Under the pieces are notes generated by a model, which saw only the letters and a program-made list of their open reading frames with translations, was not told the origin of the DNA and searched no databases. Position numbers and translations under genes: made by a program. A DNA stretch of 64,000 bases from Mesoflavibacter sp. (GTDB lineage: Bacteria > Pseudomonadota > Alphaproteobacteria > UBA8366 > Aestuariispiraceae). The stretch lies in assembly GCA_017792345.1 (NCBI GenBank), contig CP051228.1:2944148-3008147 (forward strand). The letters run 5' to 3'. Shown here in pieces: positions 1 to 64,000 of the stretch; position 1 is the first letter of the stretch; every line of letters begins with the position of its first letter.

Positions 1-896
1 GCGCCGGACGCAATGCCGGGCTGGAAGTGCCGCCGGCCCAGCGCGCCAATGCACTTTGGGCCGCGGCCTGGATGATGGGGGCGCTGACCTCCTTTGCGCT
101 GATGGCCATCGCCGCGCGCGAGATTTCCAAGGAACTGGATACGTTCCAACTGATGTTCTACCGCAGCATCATCGGGATTGTCATCGTGGTGGTGATCGGC
201 GCGTTGCTGCCCGGCGGCATGGCCCAGTTCAAGACAGGCCGGTTCCGCATGCATGCGGTCCGCAACGCCGCGCATTTCGTCGGCCAGTTCTGCTGGTTTC
301 TGTCGATCTCGCTGATTTCTCTGGCGGAAGTGTTCGCCATTGAGTTCACGACGCCGATCTGGGTCGCGATGGTCGCGCCGATCTTCCTGGCGGAAAAGAT
401 GAACCGCTATCGGGCCATGGCGATTGTCGGCGGATTCCTGGGTGTGTTGATCGTCCTGCGGCCCGGCGTCACCGAATTCGGCGCAGGGCATATCGCAATG
501 CTGATCGGCTCCTTCGCCTTTTCGCTTTCCATGATCACCACGAAAAAGCTCAGCGCAACGGAGTCGCCCTTATGTATCCTGTTCTGGATGGCGGTGCTGC
601 AGGCGCCGATGGGATTGATCGGGTCGGTCAGCGACTTCACGCTGCCGGGGCTGGAATCCGGGCTTTGGCTGGTGATTGTCGGAATCTGTGGCCTGACCGC
701 GCATTACTGTATTGCCCAGGCCTTTCGTTGGGCCGACGCGACCTTGGTCGCCCCGATGGATTTCGTTCGCTTGCCCTTGATCGCCGTGGTCGGAATGCTG
801 CTCTATGGCGAGGCGCTGGATCCGTTCGTCTTTCTAGGCGGCGCGGTGATCCTGGCGGGCAATTGGATCAGTATCCGCTTCGCCCGGCAGAGCTGA
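1..896 (+). CDS. DMT-superfamily (EamA) transporter, possibly cut at the left edge
   Basis: This is an inner-membrane drug/metabolite transporter-type protein of about 290 residues. Nearly the whole protein is a run of hydrophobic helices (about ten), with the two-repeat EamA architecture. The first helix begins near the GTG at 27 and the last ends just before the stop at 894-896. The reading frame is open to the window edge (codons from position 3), so the true start may lie upstream; GTG 27 is the first start codon inside the window and already gives a near-normal family length. The substrate cannot be read from the sequence; metabolite or amino-acid export is typical of the family. It converges on the DinB gene with a 10 bp gap. 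Confidence 0.8.
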   Translation, partial: AGRNAGLEVPPAQRANALWAAAWMMGALTSFALMAIAAREISKELDTFQLMFYRSIIGIVIVVVIGALLPGGMAQFKTGRFRMHAVRNAAHFVGQFCWFLSISLISLAEVFAIEFTTPIWVAMVAPIFLAEKMNRYRAMAIVGGFLGVLIVLRPGVTEFGAGHIAMLIGSFAFSLSMITTKKLSATESPLCILFWMAVLQAPMGLIGSVSDFTLPGLESGLWLVIVGICGLTAHYCIAQAFRWADATLVAPMDFVRLPLIAVVGMLLYGEALDPFVFLGGAVILAGNWISIRFARQS

Positions 897-906
897 ACCC
901 TCCAGT

Positions 907-1476
907 CTAACCCGCCCCGTCGATCATCCATGCAGCGATGCCGAGATGGGCGACTTCAGCTTTCCGGTCGTTCCTGTCCATGCGCAGATAGAATTCGTCC
1001 AGCTGCGGCGGGGCGATCGATGTCTGGGACAGAAGGTCGTGGACTTGGCCCCGGTGATGGGTGGCGTGGGCAAAGACATGTTGCAGGACCAGCCAGATCG
1101 GATCGGTCTCCCGCCCCCAGCGCGGAGTCTCGTGCAGCAGCACCTCGCGGTCCAGATCGGCATCCGTCAGTCCGCCGACAAATGCGATCAGATCCTCGTC
1201 CGTTTCCGACCGCGCGGCGGCCAGATCTTTGCGGGTCGCGAATTCCGGCCCGTCCCCGTCTTCAGGCTGGACCGGCGTGCCGCGCATGCGGGTCAGATAG
1301 CGCCGGTCGACGATAACCAGATGGTCCAGCGTCGCGTGAATCGACCCGAAGAAGCAGGGACGCTGCGCCATATAGGCCACTTCGTCCAGACGCAGACACG
1401 CCTCCATCAGGCGCGTATTGGCCAGAACGTGGTTGGCGCACTGGGCGCGTAATACTGCCATGGCGTCGATCGGCAA
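907..1476 (-). CDS. DinB family protein
   Basis: The 189-residue protein fits the DinB/YfiT four-helix-bundle fold. These proteins bind a divalent metal through three histidines and often act as thiol-dependent transferases. Two of the expected histidine stretches are visible: a HATLDH segment in the first third and a HATHHRG segment near residues 136-142. The N-terminal half has the usual Trp-poor amphipathic helices. It is transcribed divergently from hspQ. The exact reaction is unknown. Confidence 0.78.
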   Translation of the reverse strand: MPIDAMAVLRAQCANHVLANTRLMEACLRLDEVAYMAQRPCFFGSIHATLDHLVIVDRRYLTRMRGTPVQPEDGDGPEFATRKDLAAARSETDEDLIAFVGGLTDADLDREVLLHETPRWGRETDPIWLVLQHVFAHATHHRGQVHDLLSQTSIAPPQLDEFYLRMDRNDRKAEVAHLGIAAWMIDGAG

Positions 1477-1555
1477 CGATCTCTCCAGTTCAACTAACGG
1501 CTTGATTTCATTTTCCTGGCGGTCAATGTACTATGACACAGAGGGATGTTGAGCG

Positions 1556-1975
1556 ATGCACGAAAAAGACGATTGGACTTCCGCGTCGGACGAAAAGTCC
1601 AGCCCCCCGCCGTCGTCGGGGGCGGCGTCCGGCGATTCCGCAAATAAGGGCGTGGCCAAGTTTCAGATCGGTCAATCGGTTCAGCATCGCAAGTTCGGCT
1701 TCCAAGGCGTCATCTTTGACGTCGATCCGGAATTCGCCAATACCGACGAATGGTACGAGGCCATTCCGGCCGATGTGCGGCCGCGTAAGGATCAGCCCTT
1801 CTATCATCTGTTCGCAGTCAATCCCGCGGACAACTCGCCCTATGTCGCCTATGTGTCGGAACAGAATCTGGTTCCGATGCCGGAAGGCGAAGATGTCGCG
1901 CATCCGCAGTTGGAAGAGTATTTCGAGGGGCGGCGTGACGGTCGATGGGTCGTGCCGCGCGATCGGGTCAACTGA
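1556..1975 (+). CDS. hspQ: Heat shock protein HspQ
   Basis: HspQ (YccV-like, hemimethylated-DNA-binding fold) modulates protein quality control and, in enterobacteria, is a specificity factor for Lon. Residues about 36-139 carry the whole domain: a KFQIGQ start, a HRKFGFQGVIFDVDPEF strand pair, a tract ending in FYHLFAV, and the conserved YVSEQNL segment. The first 35 residues are Ser/Pro/Gly/Asp-rich and look disordered. They make the protein longer than the roughly 105-residue E. coli form, so a later start is possible, but no better in-frame start with a ribosome site is evident. It is a monocistronic neighbour of the acyl-CoA synthetase 18 bp downstream. Confidence 0.88.
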   Translation: MHEKDDWTSASDEKSSPPPSSGAASGDSANKGVAKFQIGQSVQHRKFGFQGVIFDVDPEFANTDEWYEAIPADVRPRKDQPFYHLFAVNPADNSPYVAYVSEQNLVPMPEGEDVAHPQLEEYFEGRRDGRWVVPRDRVN

Positions 1976-1993
1976 TTTCCGGATTAAAGCGCC

Positions 1994-3598
1994 ATGCTGA
2001 TTGCCGCCGACCGCTACGAAACCGTTGTGGACCGTTTCGCGTGGCGGGTGCCCGAACGCTATAATATCGGCGTCGATGTCGCCGACCGGCAGAACCCGGA
2101 CAACCAGGCAATCATCTATCGCGGCGCGGATGACAGCGTACAGACCTATACATTCGGCGACCTGACCCGGCTCAGCAATCGTTTCGCCAATGTCCTGCAG
2201 GCGCAGGGAATTGCGCGGGAGGACCGGGTCGGCATTCTGCTGCCGCAGGCGCCGGAAACGGCCGTTGCGCATATCGCGGCCTATAAGGCCGGGATGATCG
2301 CCGTTCCGCTGTTCACGCTGTTCGGGGAGGACGCGCTGGAATACCGGCTGTCCGCCTGTGGCGCGCGGGCGCTGGTAACCGACGCCGTCAGCCTGCCCAA
2401 GATCGCGGCGATCCGCGATCGCCTGCCGGATCTGCAGGTGGTGTTCTGCATCGATGGGCCGAATGACGGCGCCGTCGATTTCCACGCGGCATTGGACCGC
2501 GCGTCGGACCGGTTCCAGGCGGTGGACACGGCCGCCGACGATCCGGCCCTGATCATCTTCACTTCCGGCACGACCGGTCAGCCGAAAGGCGCGCTGCACG
2601 CCCATCGGGTCCTGCTGGGCCATTTGCCGGGTGTCGAATTTCCGCATGATTTCTTCCCCCAGAAGGGCGACCGGTTCTGGACACCGGCGGATTGGGCCTG
2701 GATCGGCGGGCTGATCGACGTGCTGTTGCCCAGCCTGCATCACGGCATTCCGGTTCTGGCCTATCGCGCCCGGAAGTTCGATCCGGAAGAGGCGTTCCAC
2801 CTGATAGGGCGGTTCCAGGTGCGCAACGCCTTCATGCCGCCGACGGCGTTGAAGCTGATGCGCCAGGTCGACAATCCGAAGGGCCGGTTCGACTATGCCA
2901 TGCGCTCCATCGGGTCTGGCGGTGAGACTCTGGGCGCGGAACTGCTGGATTGGGGGCGGGAGACCTTCGGTCTGACCTTGAACGAATTCTACGGCCAGAC
3001 GGAATGCAATCTGGTCGTCGGCAATTGCAGCGCCTGCATGCCGGTGCGGCCGGGATTGATGGGGCGGGCGGTGCCGGGCCACACGGTCGGTATCGTCGAC
3101 GATGACGGCAATCCTTTGCCCGACGGCACGGTCGGCCATATCGCGATCCGCCGTCCCGACCCGGTGATGTTCCTGCGCTATTGGAACAATGAAAAAGCGA
3201 CGGAAGAGAAGTTCGCCGGCGACTGGCTGCTGACTGGTGACACCGGTCTGCGCGAAGAGGATGGGTATTTCCGCTATGTCGGGCGCAGCGACGATGTGAT
3301 CACCACGGCCGGCTATCGCGTCGGTCCGGGCGAAATTGAAGATTGCCTGATGAAACATCCGGCGGTCGCCCTTGCGGCGGTGATCGGGGTCCCGGACCCG
3401 CTGCGCACCCAGGCGGTGAAGGCCTTTGTGGTGCCGCGCGGCGGGGTCACGGCGGATGCGGCGCTGATCGCGGAAATCCAGGCATTCGTCAAAACGCGCC
3501 TGGCCGCCCATGAATATCCACGACAGGTCGAATTCGTCGACAGTTTGCCGATGACGGCGACGGGCAAAATCATGCGCCGTGAACTGCGCGACCGCTGA
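1994..3598 (+). CDS. AMP-dependent acyl-CoA synthetase (acetyl-CoA synthetase-like)
   Basis: This 534-residue adenylate-forming enzyme would activate a carboxylic acid with ATP and CoA. It has the P-loop-like motif IIFTSGTTGQPKG near residue 190, the adenylate-binding motif NEFYGQTECN near residue 330, the LLTGDTG motif, and the C-terminal catalytic lysine in TATGKIMRREL near residue 525. The overall pattern resembles medium-chain or acetyl-CoA-type synthetases, and the substrate is unresolved. The start at 1994 has only a weak upstream ribosome site. A long open frame on the opposite strand is a codon-bias shadow. Confidence 0.85.
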   Translation: MLIAADRYETVVDRFAWRVPERYNIGVDVADRQNPDNQAIIYRGADDSVQTYTFGDLTRLSNRFANVLQAQGIAREDRVGILLPQAPETAVAHIAAYKAGMIAVPLFTLFGEDALEYRLSACGARALVTDAVSLPKIAAIRDRLPDLQVVFCIDGPNDGAVDFHAALDRASDRFQAVDTAADDPALIIFTSGTTGQPKGALHAHRVLLGHLPGVEFPHDFFPQKGDRFWTPADWAWIGGLIDVLLPSLHHGIPVLAYRARKFDPEEAFHLIGRFQVRNAFMPPTALKLMRQVDNPKGRFDYAMRSIGSGGETLGAELLDWGRETFGLTLNEFYGQTECNLVVGNCSACMPVRPGLMGRAVPGHTVGIVDDDGNPLPDGTVGHIAIRRPDPVMFLRYWNNEKATEEKFAGDWLLTGDTGLREEDGYFRYVGRSDDVITTAGYRVGPGEIEDCLMKHPAVALAAVIGVPDPLRTQAVKAFVVPRGGVTADAALIAEIQAFVKTRLAAHEYPRQVEFVDSLPMTATGKIMRRELRDR

Positions 3599-3666
3599 AA
3601 AGTGCGAAAATCGTCCTGTGCGAGAGGTATCGACGCACCGGTGGAATCCGCATAAGTTCCATTACC

Positions 3667-4422
3667 ATGAGATGGGGTTTTTGGGGGATAGCCGTCGGCG
3701 TGGCGACGGTCACCGATCGGGATATTCGACGGCTTGTGGCCGGCGTGGCATTTGCCGCTCTGGCGACGGGGGGTATTGCGCCCGCGACGGCGCAGACCGC
3801 GGCTGAAGAAGGACTTTCCCGCGCACCGGACTTCATCGTCGAACGCTACCGCGCGAAGGCCGAGGCCGGCGAGGCCCAAGCACAGTTCCGCCTGGGCTAT
3901 CTGCATGAGAACGGGCTGATTTCCGGGACTCCCGATATCGCCGCGGCGGCGGACTGGTATGCCCGCGCGGCGGAAGGCGGACATGCCGCGGCGCAGTTCA
4001 AGCGGGGGAGCCTGTATGCCGCCGGTCAGGGCGGGCCGCGCGATTTTTCCAAGGCCGCCTCACTCTATGAGGCCGCCGCGAAACAGGGCGTCGCCGAGGC
4101 CCAGTATAATCTGGCGATCCTGCTGCAGGACGGAATCGGCGTCGCGAAGGATACGGACGCGGCGATCCGGTGGTATGAGCAGGCCGCGTTCCGGGGCGTG
4201 CTCCCGGCCATGCGGGCGCTGGGTCTCTTGTATCTGTCCGGGGTCGGTCGGTCGCCCCAGGACGATATCGAGGCTTGGGCCTGGTTGACCCTGGCCGTGG
4301 AGAACGGCGACGCCGCCATGGCAGACCACTTGAAATCGGTCGACGGGAAACTGGAAGACAAGGCGCGCGACGAGGCCGGCCGTTTGGCCGACGCCTATCG
4401 CCAACTGCGCATCGTGCCGTGA
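3667..4422 (+). CDS. Secreted Sel1-repeat protein
   Basis: The protein carries about four Sel1-like (TPR-related) repeats between residues 60 and 220. They are recognisable by AEAQFRLGYLHENG, AAAQFKRGSLYAAGQG, AEAQYNLAILLQDGIGV and a GLLYLSGVGR unit. Such repeats form an alpha-solenoid that mediates protein contacts. A hydrophobic stretch ending in ATAQ near residue 43 looks like a Sec signal peptide, so the protein is probably periplasmic. ATG 3667 gives a long n-region; GTG 3700 is a plausible alternative start that gives a more usual signal peptide. No specific partner is evident. Confidence 0.75.
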   Translation: MRWGFWGIAVGVATVTDRDIRRLVAGVAFAALATGGIAPATAQTAAEEGLSRAPDFIVERYRAKAEAGEAQAQFRLGYLHENGLISGTPDIAAAADWYARAAEGGHAAAQFKRGSLYAAGQGGPRDFSKAASLYEAAAKQGVAEAQYNLAILLQDGIGVAKDTDAAIRWYEQAAFRGVLPAMRALGLLYLSGVGRSPQDDIEAWAWLTLAVENGDAAMADHLKSVDGKLEDKARDEAGRLADAYRQLRIVP

Positions 4423-4608
4423 TTCATGGTACTATCGGATGTAAGACGCGCCCTGTCGCCCAGGAAGAATTTTCATTGTCGTGCTATGGACAAATCTTGT
4501 CGCGCGGATGCGAGCCTGAAAACCGCCTGGAATTAGCGTATCCGGCACATTAAAGAACCATGGGGCGGGACGGTACGCCGCCTCATTGCCGTAAAGGGAT
4601 AAACGGAT

Positions 4609-5298
4609 ATGGCCGACGAAGAGGATCTCGACCTTCGCTCACTGGACGACCAGGAACTGGTCGAGCAGATGTGGGACGACCTGTATGACGGTCTCGCCGA
4701 CGAGATCGTCGAAGGGACCAACATTCTGCTTGAGCGCGGCTGGGCGCCGTACAGGGTTCTGACCGAGGCGCTGGTCGAAGGCATGCGCATCGTCGGGATC
4801 GACTTCCGCGACGGCATTCTGTTCGTGCCGGAAGTCCTGATGGCGGCCAACTCCATGAAGTCCGGCATGAACATCCTGCGCCCGCTGCTGGCCGAAACCG
4901 GCGCGCCGCCGCAGGGCAAGATGGTCATCGGCACGGTGAAGGGCGACATTCACGATATCGGCAAGAACCTGGTGTCGATGATGATGGAAGGTGCCGGCTT
5001 CGAAGTGATCGATCTGGGCATCAACAACCCGGTCGAGAAGTATCTGGAAGCGTTGGAAGAGCATAAGCCGGACATCCTGGGCATGTCGGCGCTTCTGACG
5101 ACGACCATGCCCTATATGAAAGTCGTTATCGACACGATGAAGGAACAGGGCATCCGTGACGACTTCACGGTTCTGGTCGGCGGCGCGCCGCTGAACGAGG
5201 AATTCGCCCGCGAGATCGGCGCCGATGCCTATTGCCGCGACGCGGCCGTCGCGGTCGAAACGGCCAAGGAAGTCATGGCCCGGAAGAACAACCAGTAA
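4609..5298 (+). CDS. Corrinoid (methylcobalamin-carrying) protein, MtbC/MetH-module type
   Basis: This 229-residue carrier has a cap domain (residues about 15-95) followed by a Rossmann-like B12-binding domain. The cobalt-ligating signature is DIHDIG at residues 113-118, with His115 as the lower ligand, followed by the expected GINNP, SALLTTTMPYM and VGGAPLN elements. It would shuttle a methyl group between a methyl donor (or methyl-THF) and an acceptor. The first 32 residues contain 14 Asp/Glu and are unusually acidic. The start is supported by an AAAGGG ribosome site about 10 bp upstream. It begins a tight operon with DUF1638 (37 bp gap) and the PF13769 protein. No methyl-donor methyltransferase is adjacent; the pterin methyltransferase and activase lie near 25-28 kb. 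Confidence 0.92.
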   Translation: MADEEDLDLRSLDDQELVEQMWDDLYDGLADEIVEGTNILLERGWAPYRVLTEALVEGMRIVGIDFRDGILFVPEVLMAANSMKSGMNILRPLLAETGAPPQGKMVIGTVKGDIHDIGKNLVSMMMEGAGFEVIDLGINNPVEKYLEALEEHKPDILGMSALLTTTMPYMKVVIDTMKEQGIRDDFTVLVGGAPLNEEFAREIGADAYCRDAAVAVETAKEVMARKNNQ

Positions 5299-5335
5299 CC
5301 CCGCCGGCCGCGGCCGGAAACGCGAGGGCGTGCCG

Positions 5336-5986
5336 ATGACGGACACATACCTCGACGAAGAACCGGCGCCCGATGCGGCGCCGGAATTCGTTTCGGACCA
5401 GGCCACCGTGCTGGTGATCGCCTGTGGGGCGCTGGCGCGCGAGATCGTGGACCTGATTCGGCTGAACCGGTGGCGGCATCTGGCCGTCACCTGCCTGCCC
5501 GCGAAGCTGCATAACGAGCCGCAGAAGATTCCCGACCGGCTGCGGGAAAAGATCCGTGCGAACAAGGACCGGTTCGACAAGATATTCGTCGCCTATGCCG
5601 ATTGCGGCACGGGCGGTCAGTTGGACCGGGTCGTGACGGGTGAGGGCGCCGTGCGGATCGGCGGGCCGCACTGTTATTCCTTCTTTGCCGGGGCCGAGGC
5701 TTTCGACGCGATGGCCGAAGCGGAACTGGGCACATTCTATCTGACCGACTATCTGGCCCGGCATTTCGACACGCTGATTCTGGATGGCATGGGGTTGCGC
5801 AAATATCCGCAGATGCGCGACATGCTGTTCGGCAATTATACGCGCCTGATGTATCTGGCGCAGACCGACGATCCGGCGCTGGAGCGCAAGGCACGCGCTG
5901 CGGCGGAGGCGTTGGGCCTGCGCTTTGAGAAACGGCATACCGGATATGGCGAACTGGCTGCCTTCATGGCCGAAGCCGCACAGTAA
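5336..5986 (+). CDS. DUF1638 domain protein
   Basis: The 216-residue protein matches DUF1638 by its core VIACGAL, CLPAKLHN, DCGTGGQL and GPHCYSFFAG. It has exactly four cysteines (30, 53, 90, 113), each inside one of these motifs, and histidines beside two of them (59, 112). This pattern suggests a metal or Fe-S site, which is my inference. The family often sits next to corrinoid methyltransferase genes, as here: the corrinoid protein is immediately upstream and the PF13769 protein 19 bp downstream. It may act in corrinoid loading, reactivation or methyl transfer; no reaction can be read from the sequence. ATG 5336 was chosen because upstream in-frame residues overlap the corrinoid gene. Confidence 0.85.
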   Translation: MTDTYLDEEPAPDAAPEFVSDQATVLVIACGALAREIVDLIRLNRWRHLAVTCLPAKLHNEPQKIPDRLREKIRANKDRFDKIFVAYADCGTGGQLDRVVTGEGAVRIGGPHCYSFFAGAEAFDAMAEAELGTFYLTDYLARHFDTLILDGMGLRKYPQMRDMLFGNYTRLMYLAQTDDPALERKARAAAEALGLRFEKRHTGYGELAAFMAEAAQ

Positions 5987-6005
5987 TCGAAGAGGAAGTT
6001 AGGGA

Positions 6006-6308
6006 ATGGCACAGCTTATCGTCGTCTATTGGCGCGACATCCCGGCCCAGGTTATCGCCAAGAAGGGCCGCCGCGATCAGGTGAAAATCGTCCTGGAAGA
6101 ACGTTTCGAGAAGGCGATCGACCGCGCCGCGATGCGCGGCGGTGCGCGGTCGACCGACGATTACCTGGCGGAATGGCGCAAGGCCGATCCGGTCGAAGTC
6201 TCCGACGATCTGGAAGCGGAGGCCCGCACCGTCGCCGATAAGCTGGAAGCCGAATACGACGATGCCCGTTTGAAGGCCCTGGTCGAAAATGGCGGCGTCG
6301 CGGCCTGA
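6006..6308 (+). CDS. Small 'virulence factor' family protein (PF13769-like)
   Basis: This 100-residue soluble protein begins AQLIVVYWRDIPAQV and has the compact alpha/beta pattern of the family that databases label 'virulence factor'. It has no signal peptide or membrane segment. The C-terminal half is helical and charged. Its position as third gene of the corrinoid/DUF1638 operon argues for a role in cobalamin-dependent methyl transfer rather than virulence; that is inference from context. The ribosome site is good (GAGGAAGTTAGGG just upstream of 6006). Confidence 0.8.
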   Translation: MAQLIVVYWRDIPAQVIAKKGRRDQVKIVLEERFEKAIDRAAMRGGARSTDDYLAEWRKADPVEVSDDLEAEARTVADKLEAEYDDARLKALVENGGVAA

Positions 6309-6395
6309 TCGTCCCGGCGAATTCCGTGCGGGCTGACAGGTGGCAGTGGCGGCGTATACTGTCGCTAACCGCGCCCCCTTTCCCCCGGTCCGTCC

Positions 6396-7583
6396 ATGAT
6401 ACCCAAACTTAACCGCAAGTTTCCTTCGACCTACGACATGGAGCGGGCCGCGCTGCGGCGCATGCCCAAATTCATGGCCGATTATGTGTCGGGCGGTATG
6501 GGGCTGGGGCTCAATCTGCGCCGAAACCGGGAAACATTGGATGCCGTCCGACTGATGCCCCGCTATCTGGTCGAAGGCGGTGCCATCGACCTTTCCGTCT
6601 CGCTGTTCGGGCAGACATTCGGCGCGCCGTTCGGTGTCGCACCGGTCGGCAATGGCGGGTCTGTCTGGCCCGGTTCCGCCGAGGCATTGGCGCGCGAGGC
6701 GCGGGACCGGCAGCAGCCTTTCGGCGTTTCGACGGTCGCGGTTTCAAGCGTGGAAAAGCTCAAGGCGGCCGCCGGGGACATGGGATGGTTCCAACTCTAC
6801 CGCCCGAATGTCCCGGAAATCGAAGCCGATGTGCTGCGCCGCGCCAAGGATGCGGGCTATAAGGTCCTGATGGTAACGGTCGACGTCCCGGACTTCCTGC
6901 GCCGGGATCACGACATCCGCAACAATTTCGGCAGCGAATTCTCCCTGACCGATCCGGCGACCTTCTGGCAGCTGCTGACACATCCGTCCTGGACCTATGC
7001 CAGTTGGCGTCGCGGCATGCCGAAACTGGAAACCCTGCTGCACTATGCGCCGGCCGGGGTCAGTGTCCGTGAAAGGGATCGTTTCGTCTTCGGCCTGCTG
7101 CCCGGTCATGTGGGGCCGGAAGATCTGCGCCGCCTGCGGGAAAACTGGGATGGCATCTTGTTGGCAAAAGGCGTTCTCGACCCGGTCGAGGCGGCGCTGT
7201 GCCAATCCATCGGCCTGGACGGGGTGGTCGTCTCGAACCATGGCGGCAGGCAATTGGAAGCGGCGCCGAGTGCGATTGAGGTTCTGCCCGCAATCCGCCG
7301 GGCGGTGGGGCCCGATTTCGCCCTGATCGCGGATGGCGGGGTGCGTACCGGCCTGGACATATGCCGTATGTTGGCGGTCGGCGCGGATTTCGTCCTGATC
7401 GGCCGGGCGTTCTACTATGCGATGGGCGCGATGGGTTTGGCCGGCGCGCCACATGTCTTCGATGTCCTGACCGCGGAGTTGCGGACGATGATGGGGCAAT
7501 TGGGCGTGACCGACCCGCGCGACCTTCCGAAACGCCTGATCGCTTCGCCGGAATTGCCGGTTGCAACAGGTGCCGACAATTAG
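6396..7583 (+). CDS. FMN-dependent alpha-hydroxy-acid oxidase/dehydrogenase
   Basis: The protein has 395 residues and a TIM-barrel of the glycolate oxidase/L-lactate dehydrogenase family. Catalytic and flavin-binding features are present: FGAPFGVAPVG near residue 70, WFQLY near residue 130, a substrate/flavin lysine in ILLAKGV, the catalytic His in SNHGGRQLE near residue 283, and phosphate-binding DGGVRTG and GRAF. It would oxidise an L-2-hydroxy acid, passing electrons to oxygen or a quinone. The 87 bp gap to the corrinoid operon allows co-transcription but does not prove a link. Substrate is unresolved (lactate, glycolate or mandelate-like). Confidence 0.86.
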   Translation: MIPKLNRKFPSTYDMERAALRRMPKFMADYVSGGMGLGLNLRRNRETLDAVRLMPRYLVEGGAIDLSVSLFGQTFGAPFGVAPVGNGGSVWPGSAEALAREARDRQQPFGVSTVAVSSVEKLKAAAGDMGWFQLYRPNVPEIEADVLRRAKDAGYKVLMVTVDVPDFLRRDHDIRNNFGSEFSLTDPATFWQLLTHPSWTYASWRRGMPKLETLLHYAPAGVSVRERDRFVFGLLPGHVGPEDLRRLRENWDGILLAKGVLDPVEAALCQSIGLDGVVVSNHGGRQLEAAPSAIEVLPAIRRAVGPDFALIADGGVRTGLDICRMLAVGADFVLIGRAFYYAMGAMGLAGAPHVFDVLTAELRTMMGQLGVTDPRDLPKRLIASPELPVATGADN

Positions 7584-7834
7584 GTGTTTGGCGGGACGGT
7601 GCGACTCATGTTCTTCTGATGAAGAAGCGAACTGGCAAGCATTCGCGCTAAATACTTCAAAAATGCCTGTCTAATTCGAATAAAAATCCACCAAATCCAC
7701 GAATTTTCTGAAACCAAGATTATTCAAATACCGCAATGCGTTAGCGCCCGGAACGCCGTGCGAAGCGGAACGGCAGGCGTGTATAGTCGGCTGATTCTCT
7801 TGCGAAAATCCCCGATTCGACTCAGATTCACGGA
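7584..7834. other. AT-rich intergenic region
   Basis: This 251 bp stretch between the FMN oxidase and the next secreted protein is clearly less GC-rich than its surroundings, especially 7640-7740. It contains a small inverted repeat, TTCTTC-TGAT-GAAGAA (7611-7626), that could be a weak terminator or operator. I see no convincing ORF or RNA gene in it. It most likely holds the promoter of the downstream gene. Confidence 0.4.
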
Positions 7835-8641
7835 ATGTACTACTCGATCCGGCATCCGTTTGCGCTAGGAGCGCTGATCTGCCTTGCAGGCCTTCTGCTT
7901 GGCGGCGGGCCGGTGCGTGCGCAATCGGTGTTCGAGGCCCCCTTGGATCCGGCAACTTGTGGCGACCGGCTGAACCGGCTGTATGACGGGGATTTTGAGC
8001 AGTTCTGGGCCTTCGTTCTGCGGCAAGGGTATTCCGGCGTTCCGGAATACGCGTGGTCGACGCCGGAACGGGCGGGTGAATCACCGGAAGACTGGAAGGT
8101 CCGGGCCTGGCAATGTCTGCTGGAAGTTGAGCGTGCCAATCAGCGCGACGACCGTTTGGAAATGCGCTATGCGGTCGGCTACTTCCTGTGGTTCGGGACC
8201 AAGTCCCAGGGCTTCGATAAGCAACCGGACGGGACCCCCGGCATCCGTGAGCGCGGCTACCGTATGCTGCGTCAGGCGATGACGGATGGTAGCGATCCGG
8301 CGTTGGAAGCGATCATTCAGGTTCATTTGGAAATTGTGCAATTGGGCGATCAGCGCATGGCGCTGGCCGGCAAAAAGGGCGTTCCCGCACGCCTGCCCGA
8401 ATGGTGGCCTGAACGCGATCAATTGCTTGTTTCCCTCGACCGGCTGGCGAAATCCGGGCATCCGTCCGCCTTTCTCGCGATATCGGCGATTTATTCCGAA
8501 CGTGCCCTCCTGGCCAGCGCCACAGGTCACGATCACAACGGCCGGCCGGTATCCGGTCCCGACCCCCGCCTGATCGAAGCCTCCAAGGCCTATCGCAAGG
8601 CCTGGGAACAGCACAAATCCGACAAGCCGTCGAATTCGTGA
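7835..8641 (+). CDS. Secreted protein of unknown function
   Basis: I do not recognise this 268-residue protein. It starts with a clear Sec signal peptide (hydrophobic core at residues 9-26, cleavage expected after PVRAQ near residue 30). The mature part is largely helical, with long amphipathic stretches such as LEMRYAVGYFLW and PSAFLAISAIYSERALLA, reminiscent of degenerate Sel1/TPR helices, and has two cysteines (near 42 and 94) that could form a disulfide. It is followed by the DUF2059 pair on the same strand. Confidence 0.65.
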   Translation: MYYSIRHPFALGALICLAGLLLGGGPVRAQSVFEAPLDPATCGDRLNRLYDGDFEQFWAFVLRQGYSGVPEYAWSTPERAGESPEDWKVRAWQCLLEVERANQRDDRLEMRYAVGYFLWFGTKSQGFDKQPDGTPGIRERGYRMLRQAMTDGSDPALEAIIQVHLEIVQLGDQRMALAGKKGVPARLPEWWPERDQLLVSLDRLAKSGHPSAFLAISAIYSERALLASATGHDHNGRPVSGPDPRLIEASKAYRKAWEQHKSDKPSNS

Positions 8642-8716
8642 TCCTGTCACTCGACAGCGGACGCCATCTCCCGTAAATCTTTGCTCAGGCAGGATTAATG
8701 TGTGGGATGGGCGTTC

Positions 8717-9286
8717 ATGCGGCGTTTGACATGGTTGGTATGTGCTGCGGTTTTGGCGACCGCGGGGGGTGCTCAGGCGCGCGCCCAGACCATGTTGCTG
8801 CCGGTCGTCGACGTGGTCGGATCCGGCGGGCCGGGGACCGGAACGACCCGGGAACTGGTCGACGAACTTCTGGTATTGCTGCAATACGACCAGGTCGCGG
8901 ACCGGATTGTCGATGATGCGGCGACCGACGTCGTGCGGCGCGTCCGCATCGCCAATCCCCATATGACGGATAAGGACGCGCAGGCGGTGCGCCAATTGTT
9001 CGAGGATGCGGTTCGCCGCAGCGCGCCGGACCTGACACAGGCCTCGCGATCCATGCTGCTGCGGAACTATTCGGAGCAGGAATTGCGGGATCTGATCGCC
9101 TTCTACCGCACGCCTGTGGGTCAGAAAGCCATTCGCCTCAACCCGGAACTGTCTGGGGAAATCGCCTCACGGGCGGCCGCAGCAGTGAGTGGGACCTTGC
9201 CGCCGATCGTGGAGGCCTTGTCCGTGCGCTTGCGCGCCGCAGGGTTCAGAAGCCCGGAATTCAGCGAATTCACCTCCGCCCGGTAA
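8717..9286 (+). CDS. Secreted DUF2059 protein (first of a tandem pair)
   Basis: After a signal peptide (MRRLTWLVCAAVLATAGGAQARA), the mature domain has the DUF2059 pattern: a helical segment ending in VRIANPHMTD and the hallmark YSEQELRDLIAFYRTPVGQKAI near residue 125. The function of the domain is unknown; it is periplasmic. ATG 8717 was chosen over GTG 8702 because it starts the signal peptide cleanly. It is about 40 percent similar by eye to the next gene, and differs mainly by a Gly/Thr-rich insert after the signal peptide, which indicates a local duplication. Confidence 0.75.
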   Translation: MRRLTWLVCAAVLATAGGAQARAQTMLLPVVDVVGSGGPGTGTTRELVDELLVLLQYDQVADRIVDDAATDVVRRVRIANPHMTDKDAQAVRQLFEDAVRRSAPDLTQASRSMLLRNYSEQELRDLIAFYRTPVGQKAIRLNPELSGEIASRAAAAVSGTLPPIVEALSVRLRAAGFRSPEFSEFTSAR

Positions 9287-9379
9287 GACGGATCGCCGAT
9301 GTCGGCCGTGGTTGAACCACCGGTCGTGGCGCGACTAGAATGTCGCGTTACTTATGTTTGGCGAAGCGGGGGGAAGACG

Positions 9380-9889
9380 ATGCGCCAGATCAGAAATTTG
9401 GTGATGGCAATCGCGTTTGCGGCGACATTGCCCCTTGGGATCGGGGAGAGCCAGGCAGAGGAGATGCCGGAACGCATCGTCCTTGTGGATAAGCTGATGG
9501 CCATGCTGTCGCTGGATCAGGCCATGTCCCAGGTCGCCGCCGCCACCACGCAAACCATTGTTGCCCGTGTGCGCCGCGCCAATCCACGCATGACCGACGC
9601 CAACGCCAATGCGGTCTACAAGCTGTTCTATGACGCGATGATGGGCATGACGGATGAATCGATCACCCTGTCGCGCGCCAGCCTCCTGAAATACTACACC
9701 AAGGAGGATCTGAAGGTGATGATCGCCTTCTATGAGACGCCGACCGGGCGGAAGTCGATCGAACTGATGCCCCAGATCATTCAGGAAGTCATGCTGGAGA
9801 CCCAGGGCATGCTGGAACGACGGCTGCCGCCGCTGGTCGAGGCGTTGAACAAGCGGCTGAAGGACGCCGGCTACAACCTGCCGGGCTGA
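9380..9889 (+). CDS. Secreted DUF2059 protein (second of a tandem pair)
   Basis: This 169-residue paralogue of the preceding gene has a signal peptide ending near ESQAEE, a VRRANPRMTDANANAV segment and the family hallmark YTKEDLKVMIAFYETPTGRKSI. ATG 9380 has a strong purine-rich ribosome site (GGGGGGAAG) directly upstream, so the longer in-frame extension back to 9299 is unlikely to be translated. It is predicted to be periplasmic; its role is unknown. Confidence 0.76.
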   Translation: MRQIRNLVMAIAFAATLPLGIGESQAEEMPERIVLVDKLMAMLSLDQAMSQVAAATTQTIVARVRRANPRMTDANANAVYKLFYDAMMGMTDESITLSRASLLKYYTKEDLKVMIAFYETPTGRKSIELMPQIIQEVMLETQGMLERRLPPLVEALNKRLKDAGYNLPG

Positions 9890-9902
9890 CTCCGGGGCGC
9901 GT

Positions 9903-10757
9903 TCAGGACGCCGCGGCGCGGGCCATTTCGATATAGAGCGTGCGCAGTTTCGATGCGACCGGGCCCGGCACGCCATTGCCCAGGATACGGTCGTCGATCT
10001 TCACCACCGGCATGACGAAGCTGGACGCGGAGGTGATGAAGGCCTCCGCCGCGTCATAGGCTTCTTCGGGCGTGAAGGCCCGTTCCTCGACGGTCAGGCC
10101 TTCGCGGGCCGCGATTTCCAACACCGCGCGGCGGGTGATCCCATGCAGGATCTCATTGCCCAGATTGCGGGTAACGATGGTGCCGTCCAGGGTCACGATG
10201 AAGGCGTTGTTGGAACTTCCTTCGGTGACGACGCCGTCTTCGACCAGCCAGGCGTCGTTCGCGCCTGCTTCCAGCGCGGCCATCTTGGCCAGGCTGGGGG
10301 CCAGCAATTGCACGGTCTTGATATCGCGGCGGCCCCAGCGAATGTCGGGAACCGTCACGACGGCAATCCCTTTCGCCGCGGCCGGGACGTCGCAGACGGC
10401 GCGCGCCTGGGAGAACATCACCAGGCTGGGCTTGGCGTTCTTCGGGAAGGCGAAATCGCGATCCGCCGCGCCCCGGGTGATCTGCCAATAGACGATACCT
10501 TCGACCAAATTGTTCCGGGCGATAACCTCACGCTGGATGCCCAACAGTTCTTCCGGACTGCAGGGCCAATCCAGCTTCAGTTCTTTCAGGGAGCGTTCGA
10601 GGCGCGCGATATGGGCCGCGTTGTCGACCAACTTGCCGTCGATCACCGACGAGACCTCATAGACCCCGTCCGCGAACAGGAAACCACGATCGAAGACCGA
10701 GATTTTCGCATCTTCCTCGGGAAGATACTCGCCGTTGACATAGACGATGCGCGACAT
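9903..10757 (-). CDS. dat: D-amino-acid transaminase (class IV PLP aminotransferase)
   Basis: The fold-type IV aminotransferase has 284 residues, the usual length. Visible features are FDRGFLFADGVYE near residue 23, the PLP lysine in GRRDIKTVQLL near residue 147, GSSNNAF near 182 and LGNEILHGITR near 200. The RGFLFADGVYE and RRDIKT patterns are typical of D-alanine aminotransferases rather than branched-chain enzymes, so interconversion of D-amino acids and 2-oxo acids is likely. Aminodeoxychorismate lyase is the main alternative within the fold. It is transcribed alone, convergent with the DUF2059 pair. Confidence 0.85.
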   Translation of the reverse strand: MSRIVYVNGEYLPEEDAKISVFDRGFLFADGVYEVSSVIDGKLVDNAAHIARLERSLKELKLDWPCSPEELLGIQREVIARNNLVEGIVYWQITRGAADRDFAFPKNAKPSLVMFSQARAVCDVPAAAKGIAVVTVPDIRWGRRDIKTVQLLAPSLAKMAALEAGANDAWLVEDGVVTEGSSNNAFIVTLDGTIVTRNLGNEILHGITRRAVLEIAAREGLTVEERAFTPEEAYDAAEAFITSASSFVMPVVKIDDRILGNGVPGPVASKLRTLYIEMARAAAS

Positions 10758-10847
10758 GGGCTGCTCCCTCAGGCTGGAAATGCCGAGTTCTTACACGAGA
10801 AGCCCGTGGCGGGAAATACCGCGATGCGATCCGGTCGGGATCAGCGC

Positions 10848-11081
10848 CTATTCCGTCGTCGCCGTGGCGGTCGTCGTGGATTCGTCGGATTTCGAGGCGT
10901 CGGACATCCGATCGGATTCATCCGCCAGCGCCTCCCGGGTCCGGTCCTGAATGGCCTGAACGGTGTTCTGCGTGATCGCAGGCGTCACGGACTGCGTGAC
11001 CAGCGCATTCTGGGCCAGGGCCGGGGACGCAATGGCGCCCGTCAGGATCAGTGCGGCGGTAAGAGAAGCGAACCGTTTCAT
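10848..11081 (-). CDS. Small secreted protein of unknown function
   Basis: The 77-residue product begins with a textbook signal peptide (MKRFASLTAALILTGAIASPALA, cleavage near residue 23). The mature part is about 54 residues, Thr/Gln/Ser/Asp-rich, without cysteines, and ends in an acidic Thr-rich tail. A strong GGAGG-type ribosome site (AGGAGGTTGACCC) sits in front of ATG 11081. I do not recognise a family. Confidence 0.6.
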   Translation of the reverse strand: MKRFASLTAALILTGAIASPALAQNALVTQSVTPAITQNTVQAIQDRTREALADESDRMSDASKSDESTTTATATTE

Positions 11082-11181
11082 GGGTCAACCTCCTAGGGTC
11101 GATGGGTTCAATCCTACTCCTGCCCAGAGACATGGGGCGCGATTGACGGGAATGCAAGTTCGGCGGGCCGGACGGCAAGGA

Positions 11182-12645
11182 TCAGAAACTGAGATGCCCG
11201 GAAAGCCGGACACCCTTGTCCCGTTCCGCCCAATGCGCGACCGACCCATGGGACAGGGCATAGTCGCCCGACAGGTAGGTCGTCAGGCCCATGGAGACGG
11301 CTTGGTCGTCATTGCGGTAATGGACCCCCAGATCGGTGCGGAAGGTATCCTGCGTGGTCGCGACCGTCAGGCCCGGGGACACCGCGCCGCCGCCGAACAG
11401 ATCCGTGTCGATATCCATCGCCAACGTGCCTCGCAATCGCTGGTCCGGTGTCTCCTGGAAACCCAGTATCGAATACCCTTCCAGCGATGCGCGCAGGTCG
11501 GCATCTTCGTCCACGAAGCGCAGACCGCCGCCAAACTCCCCGAAGAAGCCGTCATTTTCGATCCGGTCCAGCAGATCCGCTTGCAGGTCGCCAATCAAAT
11601 AGGGTTCCAATCCGATACCGTCGGATAGCGAGAAGCGGTAGGCGATTTCGCCGTCTCCGGTCAGCCGGGCGAAATCGGAGTCCGGCCCGCCGATGCCTGA
11701 CGAAAATCCATCTTCATATCGTACGGAACGGATGAACCCTGTCGATCCGGACAGGCGCAGCCCGTCGATCGTGCAAATGCCGGTCGACGCCGCCGCGTTA
11801 AGCGCGACATAGGCTGAAATCGCATCCGACCGGTCGATTCCGTCCTGCGGACCGCCCGCCGCGATGTGCCGGATGTCGAAACGGGTCACCCCGGCGCTGG
11901 CGCTGAGATCTAGCCAGGCATTCGGCCGGAACAAGAGATAGGGCGCGACGCCGAAAGCCGTTTCGTCGTGAATGCCGCCGGGATTGGTTGTGGAGACATG
12001 AGTGTCGCTATAGGTCATGGAGACCCCCGCCAGTGTCGTGGCGTTCAGCCAGGCGTCGCCGCCTGCGCTCAGCGCGATGGTGTCGCCGTTGAAGCCGGAC
12101 CCAGTTCGGGGAGCTACCGGTGTCGACGAACCGTTGAGCCAAAGGCTCAGGCGGGCGCGCTTCGCCAGTTTGGGGCTGACCTGCGGTGCCCGCTTCACCG
12201 TCCCGTCCTGATCACGGTATTCATAATGGCGGCGGGATGAAAACAGGCCCGTCCGAAGGGCGGAGTCCGATGCCAGATAGGGTAGAATGGTCTTCAATGC
12301 GCCACGCTGCGTCTTGTGGCCGATTGTCTCCTGGTTCCGGCTCAGGCGTTCCGGCCGCAGGCGGGCATAGGGCGTGACCGGTGACAGGATGTCCCCCGAC
12401 CCATGAAATGCCGCCGGACGCGCAACGGCGTCACGTGGACCGATCTCCCGGTCGGACGCTCCGGGTGCGGCGATCCGAGTCAGATGGGTCAGGATGGCGT
12501 CGTCGGTCCGCATCGCGTTGGTCGCGTTCACATGGGTCGAAACCGCAGGTGCCCGCCCCGATGCGACGCCTGTTTCCGGCGCGGTCGACAACAAAGCGGC
12601 GACCGCAAGTGCGATACCCAATTGAATCGGCAAGTTGCTACGCAT
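11182..12645 (-). CDS. Outer-membrane beta-barrel / autotransporter-domain-like protein
   Basis: The 487-residue protein has a signal peptide (residues 1-28), a linker region to about residue 150, and then alternating amphipathic strands to the end. It finishes with LSGHLSF, the terminal phenylalanine signature of BAM-assembled outer-membrane proteins. Motifs such as GVAPYLLFRPNAWLDLSASAGVTRF, IGLEPYLIGDLQAD and the last strands resemble the C-terminal translocator domain of autotransporters. There is no long passenger, so the barrel itself may be the product. ATG 12645 gives the cleaner signal peptide; an in-frame start lies 15 bp upstream. Confidence 0.65.
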   Translation of the reverse strand: MRSNLPIQLGIALAVAALLSTAPETGVASGRAPAVSTHVNATNAMRTDDAILTHLTRIAAPGASDREIGPRDAVARPAAFHGSGDILSPVTPYARLRPERLSRNQETIGHKTQRGALKTILPYLASDSALRTGLFSSRRHYEYRDQDGTVKRAPQVSPKLAKRARLSLWLNGSSTPVAPRTGSGFNGDTIALSAGGDAWLNATTLAGVSMTYSDTHVSTTNPGGIHDETAFGVAPYLLFRPNAWLDLSASAGVTRFDIRHIAAGGPQDGIDRSDAISAYVALNAAASTGICTIDGLRLSGSTGFIRSVRYEDGFSSGIGGPDSDFARLTGDGEIAYRFSLSDGIGLEPYLIGDLQADLLDRIENDGFFGEFGGGLRFVDEDADLRASLEGYSILGFQETPDQRLRGTLAMDIDTDLFGGGAVSPGLTVATTQDTFRTDLGVHYRNDDQAVSMGLTTYLSGDYALSHGSVAHWAERDKGVRLSGHLSF

Positions 12646-12970
12646 CTGCCCGTGCCCCAAGTCAGATATTCGTGTGACAAAGTGATGATCAATTATGTCT
12701 TATAGATAATGGGGTGAAATCAATTGATAATATTAATGATCTATGAGTAAAATTATGTAATGGCAAAGTTGCAACGTAGTAGTGATTTTGAAAAACAACT
12801 GTAGATTACCGAAGCCCATACGGCGGGTGGCGTTGGGTACATCTTAAAATGCGCAATCTCGTCGGCACGCGTTCTGGTGGTTGAAGGTGCACGGTGCGGT
12901 GAAAGCATAACCCTTCATTAAGAATTGCCCCATAAATTGAGAACATTCGCAAACTGACGGGGTTCGCATC
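12646..12970. other. AT-rich intergenic region between divergent genes
   Basis: This 325 bp region separates the outer-membrane barrel gene from the histidine kinase. Positions about 12676-12800 are strikingly AT-rich against the surrounding sequence and include a near-palindrome around 12723-12740 (ATTGATAATATTAAT). The stretch should hold both promoters and possibly a nucleoid-protein or regulator site. I see no ORF, tRNA or clear riboswitch. Confidence 0.45.
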
Positions 12971-14338
12971 ATGGATGCAATCGCACTTGATATAAGAACG
13001 ATGGCAATCATGGCGGCTTTAACCAGCGTGCTTCAGGCCGTTGCGCTGACGACCTTGTGGCGGGCGGCGCCACAAGCGCCGGGTCCGCGCGAATGGGCCT
13101 TGGGCGGGATTATGCTGGCCCTGGGAATGCTTTTGATTTCCTTCCGAAATCTGGTTCCCGACTGGGCCTCGGTGATTGTTGCGAATGTATTGATCGTTGC
13201 CGCTCATGCGGCGTATCTGGCGGGGATCAACCGTCACCAGAACCAACGCCCCGACACGCATATCATTGCTGGTTCGCTGCTCGCGACCGTGGGGCTATTC
13301 GTGTGGTTCACCTACTACGAAAACAATGTGTCGGCCCGTATCATCATCATTTCCGCTATTTTGGTGCTGCTTTCAGCGACGGCCGCCCTTCGGTTGTCGC
13401 GGTCAGGGCGGAATCGAAAGCCCAGTGCAGCCTGGCTGGTCGTGGTCATGCTTGGTGCCCATGCCGCGTTTCATCTTCTCAGAGGTCTGTACACATTTTT
13501 CCTGGACCGAGGCATTTCGGACTTTATGCAAGCCTCGATCGTGCATGGCGCGGCATTCGCCGACATTGTCATATTCACATTTGTCGCCGGTCTGGGGTTC
13601 TCGATCATGACGGTGGCTCGTACCAACGAACGGCTTGCCGATGAACTGGCGTCGCGCACGACCTTGTTGTCGATTATCGCACATGACATTCGCAGTCCGT
13701 TCACGGCCCTGATCGGCATGACGACGCTGGTATCCACGAGCCTGGAGAAAGGCGATGTGCAGGAGGCGCGAGTTCTGACAGGCAAGGTGTCGCGGGCTGC
13801 GATGTCGACCCTGAACCTCCTGGAAGATCTCCTGGTCTGGAGCAAGGCGGAGTTTAACGCAACGACCCGGCATGCCTCCCGGATCGCACTTCAGGATCTG
13901 GTGGAAAAGAAAGTCCACTTGTTTGAGGAACAGATTCTTCAGAAGCGCATCGATGTTCGCATGACACTGAATCAACCGACGGTCTGTCATTATGCCGACG
14001 AGTTGGAAATGCTGGTTCGAAATTTATTGTCCAACGCCATCAAATTCTGTCCGCCTGAAGGGGAGATCTCGATTGTGACGTCTCCGACCGAAGGCGGGGC
14101 GGAAATCCAGATATCGAATACAGTTGCGGCAACTCAGTCCGTTGCTTCAAGTGACGGTGATCGAAGGGGCGCGGCACAGCCCGGCGCGTCGGTCGGAACC
14201 GCGGGCGAAATCGGCATGGGGATTGGATTGGATTTGTGTCGGCGTCTTTGTGCAAATGCCGGGCATAGTCTGACGATCCGGGCCGACGCAAAGGACACGT
14301 TCACCGCGTCGCTGTCCGTCAGAGAATTGGCGGCTTAG
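12971..14338 (+). CDS. Membrane sensor histidine kinase
   Basis: The 455-residue protein has about seven transmembrane helices in residues 1-215, a HisKA phosphoacceptor helix with IIAHDIRSPF near residue 238, and a HATPase domain whose N-box is LVRNLLSNAIKF near 352. The G2 box GEIGMGIGLDLC is present near 420. The usual DxGxG G1 box is not seen; its place is taken by an ISNTVAA segment followed by a Ser/Gly/Ala-rich loop, so ATP binding may be altered. There is no extracellular sensor domain, so it probably senses a membrane or intramembrane signal. No response regulator is adjacent (an orphan kinase). Its 3' end overlaps the convergent GNAT gene by 4 bp. Confidence 0.85.
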   Translation: MDAIALDIRTMAIMAALTSVLQAVALTTLWRAAPQAPGPREWALGGIMLALGMLLISFRNLVPDWASVIVANVLIVAAHAAYLAGINRHQNQRPDTHIIAGSLLATVGLFVWFTYYENNVSARIIIISAILVLLSATAALRLSRSGRNRKPSAAWLVVVMLGAHAAFHLLRGLYTFFLDRGISDFMQASIVHGAAFADIVIFTFVAGLGFSIMTVARTNERLADELASRTTLLSIIAHDIRSPFTALIGMTTLVSTSLEKGDVQEARVLTGKVSRAAMSTLNLLEDLLVWSKAEFNATTRHASRIALQDLVEKKVHLFEEQILQKRIDVRMTLNQPTVCHYADELEMLVRNLLSNAIKFCPPEGEISIVTSPTEGGAEIQISNTVAATQSVASSDGDRRGAAQPGASVGTAGEIGMGIGLDLCRRLCANAGHSLTIRADAKDTFTASLSVRELAA

Positions 14339-14823
14339 CGCACGCGGCGTTCCAGCATCACCTCGTTCGGCCGAAACCCGCGCTTTTCATAGGCGGCGGC
14401 CGCGCGGTCGTTGCCGACCAGATAGCTGATCATCATCACCGTCATGCCCAGATCGCGGAAATGCGCTTCCGCGCAGTCCAGCAGCATGTCCAGCAATGGC
14501 CCACCCCGATGGACCGGTTCGATCCAAAGGTCGTAGACATAGCCGACGACCTGATGATCGGGATACAGGTAGTGGCCCCCCATATCCTCCACCGCGCAGA
14601 TCATCATGCCGGCGGCACCGCCTTGCGGTGTTTCAGCGAGGATCATGCGCCCACGGTTTGCGGCGACCTCCCGGGCAAGATACCGAACATGGGCCTCGGC
14701 CCCGTCCGCGCCGGTCCGGCGACCTGGGTGCAGGGCGTGTTCCACATCACACAGCCCCGCCATGAACCGGGTCAGGACCGGCAAATCCTCCGGAAGTGCC
14801 GCATCACGCAGGGCGAAGGTCAT
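14335..14823 (-). CDS. GNAT family N-acetyltransferase
   Basis: The 162-residue protein has the GNAT fold: RDAALPEDLPVLTRFM at the N-terminus, a central strand VGYVYDLWIEPVHRGG (motif A; the pantetheine loop is an atypical HRGGPLLDMLL) and a C-terminal YLVGNDRAAAAYEKRGFRPNEVM typical of motif B. The substrate is unknown. Its ATG overlaps the stop of the upstream indolepyruvate oxidoreductase (ATGA), so the two are translationally coupled. Confidence 0.82.
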   Translation of the reverse strand: MTFALRDAALPEDLPVLTRFMAGLCDVEHALHPGRRTGADGAEAHVRYLAREVAANRGRMILAETPQGGAAGMMICAVEDMGGHYLYPDHQVVGYVYDLWIEPVHRGGPLLDMLLDCAEAHFRDLGMTVMMISYLVGNDRAAAAYEKRGFRPNEVMLERRVR

Positions 14824-17800
14824 TCCGCCGCCGCGGATGCCGGGGCCGGACTGGCCGACGGATCGCGGAAATGGGACAGCAATTCGCTTTCCTGCTTCTT
14901 GGCCAGGGCGATATGTCGCTCCTTCACGTGGCCGAAACCCCGGATCCGCTCCGGCACGCGGGCCAGTTCGACCGCCGTCGCGTGATTCTTCGACGACAGC
15001 TTATCGAAGACTTCCGCCATCAGCGTTTCGTATTCGGTGATCAGGGCGCGCTCGGTCTTGCGTTCCTCGGAATAGCCGAAGATGTCGAAGGGCGTATTGC
15101 GCAGGCCCTTCAGTTTGGCCAGTACCCCGAACGCCTTCATCATCCAGGGGCCGTATTCCTTCTTCTGCAGCTCGCCGGTATCCGGGTCGCGATCCGCGAA
15201 AAGCGGCGGAGCCAGATGGAAACGCAGTTTGAAATCGCCCTCGAAGCGCTCCTTGACCGAGCGCATGAAGTCGCCGGACGTATAGAGGCGCGCAACTTCA
15301 TACTCGTCCTTGATCGCCAGCAGTTTGAAGTAATAGCGGGCGACCGACTTCGCCAGACTGCCATCCGACTGACCCAACCGGCCCTCCGCCGTGACGGCGC
15401 GATCAACCAGGTCCTTGTAGCGGCGGGCATAGGCTTCGTTCTGATAGTCCTTCAGGAAGGCGATCCGCTTGGCGACGATGTCTTCCAAGGCGGTGGCAAC
15501 TTCCGGCGCATCCGCGTTCTTCGCCTTTTCCTCGGCCTTGCCGACCAGGTTCATGACGGCTTTCGGATCATGCGCCATGCGGCGGCCCCACAGGAAGGCG
15601 CGCTTGTTCGCCTCGACCGCAACGCCGTTCAGCTCGATGGCTTTCTCCAAGGCCGCGCCGCTGATCGGCACCAGACCCATCTGGAAGGCGACGCCCAGCA
15701 TGAAGGGGTTGGTTGCGATGCTGTCGCCCATCAGGGCCTCGGCGACCTTCGTGCCCGGCAGGAAATGGGCGGCGTCCGGACCAACCTGATCACGGATGAT
15801 GCGTTCCATTTCCTCGGTCGGGAACTGCCAGTCCGGATTCTTGGTGAAGGCGCCGGTGATCGATTCCTGGGTATTGACCACGGCGACCGTCGAACCGCGT
15901 TCCGCCTTCGCCATCGCGTCGTTGCCGGAGGCGACGACCATGTCGCAGCCCAGGATCACGTCGGCCCCGCCGGCCGCGATACGCACGGCCTTGATGTCTT
16001 CCGGCTTGGCCGCGATGCGGATATGGCTGGTTACCGGGCCGCCCTTCTGCGCCAGGCCGGCCATGTCCAGGATGGAACAGCCCTTGCCCTCCAGATGCGC
16101 GGCCATGCCCAACAGCGCGCCGATGGTCACGACGCCCGTGCCGCCGACCCCGGTCAGCAGGATGTCCCAGGGACGCTCGCTCGTCGCCGGGATCTTCGGG
16201 TCCGGCAGCGCTTCGAACAGGTCGGACACGCCTGCCGCCTTTGCGGCGCCGGCCGCCGCGCCCTTGCCCTTGCGCGGCTTGCCGCCATGCACGGTGACGA
16301 AGGACGGACAGAACCCGTCGACGCAGGAGAAGTCCTTGTTGCAGCTCGACTGATCGATCGCGCGCTTGCGGCCGAATTCGGTTTCCTTCGGGACGACCGA
16401 CAGGCAGTTGGACTTGACGGAGCAGTCGCCGCAGCCTTCGCAGACCAGCTCGTTGATGAAGGCGCGCTTGGCCGGATCCGGATAGAGCCCGCGCTTGCGG
16501 CGGCGGCGTTTCTCGGCGGCACAGGTCTGATCGTAGATGATCGCCGTGCAGCCCGGAATCTCGCGCATTTCCTTCTGCAGCTTGGGCAGTTCGCTGCGGT
16601 GATGCACCGTGGTGCCAGCCGGGAAATAGCCCGCCGTGGTCGGGTATTTTTCCGGCTCGTCGGACACGACGATCAGGCGTTTGACATTCTCCGCCGCGAC
16701 CTGGCGCGCCATGGTCGGGACGTCGATCGGCCCGTCATGGGGCTGGCCGCCGGTCATCGCGACGGCGTCGTTGAACAGGATCTTGTAGGTGACGTTGACC
16801 CCGGCGGAGACCGCCGCGCGGATCGCCAGCAGGCCGGAATGGAAATAGGTGCCGTCGCCCAGATTGACGAAGACATGCTTTTCCGACGTGAACGGCGCCT
16901 GGCCGACCCAGGTCAGGCCTTCGCCGCCCATCTGGGTGAAGCTCTGCGTATTGCGGTCCATCCACAGCGCCATGTAGTGGCAGCCGATGCCGGCCAGCGC
17001 GCGGCTGCCGTCGGGCACTTTGGTCGACGTGTTGTGCGGACAGCCGGAGCAGAAATAGGGCACGCGCTTGGTGCCGCCCTTGGTTTCGGACAGCGACTTC
17101 TCCTTGGATTCCAGGAAGCCGAGCCGGTTCTTGAAATGCTCGTTCGAATCCACCGTCGCACTGCCGCCCGGCAGTTTCTTCAGGCGGTCGACCAGCACGC
17201 GCGCAATCCCCGCCGGGGACAGCTCGCCATAGGAAGGCAATTGCAGTTCGCGATTGTCGTTGAACTTGCCGACGACGCGCGGGCGCACGTCTTCGCGCCA
17301 GTTATAGAGCTGTTCTTTGAGCTGGTTTTCGATGACCGCCCGCTTTTCCTCGACGACCAGGATTTCCTCAAGGCCCTCGGCGAAATGACGGATGCCTTCG
17401 CGTTCCAGCGGCCAGGGCATGCCGACCTTGTAGATAACGATGCCCAGCTTTTCGGCGAAGGCTTCGTCGATATGCAGGTCTTCCAGCGCCTGCATGACGT
17501 CCAGATAGCTCTTGCCGGTCGTCACGATGCCCAGGCGGCGGTTTTTCCCGCCGATGACTTCGTAATTCAGGTTGTTGGCGCGCGCATAAGCCAGCGCGGC
17601 GTAGAGCCGGTGCTTGTGCAGGCGTTCCTCTTCTTCCAGCGGCTGGTGGATCGACGCGCGGATGTTCAGCCCGTCCGGCGGCATCTGGAAGTCTTCAGGG
17701 ATCTTGCTGACGACCCGGTGCGGATCGACATAGACGGAGGCGGAGGTGTCGACCGTATCGGCCAGGGTCTTGAAGGCGACCCAGACCCCGGCATAGCGCG

Positions 17801-18371
17801 ACATGGCCCAGCCATGCAGACCCATGTCCAGGAATTCCTGAACATTCGCCGGGTGCAGAACCGGGATCATCGCGTCCATGAACGCGTATTCGGTCTGGTG
17901 CGCTGTCGTGGAGGATTTGCAGGTGTGATCGTCGCCCGCCAGGACCAGCACACCGCCGTTCTGGGACGTTCCGGCGAGGTTGGCGTGACGGAAGACGTCA
18001 CCGGTCCGGTCGACACCGGGTCCCTTGCCGTACCAGATGGAAAAGACGCCATCGACCTCGGCACCGGGATACAGGCCGACCTGCTGCGTGCCCCAGACCG
18101 CCGTTGCGGCCAGGTCCTCGTTCACGCCCGGCTGGAAATGGATGTTGCTTTTTTCCAGGAACTTGCGCGCACGCCAGAGCTGCTGGTCGAAGCCGCCCAG
18201 GGGCGAGCCGCGATAGCCGGAAATGAAACACCCGGTATTCAGCCCCGCTGCCTGGTCTCGGGCGCGCTGCATCAGCGGCAGCCGCACCAGCGCCTGCGTG
18301 CCCGTCAGGAACACGCGGCCTTCTTCCAGGGTGTACTTGTCGTCCAGGGAAACTTCAGCCAGTTCGGCCAT
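14820..18371 (-). CDS. Indolepyruvate ferredoxin oxidoreductase family protein (fused subunits)
   Basis: This is a large (1183-residue) single-chain 2-oxoacid:acceptor oxidoreductase that would decarboxylate aryl- or branched 2-oxo acids such as indolepyruvate to acyl-CoA. The order is a pyrimidine-binding domain, a TPP-binding region (CSGCPHNTSTKVP and GIGCHYMALWMD, residues about 450-500), a cysteine-rich Fe-S region with CEGCGDC and later CNKDFSCVDGFC (residues about 650-700), then a gamma-type domain (GVGGTGVVTIGALLGMAA) and a C-terminal DUF6537-like part. ATG 18371 has GGGAG at the right distance; an in-frame start 30 bp upstream lacks one. It likely serves amino-acid degradation. A shadow frame covers it on the other strand. 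Confidence 0.9.
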   Translation of the reverse strand: MAELAEVSLDDKYTLEEGRVFLTGTQALVRLPLMQRARDQAAGLNTGCFISGYRGSPLGGFDQQLWRARKFLEKSNIHFQPGVNEDLAATAVWGTQQVGLYPGAEVDGVFSIWYGKGPGVDRTGDVFRHANLAGTSQNGGVLVLAGDDHTCKSSTTAHQTEYAFMDAMIPVLHPANVQEFLDMGLHGWAMSRYAGVWVAFKTLADTVDTSASVYVDPHRVVSKIPEDFQMPPDGLNIRASIHQPLEEEERLHKHRLYAALAYARANNLNYEVIGGKNRRLGIVTTGKSYLDVMQALEDLHIDEAFAEKLGIVIYKVGMPWPLEREGIRHFAEGLEEILVVEEKRAVIENQLKEQLYNWREDVRPRVVGKFNDNRELQLPSYGELSPAGIARVLVDRLKKLPGGSATVDSNEHFKNRLGFLESKEKSLSETKGGTKRVPYFCSGCPHNTSTKVPDGSRALAGIGCHYMALWMDRNTQSFTQMGGEGLTWVGQAPFTSEKHVFVNLGDGTYFHSGLLAIRAAVSAGVNVTYKILFNDAVAMTGGQPHDGPIDVPTMARQVAAENVKRLIVVSDEPEKYPTTAGYFPAGTTVHHRSELPKLQKEMREIPGCTAIIYDQTCAAEKRRRRKRGLYPDPAKRAFINELVCEGCGDCSVKSNCLSVVPKETEFGRKRAIDQSSCNKDFSCVDGFCPSFVTVHGGKPRKGKGAAAGAAKAAGVSDLFEALPDPKIPATSERPWDILLTGVGGTGVVTIGALLGMAAHLEGKGCSILDMAGLAQKGGPVTSHIRIAAKPEDIKAVRIAAGGADVILGCDMVVASGNDAMAKAERGSTVAVVNTQESITGAFTKNPDWQFPTEEMERIIRDQVGPDAAHFLPGTKVAEALMGDSIATNPFMLGVAFQMGLVPISGAALEKAIELNGVAVEANKRAFLWGRRMAHDPKAVMNLVGKAEEKAKNADAPEVATALEDIVAKRIAFLKDYQNEAYARRYKDLVDRAVTAEGRLGQSDGSLAKSVARYYFKLLAIKDEYEVARLYTSGDFMRSVKERFEGDFKLRFHLAPPLFADRDPDTGELQKKEYGPWMMKAFGVLAKLKGLRNTPFDIFGYSEERKTERALITEYETLMAEVFDKLSSKNHATAVELARVPERIRGFGHVKERHIALAKKQESELLSHFRDPSASPAPASAAAE

Positions 18372-18470
18372 TGCGCACTTCTCCCAGTAGCAAGCCAGCA
18401 CACTTCTTCTTTTTGTTGAGTATGGTGCCGGGTGGAACCACCCACAAGGGGCGGCACGTCATCTGTCAGT

Positions 18471-18502
18471 AAAAATAGGTTAGCATTGCTGACCTATTTT
18501 TT
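18471..18502. promoter_or_regulatory. Long palindrome between divergent genes
   Basis: The arms AAAAATAGGTTAGC and GCTGACCTATTTTT pair over 14 positions with one mismatch around an ATT loop. It lies 99 bp from the indolepyruvate oxidoreductase ATG and 86 bp from the dcd ATG, upstream of both. It could be a dimeric regulator operator, or a bidirectional terminator-like hairpin (T-runs on both strands) insulating the two genes. Confidence 0.6.
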
Positions 18503-18587
18503 CAACTAAATTGCGATGGCGCTTGCTTTCGATTGCCCTGCGGGCTCGAATCGCGCCGACTTGCGGCAACGGATCAAGGGAGCGGTC

Positions 18588-19151
18588 ATGAAACTATCCG
18601 ATCGCGATATTCTGAAGCGCATCGAGGAACGGTCGATTGAAATCGATCCGGCCGACAAGGTGCGATTCGGGCCGGTCTCCATCGACCTGACCCTGGACCG
18701 GCGGTTCCTGTATTTCCGCCACGAACAGCTTTCGGTCATCGATGTCGACAAGGGGTTGGGACATCAGGATCCGATGACCCAATACGACGTCCCGGACGGC
18801 GAGGCCTTCATCCTGCAGCCCAAGGCCTTTGCGCTGGGCGCCACGAAGGAACGGGTGAAGATCCCTGACGATCTGGTCGGCTGGCTCGACGGGCGGTCCA
18901 GCCTGGCCAGGATCGGGCTGATGGTCCATGCCACCGCCCATACCCTGGAGCCGGGCTGGAACGGCGTCATCACGCTGGAATTCTTCAACGCCGGCAACAT
19001 CGCGCTGGCGCTGCGGCCCGGCATGCGGGTCTGCGCCGTCAGCTTCGAGCCGCTGACCTCGCCCGCGTTGAACCCTTACGACCGGAAGGAAGGCGCGAAA
19101 TACGTCAATCAGTCCGGCCCGGTCGCCAGCCGCGTGGGCAGTGACAACTAA
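18588..19151 (+). CDS. dcd: dCTP deaminase
   Basis: Dcd converts dCTP to dUTP, supplying dUMP for thymidylate synthesis. The 187-residue product matches the family length and trimeric jelly-roll fold. Signatures include FGPVSIDLTLDRRF near residue 25, the GRSSLARIGL triphosphate-binding motif near residue 105, and the catalytic glutamate in HTLEPGWNGVITLEF near residue 130. The start at ATG 18588 aligns with the conserved MKLSDRDI N-terminus and has GGGAG upstream. It is monocistronic, divergent from the indolepyruvate oxidoreductase. Confidence 0.93.
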   Translation: MKLSDRDILKRIEERSIEIDPADKVRFGPVSIDLTLDRRFLYFRHEQLSVIDVDKGLGHQDPMTQYDVPDGEAFILQPKAFALGATKERVKIPDDLVGWLDGRSSLARIGLMVHATAHTLEPGWNGVITLEFFNAGNIALALRPGMRVCAVSFEPLTSPALNPYDRKEGAKYVNQSGPVASRVGSDN

Positions 19152-19250
19152 CGGCGCCCTCGACCGACATTTGAGGATGCACAGCGGGACCGGAAACGGT
19201 ATATCAGCGCCCGAACGCGTTTCGAAACACCGACGGAAATCCATCAGCCC

Positions 19251-20225
19251 ATGACCGTTCTCGTTACCGGCGCCGCTGGCTTTATCGGAAGGGCCGTGTC
19301 GCAAGTCCTGCTGGCGCGCGGCGAAAGCGTCCTCGGAATCGACAATCTGAACGACTATTACGACCAGGGTCTGAAGCGCGCCCGCCTGGCGACACTGACC
19401 GATCAGAAGGGCTTTGCCTTCCGGGAACTGGATATTGCCGAGACAGACGATATCCTGGCGCTGAAGGATGCGGGGATCAAACGCATCGTGCATCTGGCGG
19501 CCCAGGCCGGCGTCCGCTATTCGCTGAAAAATCCCTATGCCTATGCGCGCGCCAATCTGCTGGGCCATTTGAACATCATGGAACTGGCGCGCGGGACGGA
19601 CGGGCTGGAGCATATGGTCTATGCCTCCTCCTCCTCGGTCTATGGCGGCAATACGAAGGTGCCGTTCTCCGTCGACGACCGAACCGACACGCCGGTGTCG
19701 CTCTATGCGGCGACCAAGCGGTCCGACGAGCTGATGAGCCATTCCTACAGCCATCTCTACCGGATCCCAATGACCGGCCTGCGCTTCTTTACCGTCTATG
19801 GCCCGTGGGGCCGCCCGGACATGGCGGCCTGGATCTTTACCGAGAAGATGCTGAAGGGCGAGGCAATCCCGGTTTTCAACAATGGCGAAATGAAGCGCGA
19901 CTTCACCTTTATCGACGATATCGTCGCCGGAGTGGTCGCCGTCCTGGACGGGCCGCCGAAAGATCCGGAAGGCCAGGTCCCGCACCGGGTCTACAATATC
20001 GGCAACAATCGCTGCGAACCGCTGATGCGGTTGATCGAAGTGCTGGAAAATGCCCTCGGAATGGAGGCCAAGAAGGATTTCCAGCCGATGCAACCGGGTG
20101 ATGTCCAGGCGACCTATGCCGATATCGACGCCATCGCCCATGATTTCGGCTATGCGCCGACGACGCCGATCGATGTCGGGATCCCAAAATTCGTCGAATG
20201 GTATAAGGCCTATAAAGGGCTGTAG
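19251..20225 (+). CDS. NAD-dependent nucleotide-sugar epimerase (UDP-glucuronate 4-epimerase-like)
   Basis: The 324-residue extended short-chain dehydrogenase begins with the dinucleotide motif GAAGFIG. It has the NLNDYYDQGLKRARL segment characteristic of UDP-glucuronate/UDP-galacturonate 4-epimerases and the catalytic elements ASSSSVYG (Ser) and YAATKRS (Tyr-x3-Lys). The C-terminal substrate segment NNGEMKRDFTFIDDIV is intact. It would supply galacturonic-type sugars for envelope polysaccharide. No glycosyltransferase genes are adjacent, so it is an isolated copy. Confidence 0.87.
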   Translation: MTVLVTGAAGFIGRAVSQVLLARGESVLGIDNLNDYYDQGLKRARLATLTDQKGFAFRELDIAETDDILALKDAGIKRIVHLAAQAGVRYSLKNPYAYARANLLGHLNIMELARGTDGLEHMVYASSSSVYGGNTKVPFSVDDRTDTPVSLYAATKRSDELMSHSYSHLYRIPMTGLRFFTVYGPWGRPDMAAWIFTEKMLKGEAIPVFNNGEMKRDFTFIDDIVAGVVAVLDGPPKDPEGQVPHRVYNIGNNRCEPLMRLIEVLENALGMEAKKDFQPMQPGDVQATYADIDAIAHDFGYAPTTPIDVGIPKFVEWYKAYKGL

Positions 20226-20236
20226 CGCCCGGGCAC

Positions 20237-20884
20237 TTACCGTTCCGCCAGGGCCAGGCGCGCCGCGAAACCGGCGAAGGCGGCGGCGAAGCCGCGTTTC
20301 AGCCATTTCGTCACCGATTCCGACGCCAGTATCCGATGCCGCACGGCATTGGCCAGCAGCCCGTATCCGATGAACACGACAAAGGTCAGCGCCATGAAGA
20401 CGGCGGCCAGCGCCAGGATATGGGGCAGGGAGCCCGGTGTCGCTGCGGGCACGAATTGCGGAATGAAGGCCAGGAAGAAGATCGACAGTTTCGGGTTCAG
20501 GACGTTGATCAAGCTGCCGCGCAGGGCGATCCCGCCCAGGTCGCGCCAAACGCCCCGGCCGGACTTCCGGGCGCTGTCGTCCAGTTCCATCCGGCCGCCG
20601 TCGCGCAGCATGCCCCAGGCGAGATAGAGCAGATAGAGAATGCCCAGGATCTTAACGACCTGAAAGGCCAATGCGCTGGCATGCAACAGGGCCGCGAGCC
20701 CCAGAAGGCTGGCCGCCAGATGCGGAACAATCCCCATCGTGCAGCCGAAAGCCGCCGCGATGCTGGGCACGCCGCCACGGAAGACCCCGGTGGACACCGT
20801 ATAGATGACGCCGGTACCGGGGGCGAGCACGACCAGGGTGGCGGTGATCAGGTACTCGACGGTGATGATGTCCAGAACCGGCAT
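20237..20884 (-). CDS. LysE/RhtB family exporter
   Basis: The 215-residue inner-membrane protein has about six hydrophobic helices and the family's N-terminal signature LVVLAPGTGVIYTV, followed by GGVPSIAAAFGCTMG. LysE/RhtB proteins export amino acids (Lys, Arg, Thr, homoserine, homoserine lactone). The substrate cannot be told from sequence. It converges on the epimerase gene with an 11 bp gap. Confidence 0.85.
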   Translation of the reverse strand: MPVLDIITVEYLITATLVVLAPGTGVIYTVSTGVFRGGVPSIAAAFGCTMGIVPHLAASLLGLAALLHASALAFQVVKILGILYLLYLAWGMLRDGGRMELDDSARKSGRGVWRDLGGIALRGSLINVLNPKLSIFFLAFIPQFVPAATPGSLPHILALAAVFMALTFVVFIGYGLLANAVRHRILASESVTKWLKRGFAAAFAGFAARLALAER

Positions 20885-20952
20885 GACCTTCCTCTCCCCA
20901 ATCGGTGCGACGCAATCCTACCGTGTTTGCGAAGGAAGGCTACCGGAAAGGC

Positions 20953-20984
20953 GGATGCGCCGGCGAAGAACCGCCGGCGCATCC
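20953..20984 (-). terminator. Hairpin terminator downstream of yghU
   Basis: A perfect 13 bp stem (GGATGCGCCGGCG / CGCCGGCGCATCC) with a 6 nt loop lies about 26 bp beyond the yghU stop on the minus strand. The following bases are only moderately T-rich, so termination may be partial or the structure may act as a 3' stabiliser. Confidence 0.65.
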
Positions 20985-21009
20985 CAGATACTCAAACAAC
21001 GCGGATGTC

Positions 21010-21876
21010 TTAGATCCGAACGCCGGTCTTGCCGTCAAAATCGGCGGCGCTATGGCGCTCACGCACCTGCTCGCCATCTTCACCCCAGCCGCGATTCACG
21101 GCGCGGCCCCGGATGACGGCGTCGCGTTGACCGATCTCGCGGGTCCAGCGTTGGACGTGCTCGTAGGATTTGACGTCCAGGAAGGTGCCGGCATCGCCAT
21201 ATTGCTTGCCCAGCGCCAGGACGCCGTACCAGGGCCAGGTGGCAATATCGGCGATCGTGTATTCGTCGCCCGCCAGATATTTGTTCTCCGCCAGATGCCG
21301 GTCCAGCACGTCCAACTGGCGCTTCACCTCCATGGCGAAACGGTTGATCGGATATTCCCACTGTTCCGGCGCGTAGTAATAGAAATGGCCGAACCCGCCG
21401 CCCAGATAGGGCGCGCTGCCCATTTGCCAGAACAGCCAGTTCATGGTCTCGACCCGGGCCTTGCCGTCCGACGGCAGGAAGGCACCGAACTTTTCCGCCA
21501 GGTAGAACAGGATCGACGCGGATTCGAAGACGCGGGTGCCCGGATCGGTGCTGCGGTCCAATAGGGCGGGGATCTTGGAGTTCGGGTTGACCTCGACAAA
21601 GCCGCTGCCGAATTGGTCGCCTTCGCCGATATCGATGTACCAAGCGTCGTATTCAGCGCCTTTGTGGCCGGCAGCCAGAAGTTCTTCCAGCATCACCGTC
21701 ACCTTGACGCCGTTCGGCGTCGCCAGCGAATAGAGCTGCAGCGCGTGGTCGCCGACCGGCAAATCCTTGTCATGGGTGGCGCCCGCAATCGGACGGTTCG
21801 TGCTGGCGAACTTGCCGCCGCTGGCCTTGTCCCAAGTCCAGACCTTGGGCGGCGCATAGGTGTTGGTATCGCTCAT
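21010..21876 (-). CDS. yghU: Glutathione-dependent disulfide-bond oxidoreductase (YghU/Nu-class GST)
   Basis: The 288-residue Nu-class glutathione transferase has an N-terminal extension before the thioredoxin fold (KFASTNRPIAGATHDKDLPVG), then LATPNGVKVTVMLEELL at the GSH-binding site, NPNSKIPALLD (cis-proline) near residue 98, and ESASILFYLAEKF. The C-terminal GST domain is complete (YTIADIATWPWYG). Members have disulfide reductase and organic peroxide activities. ATG 21876 has a GAGGGGACAGAG ribosome site; the upstream 20 residues seem untranslated. A hairpin terminator follows. Confidence 0.88.
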   Translation of the reverse strand: MSDTNTYAPPKVWTWDKASGGKFASTNRPIAGATHDKDLPVGDHALQLYSLATPNGVKVTVMLEELLAAGHKGAEYDAWYIDIGEGDQFGSGFVEVNPNSKIPALLDRSTDPGTRVFESASILFYLAEKFGAFLPSDGKARVETMNWLFWQMGSAPYLGGGFGHFYYYAPEQWEYPINRFAMEVKRQLDVLDRHLAENKYLAGDEYTIADIATWPWYGVLALGKQYGDAGTFLDVKSYEHVQRWTREIGQRDAVIRGRAVNRGWGEDGEQVRERHSAADFDGKTGVRI

Positions 21877-22120
21877 CTCTGTCCCCTCGTTCCTCGAGTA
21901 TCTTGCGGCGCCTTGTTCAATCACGGTGCCGGGCATCCGACAAGGTTGGGTCTATGCCGCTTACAAACAAGGTTTTGGAACAAATGTTCCAGTTTAAGGA
22001 CCTGTGCCGGCCGCGGCAGTGCCTTTGATTTATGACCGGTGCAAGCTCAGGGCGCATGCTATTCGCCGCCGGACATGCTATGAATGGGCTTCGAAATTTG
22101 TTTCAGGCGCAGGTATCGGT

Positions 22121-22696
22121 ATGAAGATTCTGAGACGTGAGAGCTATCGGCGCGTGCCCTGGCGCAATGGTGCCGGTGAGACCGAGGAAATAGCCCTGTG
22201 CGCCGCGCCGGACGGGTCAGGGGATTTCGACTGGCGCATTTCGATGGCGCCGGTGCTGACCGCCGGCCCGTTCTCGGAATTTCCCGCGATCGACCGCATC
22301 CTTACCGTCATCGAAGGGGCTGGTCTGCGGCTCGAATGGACCGACGGTGTTGGGGAAGGCGGGCTCGATTGCCTGCCGGGAATGCCGGTACCCTTCCCGG
22401 GCGACCGCCCTTGCAAGGCATCGCTGTTGGTCGGCCCGATCGTCGATCTGAATGTTATGACCCGCCGCGGTCGCTGGCAGGCTTCAGTTCGCAAGACAAG
22501 TGAGCTGACCCGCCAGCCGACGGCCGCCCATCATTTGATCTTCGCACTGGAGGGGCCGGTCGGCGCGCGGGTCGACGGCACGGAGGTCACGCTGTCCGAT
22601 AAGGACACGCTGTGGCACTCCGCGCCATTTCCCCGTGAAGTCACGCTGGACGGAACCTGGCTCGATATACAGCTAACGCCGGTTCCGTCCGCGTGA
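22121..22696 (+). CDS. HutD/Ves family protein
   Basis: The 191-residue cupin-like protein matches HutD/Ves by the N-terminal RVPWRNGAGETEEIA, the FDWRISMAPV and GPFSEFPAIDRILTVIEG segments, and DLNVMTRRGRW. HutD proteins are linked to histidine utilisation and Ves to cold growth; the molecular function is unresolved. No hut genes are near. ATG 22121 is the only start that gives the conserved N-terminus, and it has a GGTATCGGT spacer rather than a strong Shine-Dalgarno. Confidence 0.83.
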   Translation: MKILRRESYRRVPWRNGAGETEEIALCAAPDGSGDFDWRISMAPVLTAGPFSEFPAIDRILTVIEGAGLRLEWTDGVGEGGLDCLPGMPVPFPGDRPCKASLLVGPIVDLNVMTRRGRWQASVRKTSELTRQPTAAHHLIFALEGPVGARVDGTEVTLSDKDTLWHSAPFPREVTLDGTWLDIQLTPVPSA

Positions 22697-22718
22697 CAGG
22701 GCATTCAGCCGGCCGCCC

Positions 22719-22985
22719 TTATTCCTGGGCCGTCATGCCGCGCACGATCCCCAGCAGCTTTTCCGCGAAAACGAAGTTCGCCTGAGTGCACAGGTGATCG
22801 GCGATCTGAATCATGCTCTGCGCTTCTTCTTTCGCCTTGCCGGTGATCGAAGCTTGATCGGTCGAGCCGCGGGCGTCGGCGACGGCCTGCAGGCAGGTTT
22901 TCTTGTCGGTCACGGTCTGTGCAGAGGCCGACAGAAGGGGCGCGGCCACAAGAATGGCCACGAGGGGAAGGGCATAGAACTTCAT
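22719..22985 (-). CDS. Small secreted protein of unknown function
   Basis: The 88-residue product has a clean signal peptide (MKFYALPLVAILVAAPLLSASA). The mature helical part has two cysteines (near residues 31 and 66) that could pair in the periplasm. The sequence SITGKAKEEAQSMIQIADHLCTQANFVFAEKLL suggests a small helical hairpin. I do not recognise a family. ATG 22985 was chosen because it starts the signal peptide directly. Confidence 0.62.
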   Translation of the reverse strand: MKFYALPLVAILVAAPLLSASAQTVTDKKTCLQAVADARGSTDQASITGKAKEEAQSMIQIADHLCTQANFVFAEKLLGIVRGMTAQE

Positions 22986-23106
22986 GTGATGACTCCACCC
23001 GGCGGATTGTTCGGGCGATAGGTGGTGCGGGACATCCCGGCACCCACCCGAAGCGCCACGCCGCCGCGCGCGCCTGGCGGAATTACACATAATGGCGCGA
23101 AATTGT

Positions 23107-23520
23107 CTATTGGGATGTGAGGCGATCGTTACGCGTCCGGAACATACCCGTCATGCAACTGTATCCTATCGCCGCGATCGCGGCCTGCGCCGTCAGGACA
23201 GCCGGCCAAATCAGCGGGAAGGCCGGATCGAAAAACTTCTGCGGCCCGAAGGAAAGAAGGCCGGTCAGGGCGAACAATCCGGCCAGGGGCAAGGCCAGGC
23301 CGCAACCCGCATTCAGGGCACGCCAGGCGGCGGCGCCGATGGCGAGCGAAGCGCCCAGGAACGGGGCGAGGGCGAAGAGCGGAATGCGGTTCGGCGGATG
23401 CGGCTCGGTCTCGGTCACCAGGGACAGTAGCATGACCGCCGTCACCGTCATAAGGGCCGCGACACCGGCCGAAGCCGCACCATGTCGCGCCGGGGCGGAG
23501 ACAGTTTCCGTATGGCTCAT
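23107..23520 (-). CDS. Small integral membrane protein, probable TetR target
   Basis: The 137-residue protein has about four transmembrane helices (residues about 18-38, 48-66, 75-93, 105-125) and no recognisable domain. It is divergent from the TetR gene, with two TetR-like palindromes between them (23537-23552 and 23563-23582), so it is the likely regulated target. Its function is unknown. Confidence 0.68.
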   Translation of the reverse strand: MSHTETVSAPARHGAASAGVAALMTVTAVMLLSLVTETEPHPPNRIPLFALAPFLGASLAIGAAAWRALNAGCGLALPLAGLFALTGLLSFGPQKFFDPAFPLIWPAVLTAQAAIAAIGYSCMTGMFRTRNDRLTSQ

Positions 23521-23536
23521 CGTGTTTCTCCCTTTC

Positions 23537-23552
23537 CGTACCCATCGGTACG
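23537..23552. promoter_or_regulatory. TetR-type operator, site 1
   Basis: CGTAC-CCATCG-GTACG is a 5 bp inverted repeat with a 6 bp spacer and shares the ATCGGTACG core with site 2. It lies just upstream of the membrane-protein ATG (23520). Confidence 0.6.
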
Positions 23553-23562
23553 CTTGTGCGTG

Positions 23563-23582
23563 ACCGTACTTATCGGTACGGT
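23563..23582. promoter_or_regulatory. TetR-type operator, site 2
   Basis: ACCGTACTTATCGGTACGGT has 7 bp arms that pair perfectly around a 6 bp spacer. It lies 28 bp, centre to centre, from site 1 and about 31 bp before the TetR start codon, as expected for autoregulation. Confidence 0.68.
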
Positions 23583-23613
23583 TCTGGTCAAGCTCGATTT
23601 TAAGGCCGGTTCG

Positions 23614-24210
23614 ATGGCGCGGGACGCACGCAGGGACGAAGTGATGGACGCCGCCATGGCGGTGCTGATCGAGCGCGGATACCGCGACACCACGATGTTG
23701 GCCGTCGCGAAGAAGGCGTCAGCGTCAAAGGAAACGCTTTATGCCTGGTTCGGTGACAAGGCGGGCCTGTTCGAGGCGATCATCCGGCGAAACGCGAAGA
23801 CGGTGGCGGCGGCGCTGACATCGGCGATAGACGACGGCGGAGCGCCGGAGCAGGTTCTGGCCGCGTTCGGCACCGCCTTACTGCAGCTTCTGTTGGGTGA
23901 GGAATCGGTCGCGATCAACCGCGCGGCGATTGGCGAGGTCCGGAACGACCCCTCTCTCGCGACGGTTCTGGCAGAACGCGGGCGGGAGGCCACGCTGCCG
24001 CTCTTGATCGACTATCTCGTTAATCAAAAGGCTGCCGGGACGCTGAATGTCGAGGATGCCGAAGAGGCGGCGCAAGACCTTCTGGGTCTGTTGGTCGGAG
24101 ATTTGCAGGTCCGGCGTCTCCTGGCCCGCAGCGCGTCGCCCGAAAAGCAATGGGCCGCCGAAAGGGCGGCCCAGGCTACGGGGAAATTTTTGAAACTCTA
24201 CCGCGCTTAA
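23614..24210 (+). CDS. TetR/AcrR family transcriptional regulator
   Basis: The 198-residue regulator has an N-terminal helix-turn-helix: ARRDEVMDAAMAVLIERGYRDTTMLAVAKKASASKETLYAWFGDKAGLFEAII is the full TetR DNA-binding domain (residues 5-57). The C-terminal ligand domain resembles the TetR_C_7/AefR-like group (AINRAAIGEVRNDPSLATVL). Two matching palindromes sit in the divergent promoter region. The inducer is unknown. ATG 23614 places the HTH at the usual distance from the N-terminus. Confidence 0.87.
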   Translation: MARDARRDEVMDAAMAVLIERGYRDTTMLAVAKKASASKETLYAWFGDKAGLFEAIIRRNAKTVAAALTSAIDDGGAPEQVLAAFGTALLQLLLGEESVAINRAAIGEVRNDPSLATVLAERGREATLPLLIDYLVNQKAAGTLNVEDAEEAAQDLLGLLVGDLQVRRLLARSASPEKQWAAERAAQATGKFLKLYRA

Positions 24211-24213
24211 GCG

Positions 24214-25143
24214 TCACTCGACGGCGTAGTCCGTCTTGAAGCCACCCTTCTTGTTCAGCTCAAACTTGCCGTCCTGGACGGCATAGAGCCAGGCGGCGGA
24301 TTTCTTCAGGCCGCCGAGCGGGTAGAGATGGCTCTGAACGATGCCGCAGCTGGGGTCCGTCGCCTTGTAGACAGCCAAGTCCCGGATCAGCTTGTCCGGC
24401 TCGCTGACGCTCATCAGCTTGGCGACGTTGCGGGCCTGTTTGGCGATGAAGCGCATGGAGTTGCCGATACCGCAGGCCTGGGCGTGCTTCATCAGCGTCT
24501 TGATCGTGGCCAGGCCCGGGATGCCGATATGGATCGGCAACTCGTTGCCTTCGGCGCGGATCTTACGGTCCCAGACGATCAGCGGCTCGGCCTCGAAGCA
24601 GAACTGCGTCGCGATATAGAAATGCATCGGGCTCTGCTTGGCATAGGCGTTCTTGTCCAGCATGGCGCGAACGACCTCGGCTTCCGGAATGTCCGGGCTG
24701 CCTTCCGGGTGACCGGCGACGCCCAGGCTCTTGATGCCGTACTTCTCGAACAGGCCGAGGCGCAGAATCTGCATCGATTCCGTGAACTCACCGACCGGGT
24801 TGTCGACCCCGCCGCCGATCAGCAGTGCTTCCTCGACGCCCGTCTCGGCGGTCAGCATCTTCAGGTTCTCTTCGAAGAAGGCCTTGGACGGAATGGACCG
24901 CGCCGCGAAATGCGGCACCGGGCGCATGCCCTGATCCTTCAGCTTCTTGACCGTCGTGACCGTGTCGCGGAAATCGGAGCTCGGCAGAAAGGTGACATAG
25001 ACGATCTGGTTGTCGCGCAGGACTTCACGGAAGTCCTCGATCTTGGCAGCCCCGCCCGGCGTGACTTCCAGGGTGGTCGTGCTCATGAAATCGATGATCT
25101 GGTCGACCTCGGACATGGTCTTGGGCTCCGTCATGGCGCGCAC
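24214..25143 (-). CDS. Methylenetetrahydrofolate reductase family protein (second copy)
   Basis: The 309-residue MTHFR-like TIM barrel is distinct from the canonical metF at 29289-30155. It keeps family elements such as HFAARS, a substrate-strand LLIGGGVDNPVGEF, GVAGHPEGSPD, and IATQFCFEAEPLIVWDR in place of the MetF QFFFD loop. It is the last gene of the corrinoid operon, 21 bp after the activase. It may reduce methylene-THF or run the reverse direction, oxidising methyl-THF produced from methylated substrates. That direction is inference. The alternative start MTEPKT lies 9 bp downstream. Confidence 0.83.
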   Translation of the reverse strand: MRAMTEPKTMSEVDQIIDFMSTTTLEVTPGGAAKIEDFREVLRDNQIVYVTFLPSSDFRDTVTTVKKLKDQGMRPVPHFAARSIPSKAFFEENLKMLTAETGVEEALLIGGGVDNPVGEFTESMQILRLGLFEKYGIKSLGVAGHPEGSPDIPEAEVVRAMLDKNAYAKQSPMHFYIATQFCFEAEPLIVWDRKIRAEGNELPIHIGIPGLATIKTLMKHAQACGIGNSMRFIAKQARNVAKLMSVSEPDKLIRDLAVYKATDPSCGIVQSHLYPLGGLKKSAAWLYAVQDGKFELNKKGGFKTDYAVE

Positions 25144-25164
25144 TTTCGTCGAACGAGTTGGATC

Positions 25165-27237
25165 CTAACCGCGCCGACGCCGACGACGGCCGCCACCCTC
25201 TCCCGAACCGGGATCGGATGCCGCCTTCTTTTCGGGCAATTGGACTGCTTTCTCCAAGTTCGGAAACGGCGCAGTTTTGTGCGGGAACGCCATCGCCCCA
25301 ACAAAATGCTCCTGAAAGCGGGGTTCGACCGCCGTTTCGACCTTTTCGATCCGGGTCACCAGTTCCTTGATCTCGTTCCGGGCCTGACGGTTCAGGAGCG
25401 CGATGCGCGCGCCGGTGCCTGCCGCGTTGCCGACCGACGCGACCATGTCCAGCGGACAGTCGGGGATCAGGCCCAGAACCATCGCGTATTTCGCGTCGAT
25501 ATGGCTTCCGAAGGCACCGGCCAGAACGACCCGCTCCACCGGCTTGCCCAGCTTGTCGACCAGAAGCTGCGCCCCGGCATAGAGCGCCGCCTTGGCAAGC
25601 TGGATCGCCCGGACATCGGCCTGGGTCACGCGGATCTCCGGCTCGCCGCGATGCAGGATGTAGGAGAAGGTCCGGCCTTCCGGTACGACCCGGTCGGATT
25701 TCTGCGCCATGGACCCGTCGATGATGCCGTCTTCGGTGATCAGCCCGGCCAGGAACATTTCCGCCAGGACCTCGATGATCCCCGAGCCGCAGATGCCGGA
25801 CACGCCGATCCTCTTGGTGGAGTCGGCGAACCCTTCGTCGTTCGACCACAGGTCGGACCCGATGACCTTGAATCGGGGTTCCAGGTTCTCCGGATCGATT
25901 CGCACGCGCTCGATGGCGCCGGGCGCCGCGCGCTGACCGGACGAAATCTGCGCGCCTTCCAGCGCCGGTCCGGTCGGGCTGGAACAGGCCAGCAGACGTT
26001 CTTTGTTCCCCAGCACGATTTCCGCATTGGTGCCGACATCGACGACCAGGGTCACCTCGTCGCGATACTGGGGTCCTTCGGCCAGAACCACGGCGGCGCA
26101 ATCGGCACCGACATGACCGGCGACGCAGGGCAGGAAATAGGCCCGCGCGCCCGGATTGACTTTGCCTTTGAGATCCAGCTCTGCCGCCGACACGCGCAGC
26201 GACTGGTTGGTGGCCAGCGCGAAGGGCGCCCAGCCCAGTTCGGTCGGATCGACGCCCAGGATCAGGTGATGCATGATCGGGTTGCCGACGAGCACCAGTT
26301 CCAGAATGTCATTCGGGTCGACCATCGCCTCGGTCGCGGCCTGGACCAGCAGATAGCCCAGCGTCTCGCGCACGGCATTGGTCATCTCGGCGTCGCCGCC
26401 CGGATTCATCATCACATAGCTGACCCGGCTCATCAGATCCTCGCCGAAGCGGATCTGCGGGTTCATCGCCCCGACGGAGTTCACGACTTCGCCGGTTTGC
26501 AGGTCGGTCAGGTGGACCGACATGGTGGTCGACCCGACATCGACGGCGCAGCCGAAGGCCTTCTCGTGGAATCCGGGCCAGACATGGACCAGCTTGTGCC
26601 CGTTGCGGACCGCCGCGGTGACCTTCCATTCGCCTTTGCGCAGGGCCTTCTGCAGCCCTTGCAGCACCGGCAGGTCGGCGCGGTCGACAGTCAGGTCCCA
26701 CTGCTCCTTCAGGGCCTTCTCCAGCCGCTCCAGATCGCCGGACGGGTGGTGCATGTCGGGCTCTTCGACCTCGACATAATGCAGGCGGACGATGGGATCG
26801 ATTTCGATATTGCGCACTTCCGCGCGCTTGCGGACGACCTGTTTATGAACCTGGCTGTCCGCAGGGATGTCGATGACCAGATCGCCGTGGATGAAGCTGG
26901 AGCAGCCGAGACGCCGGTCGTCCTTCATCCCGCGCTTCTGCTTGTACCGGTCTTCGACCTTGCCGAATTCGGAAACGTTTTCCGGCTTGCTCTTGACCTT
27001 GAACTTGGAGAAATCGCCGATACCCGGCACGACCTGGCAGCGGCCGCAGATGCCGCGCCCGCCACAGACGGAATCGAGATCGACACCCAATTGACGCGCG
27101 GCCTGGAGTATCGGCGTGCCTACCGGAAAATCGCCGCGTTTCCCGGAAGGGGTGAAGACGACATGGGCCGTCTTCACGTTTTCCTGGGATGATCCATCGC
27201 TCGTCGTGCTTGCGTCGGCCGGGTCGATATCCGCCAT
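25165..27237 (-). CDS. Corrinoid activation protein: [2Fe-2S] ferredoxin + ASKHA ATPase (RamA/DUF4445-like)
   Basis: The 690-residue reductive activator returns cob(II)alamin to cob(I)alamin on corrinoid proteins. The N-terminal plant-type ferredoxin domain has Cys58, Cys64, Cys67 and Cys112 (CGGRGICGRC and RRLGCSSF). A linker and middle domain follow, then an ASKHA ATPase with phosphate motifs AFGCAVDVGSTTMSVHL, LVVDVGTNAEIVLG and VVLAGAFGSHID. The C-terminus ends in six consecutive arginines after a Gly-rich linker. Neighbours are the methyl-THF:corrinoid methyltransferase (60 bp upstream) and the second MTHFR (21 bp downstream). A 954-residue shadow frame on the other strand is not real. 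Confidence 0.9.
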   Translation of the reverse strand: MADIDPADASTTSDGSSQENVKTAHVVFTPSGKRGDFPVGTPILQAARQLGVDLDSVCGGRGICGRCQVVPGIGDFSKFKVKSKPENVSEFGKVEDRYKQKRGMKDDRRLGCSSFIHGDLVIDIPADSQVHKQVVRKRAEVRNIEIDPIVRLHYVEVEEPDMHHPSGDLERLEKALKEQWDLTVDRADLPVLQGLQKALRKGEWKVTAAVRNGHKLVHVWPGFHEKAFGCAVDVGSTTMSVHLTDLQTGEVVNSVGAMNPQIRFGEDLMSRVSYVMMNPGGDAEMTNAVRETLGYLLVQAATEAMVDPNDILELVLVGNPIMHHLILGVDPTELGWAPFALATNQSLRVSAAELDLKGKVNPGARAYFLPCVAGHVGADCAAVVLAEGPQYRDEVTLVVDVGTNAEIVLGNKERLLACSSPTGPALEGAQISSGQRAAPGAIERVRIDPENLEPRFKVIGSDLWSNDEGFADSTKRIGVSGICGSGIIEVLAEMFLAGLITEDGIIDGSMAQKSDRVVPEGRTFSYILHRGEPEIRVTQADVRAIQLAKAALYAGAQLLVDKLGKPVERVVLAGAFGSHIDAKYAMVLGLIPDCPLDMVASVGNAAGTGARIALLNRQARNEIKELVTRIEKVETAVEPRFQEHFVGAMAFPHKTAPFPNLEKAVQLPEKKAASDPGSGEGGGRRRRRRG

Positions 27238-27297
27238 TTCCGTTCGTGTTCCTCCGGGGGTCGGTACGCGCTTGGATGAATGAGGGAAAAGCGCCGG

Positions 27298-28212
27298 CTA
27301 CGCGGCCGGACGGCGGCGGCGGCGTTCGCCGCGCGCACCGCGCGCGCCCTGCACCTCGCCTTCCGGGGCCGGCTCGCGGAAGCGGCGGATCCAGGCGGCG
27401 CAATCCTTGTCGTGGCCGGCGACGACGTCGGCACCCCAAATGGCGTGCATTTCCTGTTCGTGAAGCGGGTTCATGATGGCGCTGGTCATACCCGCGCCGA
27501 CCGCCATGGACAGGAAGGCGCCGTTCAGGCCGTGCCGGTTCGGCAGGCCGAAGCTCAGGTTCGACGCGCCACAGGTCGTGTTGACCTTCAGCTCGCCATG
27601 CAGGCGGCGGATCAGGTTCAGGGCACCGACACCGGCATTGCCCAGGGCGCCAACCGGCATGACCAGCGGATCGATGACGACGTCGCAGGCCGGAATGCCG
27701 TAATCGGCGGCGCGCTCGACAATTTTCTTGGCGACTTCGAAGCGGACGTCCGGATCTTCGGAGATACCGGTCTCGTCGTTGGAAATGCCGACGACCGCGC
27801 AATTGTATTTCTTCACCAGCGGCAGCACGACTTCCAGTCGCTCTTCTTCGCCAGTGACGGAGTTCAGCAGCGGGCGGCCTTCATAGGCCTCCAGGCCGCG
27901 CTCCAGGGCCTCGACGATGGAGCTGTCGATGCACAGCGGCACATCGGTCAGGGACTGAACCAGCTTGATTGCCTTGGCGAGAATGTCCGGTTCGTCGGCC
28001 AGCGGAATGCCCGCATTGACATCCAGCATATGGGCGCCCGCCGCGACCTGGGCCAAGGCGTCCTTTTCGACCGTCTCGAAATTGTACTCCTTCATTTCCG
28101 CGGCCAGCTTCTTGCGGCCGGTCGGATTGATCCGTTCGCCGATTACGGTGAACGGCTTGTCGAAGCCGATGATATGCGTCTTGGTTTTCGATTCGAGGAC
28201 GGTCTGGGTCAT
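27298..28212 (-). CDS. Methyltetrahydrofolate:corrinoid methyltransferase (pterin-binding)
   Basis: The 304-residue pterin-binding TIM barrel is of the AcsE/MtgA/MetH-THF-domain type. It moves a methyl group between methyl-THF and the cobalt of a corrinoid protein. Signatures are IGERINPTGRKK near residue 25, GAHMLDVNAGIP near 60, PLCIDSS near 95, NSVTGEEER near 115, DPLVMPVG near 160, and GASNLSFGLPNR near 202. The protein ends with GARGARGERRRRRPAA, an Arg-rich tail. ATG 28212 is favoured over GTG 28221 because AGGAAG lies 8 bp in front of it. Confidence 0.9.
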   Translation of the reverse strand: MTQTVLESKTKTHIIGFDKPFTVIGERINPTGRKKLAAEMKEYNFETVEKDALAQVAAGAHMLDVNAGIPLADEPDILAKAIKLVQSLTDVPLCIDSSIVEALERGLEAYEGRPLLNSVTGEEERLEVVLPLVKKYNCAVVGISNDETGISEDPDVRFEVAKKIVERAADYGIPACDVVIDPLVMPVGALGNAGVGALNLIRRLHGELKVNTTCGASNLSFGLPNRHGLNGAFLSMAVGAGMTSAIMNPLHEQEMHAIWGADVVAGHDKDCAAWIRRFREPAPEGEVQGARGARGERRRRRPAA

Positions 28213-28390
28213 TGTGCTCACTTCCTTAAGGCATGTGCGGCGGCGCGGCCGGATCCCGGTGGCGCCTCATGGGGCAATCGGCTTCATGCGGTGATACATA
28301 ACCCAGCACGCGCAGGCGAACAGCGCGACCGCGCCTCATAACGTCGGAATCGCGCCGTTCTGTTTTCCTGCGCCGGGGCAAGCGGTTGCG

Positions 28391-29284
28391 TCAGACCGAT
28401 TCTGCTTGCCGGGCCGCGATTTTGGCGGGGGTGTCCGCCTTGGGAAACCGGGTCCAGCTGGACACCGGTTCGATCTCGTCGACGATGTGTTCGTCCCGTA
28501 CCCAGCCCAGAACAGGCCGGTAGCCGTCTTCCGCGCGGTCCCGCAGCATGGCGTCCAAGGTCGCCGTATGCTCCGGCAGGGATCCGCCGCCGATCAGATT
28601 GACCGTTCCGTCGCGCAAGGCGGCGTCCAGCCAGGCGGCGCGGCGTGCGTCGCCGGGGCGGAACTGCACGATGCCGTCGGCGGAGTCCAGCGTCCGCGGA
28701 CCGAAGCGGGGGCCGCCGTCGACGCGCTGCAACAGGATGGAAACGTGGCTTCGCAGTTTGGCGCGGGCCTTGCGCGCCCCTTCCAGCATGGCCTGGATGC
28801 GGCCGACGCCGGGCAGGACGTCCAGCAGCAATCCGTCGGCACCGCCGGCGATCAGGCCTTCCGCCTGCACGGCGACCGCGGCCTCAACTTCGCCCGGGGG
28901 CACGTCCCAGCCGTCGTCGCGCAGCACGCCAAGGACGAACCGGCGGCGGCCGTGACCGGGGATGCTGTCGACCGCCTCGGTCGCGGCTTCAGCGGCTTTG
29001 AAGTTGATGATGAAGGCCTCGTCTTCCAAACCGTGTGCCCGGAGCGTCAAAGGATTGGCCCGCAGACTGTTGGTGCGCACGATGTCCGCGCCCGCTTTCA
29101 GGAAGGCCTTATGGACGGCCTTGATCTTATCGTAGCGCGTCAGGTTCAGGACTTCCGCGCATTCCCCGGCGCCGAAGAAATCGCGTTCGGCATCGAGATC
29201 CAGTTCGGGAAGCTTCAACTCCCGCGTGATCGACCCATCGGTCAGAAGGACCCGGTTGGTCAGAGCGTCGGTGATGGTTCGCAT
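28391..29284 (-). CDS. Homocysteine S-methyltransferase family protein lacking the zinc cysteines
   Basis: The 297-residue barrel belongs to the BHMT/MmuM/MetH-homocysteine-domain family: LLTDGSITREL at the N-terminus, GADIVRTNSLRANP near residue 65, and the NLIGGGSLPEH region near 229 where the zinc-binding GGCCG should be. The two adjacent cysteines there are GG, the third ligand (usually in a GVNC strand) is also missing (QFRPGD near 207), and the protein has a single cysteine (42) elsewhere. Zinc-thiolate chemistry with homocysteine therefore seems impossible as in known members. It sits between metF and the pterin methyltransferase. Confidence 0.8.
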   Translation of the reverse strand: MRTITDALTNRVLLTDGSITRELKLPELDLDAERDFFGAGECAEVLNLTRYDKIKAVHKAFLKAGADIVRTNSLRANPLTLRAHGLEDEAFIINFKAAEAATEAVDSIPGHGRRRFVLGVLRDDGWDVPPGEVEAAVAVQAEGLIAGGADGLLLDVLPGVGRIQAMLEGARKARAKLRSHVSILLQRVDGGPRFGPRTLDSADGIVQFRPGDARRAAWLDAALRDGTVNLIGGGSLPEHTATLDAMLRDRAEDGYRPVLGWVRDEHIVDEIEPVSSWTRFPKADTPAKIAARQAESV

Positions 29285-29288
29285 GGGA

Positions 29289-30155
29289 TTACGCAGCCTC
29301 CTCAGTGGCGGGGAAGGGGAACGGGACCGATTGCGGCACGCCGAGCGCCCGCGCGATGGTCATTGCATCACGGGTTCGGTTCAGAGTGTAGAGGTGAATG
29401 TGATCGACGCCCTCGGCGGCCAGTCGCTCGCCCAGGGACACTGTCGTCGCGACGGACAGGGTTCGAACCGTCTCGGGATCGTTTTCCAATCCGGCAAACC
29501 GCGCGTCGAGCCAAGCCGGCACGGTCGCGCCGCAGCCGTCGGCGAATTTGTGCAGACCGTCCAGCGAGGCGATCGGCAGCAGCCCTGGGACGATCGGCTT
29601 TTCAATCCCGGCCGCAATGCATTCGTCTCGGAACCGCAGAAACAGGTCCAGATCGAAGAAGAACTGGGTGATCGCATGCGAGGCGCCGCCGTCCAACTTG
29701 CGCTTCAGATGAGCGATCTCAGCCGCGCGGGAGGTGGATTTCGGGTGTCCCTCGGGATAGCAGGCCACCCCGATATCGAACCCGCCGATTCCGGCCAAGG
29801 CTTCGGTCAGTTCCGCCGCACAGGCGAATTCGCCCGACCCAACCGGCGGGGCGTCGCCGCGCAGGGCGACCAAGCGTCGGATGCCTTTAGCTTTCCAGGA
29901 CCGGGCCAGGGCAAGAATTTGGTCCTTCGGCTGCCCGGTCGCGGTCAGGTGGGCTGCAATGGACCCGGCGAAACCGGCATCGCACAGCGCGTTCAGAGCC
30001 GTTTCGCTGCGATCCCGCCCGGAGCCCGACGCGCCATAGGTGACCGAGACATGGCTGCCGGTGCCGGCCAGAGCCCGGACCCCGCCGACGAACTTATCGG
30101 ACGTGCCTGACTTCGGGGGAAAGACCTCGAAGCTGATATAGAGGGACGACGTCAT
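29289..30155 (-). CDS. metF: 5,10-methylenetetrahydrofolate reductase
   Basis: MetF reduces methylene-THF to methyl-THF using FAD and NAD(P)H. The 288-residue product starts SLYISFEVFPPK (catalytic Glu). It continues with VSVTYGASGSGRDRS near residue 35, HLTATGQ near 75, LRGDAPP near 105, YPEGHP near 137 and the substrate loop ITQFFFDLDLFLRF near 170, all expected of the family. ATG 30155 overlaps the stop of the SahR-like gene (ATGA), and the zinc-less HMT homologue starts 4 bp after its stop. It is part of the sahR operon. Confidence 0.9.
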   Translation of the reverse strand: MTSSLYISFEVFPPKSGTSDKFVGGVRALAGTGSHVSVTYGASGSGRDRSETALNALCDAGFAGSIAAHLTATGQPKDQILALARSWKAKGIRRLVALRGDAPPVGSGEFACAAELTEALAGIGGFDIGVACYPEGHPKSTSRAAEIAHLKRKLDGGASHAITQFFFDLDLFLRFRDECIAAGIEKPIVPGLLPIASLDGLHKFADGCGATVPAWLDARFAGLENDPETVRTLSVATTVSLGERLAAEGVDHIHLYTLNRTRDAMTIARALGVPQSVPFPFPATEEAA

Positions 30156-31114
30156 GCGACAGCTTCCTTCTCGGCTTGGGCTTTGCGGGCGGTCCAGACA
30201 CAAACGGTCAGGGCGCCGCCTTCCAGGCGGGTGACATTGGTATCGATGAAGCCGGCGCCGGCCAGCCAGTCCCAAATCTGCTCATCCTTGAACCCGGGCC
30301 AGCGATGGGCATGTTCGGCGCGCAGCTCCGCCAGATTGTGGCGGGCGAAATCGACGATCACGATGCGGCCGTCGTCGGACAGAGCGCGGGCGGCCTCGGT
30401 TAGTGCCTGTAGCGGGTCGTCCGAATAGTGCAACACCATGTGCAGGACAGCGGTGTCGAAGTCACCGTCGCCGCAGGGGATCTGGTACATGTCGGCCTGA
30501 CGCACCTGGCAATGGTCCAGACCGTCACGTTCAATGGCCGCGCGGGCGACCCGCAGCATGTCGGCGGACAGGTCGATGCCGACGGCGCTGGTGGCGCGCG
30601 GTCCGAAGAATTCCAGCAGTTTGCCGGTTCCGGTGCCGATATCCAGCAGGCGCCCCAGCGGCCAACCGGTGGTTACCTGGTTCAGGCATTCCGTCAGGGC
30701 CGATTCGTCGACATGCAGGGCGCGAATGCGGTCCCATTGTTCGGCATTGCGTTTGAAATAAGCGGCGGCTTCGGCGTCGCGTTTGCGGCGCAGCCGATCC
30801 AGCCGTTCCAGGTCGCGCGACAGGACCGCATCGTCCAAGGGCAGCAGGTCGAGAACCGCGCCGGCGAAGGCCGCAGGTCCGGCCTCGTCCGCCGCGCTGC
30901 CGGCCAAGCGATAACGCGCCCAGGTGCCTTCCTGATAGCGGGCCAGGACGCCGCCCTCGACCAGAAGCTTCAAGTGACGGGACAGGCGCGGCTGGCTTTG
31001 GCCCAGCAGACCGACCAGGTCGCTGACGGTCAATTCGGAATGGGCGACGAGGTTCAGAATCCGAAGCCGGGTCGGTTCCGCCACCGCGCGCATTGCCTGT
31101 AAAAGCCGTTCCAT
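30152..31114 (-). CDS. SahR-like ArsR regulator fused to a SAM-dependent methyltransferase domain
   Basis: Residues 1-75 form an ArsR winged helix (VAEPTRLRILNLVAHSELTVSDLVGLLGQSQPRLSRHLKLL). Residues about 120-310 are a class I methyltransferase with LLDIGTGTGKLLEFF (157-170) and GIDLSADML. This fusion is the architecture of SahR, an S-adenosylhomocysteine-responsive repressor of methionine-cycle genes in Proteobacteria. ATG 31114 has GGAGAG in front. A palindrome at 31139-31158 lies directly upstream and is the likely autoregulatory operator. It heads the metF/corrinoid operon. Confidence 0.87.
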   Translation of the reverse strand: MERLLQAMRAVAEPTRLRILNLVAHSELTVSDLVGLLGQSQPRLSRHLKLLVEGGVLARYQEGTWARYRLAGSAADEAGPAAFAGAVLDLLPLDDAVLSRDLERLDRLRRKRDAEAAAYFKRNAEQWDRIRALHVDESALTECLNQVTTGWPLGRLLDIGTGTGKLLEFFGPRATSAVGIDLSADMLRVARAAIERDGLDHCQVRQADMYQIPCGDGDFDTAVLHMVLHYSDDPLQALTEAARALSDDGRIVIVDFARHNLAELRAEHAHRWPGFKDEQIWDWLAGAGFIDTNVTRLEGGALTVCVWTARKAQAEKEAVA

Positions 31115-31138
31115 GTCGCTCTCCGTTTCTAGATACCT

Positions 31139-31158
31139 ATATAACGATATCTTTATAT
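31139..31158. promoter_or_regulatory. Probable SahR operator
   Basis: ATATAACGATATCTTTATAT is palindromic at 18 of 20 positions, centred on 31148/31149, 25 bp upstream of the SahR-like ATG. Its GATATC core flanked by TTTAT/ATAAA-type arms is what I recall of the SahR motif in alphaproteobacteria. It stands out as an AT-only island in GC-rich DNA. Confidence 0.72.
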
Positions 31159-31294
31159 TGTTGTCAATCGCGCGATTCATCTGAACCGGAAACGGGTATT
31201 CTGTGGCGGTGAGAGGCGACTGACGGTAAGGTCTGGCACGGGACGGCACTGTTGCTAAGTCCTTGATCCAATCGGGGAACCGGGGCCCAACCAT

Positions 31295-32296
31295 ATGAGC
31301 TTTGTTATCAGTCCGACTGCGAAGGTCTTGCACGCGGCGACCGTGATGGTTGCAGCAGCGGTCATTTGGTTCTTGGCGATCGTTCCGGCACGCGCCGAAC
31401 CGGCCAAGGTTGAGGTCGGCATTTTCGTCTCATCCGTCTACGACCTCGACTTCTATGAAGAGACCTTTCAGGCCATCGTGTGGCTGTGGTTCGTCCATGA
31501 CGATCCGCAGTTCGATCCGCTGGATTCGATCGAGTTCACTAATGCGCGGGAATACGAGCGTCTGGAAAGCTATGGCCGTTTTCGCGAGGACGGGCGGCGC
31601 TATGTGGCCGCGAAGTACCGGCTTCTGGTGAATCAGGGTTGGGATCTGGCCGATTTCCCCTTCGATCGCCAGGAGCTGGAGATTGTCCTGGAAAGCGTCG
31701 GTCGGGACGCGTCGCAGTTGGAATTCGTATTCGATGGGGCCAATTCGGTTCTAGCGCAGGATCTGACGCTGAACGGCTGGTCACCGGGACCGGTTCGCGG
31801 CGAGCCGAAAGTGTTCACCTATAACACCACCTTCGGCGAGGAATCGACGGAGCTGCTGTCCTTCCCCCGGGTCGAGTTCTCCGTGCCGCTGAAGCGGGAC
31901 AATCCGAAACTCTTCTTCGAGGCCTATATCGGCTATCTGATCGCGGTTCTGATGTGCGCGACGATCTGGCTGACCTCTGCCTCGGGCATGCCCGATTACC
32001 GGATCGGCATGATCCTGGCGGCGATCTTCTCGTCGATCGGCAACAAGCATGTGCTGGAAAGCAACTATCCGTCCTCCCCGACCCTCGGCCTGGCCGATCA
32101 TTTGGAAATCAGTACCTTCCTTCTGATCGCCGCCTCGATGGTTCTGTCCGTCGGTTGTGAAAGATTGCACCTGATCGGGCGCGACCGCCTGGCGCGGCGA
32201 CTGAATTTTGTCGGCATACCCATTCTGTTGGCGGTCTATGCGATTTTCTTCATCGTCTTTGTGACGGCGGCGGCGACCGGCGGAAGCGCCCGATGA
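31295..32296 (+). CDS. Prokaryotic pentameric ligand-gated ion channel homologue
   Basis: The 333-residue protein has a signal peptide or signal anchor (residues 1-35), a beta-sandwich-like extracellular domain (about 38-205) and four membrane helices (about 207-228, 235-254, 268-288, 303-326), the pLGIC topology. The Cys-loop-region hallmark WDLADFPFDRQELEI (116-130) is present without the cysteines, as in bacterial members. The M2-M3 segment KHVLESNYPSSPTLGL (251-266) aligns by eye with the GLIC stretch around VETNLPKTP. It would gate ions across the inner membrane upon binding a periplasmic ligand. Its stop overlaps the next gene's ATG. Confidence 0.78.
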   Translation: MSFVISPTAKVLHAATVMVAAAVIWFLAIVPARAEPAKVEVGIFVSSVYDLDFYEETFQAIVWLWFVHDDPQFDPLDSIEFTNAREYERLESYGRFREDGRRYVAAKYRLLVNQGWDLADFPFDRQELEIVLESVGRDASQLEFVFDGANSVLAQDLTLNGWSPGPVRGEPKVFTYNTTFGEESTELLSFPRVEFSVPLKRDNPKLFFEAYIGYLIAVLMCATIWLTSASGMPDYRIGMILAAIFSSIGNKHVLESNYPSSPTLGLADHLEISTFLLIAASMVLSVGCERLHLIGRDRLARRLNFVGIPILLAVYAIFFIVFVTAAATGGSAR

Positions 32297-33858
32297 ACGG
32301 GGCGGGGCGTCGCGGTCTGATCGTCGTCGACCGGTCGGATCACGGGTCGTCGGTCGTGCTGGACGACACGGTCCGACGCGGCGTCGCGGACATGATGGAT
32401 GGAACGGACCTGGCGGAAAGGGACGACCGCCGCTTCGGCACCGAAGACCGGGTGGTCATCACGTCCGAGAATGTGTTGGACACGGTCCTGCAACGACTGG
32501 ACGACCCGGCGCGCGCGGATCTGATCGACGCGCTGAAGAACAAGCATCGCTGCCGGGAAATGCTGACGGCGCGCTATCCAGATTTCTATTACGGCATGGT
32601 GCCCTTGGATCGGCTGACCGACCTCAAGCTGCCGTCGGGACGCCGCTTCGTCATCAAACCGAACCGGGGGTACTTCGCGACCGCCATCAAGATCGTCGAT
32701 GCCGACAGCGACCTGGCGGCGATCCGGGACGAGATGGCGGCCGAAATCCGAAAGAACGGCGCGGTCTTCGCCAGTACGGTCCTGTCGGACGCGGACGTCA
32801 TCGTCGAGGAGTTCATCGACGGTGAGGAATATGCGGTCGACATGTTCTATGACGGCGCCGGAAAGCCGGTGATCGTGAACATCTATCACCATCCGATCCC
32901 GGAGAACCCGGACTATCTGCACGCCCTGTATTACACCAGCAAGCCGGTCTTCGACCGACTGCACGGTGAGCTTACGGAATGGTTCGCGAGCCTGAACGAA
33001 ACCCTGGGCGCACGGGCCTTCCCGATCCACGGCGAATTCAAGCTGGGCGCCAAAGGGCTGGTTCCGGTTGAACTCAACCCCCTGCGTTTCGGCGGCGATG
33101 GGCTTATCGATCTGGCCTTCCACGCTTTCGGCCTCAATCCCTACGACGCGTTTTTCAACGACCGGGCGCCGGACTGGCCCGCAATCTGGCAGGGGCGGGA
33201 GGAGAAGATCTATACCTGGATGATGGGCTATGTCGGCACCGATGTGGACGTGTCGTCCCACCGTCCCGATCACGGCGCGTTCCAGAGCCTGTTTTCCAAC
33301 ATCCTCAGCGACACTCTGCTGAATTACGAAGCGCATCTGGGCTTTTCCGTCGTCTATGCCGAAGAGAGCGATATCGATGCGGTGCATCGGCTGGTGAACA
33401 CCGATTTCCAGAAGTTCTTTCGCGAGACGACGGCGTTTTCGGAAGACGCGCTTGCTGAATTGTATCGGAACGGTGTGCGCCTGCAGATCGCGGCGGGCGA
33501 CTATGTCTGGCACGAAGGCGATGTCGGCGATTTTGTCCTGCTGGTGATCGAGGGCGGTCTGGACGTCATGCACCGCAACGCAAAGGGGCAGGAAGTCTAT
33601 CTGGATACGATCGGACAGCGGTCGGTTGTCGGCGAATACGCGGTCATCGACGGCCGCCCGCGCTCTGCCGGCGTACGGGGCGGGAAGGACGGCTGCACCG
33701 CGATGAAGGTCAGCGGCGAGGCTTTCCGCAAGCTGTTGCGGGACGCACCGGGCCTGTTCGAGGAACTGTACTGGCAGCAGCAGATGCGCATCCGCAAGAT
33801 GAACGCGCGGATCGGCGATCTGGAAGCGGAGCTGGCGGCCCTTCGGGCCGGGGGCTAA
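32293..33858 (+). CDS. ATP-grasp protein fused to a cyclic-nucleotide-binding domain
   Basis: The 521-residue cytoplasmic fusion has an ATP-grasp domain in residues about 60-300: a nucleotide lysine in RRFVIKPNRGYFAT (118-130), the hinge VIVEEFIDGEEYAVDMFYD, and a metal/phosphate strand LVPVELNPLRFGGDG with Glu260 and Asn262. Residues about 390-495 are a CRP-type cNMP domain whose phosphate-binding cassette is GEYAVIDGRPRS (448-459), with Glu449 and Arg458 conserved. A short coiled coil ends the protein. ATP-grasp enzymes ligate a carboxylate to an amine or thiol; the substrate is unknown. It overlaps the channel gene by 4 bp (ATGA) and converges with the TerB-like gene. Confidence 0.8.
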   Translation: MNGAGRRGLIVVDRSDHGSSVVLDDTVRRGVADMMDGTDLAERDDRRFGTEDRVVITSENVLDTVLQRLDDPARADLIDALKNKHRCREMLTARYPDFYYGMVPLDRLTDLKLPSGRRFVIKPNRGYFATAIKIVDADSDLAAIRDEMAAEIRKNGAVFASTVLSDADVIVEEFIDGEEYAVDMFYDGAGKPVIVNIYHHPIPENPDYLHALYYTSKPVFDRLHGELTEWFASLNETLGARAFPIHGEFKLGAKGLVPVELNPLRFGGDGLIDLAFHAFGLNPYDAFFNDRAPDWPAIWQGREEKIYTWMMGYVGTDVDVSSHRPDHGAFQSLFSNILSDTLLNYEAHLGFSVVYAEESDIDAVHRLVNTDFQKFFRETTAFSEDALAELYRNGVRLQIAAGDYVWHEGDVGDFVLLVIEGGLDVMHRNAKGQEVYLDTIGQRSVVGEYAVIDGRPRSAGVRGGKDGCTAMKVSGEAFRKLLRDAPGLFEELYWQQQMRIRKMNARIGDLEAELAALRAGG

Positions 33859-34610
33859 GCGTTATCCTTCAGATAGGCCAATTCGATGGCGTGCAGCGCC
33901 TCGTTGTTGTGGATCACACCGTCGGCCTCGATCAGGCGCTTGATGCTGTCGCGCAGATTGTCCAGCGCGTCGGTACCGTCGGTATCCACAATGGCTTTCG
34001 CGGCGCCCATCATCGAGTCGGAATCCGGATAAAGGCGGCGCACCACTTCCCATAGATCGTCCGGATCGACCGCATCGTCGCCATAGGTCTGGGTTATGTA
34101 ATCCAGCAGGACGGAGCGCTCCGCCGGGTGCAGATACCCGTCACAGCGCGAGAAGAACATCAGCACGGTCAATTCGTGACGGGCCGCGCGCAGCAAGGCC
34201 CGCGCTGCGGTTTCCGTTTCATCCGTACCGGGCTTGTCGAATCGAAACCAGTCCAGGAAGGCCTCCGGCGAGGAGTAGGTACCGACCGCGCCGTGCGGGT
34301 CGAGAATCCGTTCAATGCGTTGAAAGTCGAACCGCCGCAATTCCCGCCGGACATGGCAATAGGCGTTCAAGCTGGGCGTATCGCTGTGTGGATCGGCGGA
34401 GACCAATGTGATGCGGCGCACGCTCCAATGGCCGTTCTCATCGCGATATTCGATAATGGCTCCGGCTGGAAGATAGTGGCGCGTTCCGCCACTCGTCTCC
34501 AGCATGGCGGGGTGGTCCTCCTCCGGCAATTCTTCGACGATGCTGCCCGGCAGCGGCGGCCGCGGCGCATTGGCGACCTTGCCGGCGATCTTTTCCAGTT
34601 CATTCAGCAT
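33855..34610 (-). CDS. WYL-like plus TerB-like domain protein
   Basis: The 251-residue protein appears to combine a WYL-like SH3 beta-barrel (residues about 40-110; AGAIIEYRDENGHWSVRRITL followed by LNAYCHVRRELRRFDFQRIERI) with a C-terminal helical TerB-like domain (ARHELTVLMFFSRCDGYLHPAERSVLLDYI). WYL domains sense ligands and TerB domains bind metal in membrane-stress systems. ATG 34610 has GAGGGTGG in front. The open frame extends another 390 bp upstream over the divergent gene but in unlikely, Arg/Pro-rich sequence. Function unknown. Confidence 0.7.
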   Translation of the reverse strand: MLNELEKIAGKVANAPRPPLPGSIVEELPEEDHPAMLETSGGTRHYLPAGAIIEYRDENGHWSVRRITLVSADPHSDTPSLNAYCHVRRELRRFDFQRIERILDPHGAVGTYSSPEAFLDWFRFDKPGTDETETAARALLRAARHELTVLMFFSRCDGYLHPAERSVLLDYITQTYGDDAVDPDDLWEVVRRLYPDSDSMMGAAKAIVDTDGTDALDNLRDSIKRLIEADGVIHNNEALHAIELAYLKDNA

Positions 34611-34780
34611 GCGTGCCACCCTCAGGTCTAACGATCGATCGCTTGTCACCCTATTAAACACGCGCCGCCCGGTCTGTTCCATGGCTTTGTCGCCAAGCCA
34701 GTGCGGGTTACGGACTTGCGCGGTCGTCGGGGCGCGGCCTATAGGCATTGGCCGCTTCTGTGATGGGAGGAAACTTGCCG

Positions 34781-35386
34781 ATGGCACGGGCCAGAAATCT
34801 GGCAAAGACGATGCGCTTGCTGCGGGGGGTCCCGCTGCCTTGGCTGATCGGGGTGGTTCTGGCCTACCTGTTTGCCTCTGCCGCGCTCGCCTCGCTGCTG
34901 GATCGGCTTGTCGGGTGGTCCGGCCTGTTCCGTTCAGCGGTCGACGCTTGGCCGTTTTCAAACTTATGGAACGGTCTCGTTTTGGCTGGCTTGTTCGCAA
35001 CGGTTGTCTTTGCCTCGCTGCTGAAGGCGGAATACCGAACCTTTGCCTTTCTGACTCGCCAGAACATCACCAATGTCTTCGGCAGTCGGGGCCCAGACCC
35101 GAAATCCGATTTCCGGCGCCGGACGATTGTCTTCGGCCTGACCTGCGCGGTCTATGTGATGGGGGCCGCAGTCGCCATCAGCATTGCCCCCGACACCGCC
35201 GGCTTCGTGCTGTATTTTTCTCTGACTTATGCGCTCGTCGCCGCCACGCTGTTCCGGCAGATTCGAAAACGCGACATTGCGGCACTGCCCTTGCTCAGCC
35301 GAGTAGAGGTCGCTGCGGTGATCGCGTCGCCCTGGATCGTCATAGGCACCGTCGGCAGTCTTGCTTTGGTGAATTGGATGTTTTGA
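34781..35386 (+). CDS. Integral membrane protein of unknown function
   Basis: The 201-residue protein has about five transmembrane segments (residues about 20-41, 60-80, 117-138, 141-158, 178-198), separated by short basic loops, and no recognised domain. ATG 34781 has a strong GGAGG ribosome site 10 bp upstream. It is divergent from the TerB-like gene and convergent with the CPBP protease. Confidence 0.65.
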   Translation: MARARNLAKTMRLLRGVPLPWLIGVVLAYLFASAALASLLDRLVGWSGLFRSAVDAWPFSNLWNGLVLAGLFATVVFASLLKAEYRTFAFLTRQNITNVFGSRGPDPKSDFRRRTIVFGLTCAVYVMGAAVAISIAPDTAGFVLYFSLTYALVAATLFRQIRKRDIAALPLLSRVEVAAVIASPWIVIGTVGSLALVNWMF

Positions 35387-35432
35387 CAACAGGCGGCTCG
35401 GCCATGGACGACGAGACCCACATTGAGGCTAT

Positions 35433-36134
35433 TCAGATCCAACCGCCAAAGATCAGCAGGTTCATGATGTAATGGGCCACTATCGGGATCCAAAGCCTGT
35501 TCGTTTGAATGTAGGCCGCCATGGCGAGGGCGCCAAAGACCCACGCATTCAGCACCGATGCAATGCCTTGTTCCCAATGGATCAGACCGAACAATAGTCC
35601 GGATCGAAAGATGATCTGGTCCGGGCGCAGGCCCTGACGGTCAAAGTGACGTCGCGCGAATTTTCGGAAAATCAGTTCTTCGGTGATCGCGACGAGCAAT
35701 AGCCCGATCGTCAGGTCGAAGAGGCGTTCCGGTTCACTTTCTATCGGCGGCCAGGTGAAGTCCGTAGGGTCCCAGAACAGCCGATACAGAAAGCGATGGA
35801 TCGTCTGATGGAAAAGCACACTTGCGCCGGTGACCCAGAGCACCGCGAGGAGGGCGACCGCGGAATCGGATCTGACCCCGGGCATTTCGCCGATCGCACG
35901 CCGGGAGGTGGAAAGGCCCAGTAGGGCGATGACCACCAAGCACCGGAACAGATAGTCCAACTCGTAGACAGATAAATGGACTGGTAGAAATGCCGATAAG
36001 AGCGAACGCGTATCGATCAGAAACGCGGCCACCATCATCACGAAGATGATGGTCTCGACAGTATGGTTTTTTGCGCGCAACCGGACCCCCGCGACAGCCT
36101 GTTTCCGGTTTATCGCATGGGTAGAGATATGCAA
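35433..36134 (-). CDS. CPBP family intramembrane glutamic endopeptidase
   Basis: The 233-residue membrane protein carries all the catalytic motifs of the CAAX-protease/bacteriocin-processing (Abi/Rce1-like) family: EELIFRK with Glu152, Glu153 and Arg157, FGLIHW near residue 180, and HYIMN near the C-terminus. It has about seven hydrophobic helices. Substrates are unknown. The only near start is a TTG at 36134; a GTG about 13 codons further in is a realistic alternative. Confidence 0.8.
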   Translation of the reverse strand: MHISTHAINRKQAVAGVRLRAKNHTVETIIFVMMVAAFLIDTRSLLSAFLPVHLSVYELDYLFRCLVVIALLGLSTSRRAIGEMPGVRSDSAVALLAVLWVTGASVLFHQTIHRFLYRLFWDPTDFTWPPIESEPERLFDLTIGLLLVAITEELIFRKFARRHFDRQGLRPDQIIFRSGLLFGLIHWEQGIASVLNAWVFGALAMAAYIQTNRLWIPIVAHYIMNLLIFGGWI

Positions 36135-36170
36135 GGCGGACGGTCGCGAGCGCCTCTGCCGTGGCTGGGG

Positions 36171-36755
36171 TTAGGCGCTCCACTCCCGCGCGCCGTCGGC
36201 GAAATAGTCCCAGAGATAGTCGGCGAAGCTCCAGCGGATCATCACGTCGAACGTGTCGCCCTCGACCAGGGTTATAAAGATCGTCGCGTGATGGAAGCCG
36301 GTGCCTGTCGCCTGACCGGGGGTGAAGCGGCGCGGATGCAGGTCCAACGCGCAGCCCTTGGTCAGCAAGTCGCGGGACAGGCTGCCCGACACGCGGATAA
36401 CCGTGTAATAATCCGACAGGTCGACCACGGCCTTGCCGACACCGTCCAGCGCGGCGCGCAAATCGGCGATCAGCTTGGTCTGACCATCCGCCTCGGTCCA
36501 GATCAGCCATTCGTCGAAGGCCTTCCAGAACACGCGGATGCTGCCTTTCTGAGCCGACGACATCGGCGCGGTCGGCAGGGCCACGCCCAGAACCTTCTTC
36601 GCCGCGTCGGCGAAACCCTTGTCGCCGGCATCGCCGCGCAGCGTGATCTTGCCCAGGAAGGGCAGTTCCGTGATCGACAATCCCTCGATTTGAACCGGGG
36701 TCTTGGCAGTCAGCGGGGTATCGGCCGTCACGCCGGGGTGGATCGCATCAACCAT
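36171..36755 (-). CDS. soxG: Sarcosine oxidase gamma subunit
   Basis: SoxG is the small structural subunit of heterotetrameric sarcosine oxidase. The 194-residue product has typical SoxG segments, SITELPFLGKITLRGD near the N-terminus and SDYYTVIRVSGSLSRDLLTKGCALDLHPR in the middle, and a C-terminal DVMIRWSFADYLWDYF. Its start overlaps the soxA stop by 8 bp, the usual arrangement in soxBDAG operons. Confidence 0.87.
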   Translation of the reverse strand: MVDAIHPGVTADTPLTAKTPVQIEGLSITELPFLGKITLRGDAGDKGFADAAKKVLGVALPTAPMSSAQKGSIRVFWKAFDEWLIWTEADGQTKLIADLRAALDGVGKAVVDLSDYYTVIRVSGSLSRDLLTKGCALDLHPRRFTPGQATGTGFHHATIFITLVEGDTFDVMIRWSFADYLWDYFADGAREWSA

Positions 36756-39700
36756 TGGTCCGCGTCCCTTCCTTATCGAAGAAAACCGTATCGGTGATCG
36801 TTACTTTCTCCACGCGGCCGCTCATCAGCGGGACCGACAGGGTGTCGCCCTTGCGATTGTGGCCGTTGGCCACCAGCGCCAGCGCGATCGACCGGCCGAC
36901 ATTCGGGCTGTAGTAGCTGGAGGTGACATGGCCCAGCGTTTTCATCGGCGGCTTGGGCTTCACGTCCTCCACCACATGCGCGCCTTCCGGCAGCACGAAG
37001 TTCGGATCCTGGGTCAGCAGGCCGACCAGCTGTTTCCGGCCCTCGCGGGCGGTATCGCTGCGCGCGAAGGAGCGGCGGCCCAGGAAGTCGTCCTTCTTCT
37101 TCGAGACGATCCAGTTCATGCCCAGATCCATCGGCGTCACCGTGCCGTCGGTGTCCTGACCGACGATGATGAAGCCTTTCTCGGCGCGCAGGACGTGCAT
37201 GGTCTCGGTGCCGTAAAGGCAGAGATCGTGCTTCCGGCCGGCCTCGCGCAGGGCGTTCCAGACATGCAGGCCATAGCGAGCCGGCACGTTGATTTCATAG
37301 GCCAGATCGCCGGTGAAGCTGATCCGGTAGACCCGCGCCGGGGCGCCCGCGACCGTGCCTTCCTGCATCGCCATGAAGGGGAAGGTTTCCGGATCGAGGT
37401 CCAGCGAGGTCAGTTCGGACAGCAGCGCCCGCGACTTCGGCCCGGTGATCGTGCAGACCGCCCATTGTTCGGTGACGGAGGTGAAATACACATCCATCTT
37501 GGGCCATTCGGTCTGGGACCATTCTTCCAGCCAGCCCAGCACGCGCGCGGCGCCACCGGTCGTGGTGGTCATGTGGAAGTGATCGTCGGCCAGACGGGTG
37601 GTCACACCATCGTCGAACACCATGCCGTGTTCGTTCAGCATCAGGCCGTAGCGGGCGCGGCCGGGCTTCAGATTGTCCCACTTGTTGGTATAGATCCAGT
37701 TCAGGAACTCGGCGGAATCCTTGCCCTGAATGTCGATCTTGCCCAGGGTCGAGGCGTCCAGCATCCCGACCGATTCACGGACCTGGCGGCATTCGCGCAT
37801 CACCGCCTCGTCCATGGTCTCCTTGCCTTTCGGGAAATACCAGGGGCGCTTCCAGTCGCCGACATCCTCGAAAACCGCGCCGGCGTCCAGATGGGCCTTG
37901 TGCATCGGCGTCGTGCGCTTTTGCAGGAACAGCTCGTTCCGGTTCTGGCCGGTGATGGCGCCGAAGGTGACCGGGGTATAGGGCGGACGGAAGGTCGTCG
38001 TACCGACTTCCGGGATCGCCGCATTGCGGATTTCGGCCATGATCGCCAGGGCGTTGACGTTGGACGTCTTGCCCTGATCGGTGCCCATGCCGGTCGTCGT
38101 GTAGCGTTTCAGGTGCTCGACCGAGATATAGCCTTCCCGTGCCGCCAGATGAATGTCCGACGCGACGACGTCGTTCTGGTGGTCGTGGAAATGCTTGGCC
38201 TTGCCGTGTCCCAGCGGCTTCTTGCCGGGAACGGTCCAGACCATGCGCATCGCGCCATATTCGATATCGTCCGTCGCGGGAGTGGCCGGGACGTCGCCCG
38301 ATCCGAAGCCGGCGGCCTTCGCGGCGGCGGCGCCGGTGGCATAGCCCTGGGACAGGCAATCCTTCAGCGCGAAGGCGCCGTTGCCCGATCCGGCCGAGAC
38401 CGGTTTCCACGGACCGGCGAAGCCCGGAACGAAGCATTGTTGCGCTTCGTCCCAGTTCAGCTTGCCGCGTGCCTGGCTCCACAGATGAACCGTCGGGTTC
38501 CAGCCGTTGGAATGGGCCATGATATCGCAGGGCAGGGCGGTCGTGTCGGAGACGATCGTGCGATTGTCATCGCCCAGCTTGGCGATCTCGCAGGCATTGA
38601 CGGCGTGTTTGCCGGTGGTGGCGACGACGGCATAGCCCTTGAAGACCCGGATACCGGCGTCTTCGGCGGCTTTGACCAGCGCGCCCTTCGGGTCGTCGCG
38701 CAGGTCGACCACCGTCACGTCGCGCGCACCGGCCGCCTTTGCGTCCAGCGCCGTCTTGTAGGCGGTGTCGTTGTTGGTGAAGACCACGATCTCGCGGCCC
38801 GGCAGGACGCCAAACCGGTTGATATAGGTGCGCAGCGCCGATGCCAGCATGATGCCGGGGCGGTCATTGTCCGCGAAGACCAGCGGGCGTTCGATCGCGC
38901 CCTGCGCCAGAACGACCCGCTTGGCGCGGATCTTCCAGAACCGTTGACGGGGCGTGCTGTCGTCGTCCTGCGGGCCCAGATGGTCGGTCACCCGCTCCAG
39001 CGCGGTCAGGTAGTTGTAGTCGTAGTAACCGGAAACCGTGGTGCGGCGCAGGACCGTCACGTCTTCCAGGGCTTCCAGTTCGGCTAGGGATTCGGCCACC
39101 CATTCCAGGGCGAGCTTGCCGTCGATTTGGGCATCGTCGCTCAACAGCGATCCGCCCAGCTCGTTCTGCTCATCGGCCAAAATGACCCGCGCGCCGGTAC
39201 GGCCGGCCGCCAATGCCGCGGCCAGGCCGGCGGGGCCGCCGCCGACGATCAGGACGTCGCAATGGGCGAACTTCTGGGCATAGGAATCCGGATCGCGTTC
39301 CATCGGGGATTTGCCCAGACCGGCGGCGTTGCGGATGATCTTTTCATAGACAGGCTCCCACCACGACGCGGGGAACATGAAGGTCTTATAATAGAAGCCC
39401 GCCGGGAACAGCTTGGCGAATTTCTGGTTGATGGATTGCAGGTCGAACTTCACCGACGGCCAGCAGTTCTGGCTTGATGCGCTCAGCCCGTCGAACAGTT
39501 CCACCATCGTGGCGCGGGTGTTCGGTTCGGTCCGGTTGCCCTCGCCCAGCTGCACCAGGGCGTTCGGCTCTTCCGACCCGGCGGTCATGATGCCGCGCGG
39601 GCGGTGATATTTGAAGCTGCGGCCGACCAGCTTGACGCCATTCGCCAGCAGGGCGGAGGCCAGCGTATCGCCACGGTAGCCGGTATAGGCCTTGCCGTCA

Positions 39701-39768
39701 TAGGTGAAGGTCAGGGGCTGGGACCGGTCGATCCGGCCCTTGCCGTTCAGTCGGTAGGTCTGGCTCAT
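36748..39768 (-). CDS. soxA: Sarcosine oxidase alpha subunit
   Basis: The 1006-residue subunit has an N-terminal 2Fe-2S-ferredoxin-like fold (residues about 10-100), an NAD-binding disulfide-oxidoreductase-like domain beginning LIVGGGPAGLAAALAAGRTG, and a C-terminal aminomethyltransferase (GcvT-like) domain from about residue 600 that loads the sarcosine methyl carbon on THF. The enzyme makes glycine, 5,10-methylene-THF and H2O2. ATG 39768 leaves a 1 bp gap to the soxD stop. The C-terminal half lies under a long shadow frame on the other strand. Confidence 0.92.
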   Translation of the reverse strand: MSQTYRLNGKGRIDRSQPLTFTYDGKAYTGYRGDTLASALLANGVKLVGRSFKYHRPRGIMTAGSEEPNALVQLGEGNRTEPNTRATMVELFDGLSASSQNCWPSVKFDLQSINQKFAKLFPAGFYYKTFMFPASWWEPVYEKIIRNAAGLGKSPMERDPDSYAQKFAHCDVLIVGGGPAGLAAALAAGRTGARVILADEQNELGGSLLSDDAQIDGKLALEWVAESLAELEALEDVTVLRRTTVSGYYDYNYLTALERVTDHLGPQDDDSTPRQRFWKIRAKRVVLAQGAIERPLVFADNDRPGIMLASALRTYINRFGVLPGREIVVFTNNDTAYKTALDAKAAGARDVTVVDLRDDPKGALVKAAEDAGIRVFKGYAVVATTGKHAVNACEIAKLGDDNRTIVSDTTALPCDIMAHSNGWNPTVHLWSQARGKLNWDEAQQCFVPGFAGPWKPVSAGSGNGAFALKDCLSQGYATGAAAAKAAGFGSGDVPATPATDDIEYGAMRMVWTVPGKKPLGHGKAKHFHDHQNDVVASDIHLAAREGYISVEHLKRYTTTGMGTDQGKTSNVNALAIMAEIRNAAIPEVGTTTFRPPYTPVTFGAITGQNRNELFLQKRTTPMHKAHLDAGAVFEDVGDWKRPWYFPKGKETMDEAVMRECRQVRESVGMLDASTLGKIDIQGKDSAEFLNWIYTNKWDNLKPGRARYGLMLNEHGMVFDDGVTTRLADDHFHMTTTTGGAARVLGWLEEWSQTEWPKMDVYFTSVTEQWAVCTITGPKSRALLSELTSLDLDPETFPFMAMQEGTVAGAPARVYRISFTGDLAYEINVPARYGLHVWNALREAGRKHDLCLYGTETMHVLRAEKGFIIVGQDTDGTVTPMDLGMNWIVSKKKDDFLGRRSFARSDTAREGRKQLVGLLTQDPNFVLPEGAHVVEDVKPKPPMKTLGHVTSSYYSPNVGRSIALALVANGHNRKGDTLSVPLMSGRVEKVTITDTVFFDKEGTRTNG

Positions 39769-39769
39769 C

Positions 39770-40102
39770 TTACTTACCTTCGCTCGGCTCAAGCTCGTCG
39801 CGGCTCGACAGGCCGTCCCAGTCCTTGGGTGGGTTCGGGGCGTCTTCGCCCATCTTGTAGCTGTCCCACATTACGTCGGTGACGGTGTGGCGGACGGCGT
39901 TGAACCAGCGGCCGCAGCCCTGGGTATGGACCCAGCGCTCGGCGTGGACACCCTTGGTGTTCTTGCGGCTATAGATATAGTCGCCCCATTCCTGATCGGA
40001 GATTTCATCGGTTCCGGTCGGCCGGGCGATATGCGCCTCGCCGCCATAGGAAAATTCGGTCTGTTCGCGCCAGCCGCACCAGGGACATTTAACGAGAAAC
40101 AT
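39770..40102 (-). CDS. soxD: Sarcosine oxidase delta subunit
   Basis: SoxD is the small zinc-binding subunit. The 110-residue protein has the expected Cys6-x2-Cys9 pair (CPWCGWREQTEF), a GEAHIARP segment and the second half-site HTQGCGRWFN near residue 60, followed by the conserved RWFNAVRHTVTD. It lies between soxB (12 bp gap) and soxA. Confidence 0.9.
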   Translation of the reverse strand: MFLVKCPWCGWREQTEFSYGGEAHIARPTGTDEISDQEWGDYIYSRKNTKGVHAERWVHTQGCGRWFNAVRHTVTDVMWDSYKMGEDAPNPPKDWDGLSSRDELEPSEGK

Positions 40103-40114
40103 GGATCTGCCTCC

Positions 40115-41359
40115 TTAGTGCGCGACGGCGGCGGCGGCCGCTTCGTCGATCAGGGCGCCGGTATGGAAACGGTCCATGGTGAACGGCGCTGCGATGGGGT
40201 GCATATCGCCCTGGGCGATGGAATGGGCGAAGACGCGGCCCGAACCCGGCGTCGCCTTGAACCCGCCCGTGCCCCAACCGCAGTTGAAGAACATGTTGTC
40301 CACCGGGGTCTTGGTGATGATCGGTGACCGGTCGACGGTAACGTCGGTGATCCCGCCCCATTGGCGCAGCATGCGCACGCGGCTGAAGATCGGATAAAGC
40401 TCGATCACCGGGCCGACGACATGTTCGATCTGGTCGAAGCTGCCGCGCTGGGAATAAGAAATGAACGGATCGCCCGAACCGCCGATAACCAGTTCGCCCT
40501 TGTCGGACTGGCTGATATAGGCGTGGATCGCGTTCGACATGATGACGCAATCGACGATCGGCTTCATCGGTTCACTGACGAAGGCCTGCAGCGGGAAACT
40601 TTCCAGCGGCATGCGGAAACCGGCCATTTCGGCGACGACGGAGGAATGCCCCGCCGCGACGACGCCGACCTTGTTGGCGCCGATGGAACCGCGCGTGGTT
40701 TCAACGCCCTTCACGACGCCGTTTTCGATCTTGAAGCCGGTGACTTCGCAATTTTGAATGATGTCGACGCCCATGGAATCGGCAGCGCGAGCATAGCCCC
40801 AGGCGACCGCGTCGTGGCGGGCCGTTCCGCCGCGGCGCTGCAGCAGCGCGCCCATGACCGGATAGCGGCAATTCAGGTTGATGATCGGCACCATCTCCTT
40901 GACCTGTTCCGGGGTCAGGAACTCGCTGTCGATGCCGTTCATGTAGATCGCGTTGCCGCGGCGGCCGATCTCCTGCATGTCATGGACGTTATGCGCCAGG
41001 TGCAGCAGGCCGCGCTGGGAGAACATGACGTTATAGTTCAGCTCGTCGCTGAGACCTTCCCACAGCTTGACCGCGTGGTCGTACAGCGCCGCCGATTCGT
41101 CCCACAGATAGTTCGACCGCACGATGGTGGTGTTGCGGCCGGTATTGCCGCCGCCCAGCCAGCCCTTCTCCAGGACCGCGACATTGGTGATGCCGCATTC
41201 CTTCGCCAGGTAATAGGCCGTCGCCAGCCCGTGCCCGCCGCCGCCAATGATGATAACATCATAGGACGGTTTCGGGTCCGGGCTGCGCCAGGCGCGTTCC
41301 CAGTCCTGATGGTGGTTCCGTGCGTTCCGCGCGATGGCGAAGATCGAATATTTCTTCAT
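40115..41359 (-). CDS. soxB: Sarcosine oxidase beta subunit
   Basis: The 414-residue flavin subunit carries out sarcosine oxidation. The FAD-binding Rossmann motif is [20 protein letters not shown] near residue 34, and [18 protein letters not shown] near residue 170 contains the histidine that carries covalent FMN in characterised SoxB enzymes. The C-terminal [16 protein letters not shown] flavin motif is intact. ATG 41359 was preferred; an in-frame start 18 bp upstream is possible. It heads soxBDAG, divergent from the GlxA-type regulator. Confidence 0.92.
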
Positions 41360-41425
41360 GGTTCGGAGGTCCTTCATCCCAGGACCGTATGCATAAGGCG
41401 GACGGCAAATGACCCCTTTCAGAAC

Positions 41426-41456
41426 TGCGACAGGCTTAATAACGATTGCGACGGGC
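41426..41456. promoter_or_regulatory. Direct repeats, candidate GlxA/AraC-type operator
   Basis: TGCGACAGGC (41426-41435) and TGCGACGGGC (41447-41456) are direct repeats spaced 21 bp, two helical turns, 67 bp upstream of soxB. AraC-family dimers commonly bind such direct repeats next to the -35 box, and the divergent regulator gene starts 190 bp away. Confidence 0.5.
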
Positions 41457-41644
41457 CTTTACGGAGGGTCATGACGCGGATTGACAAGGCGCCCGATCTG
41501 GCCCCATAGGCGATGGCGCATATCGGCAAGCCGATCCGGGGAGGAAAAACGGCGACTTGCAGGATGGGTGGTTAGGTAGGCAAACTGTCATATCGCTGAC
41601 ATGTCGCGTATGCGTAAGTCAGTCGATCTGCGATTGGGTGGTCG

Positions 41645-42718
41645 ATGGCAACTCGAATGTTCAAACCCGTTGCGGGTTCGGGTCCGGACAAGGTGGTCTT
41701 TGTCCTGATTCCGAATTTCTCGATGATCGCCTTGTCGGGCGTGGTCGAACCCATGCGTTTGGCCAACCGGATCAGCGGCAAGACCCTGTATCAATGGGAA
41801 ACGGCCAGCCGCGACGGCGAAACGGTGATGGCGTCGAACGCTTTTCCGATCCAGACGGACAAATCGGTCGCGGACTACAACTACGCGCCGACCAATGTCA
41901 TCCTGTGTTCCGGCATCGACGCCCATGTCTATAAGGACAATGCGGTTTTCGGCTGGCTGCGCCGCTGGGCGCGGGAAGGCAGCCATATCGGTGCGATCTG
42001 CACCGGCGCCCATGTCCTGGCCCATGCCGGATTGCTGAAAGGGTATCGCTGCACGATCCATTGGGAGAACCTGGACAGCTTTACCGAAGAATTCCCGGAT
42101 CTGGATGTCCGGGCGGAGCTGTTTGAGGTCGACCGCGACCGCTTCACCTGCGCCGGCGGAGTGTCCGGCCTGGACATGATGCTGAATGAAATCGCGACCC
42201 GTCACGGTCAGGACCTGGCGGCGGCCGTCGCCGAACAGTTCATGCATGAGCGCATGCGCGAAGGTCATGACGACCAGCGCCTGCCGCTGCAGGCGCGACT
42301 GCGCATCAGCCATCCGAAGCTGATCCGTGCGATCTCAGAAATGGAGCGTCATACCGAAGAGGCGCTGACCCGCGATGAAATCGCCGATCGTGTCGGCCTG
42401 TCGCGCCGCCAGCTGGAACGGCTGTTCCGTCGTTATTTGAACACCAGCCCCGCGCGCTATTACCTGAAGCTGCGCCTGAACCGGGCGAAGACGCTGCTGA
42501 CCCAGACGACCATGCCGGTGACCGAAGTCGCCTTTGCCAGCGGCTTCACCTCGGCGTCGCATTTCTCCAAGTGCTATCGCGACATGTTCGGGCGGACGCC
42601 GCGTGCGGAACGGCGGGGACCGGGCGGTGCGCCGCTGGAGGACGGGGACCTTCTGGCGGAGGAGGGTCTGGAGGATTTCGACGACCTGGACGACGATTCG
42701 ATCGAGGCGATGGGATGA
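41645..42718 (+). CDS. GlxA family transcriptional regulator (DJ-1/PfpI + AraC)
   Basis: The 357-residue regulator has an N-terminal DJ-1/PfpI-like domain (residues about 15-190; GAICTGAHVLAHAGLL holds the elbow Cys near 120) and a C-terminal AraC pair of helix-turn-helices (DEIADRVGLSRRQLERLFRR and VTEVAFASGFTSASHFSKCYRDMFGRTP). GbdR, SouR and CdhR, the betaine, sarcosine and carnitine activators, share this layout. Divergence from soxB makes it the likely sarcosine/betaine-responsive activator of soxBDAG. It has an acidic C-terminal tail of about 35 residues. The stop overlaps the next gene's ATG. Confidence 0.87.
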   Translation: MATRMFKPVAGSGPDKVVFVLIPNFSMIALSGVVEPMRLANRISGKTLYQWETASRDGETVMASNAFPIQTDKSVADYNYAPTNVILCSGIDAHVYKDNAVFGWLRRWAREGSHIGAICTGAHVLAHAGLLKGYRCTIHWENLDSFTEEFPDLDVRAELFEVDRDRFTCAGGVSGLDMMLNEIATRHGQDLAAAVAEQFMHERMREGHDDQRLPLQARLRISHPKLIRAISEMERHTEEALTRDEIADRVGLSRRQLERLFRRYLNTSPARYYLKLRLNRAKTLLTQTTMPVTEVAFASGFTSASHFSKCYRDMFGRTPRAERRGPGGAPLEDGDLLAEEGLEDFDDLDDDSIEAMG

Positions 42719-43128
42719 TCCAGGCGCCGCCGACCTCGAAGGAAGTGTCTGCGGCGTATCTGAAGCTGTCCGTCGGCCTGCGCGGCATTCTCTATCCGGT
42801 GCGGGACCTGATCTTCAAAACGGCGTTGACCACGCCCGGCTGCGGTCAAATTGTCGAAGACGTGAAGTGGGGGCAGCCGGCCTATCTGACCGAAAAGCCG
42901 AAGAGCGGAACGACGCTGCGGCTGGGGCCGTCGCCCGAGGATCCGGAGCGGGGAGCCCTGTTCGTGCATTGCAGCACCAGTCTGATCGAGGATTATCAGG
43001 CGCGCTACGGCGACCTGTTCGACTATGCCGGTAACCGTGCGCTGGTGATTCCAGCGGACCTGAAAGCGCATCGCGAGGCGGTGGCCCATTGCATCGCCCT
43101 GGGCCTGATGTACCACAAGCGCAGCTGA
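42715..43128 (+). CDS. DUF1801 domain protein
   Basis: The 137-residue protein has the YdhG/YjhG-like DUF1801 pattern: IFKTALTTPGCGQIVEDVKWGQPAYLT, a TTLRLGP strand and GNRALVIPADLKAHREAVAHCIALGLMYHKRS at the end. Function is unknown. ATG 42715 overlaps the regulator stop (ATGA), so the two are translationally coupled. It converges with the Lrp gene. Confidence 0.75.
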   Translation: MIQAPPTSKEVSAAYLKLSVGLRGILYPVRDLIFKTALTTPGCGQIVEDVKWGQPAYLTEKPKSGTTLRLGPSPEDPERGALFVHCSTSLIEDYQARYGDLFDYAGNRALVIPADLKAHREAVAHCIALGLMYHKRS

Positions 43129-43129
43129 T

Positions 43130-43600
43130 TCACGCCGCCCCGGAAGCCGCGACCGGGATCTTCAGACCGACCTTCACATCGTCCATGACGACATTGGTCT
43201 GGAACCGCTGCACATTGGAATTCTGGAAGAAGTAGCGGCGGGTGAATTCCTCGTATTCCTTCATGTCGCGCGCCGTCAGAATGACGATGAAGTCCGCGTT
43301 GCCGGTCACGTAATAGCATTGCATGACGTCCGGCGCGGCCCGCATGGTCCGTTTGAACTGGTCCAGGACTTCCGGCCTTTCCCGTTCCATCGTCACTTCG
43401 ACGATCAGGGTCAGTTTTCGGCCCGTGGCTTCAGGCGACAGAACGGAAATGTCATGGGCGATGGTCCCATTTTCGCGCAGCCGTTTCAGCCGTTTCTGAC
43501 ACGCCGCCGGGGACAGGCCGACCAGCGCGCTCAGCTTTTCCGCCGTCAGCCGGTTGTTCTCCTGCATCAGGTTCAGCAATCGGGCGTCAAATTCGTCCAT
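43130..43600 (-). CDS. Lrp/AsnC family regulator
   Basis: The 156-residue regulator has an N-terminal HTH (FDARLLNLMQENNRLTAEKLSALVGLSPAACQKRLKRLRENG) and a RAM effector domain (VMQCYYVTGNADFIVILTARDMKEYEEFTRRYFF). It is divergent from the M20/diaminopropionate lyase operon, and two ACGAA-T/A-TTCGT-like boxes lie between them. It is therefore the likely local, substrate-responsive regulator. ATG 43600 has GAGGA just upstream; the longer open frame overlaps the operators. Confidence 0.87.
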   Translation of the reverse strand: MDEFDARLLNLMQENNRLTAEKLSALVGLSPAACQKRLKRLRENGTIAHDISVLSPEATGRKLTLIVEVTMERERPEVLDQFKRTMRAAPDVMQCYYVTGNADFIVILTARDMKEYEEFTRRYFFQNSNVQRFQTNVVMDDVKVGLKIPVAASGAA

Positions 43601-43643
43601 CGCATCCTCGCAAAGAAATTGGGCTATTGGATCGCCCATATGG

Positions 43644-43654
43644 ACGAAATTCAT
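43644..43654. promoter_or_regulatory. Lrp-like operator box 1
   Basis: ACGAAATTCAT resembles box 2 (ACGAATTTCGT) and lies 31 bp upstream of it, three helical turns, between the Lrp gene and the M20 gene. Imperfect palindrome. Confidence 0.55.
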
Positions 43655-43674
43655 ACATCGCTCGGCCATCTCTG

Positions 43675-43685
43675 ACGAATTTCGT
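43675..43685. promoter_or_regulatory. Lrp-like operator box 2
   Basis: ACGAATTTCGT is a perfect 5+1+5 palindrome. With box 1 it fits the phased multi-site binding typical of Lrp/AsnC octamers. It ends 63 bp before the M20 ATG. Confidence 0.62.
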
Positions 43686-43748
43686 ACTATGACCTGGCCT
43701 AATCTTAAACCTGTCATTCCGCGCGATACCCAACCCGAAAGCAGCGCC

Positions 43749-44921
43749 ATGCCCGATACGAACGACGATCCGTCCCGGTTCCGGTCCATATTGACCGAAT
43801 GGCGCCACGATCTGCACCGCCATCCAGAATTGGGGTTCGACGTCGCGCGGACGGCGGGCTTCGTGGCGGATAGCCTGCGTGACTTCGGATTGTCGGTTCA
43901 CGAAGGCATCGGCGGTGGCGTGGTCGGTGTCCTGCGTCGGGGCAACGGCCCGTCGATCGGCCTGCGGGCCGATATGGACGCGCTGGCGATCCAGGAGGAA
44001 AACACGTTCGGCCATGCGTCGACCGTGCCGGGGCGGATGCATGCCTGCGGCCATGACGGCCATACCGCAATGTTGCTGGGGGCGGCCAAGCGGCTGTCTG
44101 AAGAAGGCGGGTACGACGGCGAAATCGTCTTCATCTTTCAGCCCGCCGAAGAACACGGACAGGGCGCGAAGGCGATGATGGCGGACGGCTTGTTCGACCG
44201 TTATCCCGTCGAAGCGGTCTATGCCCTGCACAACATGCCGTCGATCCCGGCGGGTCATATCGCGGTTCGTCCCGGCCCGATCATGGCCTGCGAGGACAAT
44301 TTCGAGATCGTCATTCAAGGCAAGGGCGGGCACGCCGCCCTGCCACATATGACCGTCGACCCGATCGTGGTCGGGTCCGAAATCGTCCTGTCGCTGCAGA
44401 CCCTGGTCTCCCGGCATCTGGACCCGCTGGAACCCTGCGTTCTGTCCGTCACGGACTTCCATGTCGATGCCACACGTAATGTCATCCCCGACAAGGTCGT
44501 CCTGCGCGGCGATGTCCGGGCTTTCACGCCACGGCAGCAGTCGGCGATAGAAGACGGCATGCGCCGGATCGCTGAAGGGGTCGCAGCGGCGCATGGGGCG
44601 ACGGCAAATGTGGTCTATACCCATGAATTCGCCGCGACCATCAATGATGCATCCGCAGCGGAACAGATGGCGGCCACTGCTGAGCGCGTCTTGGGGCCGG
44701 ATTGGGTCGACAAGGACTGTCGCCCGGTCATGGCGTCGGAAGATTTCGGTTTCATGCTGGAACGGAAGCCGGGCTGCTATTTCCTGCTGGGGAACGGCGG
44801 CACCGGGCCGGGCGGCTGCGGACTGCACAGCCCGAACTATGATTTCAACGACGACATTCTGACCATCGGCGCGGATCTTTGGGTCCAGCTGGTGCGCGAT
44901 TGTCTGCCGGCGGAGGGGTGA
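43749..44921 (+). CDS. M20 family amidohydrolase (N-acyl-amino-acid hydrolase)
   Basis: The 390-residue zinc hydrolase has all the metal motifs: HRHPELGFD near residue 22, GLRADMDAL near 75, MHACGHDGHTAML near 98, FQPAEEHGQGA near 132 and the dimerisation/catalytic GKGGHAALPH near 190, plus SEDFGFMLERKPG near the C-terminus. M20 enzymes of this subset hydrolyse N-acyl amino acids (hippurate-like or N-acetyl). It is first in an operon with diaminopropionate ammonia-lyase (4 bp gap), so an N-acylated diamino acid is a possible substrate. ATG 43749 gives the normal N-terminus. Confidence 0.87.
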   Translation: MPDTNDDPSRFRSILTEWRHDLHRHPELGFDVARTAGFVADSLRDFGLSVHEGIGGGVVGVLRRGNGPSIGLRADMDALAIQEENTFGHASTVPGRMHACGHDGHTAMLLGAAKRLSEEGGYDGEIVFIFQPAEEHGQGAKAMMADGLFDRYPVEAVYALHNMPSIPAGHIAVRPGPIMACEDNFEIVIQGKGGHAALPHMTVDPIVVGSEIVLSLQTLVSRHLDPLEPCVLSVTDFHVDATRNVIPDKVVLRGDVRAFTPRQQSAIEDGMRRIAEGVAAAHGATANVVYTHEFAATINDASAAEQMAATAERVLGPDWVDKDCRPVMASEDFGFMLERKPGCYFLLGNGGTGPGGCGLHSPNYDFNDDILTIGADLWVQLVRDCLPAEG

Positions 44922-44925
44922 CGGG

Positions 44926-46152
44926 ATGATGGATCTGAAGAGCATGACCGATGGCGCGATGGCGCTGCACCACAATGGGGCGGTCGAAACCGGCATTCCC
45001 TATCCGGCACGATTGGATGCGATTCTAGGTGCCGATCTCTGCGCGGAGGCGCAAACGGCCATTTCCGCCTGGCCTGGGTATGCGCCGACACCCTTGCATC
45101 GTTTGGACGGCCTCGCGGATCAGCTGGGCGTCGGGGCGATTTACTATAAGGACGAGGGACCGCGGTTCGGCCTGGGCAGCTTCAAGGCGCTGGGCGGCGC
45201 CTATGCGGTGCTGAAACTGCTGGCGAGGGAGCTGCGCGACCCCGGCGGAGCGGACCTGTCCGAGGGCCGGATCGCGAAGGGGCTGCATGCGGATCAGGCG
45301 TCGGCAGTCACCGTGGTCACCGCGACGGACGGCAATCACGGACGGTCGGTTGCCTGGGGCGCGCGAATGTTCGGTGCTGCCTGCCGGATCTACATGCATG
45401 CCGGCGTCAGTCCCGGCCGGGCGAAGGCAGTCGAAGCACTGGGCGCAAAGGTCGTTTGGGTCGACGGCAATTACGACGCGTCGGTGCGTCAGGCGGCGCA
45501 GGACGCGGCGGACAATGGCTGGCACATCGTGTCCGACACGTCCTATCCCGGCTATATGGATCTGCCCCGGCATGTCATGGCCGGCTATTCCGTGATGGTC
45601 GCGGAGGTGATCGATCAACTGCCACGGGATGCGGCGCCGACCCATGTTTTCCTGCAAGGCGGCGTCGGCGGTCTTGCCGGCGCGGTGACAGCAGCGTTGT
45701 GGCACCATTATGGGGCGGCGCGCCCGCGTGTCATTGTTGTCGAGCCGGACCGCGCACCCTGCCTCTACCGCAGTGCGGTTGAAGGCCGTCCGGTGGCCGT
45801 CGAAATCGTCAAGGAGACGATTATGGCCGGCCTGTCCTGCGGTGAGGTTTCGCTATTGGCCTGGGACATTCTGGCGGCCGGCGCGGATGATTTCATGACG
45901 GTGTCCGATTCCTGGATTGCCCCCCTGATGCGCGGCCTTGCGAACCCGGCGTCGGATCGTCCGGTAGTCGCTGGCGAATCCGCAGTGGCCGGTCTCGCCG
46001 GTCTTGCCGCCGCCAGCCAATCGGCCTCCACCGCCTCAGCCTTGGGCTTGGACCCGTCGTCCAGGATCCTGGTGATCGGCACGGAAGGAGCGACAGACCC
46101 GGCAATCTATGAAGCCATTGTCGGCCGACCGCCCCAGGAGATTGCGGCGTGA
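44926..46152 (+). CDS. dpaL: Diaminopropionate ammonia-lyase
   Basis: This PLP fold-type II lyase converts 2,3-diaminopropionate to pyruvate and two ammonia. The 408-residue length and motifs match: TPLHRLDGLADQLGV near residue 45, PLP Lys87 in FGLGSFKALGG, VTATDGNHGRSVAWGARMFG near 130, WHIVSDTSYPGYMDLPRHVMAGY near 200, and the Gly-rich GGVGGLAGAV near 245. Threonine dehydratase-like enzymes are the nearest alternatives, but the FGLGSFK and DTSYPGY patterns favour DpaL. Its stop overlaps the GTG start of the next gene. Confidence 0.88.
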   Translation: MMDLKSMTDGAMALHHNGAVETGIPYPARLDAILGADLCAEAQTAISAWPGYAPTPLHRLDGLADQLGVGAIYYKDEGPRFGLGSFKALGGAYAVLKLLARELRDPGGADLSEGRIAKGLHADQASAVTVVTATDGNHGRSVAWGARMFGAACRIYMHAGVSPGRAKAVEALGAKVVWVDGNYDASVRQAAQDAADNGWHIVSDTSYPGYMDLPRHVMAGYSVMVAEVIDQLPRDAAPTHVFLQGGVGGLAGAVTAALWHHYGAARPRVIVVEPDRAPCLYRSAVEGRPVAVEIVKETIMAGLSCGEVSLLAWDILAAGADDFMTVSDSWIAPLMRGLANPASDRPVVAGESAVAGLAGLAAASQSASTASALGLDPSSRILVIGTEGATDPAIYEAIVGRPPQEIAA

Positions 46153-47333
46153 CGGCGACGGCTGAAAATACCACCCCGCCGCGCGGTTTCGATCAGGCTG
46201 AGTTCGAAGCGCGCTTGGCCCGCGCACAATCGGCGATGCGGGATGCCCGGATGGATGCGATCCTGCTGACCAACGAGCCGGAAGTGCGGTACTTCACGGG
46301 GTTCCATACCCAGTTCTGGGAAAGTCCGACCCGGCCCTGGTTTGTCCTGTTACCCCTTTCCGGCAAGCCGATTGCCGTTATCCCGGAGATCGGTTGTGCC
46401 GGCATGGAAGCGACCTGGATCGACGATATTCGTTCCTGGCCCGCGCCGCGACCTGCTGACGACGGTGTTTCGCTGCTGATCGCGGCGTTAGGGGACTTGC
46501 CGCGCCGGTTTGGGCGATTGGGCGTGCCGATGGGGCATGAAAGCCTGATCCGGATGCCGTTATCGGACTATCTGACAGTGATCGCGGGGGCGAAGGGTTG
46601 GGAGCCTGTCGACGCCGCGCCTCTGCTGCACGGCTTGCGGTTCATCAAATCCTCCGCGGAAATCGATAAGATCCGCCAGGCCTGTTCGATCACATCCGCC
46701 GCCTTCGAGGCTCTGCCGGACCTGATGCGGACAGGACAGTCGGAACTGGAGATCTGTCGGGCATTCCGGATCGATCTGCTGCGGCGCGGGGCGGATCAAT
46801 CACCCTACCTGATCGCGGGTTCCGGGCCCGGCGGCTATGACAGCATCATCATGGGTCCGACCGAAAGGATCGTCGAAGAGGGCGATGTCCTGATCATCGA
46901 TACCGGCACGACCTATGACGGCTATTTCTGCGATTTCGACCGGAACTTCGCCTTCGGCCGGGCGGATGATGCGGTGCGCCAAGCCTACCGAACCGTGTTC
47001 GAGGCGACGGAGGCGGGGTTCCGCGCCGCGCGGCCGGGCGCCACGACCAGCGATCTCTGGACCGCGATGTGGCAGGTTATGGAGGCGGGCGGCGCCTTGG
47101 GCAATTCCGTCGGCCGGCTGGGTCACGGCCTGGGGATGGAACTGACCGAATGGCCGTCCAACACCGCGGAGGACGGCACGGTTCTGGCGCCCGGCGCGGT
47201 ACTGACCCTGGAGCCGGGGATGGAATTCCTGCCGGGCCGCCAGATGGTGCATGAGGAGAATATCGTTATCACGGACAGCGGCGCGGAATGGCTGACCCGC
47301 CGCGCCGCGCCGGAATTGCCGGTCGTGACGTGA
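46149..47333 (+). CDS. M24 family metallohydrolase (Xaa-Pro peptidase / ectoine-hydrolase-like)
   Basis: The 394-residue protein has a creatinase-type N-domain (YFTGFHTQFW near residue 50) and a pita-bread catalytic domain. Metal ligands are visible: DTGTTYDGYFCDFDRNF near residue 255, GHGLGMELTEWPSN near 325, LEPGMEF near 355 and HEENIVIT near 370. Relatives include Xaa-Pro dipeptidases and DoeA, the ectoine ring hydrolase, which also sits in Lrp-controlled catabolic operons. GTG 46149 overlaps the dpaL stop. Confidence 0.82.
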   Translation: MTATAENTTPPRGFDQAEFEARLARAQSAMRDARMDAILLTNEPEVRYFTGFHTQFWESPTRPWFVLLPLSGKPIAVIPEIGCAGMEATWIDDIRSWPAPRPADDGVSLLIAALGDLPRRFGRLGVPMGHESLIRMPLSDYLTVIAGAKGWEPVDAAPLLHGLRFIKSSAEIDKIRQACSITSAAFEALPDLMRTGQSELEICRAFRIDLLRRGADQSPYLIAGSGPGGYDSIIMGPTERIVEEGDVLIIDTGTTYDGYFCDFDRNFAFGRADDAVRQAYRTVFEATEAGFRAARPGATTSDLWTAMWQVMEAGGALGNSVGRLGHGLGMELTEWPSNTAEDGTVLAPGAVLTLEPGMEFLPGRQMVHEENIVITDSGAEWLTRRAAPELPVVT

Positions 47334-47365
47334 CAGGACGGGAGTCGCAAAGAAGGGGCACTGCG

Positions 47366-48118
47366 ATGCGTTATGACGATCACCTGCGTTACGAGTATGA
47401 GTTCGAGACGATCGACCCGCTCGGCCGGATCGGCGTCATCGCCCTGGCGACCGATTTCAACATCGAAGCCGATCTGCGCCGTCTTGTGCCGGGCGGGGTG
47501 GAAGTGCTGACCAACCGGGTTTTGAACGCGAACCCGATCTCCCTGGAAAGCCTGCGGGCCATGGCCCCGGACATCGCCCGGGCGGGGGCCGGCATCCTGC
47601 CCAATGTCGGGGTCGACGCGATGATCTATGCCTGCACGTCGGGCACGGCGGCGATTGGCGAGGAAAATGTCGAGGCGGCGATCCATTCGGTCTGGCCGGG
47701 AATTCCCGTGACGAATCCGCTGAAATCCGCCTGCGTCGCCTTTGAGGCTTTGGGCGCGAAACGCTTGTCCGTGCTGACGCCCTATGTGCGGGAGGTGAAC
47801 GAGACCCTGGTCGAGGAACTGACGCGCCGCGGTTTCGAGATCGTGAACATCGGCAGCTTCAATATCGACAGCGATTTCGACGCGACGCGCATCCCATCCG
47901 ATGCCATCGCGGCCGCCGGGCGGGACCTATGCGACCCATCCGCCGATGTGTTGTTCGTGTCCTGCACCGCGCTGCGTGCCGCCGCCGTCGTCGAGACGCT
48001 GGAGGCCGATCTGGGCAAACCTGTCGTGTGCAGCAATCAGGCGCTGGCCTGGCACGCCTTGCAATTGATCGGATGCGACGCGCGGCCGACCGGGTTCGGG
48101 CGTCTGTTCGACCGGTAA
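47366..48118 (+). CDS. Asp/Glu racemase superfamily protein (maleate isomerase / EutA-like)
   Basis: The 250-residue protein has the two catalytic cysteines of the superfamily in YACTSGTAAIG (near residue 92) and VSCTALRAA (near 195), with CSNQALAWH at the end. The DPLGRIGVIALATDFNIEADLRRLVP start is like maleate cis-trans isomerases and arylmalonate decarboxylases. EutA of hydroxyectoine operons belongs to the same group. It could racemise an intermediate for the upstream lyase. It is the last gene of the operon, 32 bp after the M24 gene. Confidence 0.83.
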   Translation: MRYDDHLRYEYEFETIDPLGRIGVIALATDFNIEADLRRLVPGGVEVLTNRVLNANPISLESLRAMAPDIARAGAGILPNVGVDAMIYACTSGTAAIGEENVEAAIHSVWPGIPVTNPLKSACVAFEALGAKRLSVLTPYVREVNETLVEELTRRGFEIVNIGSFNIDSDFDATRIPSDAIAAAGRDLCDPSADVLFVSCTALRAAAVVETLEADLGKPVVCSNQALAWHALQLIGCDARPTGFGRLFDR

Positions 48119-48128
48119 CCGGCCGGTA

Positions 48129-48461
48129 TCAGGAAGGCTGGGCGGGTTCCTGCCCTGGGTCTGTCGGCAGAACCAATTCCCAATCTTCGCCCGCCGCCAG
48201 AAGGCAGGTGACCCCGTCGGCATTGGTGTGAACGAAGGTCCATGTGCCTTCCGCCGACACGAAAAGTTCTACCAGGGATCCGCCGCTGGTCATGCCGATG
48301 GCGGATTGGCGTTCCTGATAGCGGGCGGAAAGCCGGGTGATGATCTTATCGCGTGGACCGCAAACCTGAGGACCGCCTTGTGCGAAGGCCGCATGCGGTC
48401 CCATCAAAAGCCCCGCCGTCAACGCGGCGGTCAGACCGGTACCAAGAATTGAACGAAACAT
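48129..48461 (-). CDS. Small secreted protein of unknown function
   Basis: The 110-residue protein has a Sec signal peptide (residues 1-27, ending AAFAQ). The mature part has two cysteines (near 34 and 86), a LSARYQERQSAIGMTSGGSLVELFVSAEGTWTFVHTNADGVTCLLAAG core and a Pro-rich end. This core resembles small periplasmic proteins common in alphaproteobacteria. Function unknown. Confidence 0.65.
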   Translation of the reverse strand: MFRSILGTGLTAALTAGLLMGPHAAFAQGGPQVCGPRDKIITRLSARYQERQSAIGMTSGGSLVELFVSAEGTWTFVHTNADGVTCLLAAGEDWELVLPTDPGQEPAQPS

Positions 48462-48682
48462 GGCGTTCTCCTTAGTGAGACGCTCATGTTACAGGATTGT
48501 GACCAGTCGATCTACGAATTGGCAAAGGTATGATGTGATTGTTTTGTTACTGTAATGTTACATCTATCCTTGAATACCGTGATCGCCCCTTCGGAAAGCG
48601 CAAGAACCGGAATGCGCAGCCTGCCGGTTTGACGGATTGTCCGGCCTTCGCCGAATTCATCCCACCCGAACGGACCGGATCC

Positions 48683-49321
48683 ATGATCACGCTATATGAC
48701 TATCTACCCTCCCAGAATGCCTACAAGGTTCGCCTTCTGCTCAATCAACTGAACCGTCCCTACCGCACCGAATATGTCAGCATCTTCGAAGGGGAGGGGC
48801 AGTCGGACGCCTATCTGAAGGCCAATCCGATGGGCGCCGTCCCCGCAATTCGGCTGGAAGACGGAACCTTCATCGCCGAATCGAATGCGATTCTGACTTA
48901 TCTCGCCGAGGGTAGCCGATTCTTGCCGGACGATCCCGTGGCGCGGGCGAAGGTGATGCAATGGCTGTTCTTTGAAAGCGACTATATCCAGAACGGGGCC
49001 GCGTCCCTGCGCTATTGGGCGCTGACGAACAAGCTGAGCAGCCGGGGCGCCGAACTGGTGGGGCAGCGCAGCGAGACCGCCTTGCGTACTCTGCGGGTCC
49101 TCGACCGGGAACTGGCGGAACGGCCGTTCCTGGCGGGGCAGGCGTATACGATCGCGGATATCTCGGTCTTCGCCTATATGCACCGCGCCGACGAGGCCGG
49201 TCTGCCGCTGGCGCAATACGGCAATGTCGTCGCCTGGATCCAACGCGTGATGGACCAGCCGAATTTCGTCAGCAAGGTCTATCCCTACAGCATCGACCCG
49301 CATTCCCAGGGCGAATTGTGA
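48683..49321 (+). CDS. Glutathione S-transferase family protein
   Basis: The 212-residue protein has a thioredoxin-fold N-domain (LYDYLPSQNAYKVRLLLNQL, NPMGAVPAIRL with the cis-Pro, and ESNAILTYLAEG) and an all-helical C-domain with YTIADISVFAYMHRADEAGL. It is a typical bacterial GST of uncertain substrate. ATG 48683 starts directly at the first strand. A strong terminator hairpin follows. Confidence 0.87.
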   Translation: MITLYDYLPSQNAYKVRLLLNQLNRPYRTEYVSIFEGEGQSDAYLKANPMGAVPAIRLEDGTFIAESNAILTYLAEGSRFLPDDPVARAKVMQWLFFESDYIQNGAASLRYWALTNKLSSRGAELVGQRSETALRTLRVLDRELAERPFLAGQAYTIADISVFAYMHRADEAGLPLAQYGNVVAWIQRVMDQPNFVSKVYPYSIDPHSQGEL

Positions 49322-49330
49322 CCGAAACGA

Positions 49331-49358
49331 AGAAAGCCGCCCGAAGGGGCGGCTTTCT
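49331..49358. terminator. Bidirectional intrinsic terminator
   Basis: AGAAAGCCGCCC and GGGCGGCTTTCT form a perfect 12 bp stem around a GAAG loop. It lies between the convergent GST (stop 49321) and pntB (stop 49382) and should serve both. Confidence 0.88.
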
Positions 49359-49381
49359 TGCTTTGGGGCCAGTGACCGGCC

Positions 49382-50770
49382 TCAGTCTTTCAGGCTCTTC
49401 ACGATTTTTTCCACCATCTGCTTGGCGTCGCCGAACAGCATGGTCGTATTGTCCTTGAAGAACAGCTCGTTCTGCACACCGGCATAGCCCGACGCCATGG
49501 AGCGCTTCAGGAACAGGACCTGACCGGCATCCTCCACATTCAGGATCGGCATGCCGTAGATCGGCGAGGTCTTGTCGGTCTTCGCGGCCGGGTTGGTCAC
49601 GTCATTCGCGCCGATGACGAAGGCGACGTCGGTGGAGTTGAAATCGCCGTTGATCTCCTCCAGTTCGAACACTTCGTCATAGGGCACGTCCGCCTCGGCC
49701 AGCAGGACATTCATATGGCCTGGCATACGGCCCGCGACCGGGTGAATGGCGTATTTCACATCGACGCCCTCGGCCTTCAACAGATCCGCCATTTCACGCA
49801 GCGCATGCTGCGCCTGGGCGACGGCCATGCCGTAACCGGGGACGATGATGACGCTGTCGGAATTCTTCATCATGAAGCCGGCATCTTCCGGGCCGCCGGA
49901 TTTCACCGGACGGTCGTCGTCGCCGCCTGTCGCCGCCACGGAGGTCTCGCCACCGAAGCCGCCCAGGATCACGTTGATGATCGACCGGTTCATCCCCTTA
50001 CACATGATGTAGCTGAGGATCGCGCCGGACGCGCCGACCAGGGCGCCGGTGATGATCAGTGCGGTATTGCCCAGCGTGAAGCCGATGCCTGCTGCCGCCC
50101 AGCCGGAATAGCTGTTCAGCATGGAGACCACGACCGGCATGTCCGCGCCGCCGATCGGCACGATCAGCAGGATACCGATGACGAAGCTCAACAGCACGAT
50201 GGCCCAGAACAGCCAGGCTTCCTGTGTCACGCAGAACCCGGCGACGAGGGCGACCAGAAGCAGGCCCAGCCCGGCATTCAGCGGGTGCTGCCCGGTGAAG
50301 ATCAGCGGCTTGGAACTGATGACACCCTGCAGTTTGCCGAAAGCGATGATCGATCCGGTAAAGGTGACCGCGCCGATCGCCGTGCCCAGCGACATTTCAA
50401 TCAGTGAAGCGACGGCAATATTGCCCGCCGTGCCGATATTATAGGCTTCCGGCGCATAGAAGGCGGCGCCCGCCACGAAGACGGCGGCAAGGCCGACCAG
50501 GCTGTGGAAGGCGGCGACGAGCTGCGGCAGTGCCGTCATCTCGATCTTCCGGGCGATGACCGTCCCGATCGTGCCGCCGATCAGGATGCCCAGGATGATC
50601 CATTCGTAGGACAAGACGGACGGCATCGCCAATGTGGTGATCACGGCAATGGCCATGCCGACCATGCCGAAGCGGTTGCCGTTGCGCGCGGTTTCCGGAT
50701 GGCTCAATCCCCGAAGCGCGAGGATGAAGCACACTGCCGCGACGAGATATGCGTAACCGGCCCATTCCAT
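49382..50770 (-). CDS. pntB: NAD(P) transhydrogenase beta subunit
   Basis: PntB carries most of the proton channel and the NADP(H)-binding domain III. Residues about 1-270 hold some nine membrane helices. The C-terminal 180 residues contain VIIVPGYGMAVAQAQHALREM, HPVAGRMPGHMNVLLAEADVPYD, and GANDVTNPAAKTD, the dIII signature. Length (462) is normal. With pntAA and pntAB it couples proton flow to NADPH formation. It is third in the operon and ends at the shared terminator. Confidence 0.94.
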   Translation of the reverse strand: MEWAGYAYLVAAVCFILALRGLSHPETARNGNRFGMVGMAIAVITTLAMPSVLSYEWIILGILIGGTIGTVIARKIEMTALPQLVAAFHSLVGLAAVFVAGAAFYAPEAYNIGTAGNIAVASLIEMSLGTAIGAVTFTGSIIAFGKLQGVISSKPLIFTGQHPLNAGLGLLLVALVAGFCVTQEAWLFWAIVLLSFVIGILLIVPIGGADMPVVVSMLNSYSGWAAAGIGFTLGNTALIITGALVGASGAILSYIMCKGMNRSIINVILGGFGGETSVAATGGDDDRPVKSGGPEDAGFMMKNSDSVIIVPGYGMAVAQAQHALREMADLLKAEGVDVKYAIHPVAGRMPGHMNVLLAEADVPYDEVFELEEINGDFNSTDVAFVIGANDVTNPAAKTDKTSPIYGMPILNVEDAGQVLFLKRSMASGYAGVQNELFFKDNTTMLFGDAKQMVEKIVKSLKD

Positions 50771-50794
50771 TGTCGGTCTCCTTTCCCGCCGCGC

Positions 50795-51220
50795 TTAGCG
50801 CTGTTTCTTCTTGAACATCGACAGCATCCGGTTCGTCACCACGAAGCCGCCGAAGATGTTGACGCTGGCCAGGACCACGGCGATGAAGCCGAAGACCTTG
50901 GACAGGTTCAGATCGGTCGGCCCCGCCGCGATCAACGCGCCGACGATGATGACCGACGAAATCGCGTTGGTGACGCCCATCAGGGGCGAATGCAGGGCCG
51001 GCGTGACCGACCAGACGACGTAATAGCCGACGACACAGGCCAGAACGAAGGCTGTGAAGAGATGCAGGAAGGGCGTTCCGGTCGCGGCTTCGGCCGCGGC
51101 GGCCGCGCCGGTCGGGTCCATGGCGGTAATCCTGTCGGACAACGCGGTGACCTGATCGGCCAATGCCTGCGCCTGTTCCTTGAGGGCGGACGCGGTGTCG
51201 CTAAGGGTCTGGTGATCCAT
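50795..51220 (-). CDS. pntAB: NAD(P) transhydrogenase alpha subunit, membrane part
   Basis: The 141-residue subunit supplies the alpha-side membrane helices (about three to four) of domain II. The C-terminal segment [32 protein letters not shown] is typical. The N-terminal 50 residues are Ala-rich and helical. In many alphaproteobacteria, including Rhodospirillum rubrum, the alpha subunit is split this way. It starts 3 bp after the pntAA stop. Confidence 0.9.
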
Positions 51221-51223
51221 CGG

Positions 51224-52546
51224 TCAGCCCTCCTTCTTTTCGTCGCCGCTATCGGCGGCCTTCGTGTCATCCGGCGCAGGTGCCGGGGCCTCCGCCGGTT
51301 TGGCGGCAGCTGATTTTTTCGCTGCCGATTTTTTCGCTGCGGATTTTTTGGCGCTTTTCTTTGCGCTGGCTTTCTTCTTCGCGGGCGCGGCTTTCTGGGC
51401 CGTCGCCGATCCGGCGGTTTCCTTCACGCGATCATGAACGATCTCTCCGCCGCGGCAGACCAGCGTGCCTTTGACGACCGTGTCTTCCAGGTCGATCTTC
51501 AGCGCGCCGCTGTCCTTGTCGATCATCGGTGTCAGGAAGTTCAGCAGGTTGCGCGCAAAGAGCTGGCTGGTCGTTTCCGCCAATCGGCTGGGGACATTGT
51601 CATGTCCGACCAGCGTGACGCCGTGCTTGGTGACGACCTTGCCGTATTCGCTCAAGGGGCAGTTGCCGCCGGTCTCGACCGCCAAGTCGACGATCACCGC
51701 GCCGGGCTTCATCGACTTCACATGATCCTCGGTTACCAGAACCGGGGCCGGGCGGCCGGGGATCAGGGCGGTGGTGATGACGATATCCATCGTCTTGATC
51801 TTCTCGGCGATCAACTCCGCCTGCTGGCGCTTATAATCCGCCGACATTTCCTTGGCATAGCCGCCTTCGGTCTGGGCCTGCTGGAATTCCTCGTTCTCGA
51901 CGGCCAGGAATTTCCCGCCCAGGCTTTCAACCTGCTCCTTCGTGTCGGGCCGCACATCCGTCGCCCAGACGATGGCGCCCAGGCGCTTCGCGGTCGCAAT
52001 GGCCTGTAGGCCCGCCACACCGACGCCCATGATGAAGACATTCGCCGGGTTCACGCGGCCGGCGGCGGTGGACATCATCGGCAGGGCGCGGCCGTAATAT
52101 TGCAGCGCGTCCAATACGGCCTTGTAGCCGGCCATATTCGCCTGGCTGGACAGAATATCCATGGACTGTGCGCGGGTGATGCGTGGGACCAGTTCCATGG
52201 CGAACAGGGTCACGCCCTGGGCTGCCAGTTTCTGAACCATGGCGCCTTCTGTCAGGGCGTATGCGTGGCACGCCAGCGCCTGACCTTTCGAGAAGAGCTT
52301 GATCTCCTCATCCGTCGGGCGGGCGATCTTCAGAACCAGATCGGCGCCTTTGACCGTGTCGGCCGGGGATTTGGCAATCTGCGCACCCGCTGCCTTGTAT
52401 GCGTCATCGGAAATCGATGCGGACTCACCCGCACCGCTTTCGACCGTGACCGTACAGTTCAATTGAATGAACTTGGCGATACTATCAGGCGAGGCGGCGA
52501 CACGCTTTTCCCCGGCGCGCCGTTCCTTCAGAACCGCGATCTTCAT
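51224..52546 (-). CDS. pntAA: NAD(P) transhydrogenase alpha subunit, NAD-binding part, with a Lys/Ala-rich tail
   Basis: The 440-residue subunit is the soluble NAD(H)-binding domain I. The N-terminus MKIAVLKERRAGEKRVAASP is canonical; the Rossmann region has GVGVAGLQAIATAKRLGAIVWATDVR, the ALIPGRPAPVLVTEDHV substrate loop and NFLTPMIDKD. Residues about 383-440 are an extra Lys/Ala/Ser-rich tail of repeated KKSAAKK units followed by an acidic end. R. rubrum PntAA is 384 residues, so this tail has no counterpart there. It is first in the pnt operon. Confidence 0.93.
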   Translation of the reverse strand: MKIAVLKERRAGEKRVAASPDSIAKFIQLNCTVTVESGAGESASISDDAYKAAGAQIAKSPADTVKGADLVLKIARPTDEEIKLFSKGQALACHAYALTEGAMVQKLAAQGVTLFAMELVPRITRAQSMDILSSQANMAGYKAVLDALQYYGRALPMMSTAAGRVNPANVFIMGVGVAGLQAIATAKRLGAIVWATDVRPDTKEQVESLGGKFLAVENEEFQQAQTEGGYAKEMSADYKRQQAELIAEKIKTMDIVITTALIPGRPAPVLVTEDHVKSMKPGAVIVDLAVETGGNCPLSEYGKVVTKHGVTLVGHDNVPSRLAETTSQLFARNLLNFLTPMIDKDSGALKIDLEDTVVKGTLVCRGGEIVHDRVKETAGSATAQKAAPAKKKASAKKSAKKSAAKKSAAKKSAAAKPAEAPAPAPDDTKAADSGDEKKEG

Positions 52547-52748
52547 GGGACTTTCCTTTTCCCCTCAACAGCACAAACGAACAGGCCGCGACCCTATTGC
52601 CGCAGTCGGTCCGACTTTTCGCGAATGATACCGGGGATATGAGGTCCAATCGAGAAAAGAAAAGAGCCAATTTGTAATTTGTTGTGTTGAAGTTTTGTAT
52701 CGTTCTAAAGAATGGCCCTCGTAGGAGCCAATCAATCGGGGGGATCGA

Positions 52749-54107
52749 TCAGGTCAGTCCGGAGGCTGTAAGGGCTGCATTCTGGCGCTCCGTGAGTCGC
52801 TGGGTATCGAAATCGTCGATCAGCGCGTGGAATTGGCGATGCCAGTTCACCTCGGCCTTCAGATGCATGAAAACGGAACCCAGGCCGATCGCCGCACGGT
52901 CGACCAGGACGAACTCCCTCGGCGGCTGAACGCCACCCAGCTTCGCCAGTTCCTTCTGCACCTGACCGGCGATTTTCGCGCCGAACTGGCCGCTATCGGT
53001 CTCCTGAATGCGTTGCACCTTGTCGTCCATCAGCGGGCGGTACAGGAACCGGGCCCAGACGTTGAGGATCTCCAGCAGTTCCTTGGAGATGTTCTCGAAT
53101 CCCCAGCTTTCGTACGCGTACACAGCCAGGTCCATATCGTCGTCCCGCAACGCGCGATACAGATCGATCACTCCCTGAACGAAGCTGGGCGGGAAAACCC
53201 GGATACAGCCGAAATCCAGCAGGTTGATGGAGGCCTGGTCTTCGCGAACCGTGTAATTGCCCAGATGCGGATCGCCGTGGATGACCCCGTATTCATAGAA
53301 AGGGACATACCAGGCCCGGAACATCGCCAGGGCCAACTCGTTCCGCACTTCCAGCGGCGAATCCCGGAAATCCATCAGCGGCCTGCCGTCCAGCCATGTC
53401 ATGGTCAGCAGGCGCTTGGTCGACAGCGCAGAGACGGCTTCCGGGACATGGACCTTCTGCTCCTGCGCCAGCATGTCGGCATAAAGCCGCATTGCCTTCG
53501 CCTCGCGTTCGTAATCCAGTTCCTCGCGCAGACGCTCGGACAGTTCCTCATAGATGCGCTTGGTCGAGATCGCCTTGTCGTAGCGTTCGTAGATCGAGAA
53601 AATCAGTTTGAGCTGCCGCAAATCGGCATCGATGGCAGAGGCCATATCCGGATACTGCAGCTTGCAGGCCAGCCGCGTGCCGTCTTCCGACCGCGCGCGA
53701 TGAACCTGTCCCAGGGAGGCGGCATGGGCGGCCTCCTTCTCGAACTCGCCAAACCGCTTGGTCCATCCCGGCCCCAGTTCCGAACTCATCCTGCGCCGGA
53801 CGAAGGGCCAGCCCATGGGCGGCGCGTTCGACTGAAGTTGCCGCAATTCCTCGGCATATTCCGCCGGCAGGGCATCGGGGATGGTCGCGAGAATCTGGGC
53901 GACCTTCATCAGCGGGCCTTTCAGGCCGCCGATCGCGGCCTTCAACTGACCGGCATGCTGATCCTTGTCCAGCTTGACGCCCAGATAACGCGCGCCCGCC
54001 AATCGCGCACCCAGCCCCGCCATTGCGCCGCCGACTTGGGCGACGCGCCGGACCTGGCCGGAGAAGCTGGCATCGTCATTGTACCATTCGGAGGTGTCGT
54101 CGGTCAT
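52749..54107 (-). CDS. ABC1/AarF (UbiB-like) atypical kinase family protein
   Basis: The 452-residue protein kinase-like member of the ABC1 family has the characteristic N-terminal extension with a PLMKVAQ motif at residues 66-71 (the family's KxGQ, here with Ala for Gly), an Ala-rich nucleotide loop near AHAASLGQVHRA, the catalytic HGDPHLGNY loop near residue 277 and LLDFGCIRVF (DFG). Relatives act on ubiquinone synthesis or as atypical ATPases. There is no ubi gene nearby. ATG 54107 was chosen over an in-frame start 12 bp upstream. Confidence 0.83.
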   Translation of the reverse strand: MTDDTSEWYNDDASFSGQVRRVAQVGGAMAGLGARLAGARYLGVKLDKDQHAGQLKAAIGGLKGPLMKVAQILATIPDALPAEYAEELRQLQSNAPPMGWPFVRRRMSSELGPGWTKRFGEFEKEAAHAASLGQVHRARSEDGTRLACKLQYPDMASAIDADLRQLKLIFSIYERYDKAISTKRIYEELSERLREELDYEREAKAMRLYADMLAQEQKVHVPEAVSALSTKRLLTMTWLDGRPLMDFRDSPLEVRNELALAMFRAWYVPFYEYGVIHGDPHLGNYTVREDQASINLLDFGCIRVFPPSFVQGVIDLYRALRDDDMDLAVYAYESWGFENISKELLEILNVWARFLYRPLMDDKVQRIQETDSGQFGAKIAGQVQKELAKLGGVQPPREFVLVDRAAIGLGSVFMHLKAEVNWHRQFHALIDDFDTQRLTERQNAALTASGLT

Positions 54108-54164
54108 ATCGCCCCTCAATTCGCGCCAGTCGCCGGCGCGGACCGGATGGAGGCCGGCGCCAAG

Positions 54165-54980
54165 TCAGATATCGTGCCCGCGCATCCACTGGGCAAGGGT
54201 GTCGGCGGTCGTTTGCCAGGAGTCGTCCAACATCATCCCGTGGCCGGTCCGGTCCAGGATTGCCGCTTCCACACCCAACTGCCGGGCGGTGGACCGGACG
54301 AAGGCCGGTGGGATAAGCCCGTCCTCACGTGCGCCCAGTACGCAGATAGGAATACGTCCCTTGAGGCGAGTCGGATCGACCCGGACCGTGCCATGCATTT
54401 CGGCGACCGCACGGGAGGATTCTCCGCCCATCCGGGGCATGTACTGTTCCGCCTTGCCGGGCGAGACCCGGTCGGAAAACAGGGCTTGGCGCAGTCCGTT
54501 CAGGCCGACTGCACTTTGCGCCCCGGCCTGGGCCATGCCCAGTTCGAACATCAACATCGGATTCCAGGCTGCCAGGCTCATCGACGGACCGATCAGCCCG
54601 CCCGGCGGCACGGAGGCCAGCAGGGCCAGTCCGGCGACGGGGCGCGATTCGGCATATTTCATCGCGACGAACCCACCCATGGAATGGCCGACCAGAAGCG
54701 GCGGGGTGTCCAGATCGCGGGCCAGCGAGGCCATGTCAGCGACATAGTCCTGGATGCCGAAACTGTCGAGGCTGCGCTGGCCGTCGCTGCCGCCATGCCC
54801 GCGGAAGGATGGCGCATAGCAGCGGTATCCCAAGGTCGCGAAATAGGGCAGGAACCGTTCCGCCCAGCACCAGGCACCCGCAAAGGCGCCGTGCAGAAAG
54901 ACGACGGGCGTCTCACGGGGCGTGACGCCTTCGGGCGGCCGGACCGCCAGGATTTCAAGGTTCAAGGTATCGCTGGTCAA
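54165..54980 (-). CDS. Alpha/beta hydrolase
   Basis: The 271-residue serine hydrolase has the oxyanion-region VVFLHGAFAGAWCW near residue 27, the nucleophile elbow VGHSMGGF (Ser100), an acid in GAREDGLIP near 217 and the His in DRTGHGMMLDDSW near 243. The substrate is unresolved (esterase or lactonase). It is divergent from the sulfatase. Confidence 0.82.
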   Translation of the reverse strand: MTSDTLNLEILAVRPPEGVTPRETPVVFLHGAFAGAWCWAERFLPYFATLGYRCYAPSFRGHGGSDGQRSLDSFGIQDYVADMASLARDLDTPPLLVGHSMGGFVAMKYAESRPVAGLALLASVPPGGLIGPSMSLAAWNPMLMFELGMAQAGAQSAVGLNGLRQALFSDRVSPGKAEQYMPRMGGESSRAVAEMHGTVRVDPTRLKGRIPICVLGAREDGLIPPAFVRSTARQLGVEAAILDRTGHGMMLDDSWQTTADTLAQWMRGHDI

Positions 54981-55084
54981 AAATGGAATCCTTTCGGGTA
55001 GGATCGGGACGCTAGACCGACTCGGCCGGTCGGCAAAGACCGCGGGGCCCGTCCGGTTCCGCTTGGACAGAGGGACAGATCGGC

Positions 55085-56524
55085 ATGGCGGCCCGCAATT
55101 TCCTGGTGATCATGATGGACGAGCTGAGCCGCGACGGCGTCGGCTGTTACGGCGGAACGGCCCTGACCCCGCATATCGACGCGTTGGCGGCGCGCGGCAC
55201 CCGCTTCGCCAAGGCCTATACGCCGTCGCCGATCTGCGTCCCGGCGCGCGCCGCGTTTCATACCGGTCTCTATGTCCATCAGAACCGGTGCTGGACCAAT
55301 GCCCAACCCTATCATGGGCAGATCGACGGCTGGCCGCATCACCTGCGCCGCGCGGGGTATGAAACGGTTTCGATCGGAAAGCTTCATTACCGATCGGCCC
55401 AGGACGATAACGGGTTCGACCGCGAAATCGTCCCCTTGCATTGCGTCGGTGGGGAAGGATGGGTCATGGGCTTGCTGCGGCGTCAGGATCATACCTGCTA
55501 TGACGCGTCGGGATTCGCAGCCGATATCGGGCCGGGCGATGATCCGTATACCGACTACGACCGGACCGTGCGCGACCGCACCTTGGCCTGGCTGCGCGAC
55601 GAGTCCCGCAGCGCGGCGGACAGTCCGTGGTCGCTGTTCGTATCCTTCGTCCGGCCGCATTATCCGCTGACCTGTCCACCGGAATTCCTGGACCTCTACG
55701 ATCCGGACCGTCTGCCGCCGATCCGCCATGCCGGTGCGCGCGCCGAGTACCGCCATCCGGTCCTGAACGCGATGCGGCAATATTGCGATTACGACGATCA
55801 TTTTCCCGACGATCATGCCCGCGCCGTCGCAAGGGCCAGTTACTTTGGCCTGTGCAGTTTCGTCGATGCATTGGTCGGCGACGTCCTCAGGGCGCTGGAA
55901 GCGGCCGGCAGGCTGGAGGATACGGCGATCGTCCTGACCGCCGATCATGGCGAAATGAACGGCCATCACGGCTTCTGGACCAAGATGGTGATGTATGAGG
56001 ACGCGATCGGCGTTCCCCTGATCCTGGCAGGACCGGGCGCGCCGAGGGGGATTTGCGAGAGCCAGGCCTCGCTGATCGATATTCTGCCCACCGCCTTGGA
56101 CGCCGCGCAGATGGAGGGCGGGGCGGCCTATCCGGGGACATCCCTGTTCGGCCTGGCGAATGCGCCCGACGACCCGGACCGGGCGGTTTTGAGCGAGTAT
56201 CACGACGGCGGGTCGATCACCGGATTCCTAGCGTTGCGCTGCGGGCGATGGAAATACGTGGCCTATCCGGGCTTCGCGCCGCAATTGTTCGATTTGGCGT
56301 CCGATCCGGACGAAGCCGTGGATCTTGGCTTGTCGGCGGACCATCAAGAGGTGCGCGACCGGATGCTGGCGCGCATGACGGCGCAGTTCGGCGACCCGGA
56401 CGCGATCAACGACCGGGCCTTTGCCGATCAGGCGGCGCGGATCGAAGAATTGGGCGGGGTCGCGGCGATCCGCGCCCGCACCAATTACGATCACACGCCG
56501 ATTTCCTATCCCGACGAGGACTGA
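55085..56524 (+). CDS. Sulfatase family hydrolase
   Basis: The 479-residue type I sulfatase starts NFLVIMMDELSRDGVGCYGG (metal site). It has Cys51 in the C-x-P-x-R motif SPICVPARAAFHTGLY, the residue converted to formylglycine. The YETVSIGKLHY segment and the later metal motif ADHGEMNGHHGFWTKMVMYE are intact, so it should be active if a formylglycine-generating enzyme is present elsewhere. Cytoplasmic, as there is no signal peptide; choline-sulfatase-like or phosphonate-ester substrates are possible. Confidence 0.86.
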   Translation: MAARNFLVIMMDELSRDGVGCYGGTALTPHIDALAARGTRFAKAYTPSPICVPARAAFHTGLYVHQNRCWTNAQPYHGQIDGWPHHLRRAGYETVSIGKLHYRSAQDDNGFDREIVPLHCVGGEGWVMGLLRRQDHTCYDASGFAADIGPGDDPYTDYDRTVRDRTLAWLRDESRSAADSPWSLFVSFVRPHYPLTCPPEFLDLYDPDRLPPIRHAGARAEYRHPVLNAMRQYCDYDDHFPDDHARAVARASYFGLCSFVDALVGDVLRALEAAGRLEDTAIVLTADHGEMNGHHGFWTKMVMYEDAIGVPLILAGPGAPRGICESQASLIDILPTALDAAQMEGGAAYPGTSLFGLANAPDDPDRAVLSEYHDGGSITGFLALRCGRWKYVAYPGFAPQLFDLASDPDEAVDLGLSADHQEVRDRMLARMTAQFGDPDAINDRAFADQAARIEELGGVAAIRARTNYDHTPISYPDED

Positions 56525-56530
56525 TCCCCT

Positions 56531-57151
56531 TTAGGGCAGCGGGCAGGCCTTGAACGCGGGCAGGGCTTCGCAGCGCGCCGTGAAGGCGGCGAGATTCGGT
56601 GCGATCTTGTCGGCTTCCAGCTTCGGGCGGACAGTGTGGGCAAAGCTATGGGCGACGGCGGCGGAGATGTCGGCGTGGCTGATGGTCGCCGTTCCGGCCA
56701 GCCAGCCTTCCCCGGCGGACTTGGCGATTCCGTCCAGATGTTTCAGCCCGGCGACGACTTGGGCGTCGTTATGGGCCTCCCACGGCTCGTGCACTTTCTC
56801 TTCCGGATGGAACCGCCGTTCATAGAAAGCCCATTGTGCTTTTTCCATGATCCCGACGCCGTAGGCCGCGATCTGGAATACGTCCCGGCGCGCTTCCCCC
56901 TCTGCCGGCGCCAGGGCCCGGTCCGGCCCGGCCAAGCGGTCGATTTCGTCCAGGATGGCCCAGCTTTCCACCAGCGCGCTGCCGTCATCCATCACCAGAG
57001 TCGGGACCCGCGCCAGCGGGTTGTGCGCCCGGACCGGCTCCGGCGTTTCGAAAATGCGCAGGCCGTCATGGTCGAACGGCATGTCCAGCAAGGTCAGCGC
57101 GATGGCGACGCGGCGCGTATAGGGGGACAGATAGACGCCATAGAGTTTCAT
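56531..57151 (-). CDS. Glutathione S-transferase family protein
   Basis: The 206-residue GST begins KLYGVYLSPYTRRVAIALTLL (GSH site, Ser/Tyr) and has NPLARVPTLVMDDGSALVESWAILDEIDRLAG, the cis-Pro and ESWAI elements. The C-terminal domain keeps GTATISHADISAAVA. It is 3 bp downstream of the acyl-CoA synthetase stop, so both are in one operon. Confidence 0.85.
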   Translation of the reverse strand: MKLYGVYLSPYTRRVAIALTLLDMPFDHDGLRIFETPEPVRAHNPLARVPTLVMDDGSALVESWAILDEIDRLAGPDRALAPAEGEARRDVFQIAAYGVGIMEKAQWAFYERRFHPEEKVHEPWEAHNDAQVVAGLKHLDGIAKSAGEGWLAGTATISHADISAAVAHSFAHTVRPKLEADKIAPNLAAFTARCEALPAFKACPLP

Positions 57152-57154
57152 GCT

Positions 57155-58969
57155 TCAGCCCTTTCCATAGAGCGCGTTGAGACGGTCGGCATATTGGTCG
57201 CGGATGACGTGACGGCGGATCTTCATCGACGGTGTCAGCATGTTGTTTTCGACACTGAATGCTTCGTCTGCCAGGGCGAATTTTCGAACCTTCTCGATCG
57301 GGTTCAGATCCTTGTTGGCCAGATCGACGGCGGCGCGGATCGCTTTGCGCAGATCGTCGTCCTCCATCAAGTCGGACCAGCCCGTGCCCTTTTTCCCCTT
57401 GGCCGTCCGCCATTCCCGCACCCAGTCCGCATCCGGGACGATCAAGGCGACCAGATGGGATTGCTTGTCGCCATAGACCATCACCTGGGCAATTTCCTGC
57501 TGCAGGCTCAAGATCCCCTCAACCCGTTGCGGCGAGATATTGTCGCCGCCCGAATTGACGATGATGTCCTTCTTGCGGTCGGTAATCCGGATCCGGCCCA
57601 GATCGTCCATCTCGCCGATGTCGCCGGTATGCAGCCAGCCGTCCTTGATGGTCTCCGCCGTCCGGTCCGGCTGGTTCCAATAGCCCAGCATGACCAGTTC
57701 GCCGCGCACCAGAATCTCGCCGTCCTCCGCGATCTTCACGTCGACATCCTTCAAGGCCGGGCCGACGGTCCTCAAATCGTTGATTTCGACCCGGTTGACG
57801 GAAACAACCGGCGCCGCCTCGGTCTGGCCGTAGCCCTGAAGAACCCGCAGGCCCAAAGAGACGAAGAACAGGCCGACGTCGTAGTTCAAGGGGCCGCCGC
57901 CGGAAACGAAGGCCTTCAACCGTCCACCGAACCGCGCCTTCACCTTGCGGCGGACCAGGAGGTCCAGGAAGAAGTCCTGCACCTTTTCGATCAGGGTCAG
58001 CGAGGCGGGATCCTCATATCGTTTCGACCCCAGTTCGATTGCCTTCAAAAGCAGTTTTTCTTTCGTGCCGCCGACCTTCTCCGCGCCGCGCAGAATTTTG
58101 CCGCGCATCGTCTCGTACAGCCGCGGCACGGCGGTCATGATTGTCGGCTGGGTTTCGATGATGTTCTGGGCCAGCTTGTCCAGGCCTTCGGCGTAATAGA
58201 CCTGCGCACCGATGGAGATCGGGACGAACTGGCCGACCGTGTGCTCGTAAGAATGGCTGAGCGGCAGGAAAGACAGGAAGACTTCAGTCCCGTCGTCGAG
58301 GCCAGGCAGGGTGCGCAGGAAATCGTCCGCGCCCATCACGTTGCACAACATGTTGCCGTGGCTCAGCATCACGCCGGTCGGTACCCCGCCGGTGCCGGAC
58401 GTGTAGATGATCGCCGCCATGGAATCGCGTTTCAGGCCGCGCGCCTGTTCGGCGGCCGCCTCGACCGTGGCGGCCTCCTGATCCTTGCCCATGCCCAGAA
58501 GGTCTTCCCAGCCATAGATCCGCATGCCCTGGGGCACCGGGCCGGGCCATTCCATGACGACGACCGTTTCGACACCGACACGGGTCGCGGCCTCCATCAG
58601 CGGCTTGGCCAGTTGCGCCGTCGAACAGACCGCCAGTTTGGCGCCGGAATCGCGCATGACATGGATGTGATTCTCGACCGTGTTGGTCGTGTAGGCGGGG
58701 ACCGCGACCGCGCCGATGGCCATGATCGCCAAGTCGGTGATCATCCATTCCGGGCGGTTTTCGGCGACCAGCATGACGCAGTCGCCCGGCTTCACGCCGA
58801 CCTGTTTCAGGCCGTGGGCCAGTTTTGCTACCCTTGCGGCGGTCTGTGCCCAACTGGTCGGCCGCCACCGGCCGTCCGATTTGGCCCATAGGAACGGCGT
58901 GTCGCCCCAGCGCGCGGCCTGGTTGAAAAACAGGGTGGGTAGGTTCGGAATTGACGCGTAATCCAGCAT
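57155..58969 (-). CDS. Long-chain acyl-CoA synthetase (AMP-binding)
   Basis: The 604-residue fatty-acid-CoA ligase has MAAIIYTSGTGGVPTGVMLSHGN near residue 180, a conserved SFLPLSHSYEH, the LQGYGQTEAAPVVSVN adenylate motif, WLHTGDIGEMDDLGRIRITDRKKDIIVNSGGDNISPQRVE, and the catalytic-lysine region near TPSMKIRRHVI at the end. Probable role is activation of exogenous or long-chain fatty acids at the membrane. ATG 58969 starts a normal N-terminus; the longer frame is implausible. Divergent from pepF. Confidence 0.87.
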   Translation of the reverse strand: MLDYASIPNLPTLFFNQAARWGDTPFLWAKSDGRWRPTSWAQTAARVAKLAHGLKQVGVKPGDCVMLVAENRPEWMITDLAIMAIGAVAVPAYTTNTVENHIHVMRDSGAKLAVCSTAQLAKPLMEAATRVGVETVVVMEWPGPVPQGMRIYGWEDLLGMGKDQEAATVEAAAEQARGLKRDSMAAIIYTSGTGGVPTGVMLSHGNMLCNVMGADDFLRTLPGLDDGTEVFLSFLPLSHSYEHTVGQFVPISIGAQVYYAEGLDKLAQNIIETQPTIMTAVPRLYETMRGKILRGAEKVGGTKEKLLLKAIELGSKRYEDPASLTLIEKVQDFFLDLLVRRKVKARFGGRLKAFVSGGGPLNYDVGLFFVSLGLRVLQGYGQTEAAPVVSVNRVEINDLRTVGPALKDVDVKIAEDGEILVRGELVMLGYWNQPDRTAETIKDGWLHTGDIGEMDDLGRIRITDRKKDIIVNSGGDNISPQRVEGILSLQQEIAQVMVYGDKQSHLVALIVPDADWVREWRTAKGKKGTGWSDLMEDDDLRKAIRAAVDLANKDLNPIEKVRKFALADEAFSVENNMLTPSMKIRRHVIRDQYADRLNALYGKG

Positions 58970-59090
58970 CGCCCTCGACTCGTGTGTTTGGAAGTTTCCT
59001 CGACATGTCCGGTCATCGGCATTGTTCCCATGCCTTGTTCCCGTCCCCAAACAAACATAGATACGGATGTGAAAGAAGGAGACAAGCACG

Positions 59091-60872
59091 ATGCCCGATA
59101 CGCATGCCGCCCCCGATCTTCCCGTTTGGGACCTGACCGACCTCTATCCGGCCCCGGATTCGCCGGAACTGAAACGGGATATCGGCGATGCGCTGACGCA
59201 GGCGCGGGCGTTCGAGGACCGATTTAAGGGCAAGGTCAGCGACCTCGACGGGGAGGCTCTGGCCGGGGCGATTTCCGATTATGAAGCGATCGACGAAACC
59301 CTGTCGCGGGTTCTGTCCTATTCGCAACTGCTGCATGCCGGTGACGTGACCGATCCCAAGATCGGCCAGTTCTATCAAACGATGCGCGAGAAGGCGACGG
59401 AGGCCAACGGCCATTTGCTGTTCTTCACGCTGGAATTGAACAAGGTCTCGGACGAGGCGCTGGAGGCCAAGCTGACGGAAAGCGCCGCGCTCAGCCGCTA
59501 CCGCCCGTGGCTGGACGCGCTGCGCCTGTTCCGGCCGCATCAGCTTTCCGACGAGGTCGAACGCCTGTTGCTGGACAAGAGCGTCGCGGGCAGCGGCGCC
59601 TGGGTCCGCCTGTTCGACGAGACCTCGGCCAGTTTGCGTTTTTCGTTCCGCGACGAAACGCTGACCCAGACCGAAATCCTGCACAAGATGCAGGACCGCG
59701 ACGCGACCGTCCGCAAGGAAGCGAGCCAGGCGCTGGGTGCGGTTCTGGGAGAGAACATCTCCACCTTCGCGCTGATCACCAACACGCTGGCGAAGGACAA
59801 GGAAGTCGAAGACAAATGGCGCGGTTTCGCGCGGCCGATTTCGTCCCGCAATCTGGCGAACCAGGTCGAGGACGAAGTGGTCGACGCGCTGATCCAGGCC
59901 GTTCGAGACATGTATCCGCGCCTGTCCCACCGCTATTACCGGCTGAAGGCCAAGTGGATGGGGCGCGACACGCTGGATTACTGGGACCGCCTGGCGCCGC
60001 CGCCGGCCGATGACGACCGGACCTTCACCTGGGACGATGCGCAATCGATCGTGATGGACGCCTATTCGACTTTCTCGCCCGATATGGCGGCGGTCGGAAA
60101 GCGCTTCTTCGACAATGCCTGGATCGACGTGCCGCCGCGCCCGGGCAAGGCGGGCGGCGCCTTTGCCCATCCGACGGTACCGTCGGCGCATCCCTATCTG
60201 CTGCTGAACTTCCAGGGCAAGGCGCGGGATATCATGACGCTGGCCCATGAATTGGGCCATGGCGTGCACCAGGTTCTGGCCGGGAAACAGGGCCATCTGA
60301 TGGCCGATACTCCGCTGACCCTGGCGGAAACGGCGTCGGTCTTCGGTGAAATGCTGACCTTCAAGAGCATGCTGGCCGCGACCAAGGACCCGATCGCGCG
60401 GCGCGCGGTACTGGCATCGAAGATCGAGGACATGATCAACACCGTCGTGCGTCAGATCGCCTTCTGCGAATTCGAACGTCTGGTGCATGACGAACGGCGC
60501 AATGGCGAGCTGACGCCGGACCGGATCGGCGAATTGTGGATGCAGGTCAGCGAGGAAAGCCTGGGCGACGTCTTCCGCTTTGACGAGAACTACCGGAACT
60601 ACTGGGCCTATATCCCGCACTTCATTCATTCGGCCTTCTATGTCTACGCCTATGCCTTTGGCGACTGCCTGGTGAATGCGCTCTACGCTAAATACGAGGC
60701 GGAGCCGGAAGGCTTCCAGGCGAAGTACATGGAGATGCTGTCCGCCGGCGGAACACTTCGGCACAAGGACCTGCTGGCGCCCTTCGGGCTCGACGCGACC
60801 GACCCGGATTTCTGGAAGCTGGGCCTCGGCGTTCTGGAAGGCTTCATCGACGAACTGGAAGCGACCTTCTAA
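59091..60872 (+). CDS. pepF: Oligoendopeptidase F (M3 family)
   Basis: The 593-residue zinc endopeptidase of family M3B has the active-site HELGH motif in TLAHELGHGVHQVLAG near residue 386 and a downstream glutamate in TLAETASVFGEML. It also has the C-terminal SAFYVYAYAFGDCLVNALYAKY substrate-tyrosine region. The N-terminal helical domain (LPVWDLTDLYPAPDSPELKRD) is typical. It cleaves short peptides in the cytoplasm. It has an AAGGAG ribosome site before ATG 59091. Confidence 0.9.
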   Translation: MPDTHAAPDLPVWDLTDLYPAPDSPELKRDIGDALTQARAFEDRFKGKVSDLDGEALAGAISDYEAIDETLSRVLSYSQLLHAGDVTDPKIGQFYQTMREKATEANGHLLFFTLELNKVSDEALEAKLTESAALSRYRPWLDALRLFRPHQLSDEVERLLLDKSVAGSGAWVRLFDETSASLRFSFRDETLTQTEILHKMQDRDATVRKEASQALGAVLGENISTFALITNTLAKDKEVEDKWRGFARPISSRNLANQVEDEVVDALIQAVRDMYPRLSHRYYRLKAKWMGRDTLDYWDRLAPPPADDDRTFTWDDAQSIVMDAYSTFSPDMAAVGKRFFDNAWIDVPPRPGKAGGAFAHPTVPSAHPYLLLNFQGKARDIMTLAHELGHGVHQVLAGKQGHLMADTPLTLAETASVFGEMLTFKSMLAATKDPIARRAVLASKIEDMINTVVRQIAFCEFERLVHDERRNGELTPDRIGELWMQVSEESLGDVFRFDENYRNYWAYIPHFIHSAFYVYAYAFGDCLVNALYAKYEAEPEGFQAKYMEMLSAGGTLRHKDLLAPFGLDATDPDFWKLGLGVLEGFIDELEATF

Positions 60873-60884
60873 GCCCGTTTCTTC

Positions 60885-61700
60885 CTAAACCCCCCTCACC
60901 GGGGCATCCGACGGCTGACCGCGTCCGTAGAACCGGATGCGGTCTTCCGCGCTGTACTGATAGTCCGCTTGTTCCATGAAGCTGAGCACCGCCATGATGC
61001 GCGTGCCGCCCAGGACGGGGGCAACCCGGTGCACGGATTGCCGTCCCGCGAAGACGGTCAAAGTGCCGGGCTCCGCCTGCGACCGGCGGACCGTGTCGTC
61101 GCTTCCGCTGAGGACGCGCCGCACGCCGTCGTAATTGGGATCGTCGTCACTGCGCAGGTTGCGGCGATACTCGAAAGCACCGCCCTCTTTCGCCGCTTGC
61201 AGCAGGATCGTGACCGCAAATCCCGCGCGGTCGAAATGCCAGTCCAGGCCGTCACCCGGTCCATAGGACATGACGTTCAGGCAAGCCATCGGATCCGCCA
61301 TTCGGTAGAGGGCGGGCAATTGCATCACCCTGCGCAGGAAATCGCAGAGCGGGTCCCAGTCATAGACCGCGCGGATCGCGGTGCCGACCAACTGATCGCC
61401 GGTCAGGGAACTGTGTGAGGTGAAAAGCGTCGGTTCGGCCAGATCCGTCGGCAAGGTTTTGGAAGGGCTTGAGAAGTAGACGTTATGCGCCTTTCGATGA
61501 CGGTAGGAGACCGTATCGAAAGCGCTGAGAAGCTCCTTCGCTGCCTTATCCGCGTCGCCCTTTGCCATGAATTCCGGCAGCGAGAACGCGCCGTTGCGTG
61601 TCCAATCTTCCCGCTTGGCATCCACCAAATTTCGGTAACCCGCGCTGCCGGGGCGGTGCAACGGAAAGCGATCCAGGTCTAGGTCCAAATGGGGCCGCAT
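60885..61700 (-). CDS. 2-oxoglutarate/Fe(II) oxygenase (HalD/BesD-like, hydroxylase-type)
   Basis: The 271-residue double-stranded beta-helix oxygenase has the full facial triad: HFD with His155 and Asp157 in DWHFDRAGFAVTILLQ, and His224 in SVHRVAPVLGGTRIMAVLSF, where Arg234 would bind 2-oxoglutarate. The sequence style (NLRSDDDPNYDGVRRVL) reminds me of the HalD/BesD group that contains free-amino-acid halogenases; those have Gly in place of the Asp. With the Asp present, hydroxylation is expected. Divergent from the LysR gene. Confidence 0.75.
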   Translation of the reverse strand: MRPHLDLDLDRFPLHRPGSAGYRNLVDAKREDWTRNGAFSLPEFMAKGDADKAAKELLSAFDTVSYRHRKAHNVYFSSPSKTLPTDLAEPTLFTSHSSLTGDQLVGTAIRAVYDWDPLCDFLRRVMQLPALYRMADPMACLNVMSYGPGDGLDWHFDRAGFAVTILLQAAKEGGAFEYRRNLRSDDDPNYDGVRRVLSGSDDTVRRSQAEPGTLTVFAGRQSVHRVAPVLGGTRIMAVLSFMEQADYQYSAEDRIRFYGRGQPSDAPVRGV

Positions 61701-61808
61701 GGTGTCGATCCTTATCTGACAGGGTGGAAGACACAGTGAGAAAAGTGGAGCTTTCTGAAAATGCCCAAAATTGTTAGGTTGAGTTAATAAAATCTATGGG
61801 CGGGGAAC

Positions 61809-62717
61809 ATGTCCCGACGATATCCCCCATTGACCGCGATGATGGCCGCGGAGGCGGCGGCCCGGACGGGCAGCATCGTCGGTGCCGCCGCGGAACTGGG
61901 CGTGACGGCCCCGGCGGTCAGTCAGCAGATCAAGCTTCTGGAACGTCATCTGGGACGCCGATTGTTCGACCGGGGCCGTGGCGGTGTCACCCTGACGGAT
62001 GCGGGGCGGTCGATCCTGCCCTATCTGGCAGAGGGGTTCGACAATCTGGCCAAGGTCGGACAGATCGGTCCGGGCGATCGTTCTCCCGGACGCATTGTGG
62101 TCAGCGCGGCCGCATCGGTTGCGCTGAAATGGCTGCCCGGCGCGATTGATGCCATCCGGCGCGACAGGCCCGGTCTTCGGGTGGAACTGCGAATGGAAGA
62201 AGATCCGGTCGATTTCGGGGAGGGCGGTCCGGATATCCGGATCGGGTATGGCGAACTGCCTTATACCGGCCTGGTGCGCCGCATGCTGGTTAGGGATTGC
62301 TTGATCCCGGTCGCCCGACCGGGGGAGTCCCCAAACTGGGATGAGGACCGCCTGATCCACACCGATTGGGGCGGGTCTTATGCCAGCCTGCCGGTTTGGC
62401 GGGATTGGGCGGCGGCCGCGGGGTTCGATGCGCCCGACCCGCGCCGGGGGCAGCGGGCATGGGCGTCGGCCCTGGCGCAAGAGATGGCGGCCGAGGGGGG
62501 CGGCGTCGCCTTGGCGAACGCCATGTTCGCGGCCCGCGATCTTGCCGCCGGGCGGATCGATTGTCCGTTCGGTCCCGCCCTGCCGATGCGCGACGGCTAT
62601 ACGATCTGTCACAAAGATCGGGCGCCGATTTCCCGCGACCTCGCCGACCGCTTGATCCTTCAGGCCCAGATGGATCTGGACTTCGCCCTGTCGCGGGTTA
62701 CGCCACCGTTAGGATGA
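61809..62717 (+). CDS. LysR family transcriptional regulator
   Basis: The 302-residue regulator has the N-terminal winged HTH of the GcvA-like group (PLTAMMAAEAAARTGSIVGAAAELGVTAPAVSQQIKLLERHLGRRLFDRGRGGVTLTDAG) and an effector domain beginning RIVVSAAASVALKWLPGAIDAIRRDRPGL. It is divergent from the 2OG-Fe oxygenase gene (109 bp between), which it may regulate. Its 3' end overlaps the convergent quinone oxidoreductase by 20 bp. Confidence 0.87.
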   Translation: MSRRYPPLTAMMAAEAAARTGSIVGAAAELGVTAPAVSQQIKLLERHLGRRLFDRGRGGVTLTDAGRSILPYLAEGFDNLAKVGQIGPGDRSPGRIVVSAAASVALKWLPGAIDAIRRDRPGLRVELRMEEDPVDFGEGGPDIRIGYGELPYTGLVRRMLVRDCLIPVARPGESPNWDEDRLIHTDWGGSYASLPVWRDWAAAAGFDAPDPRRGQRAWASALAQEMAAEGGGVALANAMFAARDLAAGRIDCPFGPALPMRDGYTICHKDRAPISRDLADRLILQAQMDLDFALSRVTPPLG

Positions 62718-63708
62718 TCTTGCCGATATGGTCCGAGCTTTCCATCAGCCGATGCGCGTCCGCCGCGTCGGCCAGGGGGAAGGTCTTATGGATCACCGGC
62801 GCGATCTTGCCGGAATCCAGCAGCGGCCATACGTCCCGGCGCAGATTGTCGGCGATGGCCGCTTTCTCGGCGACGGTCTGCGGGCGCAAAGTCGACCCCA
62901 GGATGGTCAACCGGTTGATCAGGACGCGGGTGAAGTCGACCTCCGCCTTCGGACCTTTCAGGAAGGCGATGAAGGCATAGCGGCCGTCGCGGCGCAGCAG
63001 CCGCAGCCCCGGATCGATATAGGGACCGGCGACCATATCCAGAATGACGTCCAATCCGGGACCGCCCGCCATATCCTTGGTCCAGGCCTTGGCCTGTTCG
63101 ACCCAGTCGCCGTCGCGGTAATTGATCGCCAGATCCGCGCCCAGCTCCAGGCAGGTCCGGCATTTGTCATTGGTGCCGGCCGTCACCGCGACCTGCGCGC
63201 CGAACGCCTTGGCCAATTGGATCGCCGTGGTCCCGATACCACTGGATCCGCCATGGACCAGAAACCGCTCCCCGGCCGTCAATTTCGCGCGCATGAAGAC
63301 ATTGTAATAGACGGTAAAGAAGGTCTCCGGCAGGGCGGCCGCACGCACCATGTCATAGCCTTCAGGCAGGCGCAGACAGTGATCCGCCGGGGTCACGCAA
63401 TATTCGGCGTAGCCGCCGCCCGGCGTCAGGGCGCAGACCTTGTCGCCGATCTGAAGCGATTTCACGCCATCGCCAAGAGCGGCGACCTCGCCCGCGATTT
63501 CCAGGCCGGGCAGGGGGGAGGCACCCGGCGGCGGCGGATAGGAGCCCGCACGCTGCGACACGTCCGGGCGGTTCACCCCGGCGGCGTGAACCCGGACCAG
63601 CACCTCACCCGGTCCCGGCGAGGGGGTGGCCATCCGACCGGCGACCAGAACCTCCGGTCCACCTGGTTCGGTGATTTCGACGGCAGTCATCTGGGCGGGC
63701 GCGGACAT
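62698..63708 (-). CDS. NAD(P)H:quinone oxidoreductase (zeta-crystallin-like)
   Basis: The 336-residue MDR-family enzyme has the HAAGVNRPDVSQRAGSYPPPPGASPLPGLEIAGEV N-terminal pattern of the PIG3/quinone oxidoreductase group and the NADPH motif LVHGGSSGIGTTAIQLAKAFGAQV near residue 150. The zinc-binding cysteines of alcohol dehydrogenases are absent. It probably reduces quinones or enones with NADPH. It is transcribed alone, divergent from the DUF1192 gene. Confidence 0.87.
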   Translation of the reverse strand: MSAPAQMTAVEITEPGGPEVLVAGRMATPSPGPGEVLVRVHAAGVNRPDVSQRAGSYPPPPGASPLPGLEIAGEVAALGDGVKSLQIGDKVCALTPGGGYAEYCVTPADHCLRLPEGYDMVRAAALPETFFTVYYNVFMRAKLTAGERFLVHGGSSGIGTTAIQLAKAFGAQVAVTAGTNDKCRTCLELGADLAINYRDGDWVEQAKAWTKDMAGGPGLDVILDMVAGPYIDPGLRLLRRDGRYAFIAFLKGPKAEVDFTRVLINRLTILGSTLRPQTVAEKAAIADNLRRDVWPLLDSGKIAPVIHKTFPLADAADAHRLMESSDHIGKIILTVA

Positions 63709-63801
63709 GGCGAAACTCCTTTGCTGATCCCGGTCTTGCGGAGCGGCGGGCGGGCGCGATACTGACAGTCCACCGTCACCGCCGCAAGGGAGGCACAGAT
63801 C

Positions 63802-63984
63802 ATGTTCGACGAGGAAGAACGCCCGAAGCCGAAGGGCATCCAGCCGATGGATCTCGACACGATGAGCATCGAGGCGCTGGGCGAATACATCGAAGAACTG
63901 GAAGCCGAGATCGCCCGCGTCCGGGACAAGATCGCCGCAAAGAAAGACGCGCGCGGCGCCGCCGAGAGCTTCTTCAAATCCTAA
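63802..63984 (+). CDS. DUF1192 domain protein
   Basis: The 60-residue protein begins MFDEEERPKPKG and continues MDLDTMSIEALGEYIEELEAEIARVRDKIAAKK, the DUF1192 pattern found across alphaproteobacteria: a basic/acidic N-terminus and a short coiled coil. Its function is unknown. AAGGGAGG upstream of ATG 63802 is an excellent ribosome site. Confidence 0.85.
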   Translation: MFDEEERPKPKGIQPMDLDTMSIEALGEYIEELEAEIARVRDKIAAKKDARGAAESFFKS

Positions 63985-64000
63985 AGCCCCACGGGAGCCT

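Follow-up and report, generated by a model that had tools for sequence, protein, structure and literature searches.

The genomic partners described for bacterial pentameric ligand-gated ion channels (pLGICs) are, in the available excerpts of two sources, small-molecule-binding domains (PMC549065) or, for ELIC, a decarboxylase (PMC3119659). The ELIC excerpt presents this Erwinia chrysanthemi protein as an amine-gated channel whose gene adjoins that of an amino-acid decarboxylase, and its authors suggested that the neighbouring enzyme may process the ligand (PMC3119659). The excerpt of Tasneem et al. (2004) gives PBP-I, PBP-II, Cache or MCP-N domains as partners, joined to the channel by operon or fusion (PMC549065). 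The locus considered here resembles that of ELIC, as excerpted, in that a pLGIC gene lies beside a gene for a putative amino-acid-handling enzyme; it differs in that the enzyme is an ATP-grasp ligase rather than a decarboxylase and carries a cyclic-nucleotide domain, of which the excerpt makes no mention for ELIC's enzyme (PMC3119659). Whereas the partners in the excerpt of Tasneem et al. bind small molecules and are read as acting on the ligand side, the partner here is an enzyme predicted to lie in the cytosol; neither ATP-grasp nor cyclic nucleotide occurs as a term in the main text of that article (PMC549065). No published pairing of a prokaryotic ligand-gated ion channel with an ATP-grasp protein was found in the open-licence literature, in agreement with the original prediction that none had been described. 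The same literature yielded no joint mention of an L-amino acid ligase with cyclic nucleotide binding and no description of the fused ligase-cNMP architecture, and in an article that names both ATP-grasp and cyclic nucleotide-binding domains, the available passages place them in different systems. Among the papers listed, none was a relevant neighbourhood study of bacterial pLGICs. The pair is real, rare and built from known parts. Its layout in the window, the whole 64,000-nucleotide stretch of DNA that was analysed, is as follows.

31295..32296, + strand: pLGIC-type channel subunit P0001, 333 aa, with an N-terminal helix read as a signal peptide, a beta-sandwich ectodomain and four transmembrane helices (ORF, domain searches, AlphaFold model, Foldseek)
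31655..31666, + strand: FPFD Pro-loop motif, P0001 residues 121-124 (coordinates computed from the ORF start)
31991..32071, + strand: M2 pore-helix region, P0001 residues 233-259 (PDYRIGMILAAIFSSIGNKHVLESNYP), from the alignment to GLIC
32293..32296, + strand: ATGA overlap of the P0001 stop and P0002 start codons
32293..33858, + strand: P0002, 521 aa, ATP-grasp (L-amino acid ligase-like) plus cyclic-nucleotide-binding domain, read as cytosolic
32647..33102, + strand: ATP-grasp domain, P0002 residues 119-270 (Pfam match), with conserved K122, E248, E260, N262 and R265
33484..33741, + strand: cyclic-nucleotide-binding domain, P0002 residues 398-483, with the phosphate-binding cassette at residues 445-463
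33748..33852, + strand: C-terminal long helix, P0002 residues 486-520, with no helix-turn-helix (HTH) after it

The two open reading frames lie on the same strand with the four-base ATGA overlap noted in the original prediction, from which we infer that they probably share one transcript; a promoter scan upstream of the pair gave one weak match against 0.8 expected. Downstream, on the opposite strand, lies a 381-aa open frame (33855-35000, - strand); TerB matched it weakly (0.018, below cut-off), and NCBIfam gave nothing for it up to E 0.1.

That P0001 has a pLGIC fold, as was originally proposed, is well supported by structure prediction. Its AlphaFold model (pLDDT 86.7, from a 19-row alignment) combines a beta-rich ectodomain with four long helices (205-226, 233-257, 266-293 and 297-327), and an additional N-terminal helix (7-29) is read as a signal peptide. 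Foldseek returned 1107 PDB matches to the model at E<=0.001, the best being GLIC (6f0m_A, E 1.9e-19, TM 0.73/0.77), with glycine-receptor and GABA-A-receptor channel structures also matched, and a P0001 profile searched against PDB sequences reached GLIC at about 1e-41. From the single sequence alone the assignment is weak: Neur_chan_LBD (PF02931) in Pfam was matched at 2.4e-4, its 21 bits falling short of the cut-off of 26, and Neur_chan_memb was not matched; LGIC_1 in NCBIfam was matched at 2.9e-10, with 40 bits where the cut-off is 500. ELIC sequences, several labelled GABA receptor subunit, were also matched near 3e-4. The paired channel of locus L005 passes the PF02931 cut-off of 26 with 43.8 bits, and that of L050 falls just below it with 25.8. 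The FPFD at residues 121-124, pointed out originally, fits the aromatic-P-aromatic-D pattern of the Pro-loop. GLIC, the proton-gated channel of Gloeobacter, shares with P0001 the fold, the Pro-loop, the four transmembrane helices and an M2 that aligns without gaps from 0' to 23'; it differs in its M2 pore residues and is 16-18% identical among the matches listed. A second, more canonical pLGIC is encoded in the same genome (G000:C1:242187-243335; L002:979-2133); it is 18% identical to P0001, matches Neur_chan_LBD at 8.1e-26 and Neur_chan_memb over the cut-off, and has no enzyme nearby.

P0002 joins an ATP-grasp domain to a cyclic-nucleotide-binding domain, as had been claimed: both Pfam matches are above cut-off (ATP-grasp_4, PF13535, 9.8e-38; cNMP_binding, PF00027, 1.4e-14, 54.3 bits against 27.5). 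The enzyme can now be placed more specifically than in the original prediction, since the solved structures it most resembles are those of L-amino acid ligases. A profile of the ATP-grasp part (375 positions, 15 proteins) matched only BL00235 (3vot, 9.5e-11) and RizA (4wd3, 0.021) among PDB sequences up to E 0.1. In a Foldseek search with the AlphaFold model (pLDDT 85.5), the top five rows, from two proteins, were all L-amino acid ligases with moderate TM scores (0.49-0.51 by query, 0.55-0.62 by target); below them came mainly carboxylases and enzymes of purine synthesis. Both searches place P0002 nearer to these ligases than to any other ATP-grasp enzyme whose structure has been solved. BL00235 (3vot), BacD/YwfE (3vmm, 3wnz, 3wo1) and RizA (4wd3) share with it the ATP-grasp fold and catalytic-region motifs, whereas identity to these ligases is 11-16% and the cNMP domain lies outside the profile match. 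Twelve checked positions, which we take to be nucleotide and metal residues, are identical in all 15 aligned proteins. In NCBIfam, P0002 gave weak, sub-cut-off matches to several ATP-grasp families. A RimK-like or tubulin-ligase-like protein modifier was considered and set aside, L-amino acid ligases being the sole PDB profile matches up to E 0.1; among the relatives scanned, TTL matched a single one, L009, which lacks the cNMP domain, and did so below cut-off (0.0019).

The phosphate-binding cassette of P0002, VVGEYAVIDGRPRSAGVRG, contains E448 and R457, both of which are present in 5/5 fused proteins; the Glu and Arg of such cassettes hold ribose and phosphate. Like the sensor half of CRP, the catabolite activator, P0002 has a cNMP domain with this cassette followed by a long helix, which would stand at the position of the CRP dimerisation helix. 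Unlike CRP, P0002 has an enzyme at its N-terminus and lacks an HTH: none was matched at E<=1, and the protein ends in the helix at 486-520, on which ground a CRP-like regulator was rejected. The genome carries 14 class III cyclase-domain matches, all over cut-off, making a source of cyclic nucleotide plausible.

The most economical reading of the pair, to which we give a probability of about 0.4, is a small sense-and-respond unit in which detection of an amino compound outside by the channel and handling of a related one inside by the ligase belong to a single response. Five copies of P0001 would assemble in the inner membrane into a pLGIC that exposes its ligand domain to the periplasm and is opened by a small ligand, an amine or amino-acid-like compound being the likeliest. 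In the cytosol, P0002 would bind a cyclic nucleotide, probably cAMP, through its CRP-like sensor and dimerisation helix; this would switch its activity, and its ATP-grasp domain would couple a carboxylate with an amine, two amino acids being the likeliest pair. In this way the channel would signal the presence of a compound outside, and the enzyme would produce, consume or remove that compound or a relative of it inside. The predicted folds, the intact ATP-grasp and cassette residues, the overlap, the adjacency kept in both orders and the signs of purifying selection are results; that P0001 conducts, what its ligand and the substrate of P0002 are, that a cyclic nucleotide controls P0002 and that the two proteins are coupled in any way are what we infer in proposing this scheme. 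As excerpted, ELIC, amine-gated and encoded beside an amino-acid enzyme, supplies a precedent (PMC3119659). Against the scheme we count the moderate structural match to the ligases, the dependence of the reversed arrangement described below on one contig of a metagenome-assembled genome (MAG), a cNMP-less enzyme family with no stable neighbour, related channels that have no enzyme, a fused enzyme in a Nostocales genome where no channel was found, the unusual residues of M2, and a quick enzyme tree that left the fused enzymes as an open fork. The original prediction put forward a similar mechanism, in which a ligand would open the channel, a cyclic nucleotide would tune the enzyme and the enzyme's product might be the channel's ligand.

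A different use of the same parts would be clearance, with the putative ligase substrate being the channel's own ligand, so that an amine or amino acid is trapped as an amide or dipeptide and the signal ends. This would mirror the suggestion made for ELIC, in which the adjacent decarboxylase processes the ligand, and it draws on the amino-acid ligases as nearest solved enzymes and on the excerpted account of ELIC as opened by primary amines and adjoining an amino-acid decarboxylase gene. However, since it is ions that pass through pLGICs, the ligand would have to enter the cell in some other way, and the cNMP domain is left without explanation. We regard clearance as somewhat unlikely.

Recurrence of the pair bears on whether its members belong together at all. 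Among the matches listed by E-value, the whole enzyme was found in 3/144 relatives: the source genome (G000), G003 and G001. A close channel was found in the same three, and a fourth genome (G056) gave only a remote channel match of 19% identity. Within the source genome's genus, both genes are present and adjacent in three of the six genomes searched, and neither was found in the other three, which include two draft assemblies (100 and 320 contigs). The pair occupies the same chromosomal place in all three carriers, beside a folate/methionine gene block. The ATGA overlap is kept in G003; in G001 it is replaced by a 39-base gap and a GTG start. Rough dN/dS ratios (NG86; dS >1 throughout) of 0.12 against G003 and 0.28 against G001 for the channel, and of 0.10 and 0.17 for the enzyme, are signs of purifying selection on both genes. 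The one-carbon block beside the pair (window 24331-30275, - strand) encodes a RACo-type corrinoid activator, a pterin-binding protein, a homocysteine S-methyltransferase and two MTHFR-family proteins, and its DNA is kept beside the pair in two related genomes.

A peptide-pattern scan with P0002, whose recall is limited to close relatives, covered the genome_contigs collection of 84,980 species and gave at least 16 relatives among 80 candidate stretches listed. One is the Pacificispira spongiicola locus with the pair (L003), the same record as G001. Another, on a gammaproteobacterial MAG contig (L005), has a fused enzyme of 43% identity followed on the same strand by a channel gene, so that the order is reversed; this contig is 5,215 bases long with a labelled coverage of 1.5, its taxonomic bin may be wrong, and the channel runs off its end with the ectodomain alone visible. 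The third, from a Nostocales genome (L004), is also a fused enzyme, and no channel was found in that genome at E 0.001, so the enzyme can apparently work without a channel and the pairing is not obligatory for it. Near this enzyme are a glutamine-synthetase-family gene, a SET-domain gene and a PhyH dioxygenase gene, neighbours that are compatible with amide chemistry and prove nothing. The other 13 of the 16 listed relatives match to about residue 381, their open frames being fragments or too short for a cNMP domain. Channel matches were found in the genomes of 3/16 listed relatives: L003, L005 and an Aquimarina genome, where the match is remote and on another contig. Conserved adjacency of the channel and the fused enzyme, for which a neighbourhood survey had been suggested, is therefore well supported and extends to a distant genome with the order reversed. 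Neither outcome that would have counted against the original prediction, a model lacking the pLGIC fold or a failure to find the homologues adjacent in other genomes, was observed. Carriage as plasmid or viral cargo was rejected: a plasmid search gave no match at 1e-20, and 35 pattern-matching stretches in viral contigs included 0 relatives.

The channel profile matched 41/398 genomes of the phylum, and 32 other channel loci (L085-L113, L002, L051 and L052; the remote Aquimarina match, L056, is outside this set) served as a control. Neither the enzyme family nor a P0002-like cNMP protein was found near these channels at E 1e-3 (0/32 loci). Because 20/32 loci had <500 bases on one side, the control was repeated with wider stretches, again with 0/32; in this repeat 25/32 loci had >=1 kb on both sides, 7 were cut by contig ends, and the positive controls (L123, L124 and L005) were found in 3/3 cases. 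The enzyme profile matched 1/398 genomes in the phylum, the source genome itself; 1/185 in the MAG's class, the MAG itself; 5/109 in the MAG's order, strongly in the MAG alone and in four partially at about 1e-11; 2/196 in the order of the Aquimarina genome; and 26/292 in the phylum and 2/95 in the order of the Nostocales genome, both counts including that genome. The other open frames in these last two sets, of 376-422 aa, are too short for the fused form. For the cNMP-less enzyme, 42 loci were compared over flanking stretches of some 1.5 to 6 kb that stop where a contig ends, with Pfam run on chosen neighbours. Besides the enzyme itself, no cluster recurs in more than 5 of the 42, although certain neighbours, an LptC-related gene among them, repeat in 4 close loci. 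In the phylum of the Nostocales genome, 25 small genomes (1.7-2.1 Mb) among the 292 sampled carry a cNMP-less ATP-grasp relative (L063-L081 cover 19/25), and in 5/25 the match contains one in-frame stop.

The control loci also held channel-type genes of other kinds. L085:1498-2700, L087:1498-2634, L088:1240-2355 and L089:1387-2583 form a channel-like branch with Glu in place of Asp in the Pro-loop (VPIE or APLE) and with PRFSLP.AAFFGAVANSYVANSILPPSG as the M2 sequence in 4/4. Two differing channel-type genes adjoin convergently at L088:1240-2355 and L088:2365-3375, and two overlap on one strand at L085:1498-2700 and L085:2681-4057, the second within a 782-aa open frame. L099:298-2418 and L100:91-2406 (707 and 772 aa) carry an N-terminal periplasmic-binding-protein domain before the channel part; PBP-I fusions to bacterial pLGICs of this kind are described in the available excerpt of PMC549065.

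In a careful tree of the ATP-grasp part alone, the five fused enzymes form one clade (93/83) and the four channel-linked enzymes a weak subclade within it (87/50); a quick tree left the fused enzymes as an open fork. The careful tree omits seven loci (duplicates L062 and L082; fragment or remote L018 and L058-L061), and 6/26 enzyme matches from the phylum of the Nostocales genome are absent from the locus set. The channels of the four paired loci form one clade (99/94) inside an eight-member subfamily (99/98), which makes the MAG-linked channel, represented by its ectodomain alone, the closest relative found of the genus's channels; the channel trees omit L103, which is split by a stop, and L084, which duplicates the window locus. 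These trees and counts bear on the suggestion that the two genes merely neighbour each other and move together with no common function. The rare, patchy distribution speaks for it, as do the Nostocales enzyme without a detected channel and the related channels without the enzyme (0/32 loci). However, adjacency and both clades are kept although gene order differs between two classes, and genus members have either both genes (3/6) or neither (3/6). We consider such an operon of convenience unlikely. Two such rare genes would not be expected to adjoin by chance in two classes and in both orders.

The pore region raises a further question about the channel half of the proposed sense-and-respond unit. 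In the alignment to GLIC, which runs from 0' to the Pro at 23', the M2 residues of P0001 are D-2', R0', G2', A6', F9', G13', K15' and E19', in what we take to be the appropriate prime numbering. GLIC is also acidic at -2', and an acidic residue at this position would go with cation selectivity. Other residues, such as the F at 9' and the K at 15', are unusual, so conduction is not assured. P0001 might instead be a non-conducting sensor of pLGIC fold with the ATP-grasp enzyme as its cytosolic partner, a reading in keeping with the unusual M2 (G2', A6', F9', G13', K15') and with the G-N-K at 13'-15' common to 5/7 members of the P0001 subfamily whose M2 is visible. We find it quite unlikely, as P0001 retains Asp at -2', Arg at 0' and the proline of the M2-M3 turn, and the model matches the channel structures of GLIC, glycine receptors and GABA-A receptors.

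A bolder version of the pairing, which we judge decidedly improbable, is a transmitter-receptor unit in one operon, consisting of a cyclic-nucleotide-controlled dipeptide or amide synthetase and a pLGIC gated by its product or substrate; if it were true, a prokaryotic pLGIC would gain a cytosolic signalling partner defined by genetics. The autocrine form, in which the ligase product is exported and acts as the channel's agonist to give a bacterial transmitter-receptor pair, is very improbable: it accords with the four-base overlap in two genomes, the conserved adjacency and the small amino compounds that homology suggests as enzyme products, but no exporter is seen with the conserved pair: the flanking genes scanned at the window-type loci are not those of the MAG contig, which itself ends inside the channel gene.

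The available portion of a 2016 inventory gives no biological role as known for the pLGIC of any unicellular organism (PMC4795631). The recurrence of this rare pair in a distant bacterium, in reversed order, hints at a purpose for bacterial pLGICs. A conserved cyclic-nucleotide-binding amino-acid ligase as partner would leave amines, amino acids and small peptides as the agonists to consider, and it makes the question of the channel's role testable, with the substrates and products of the ligase as the candidate agonists.
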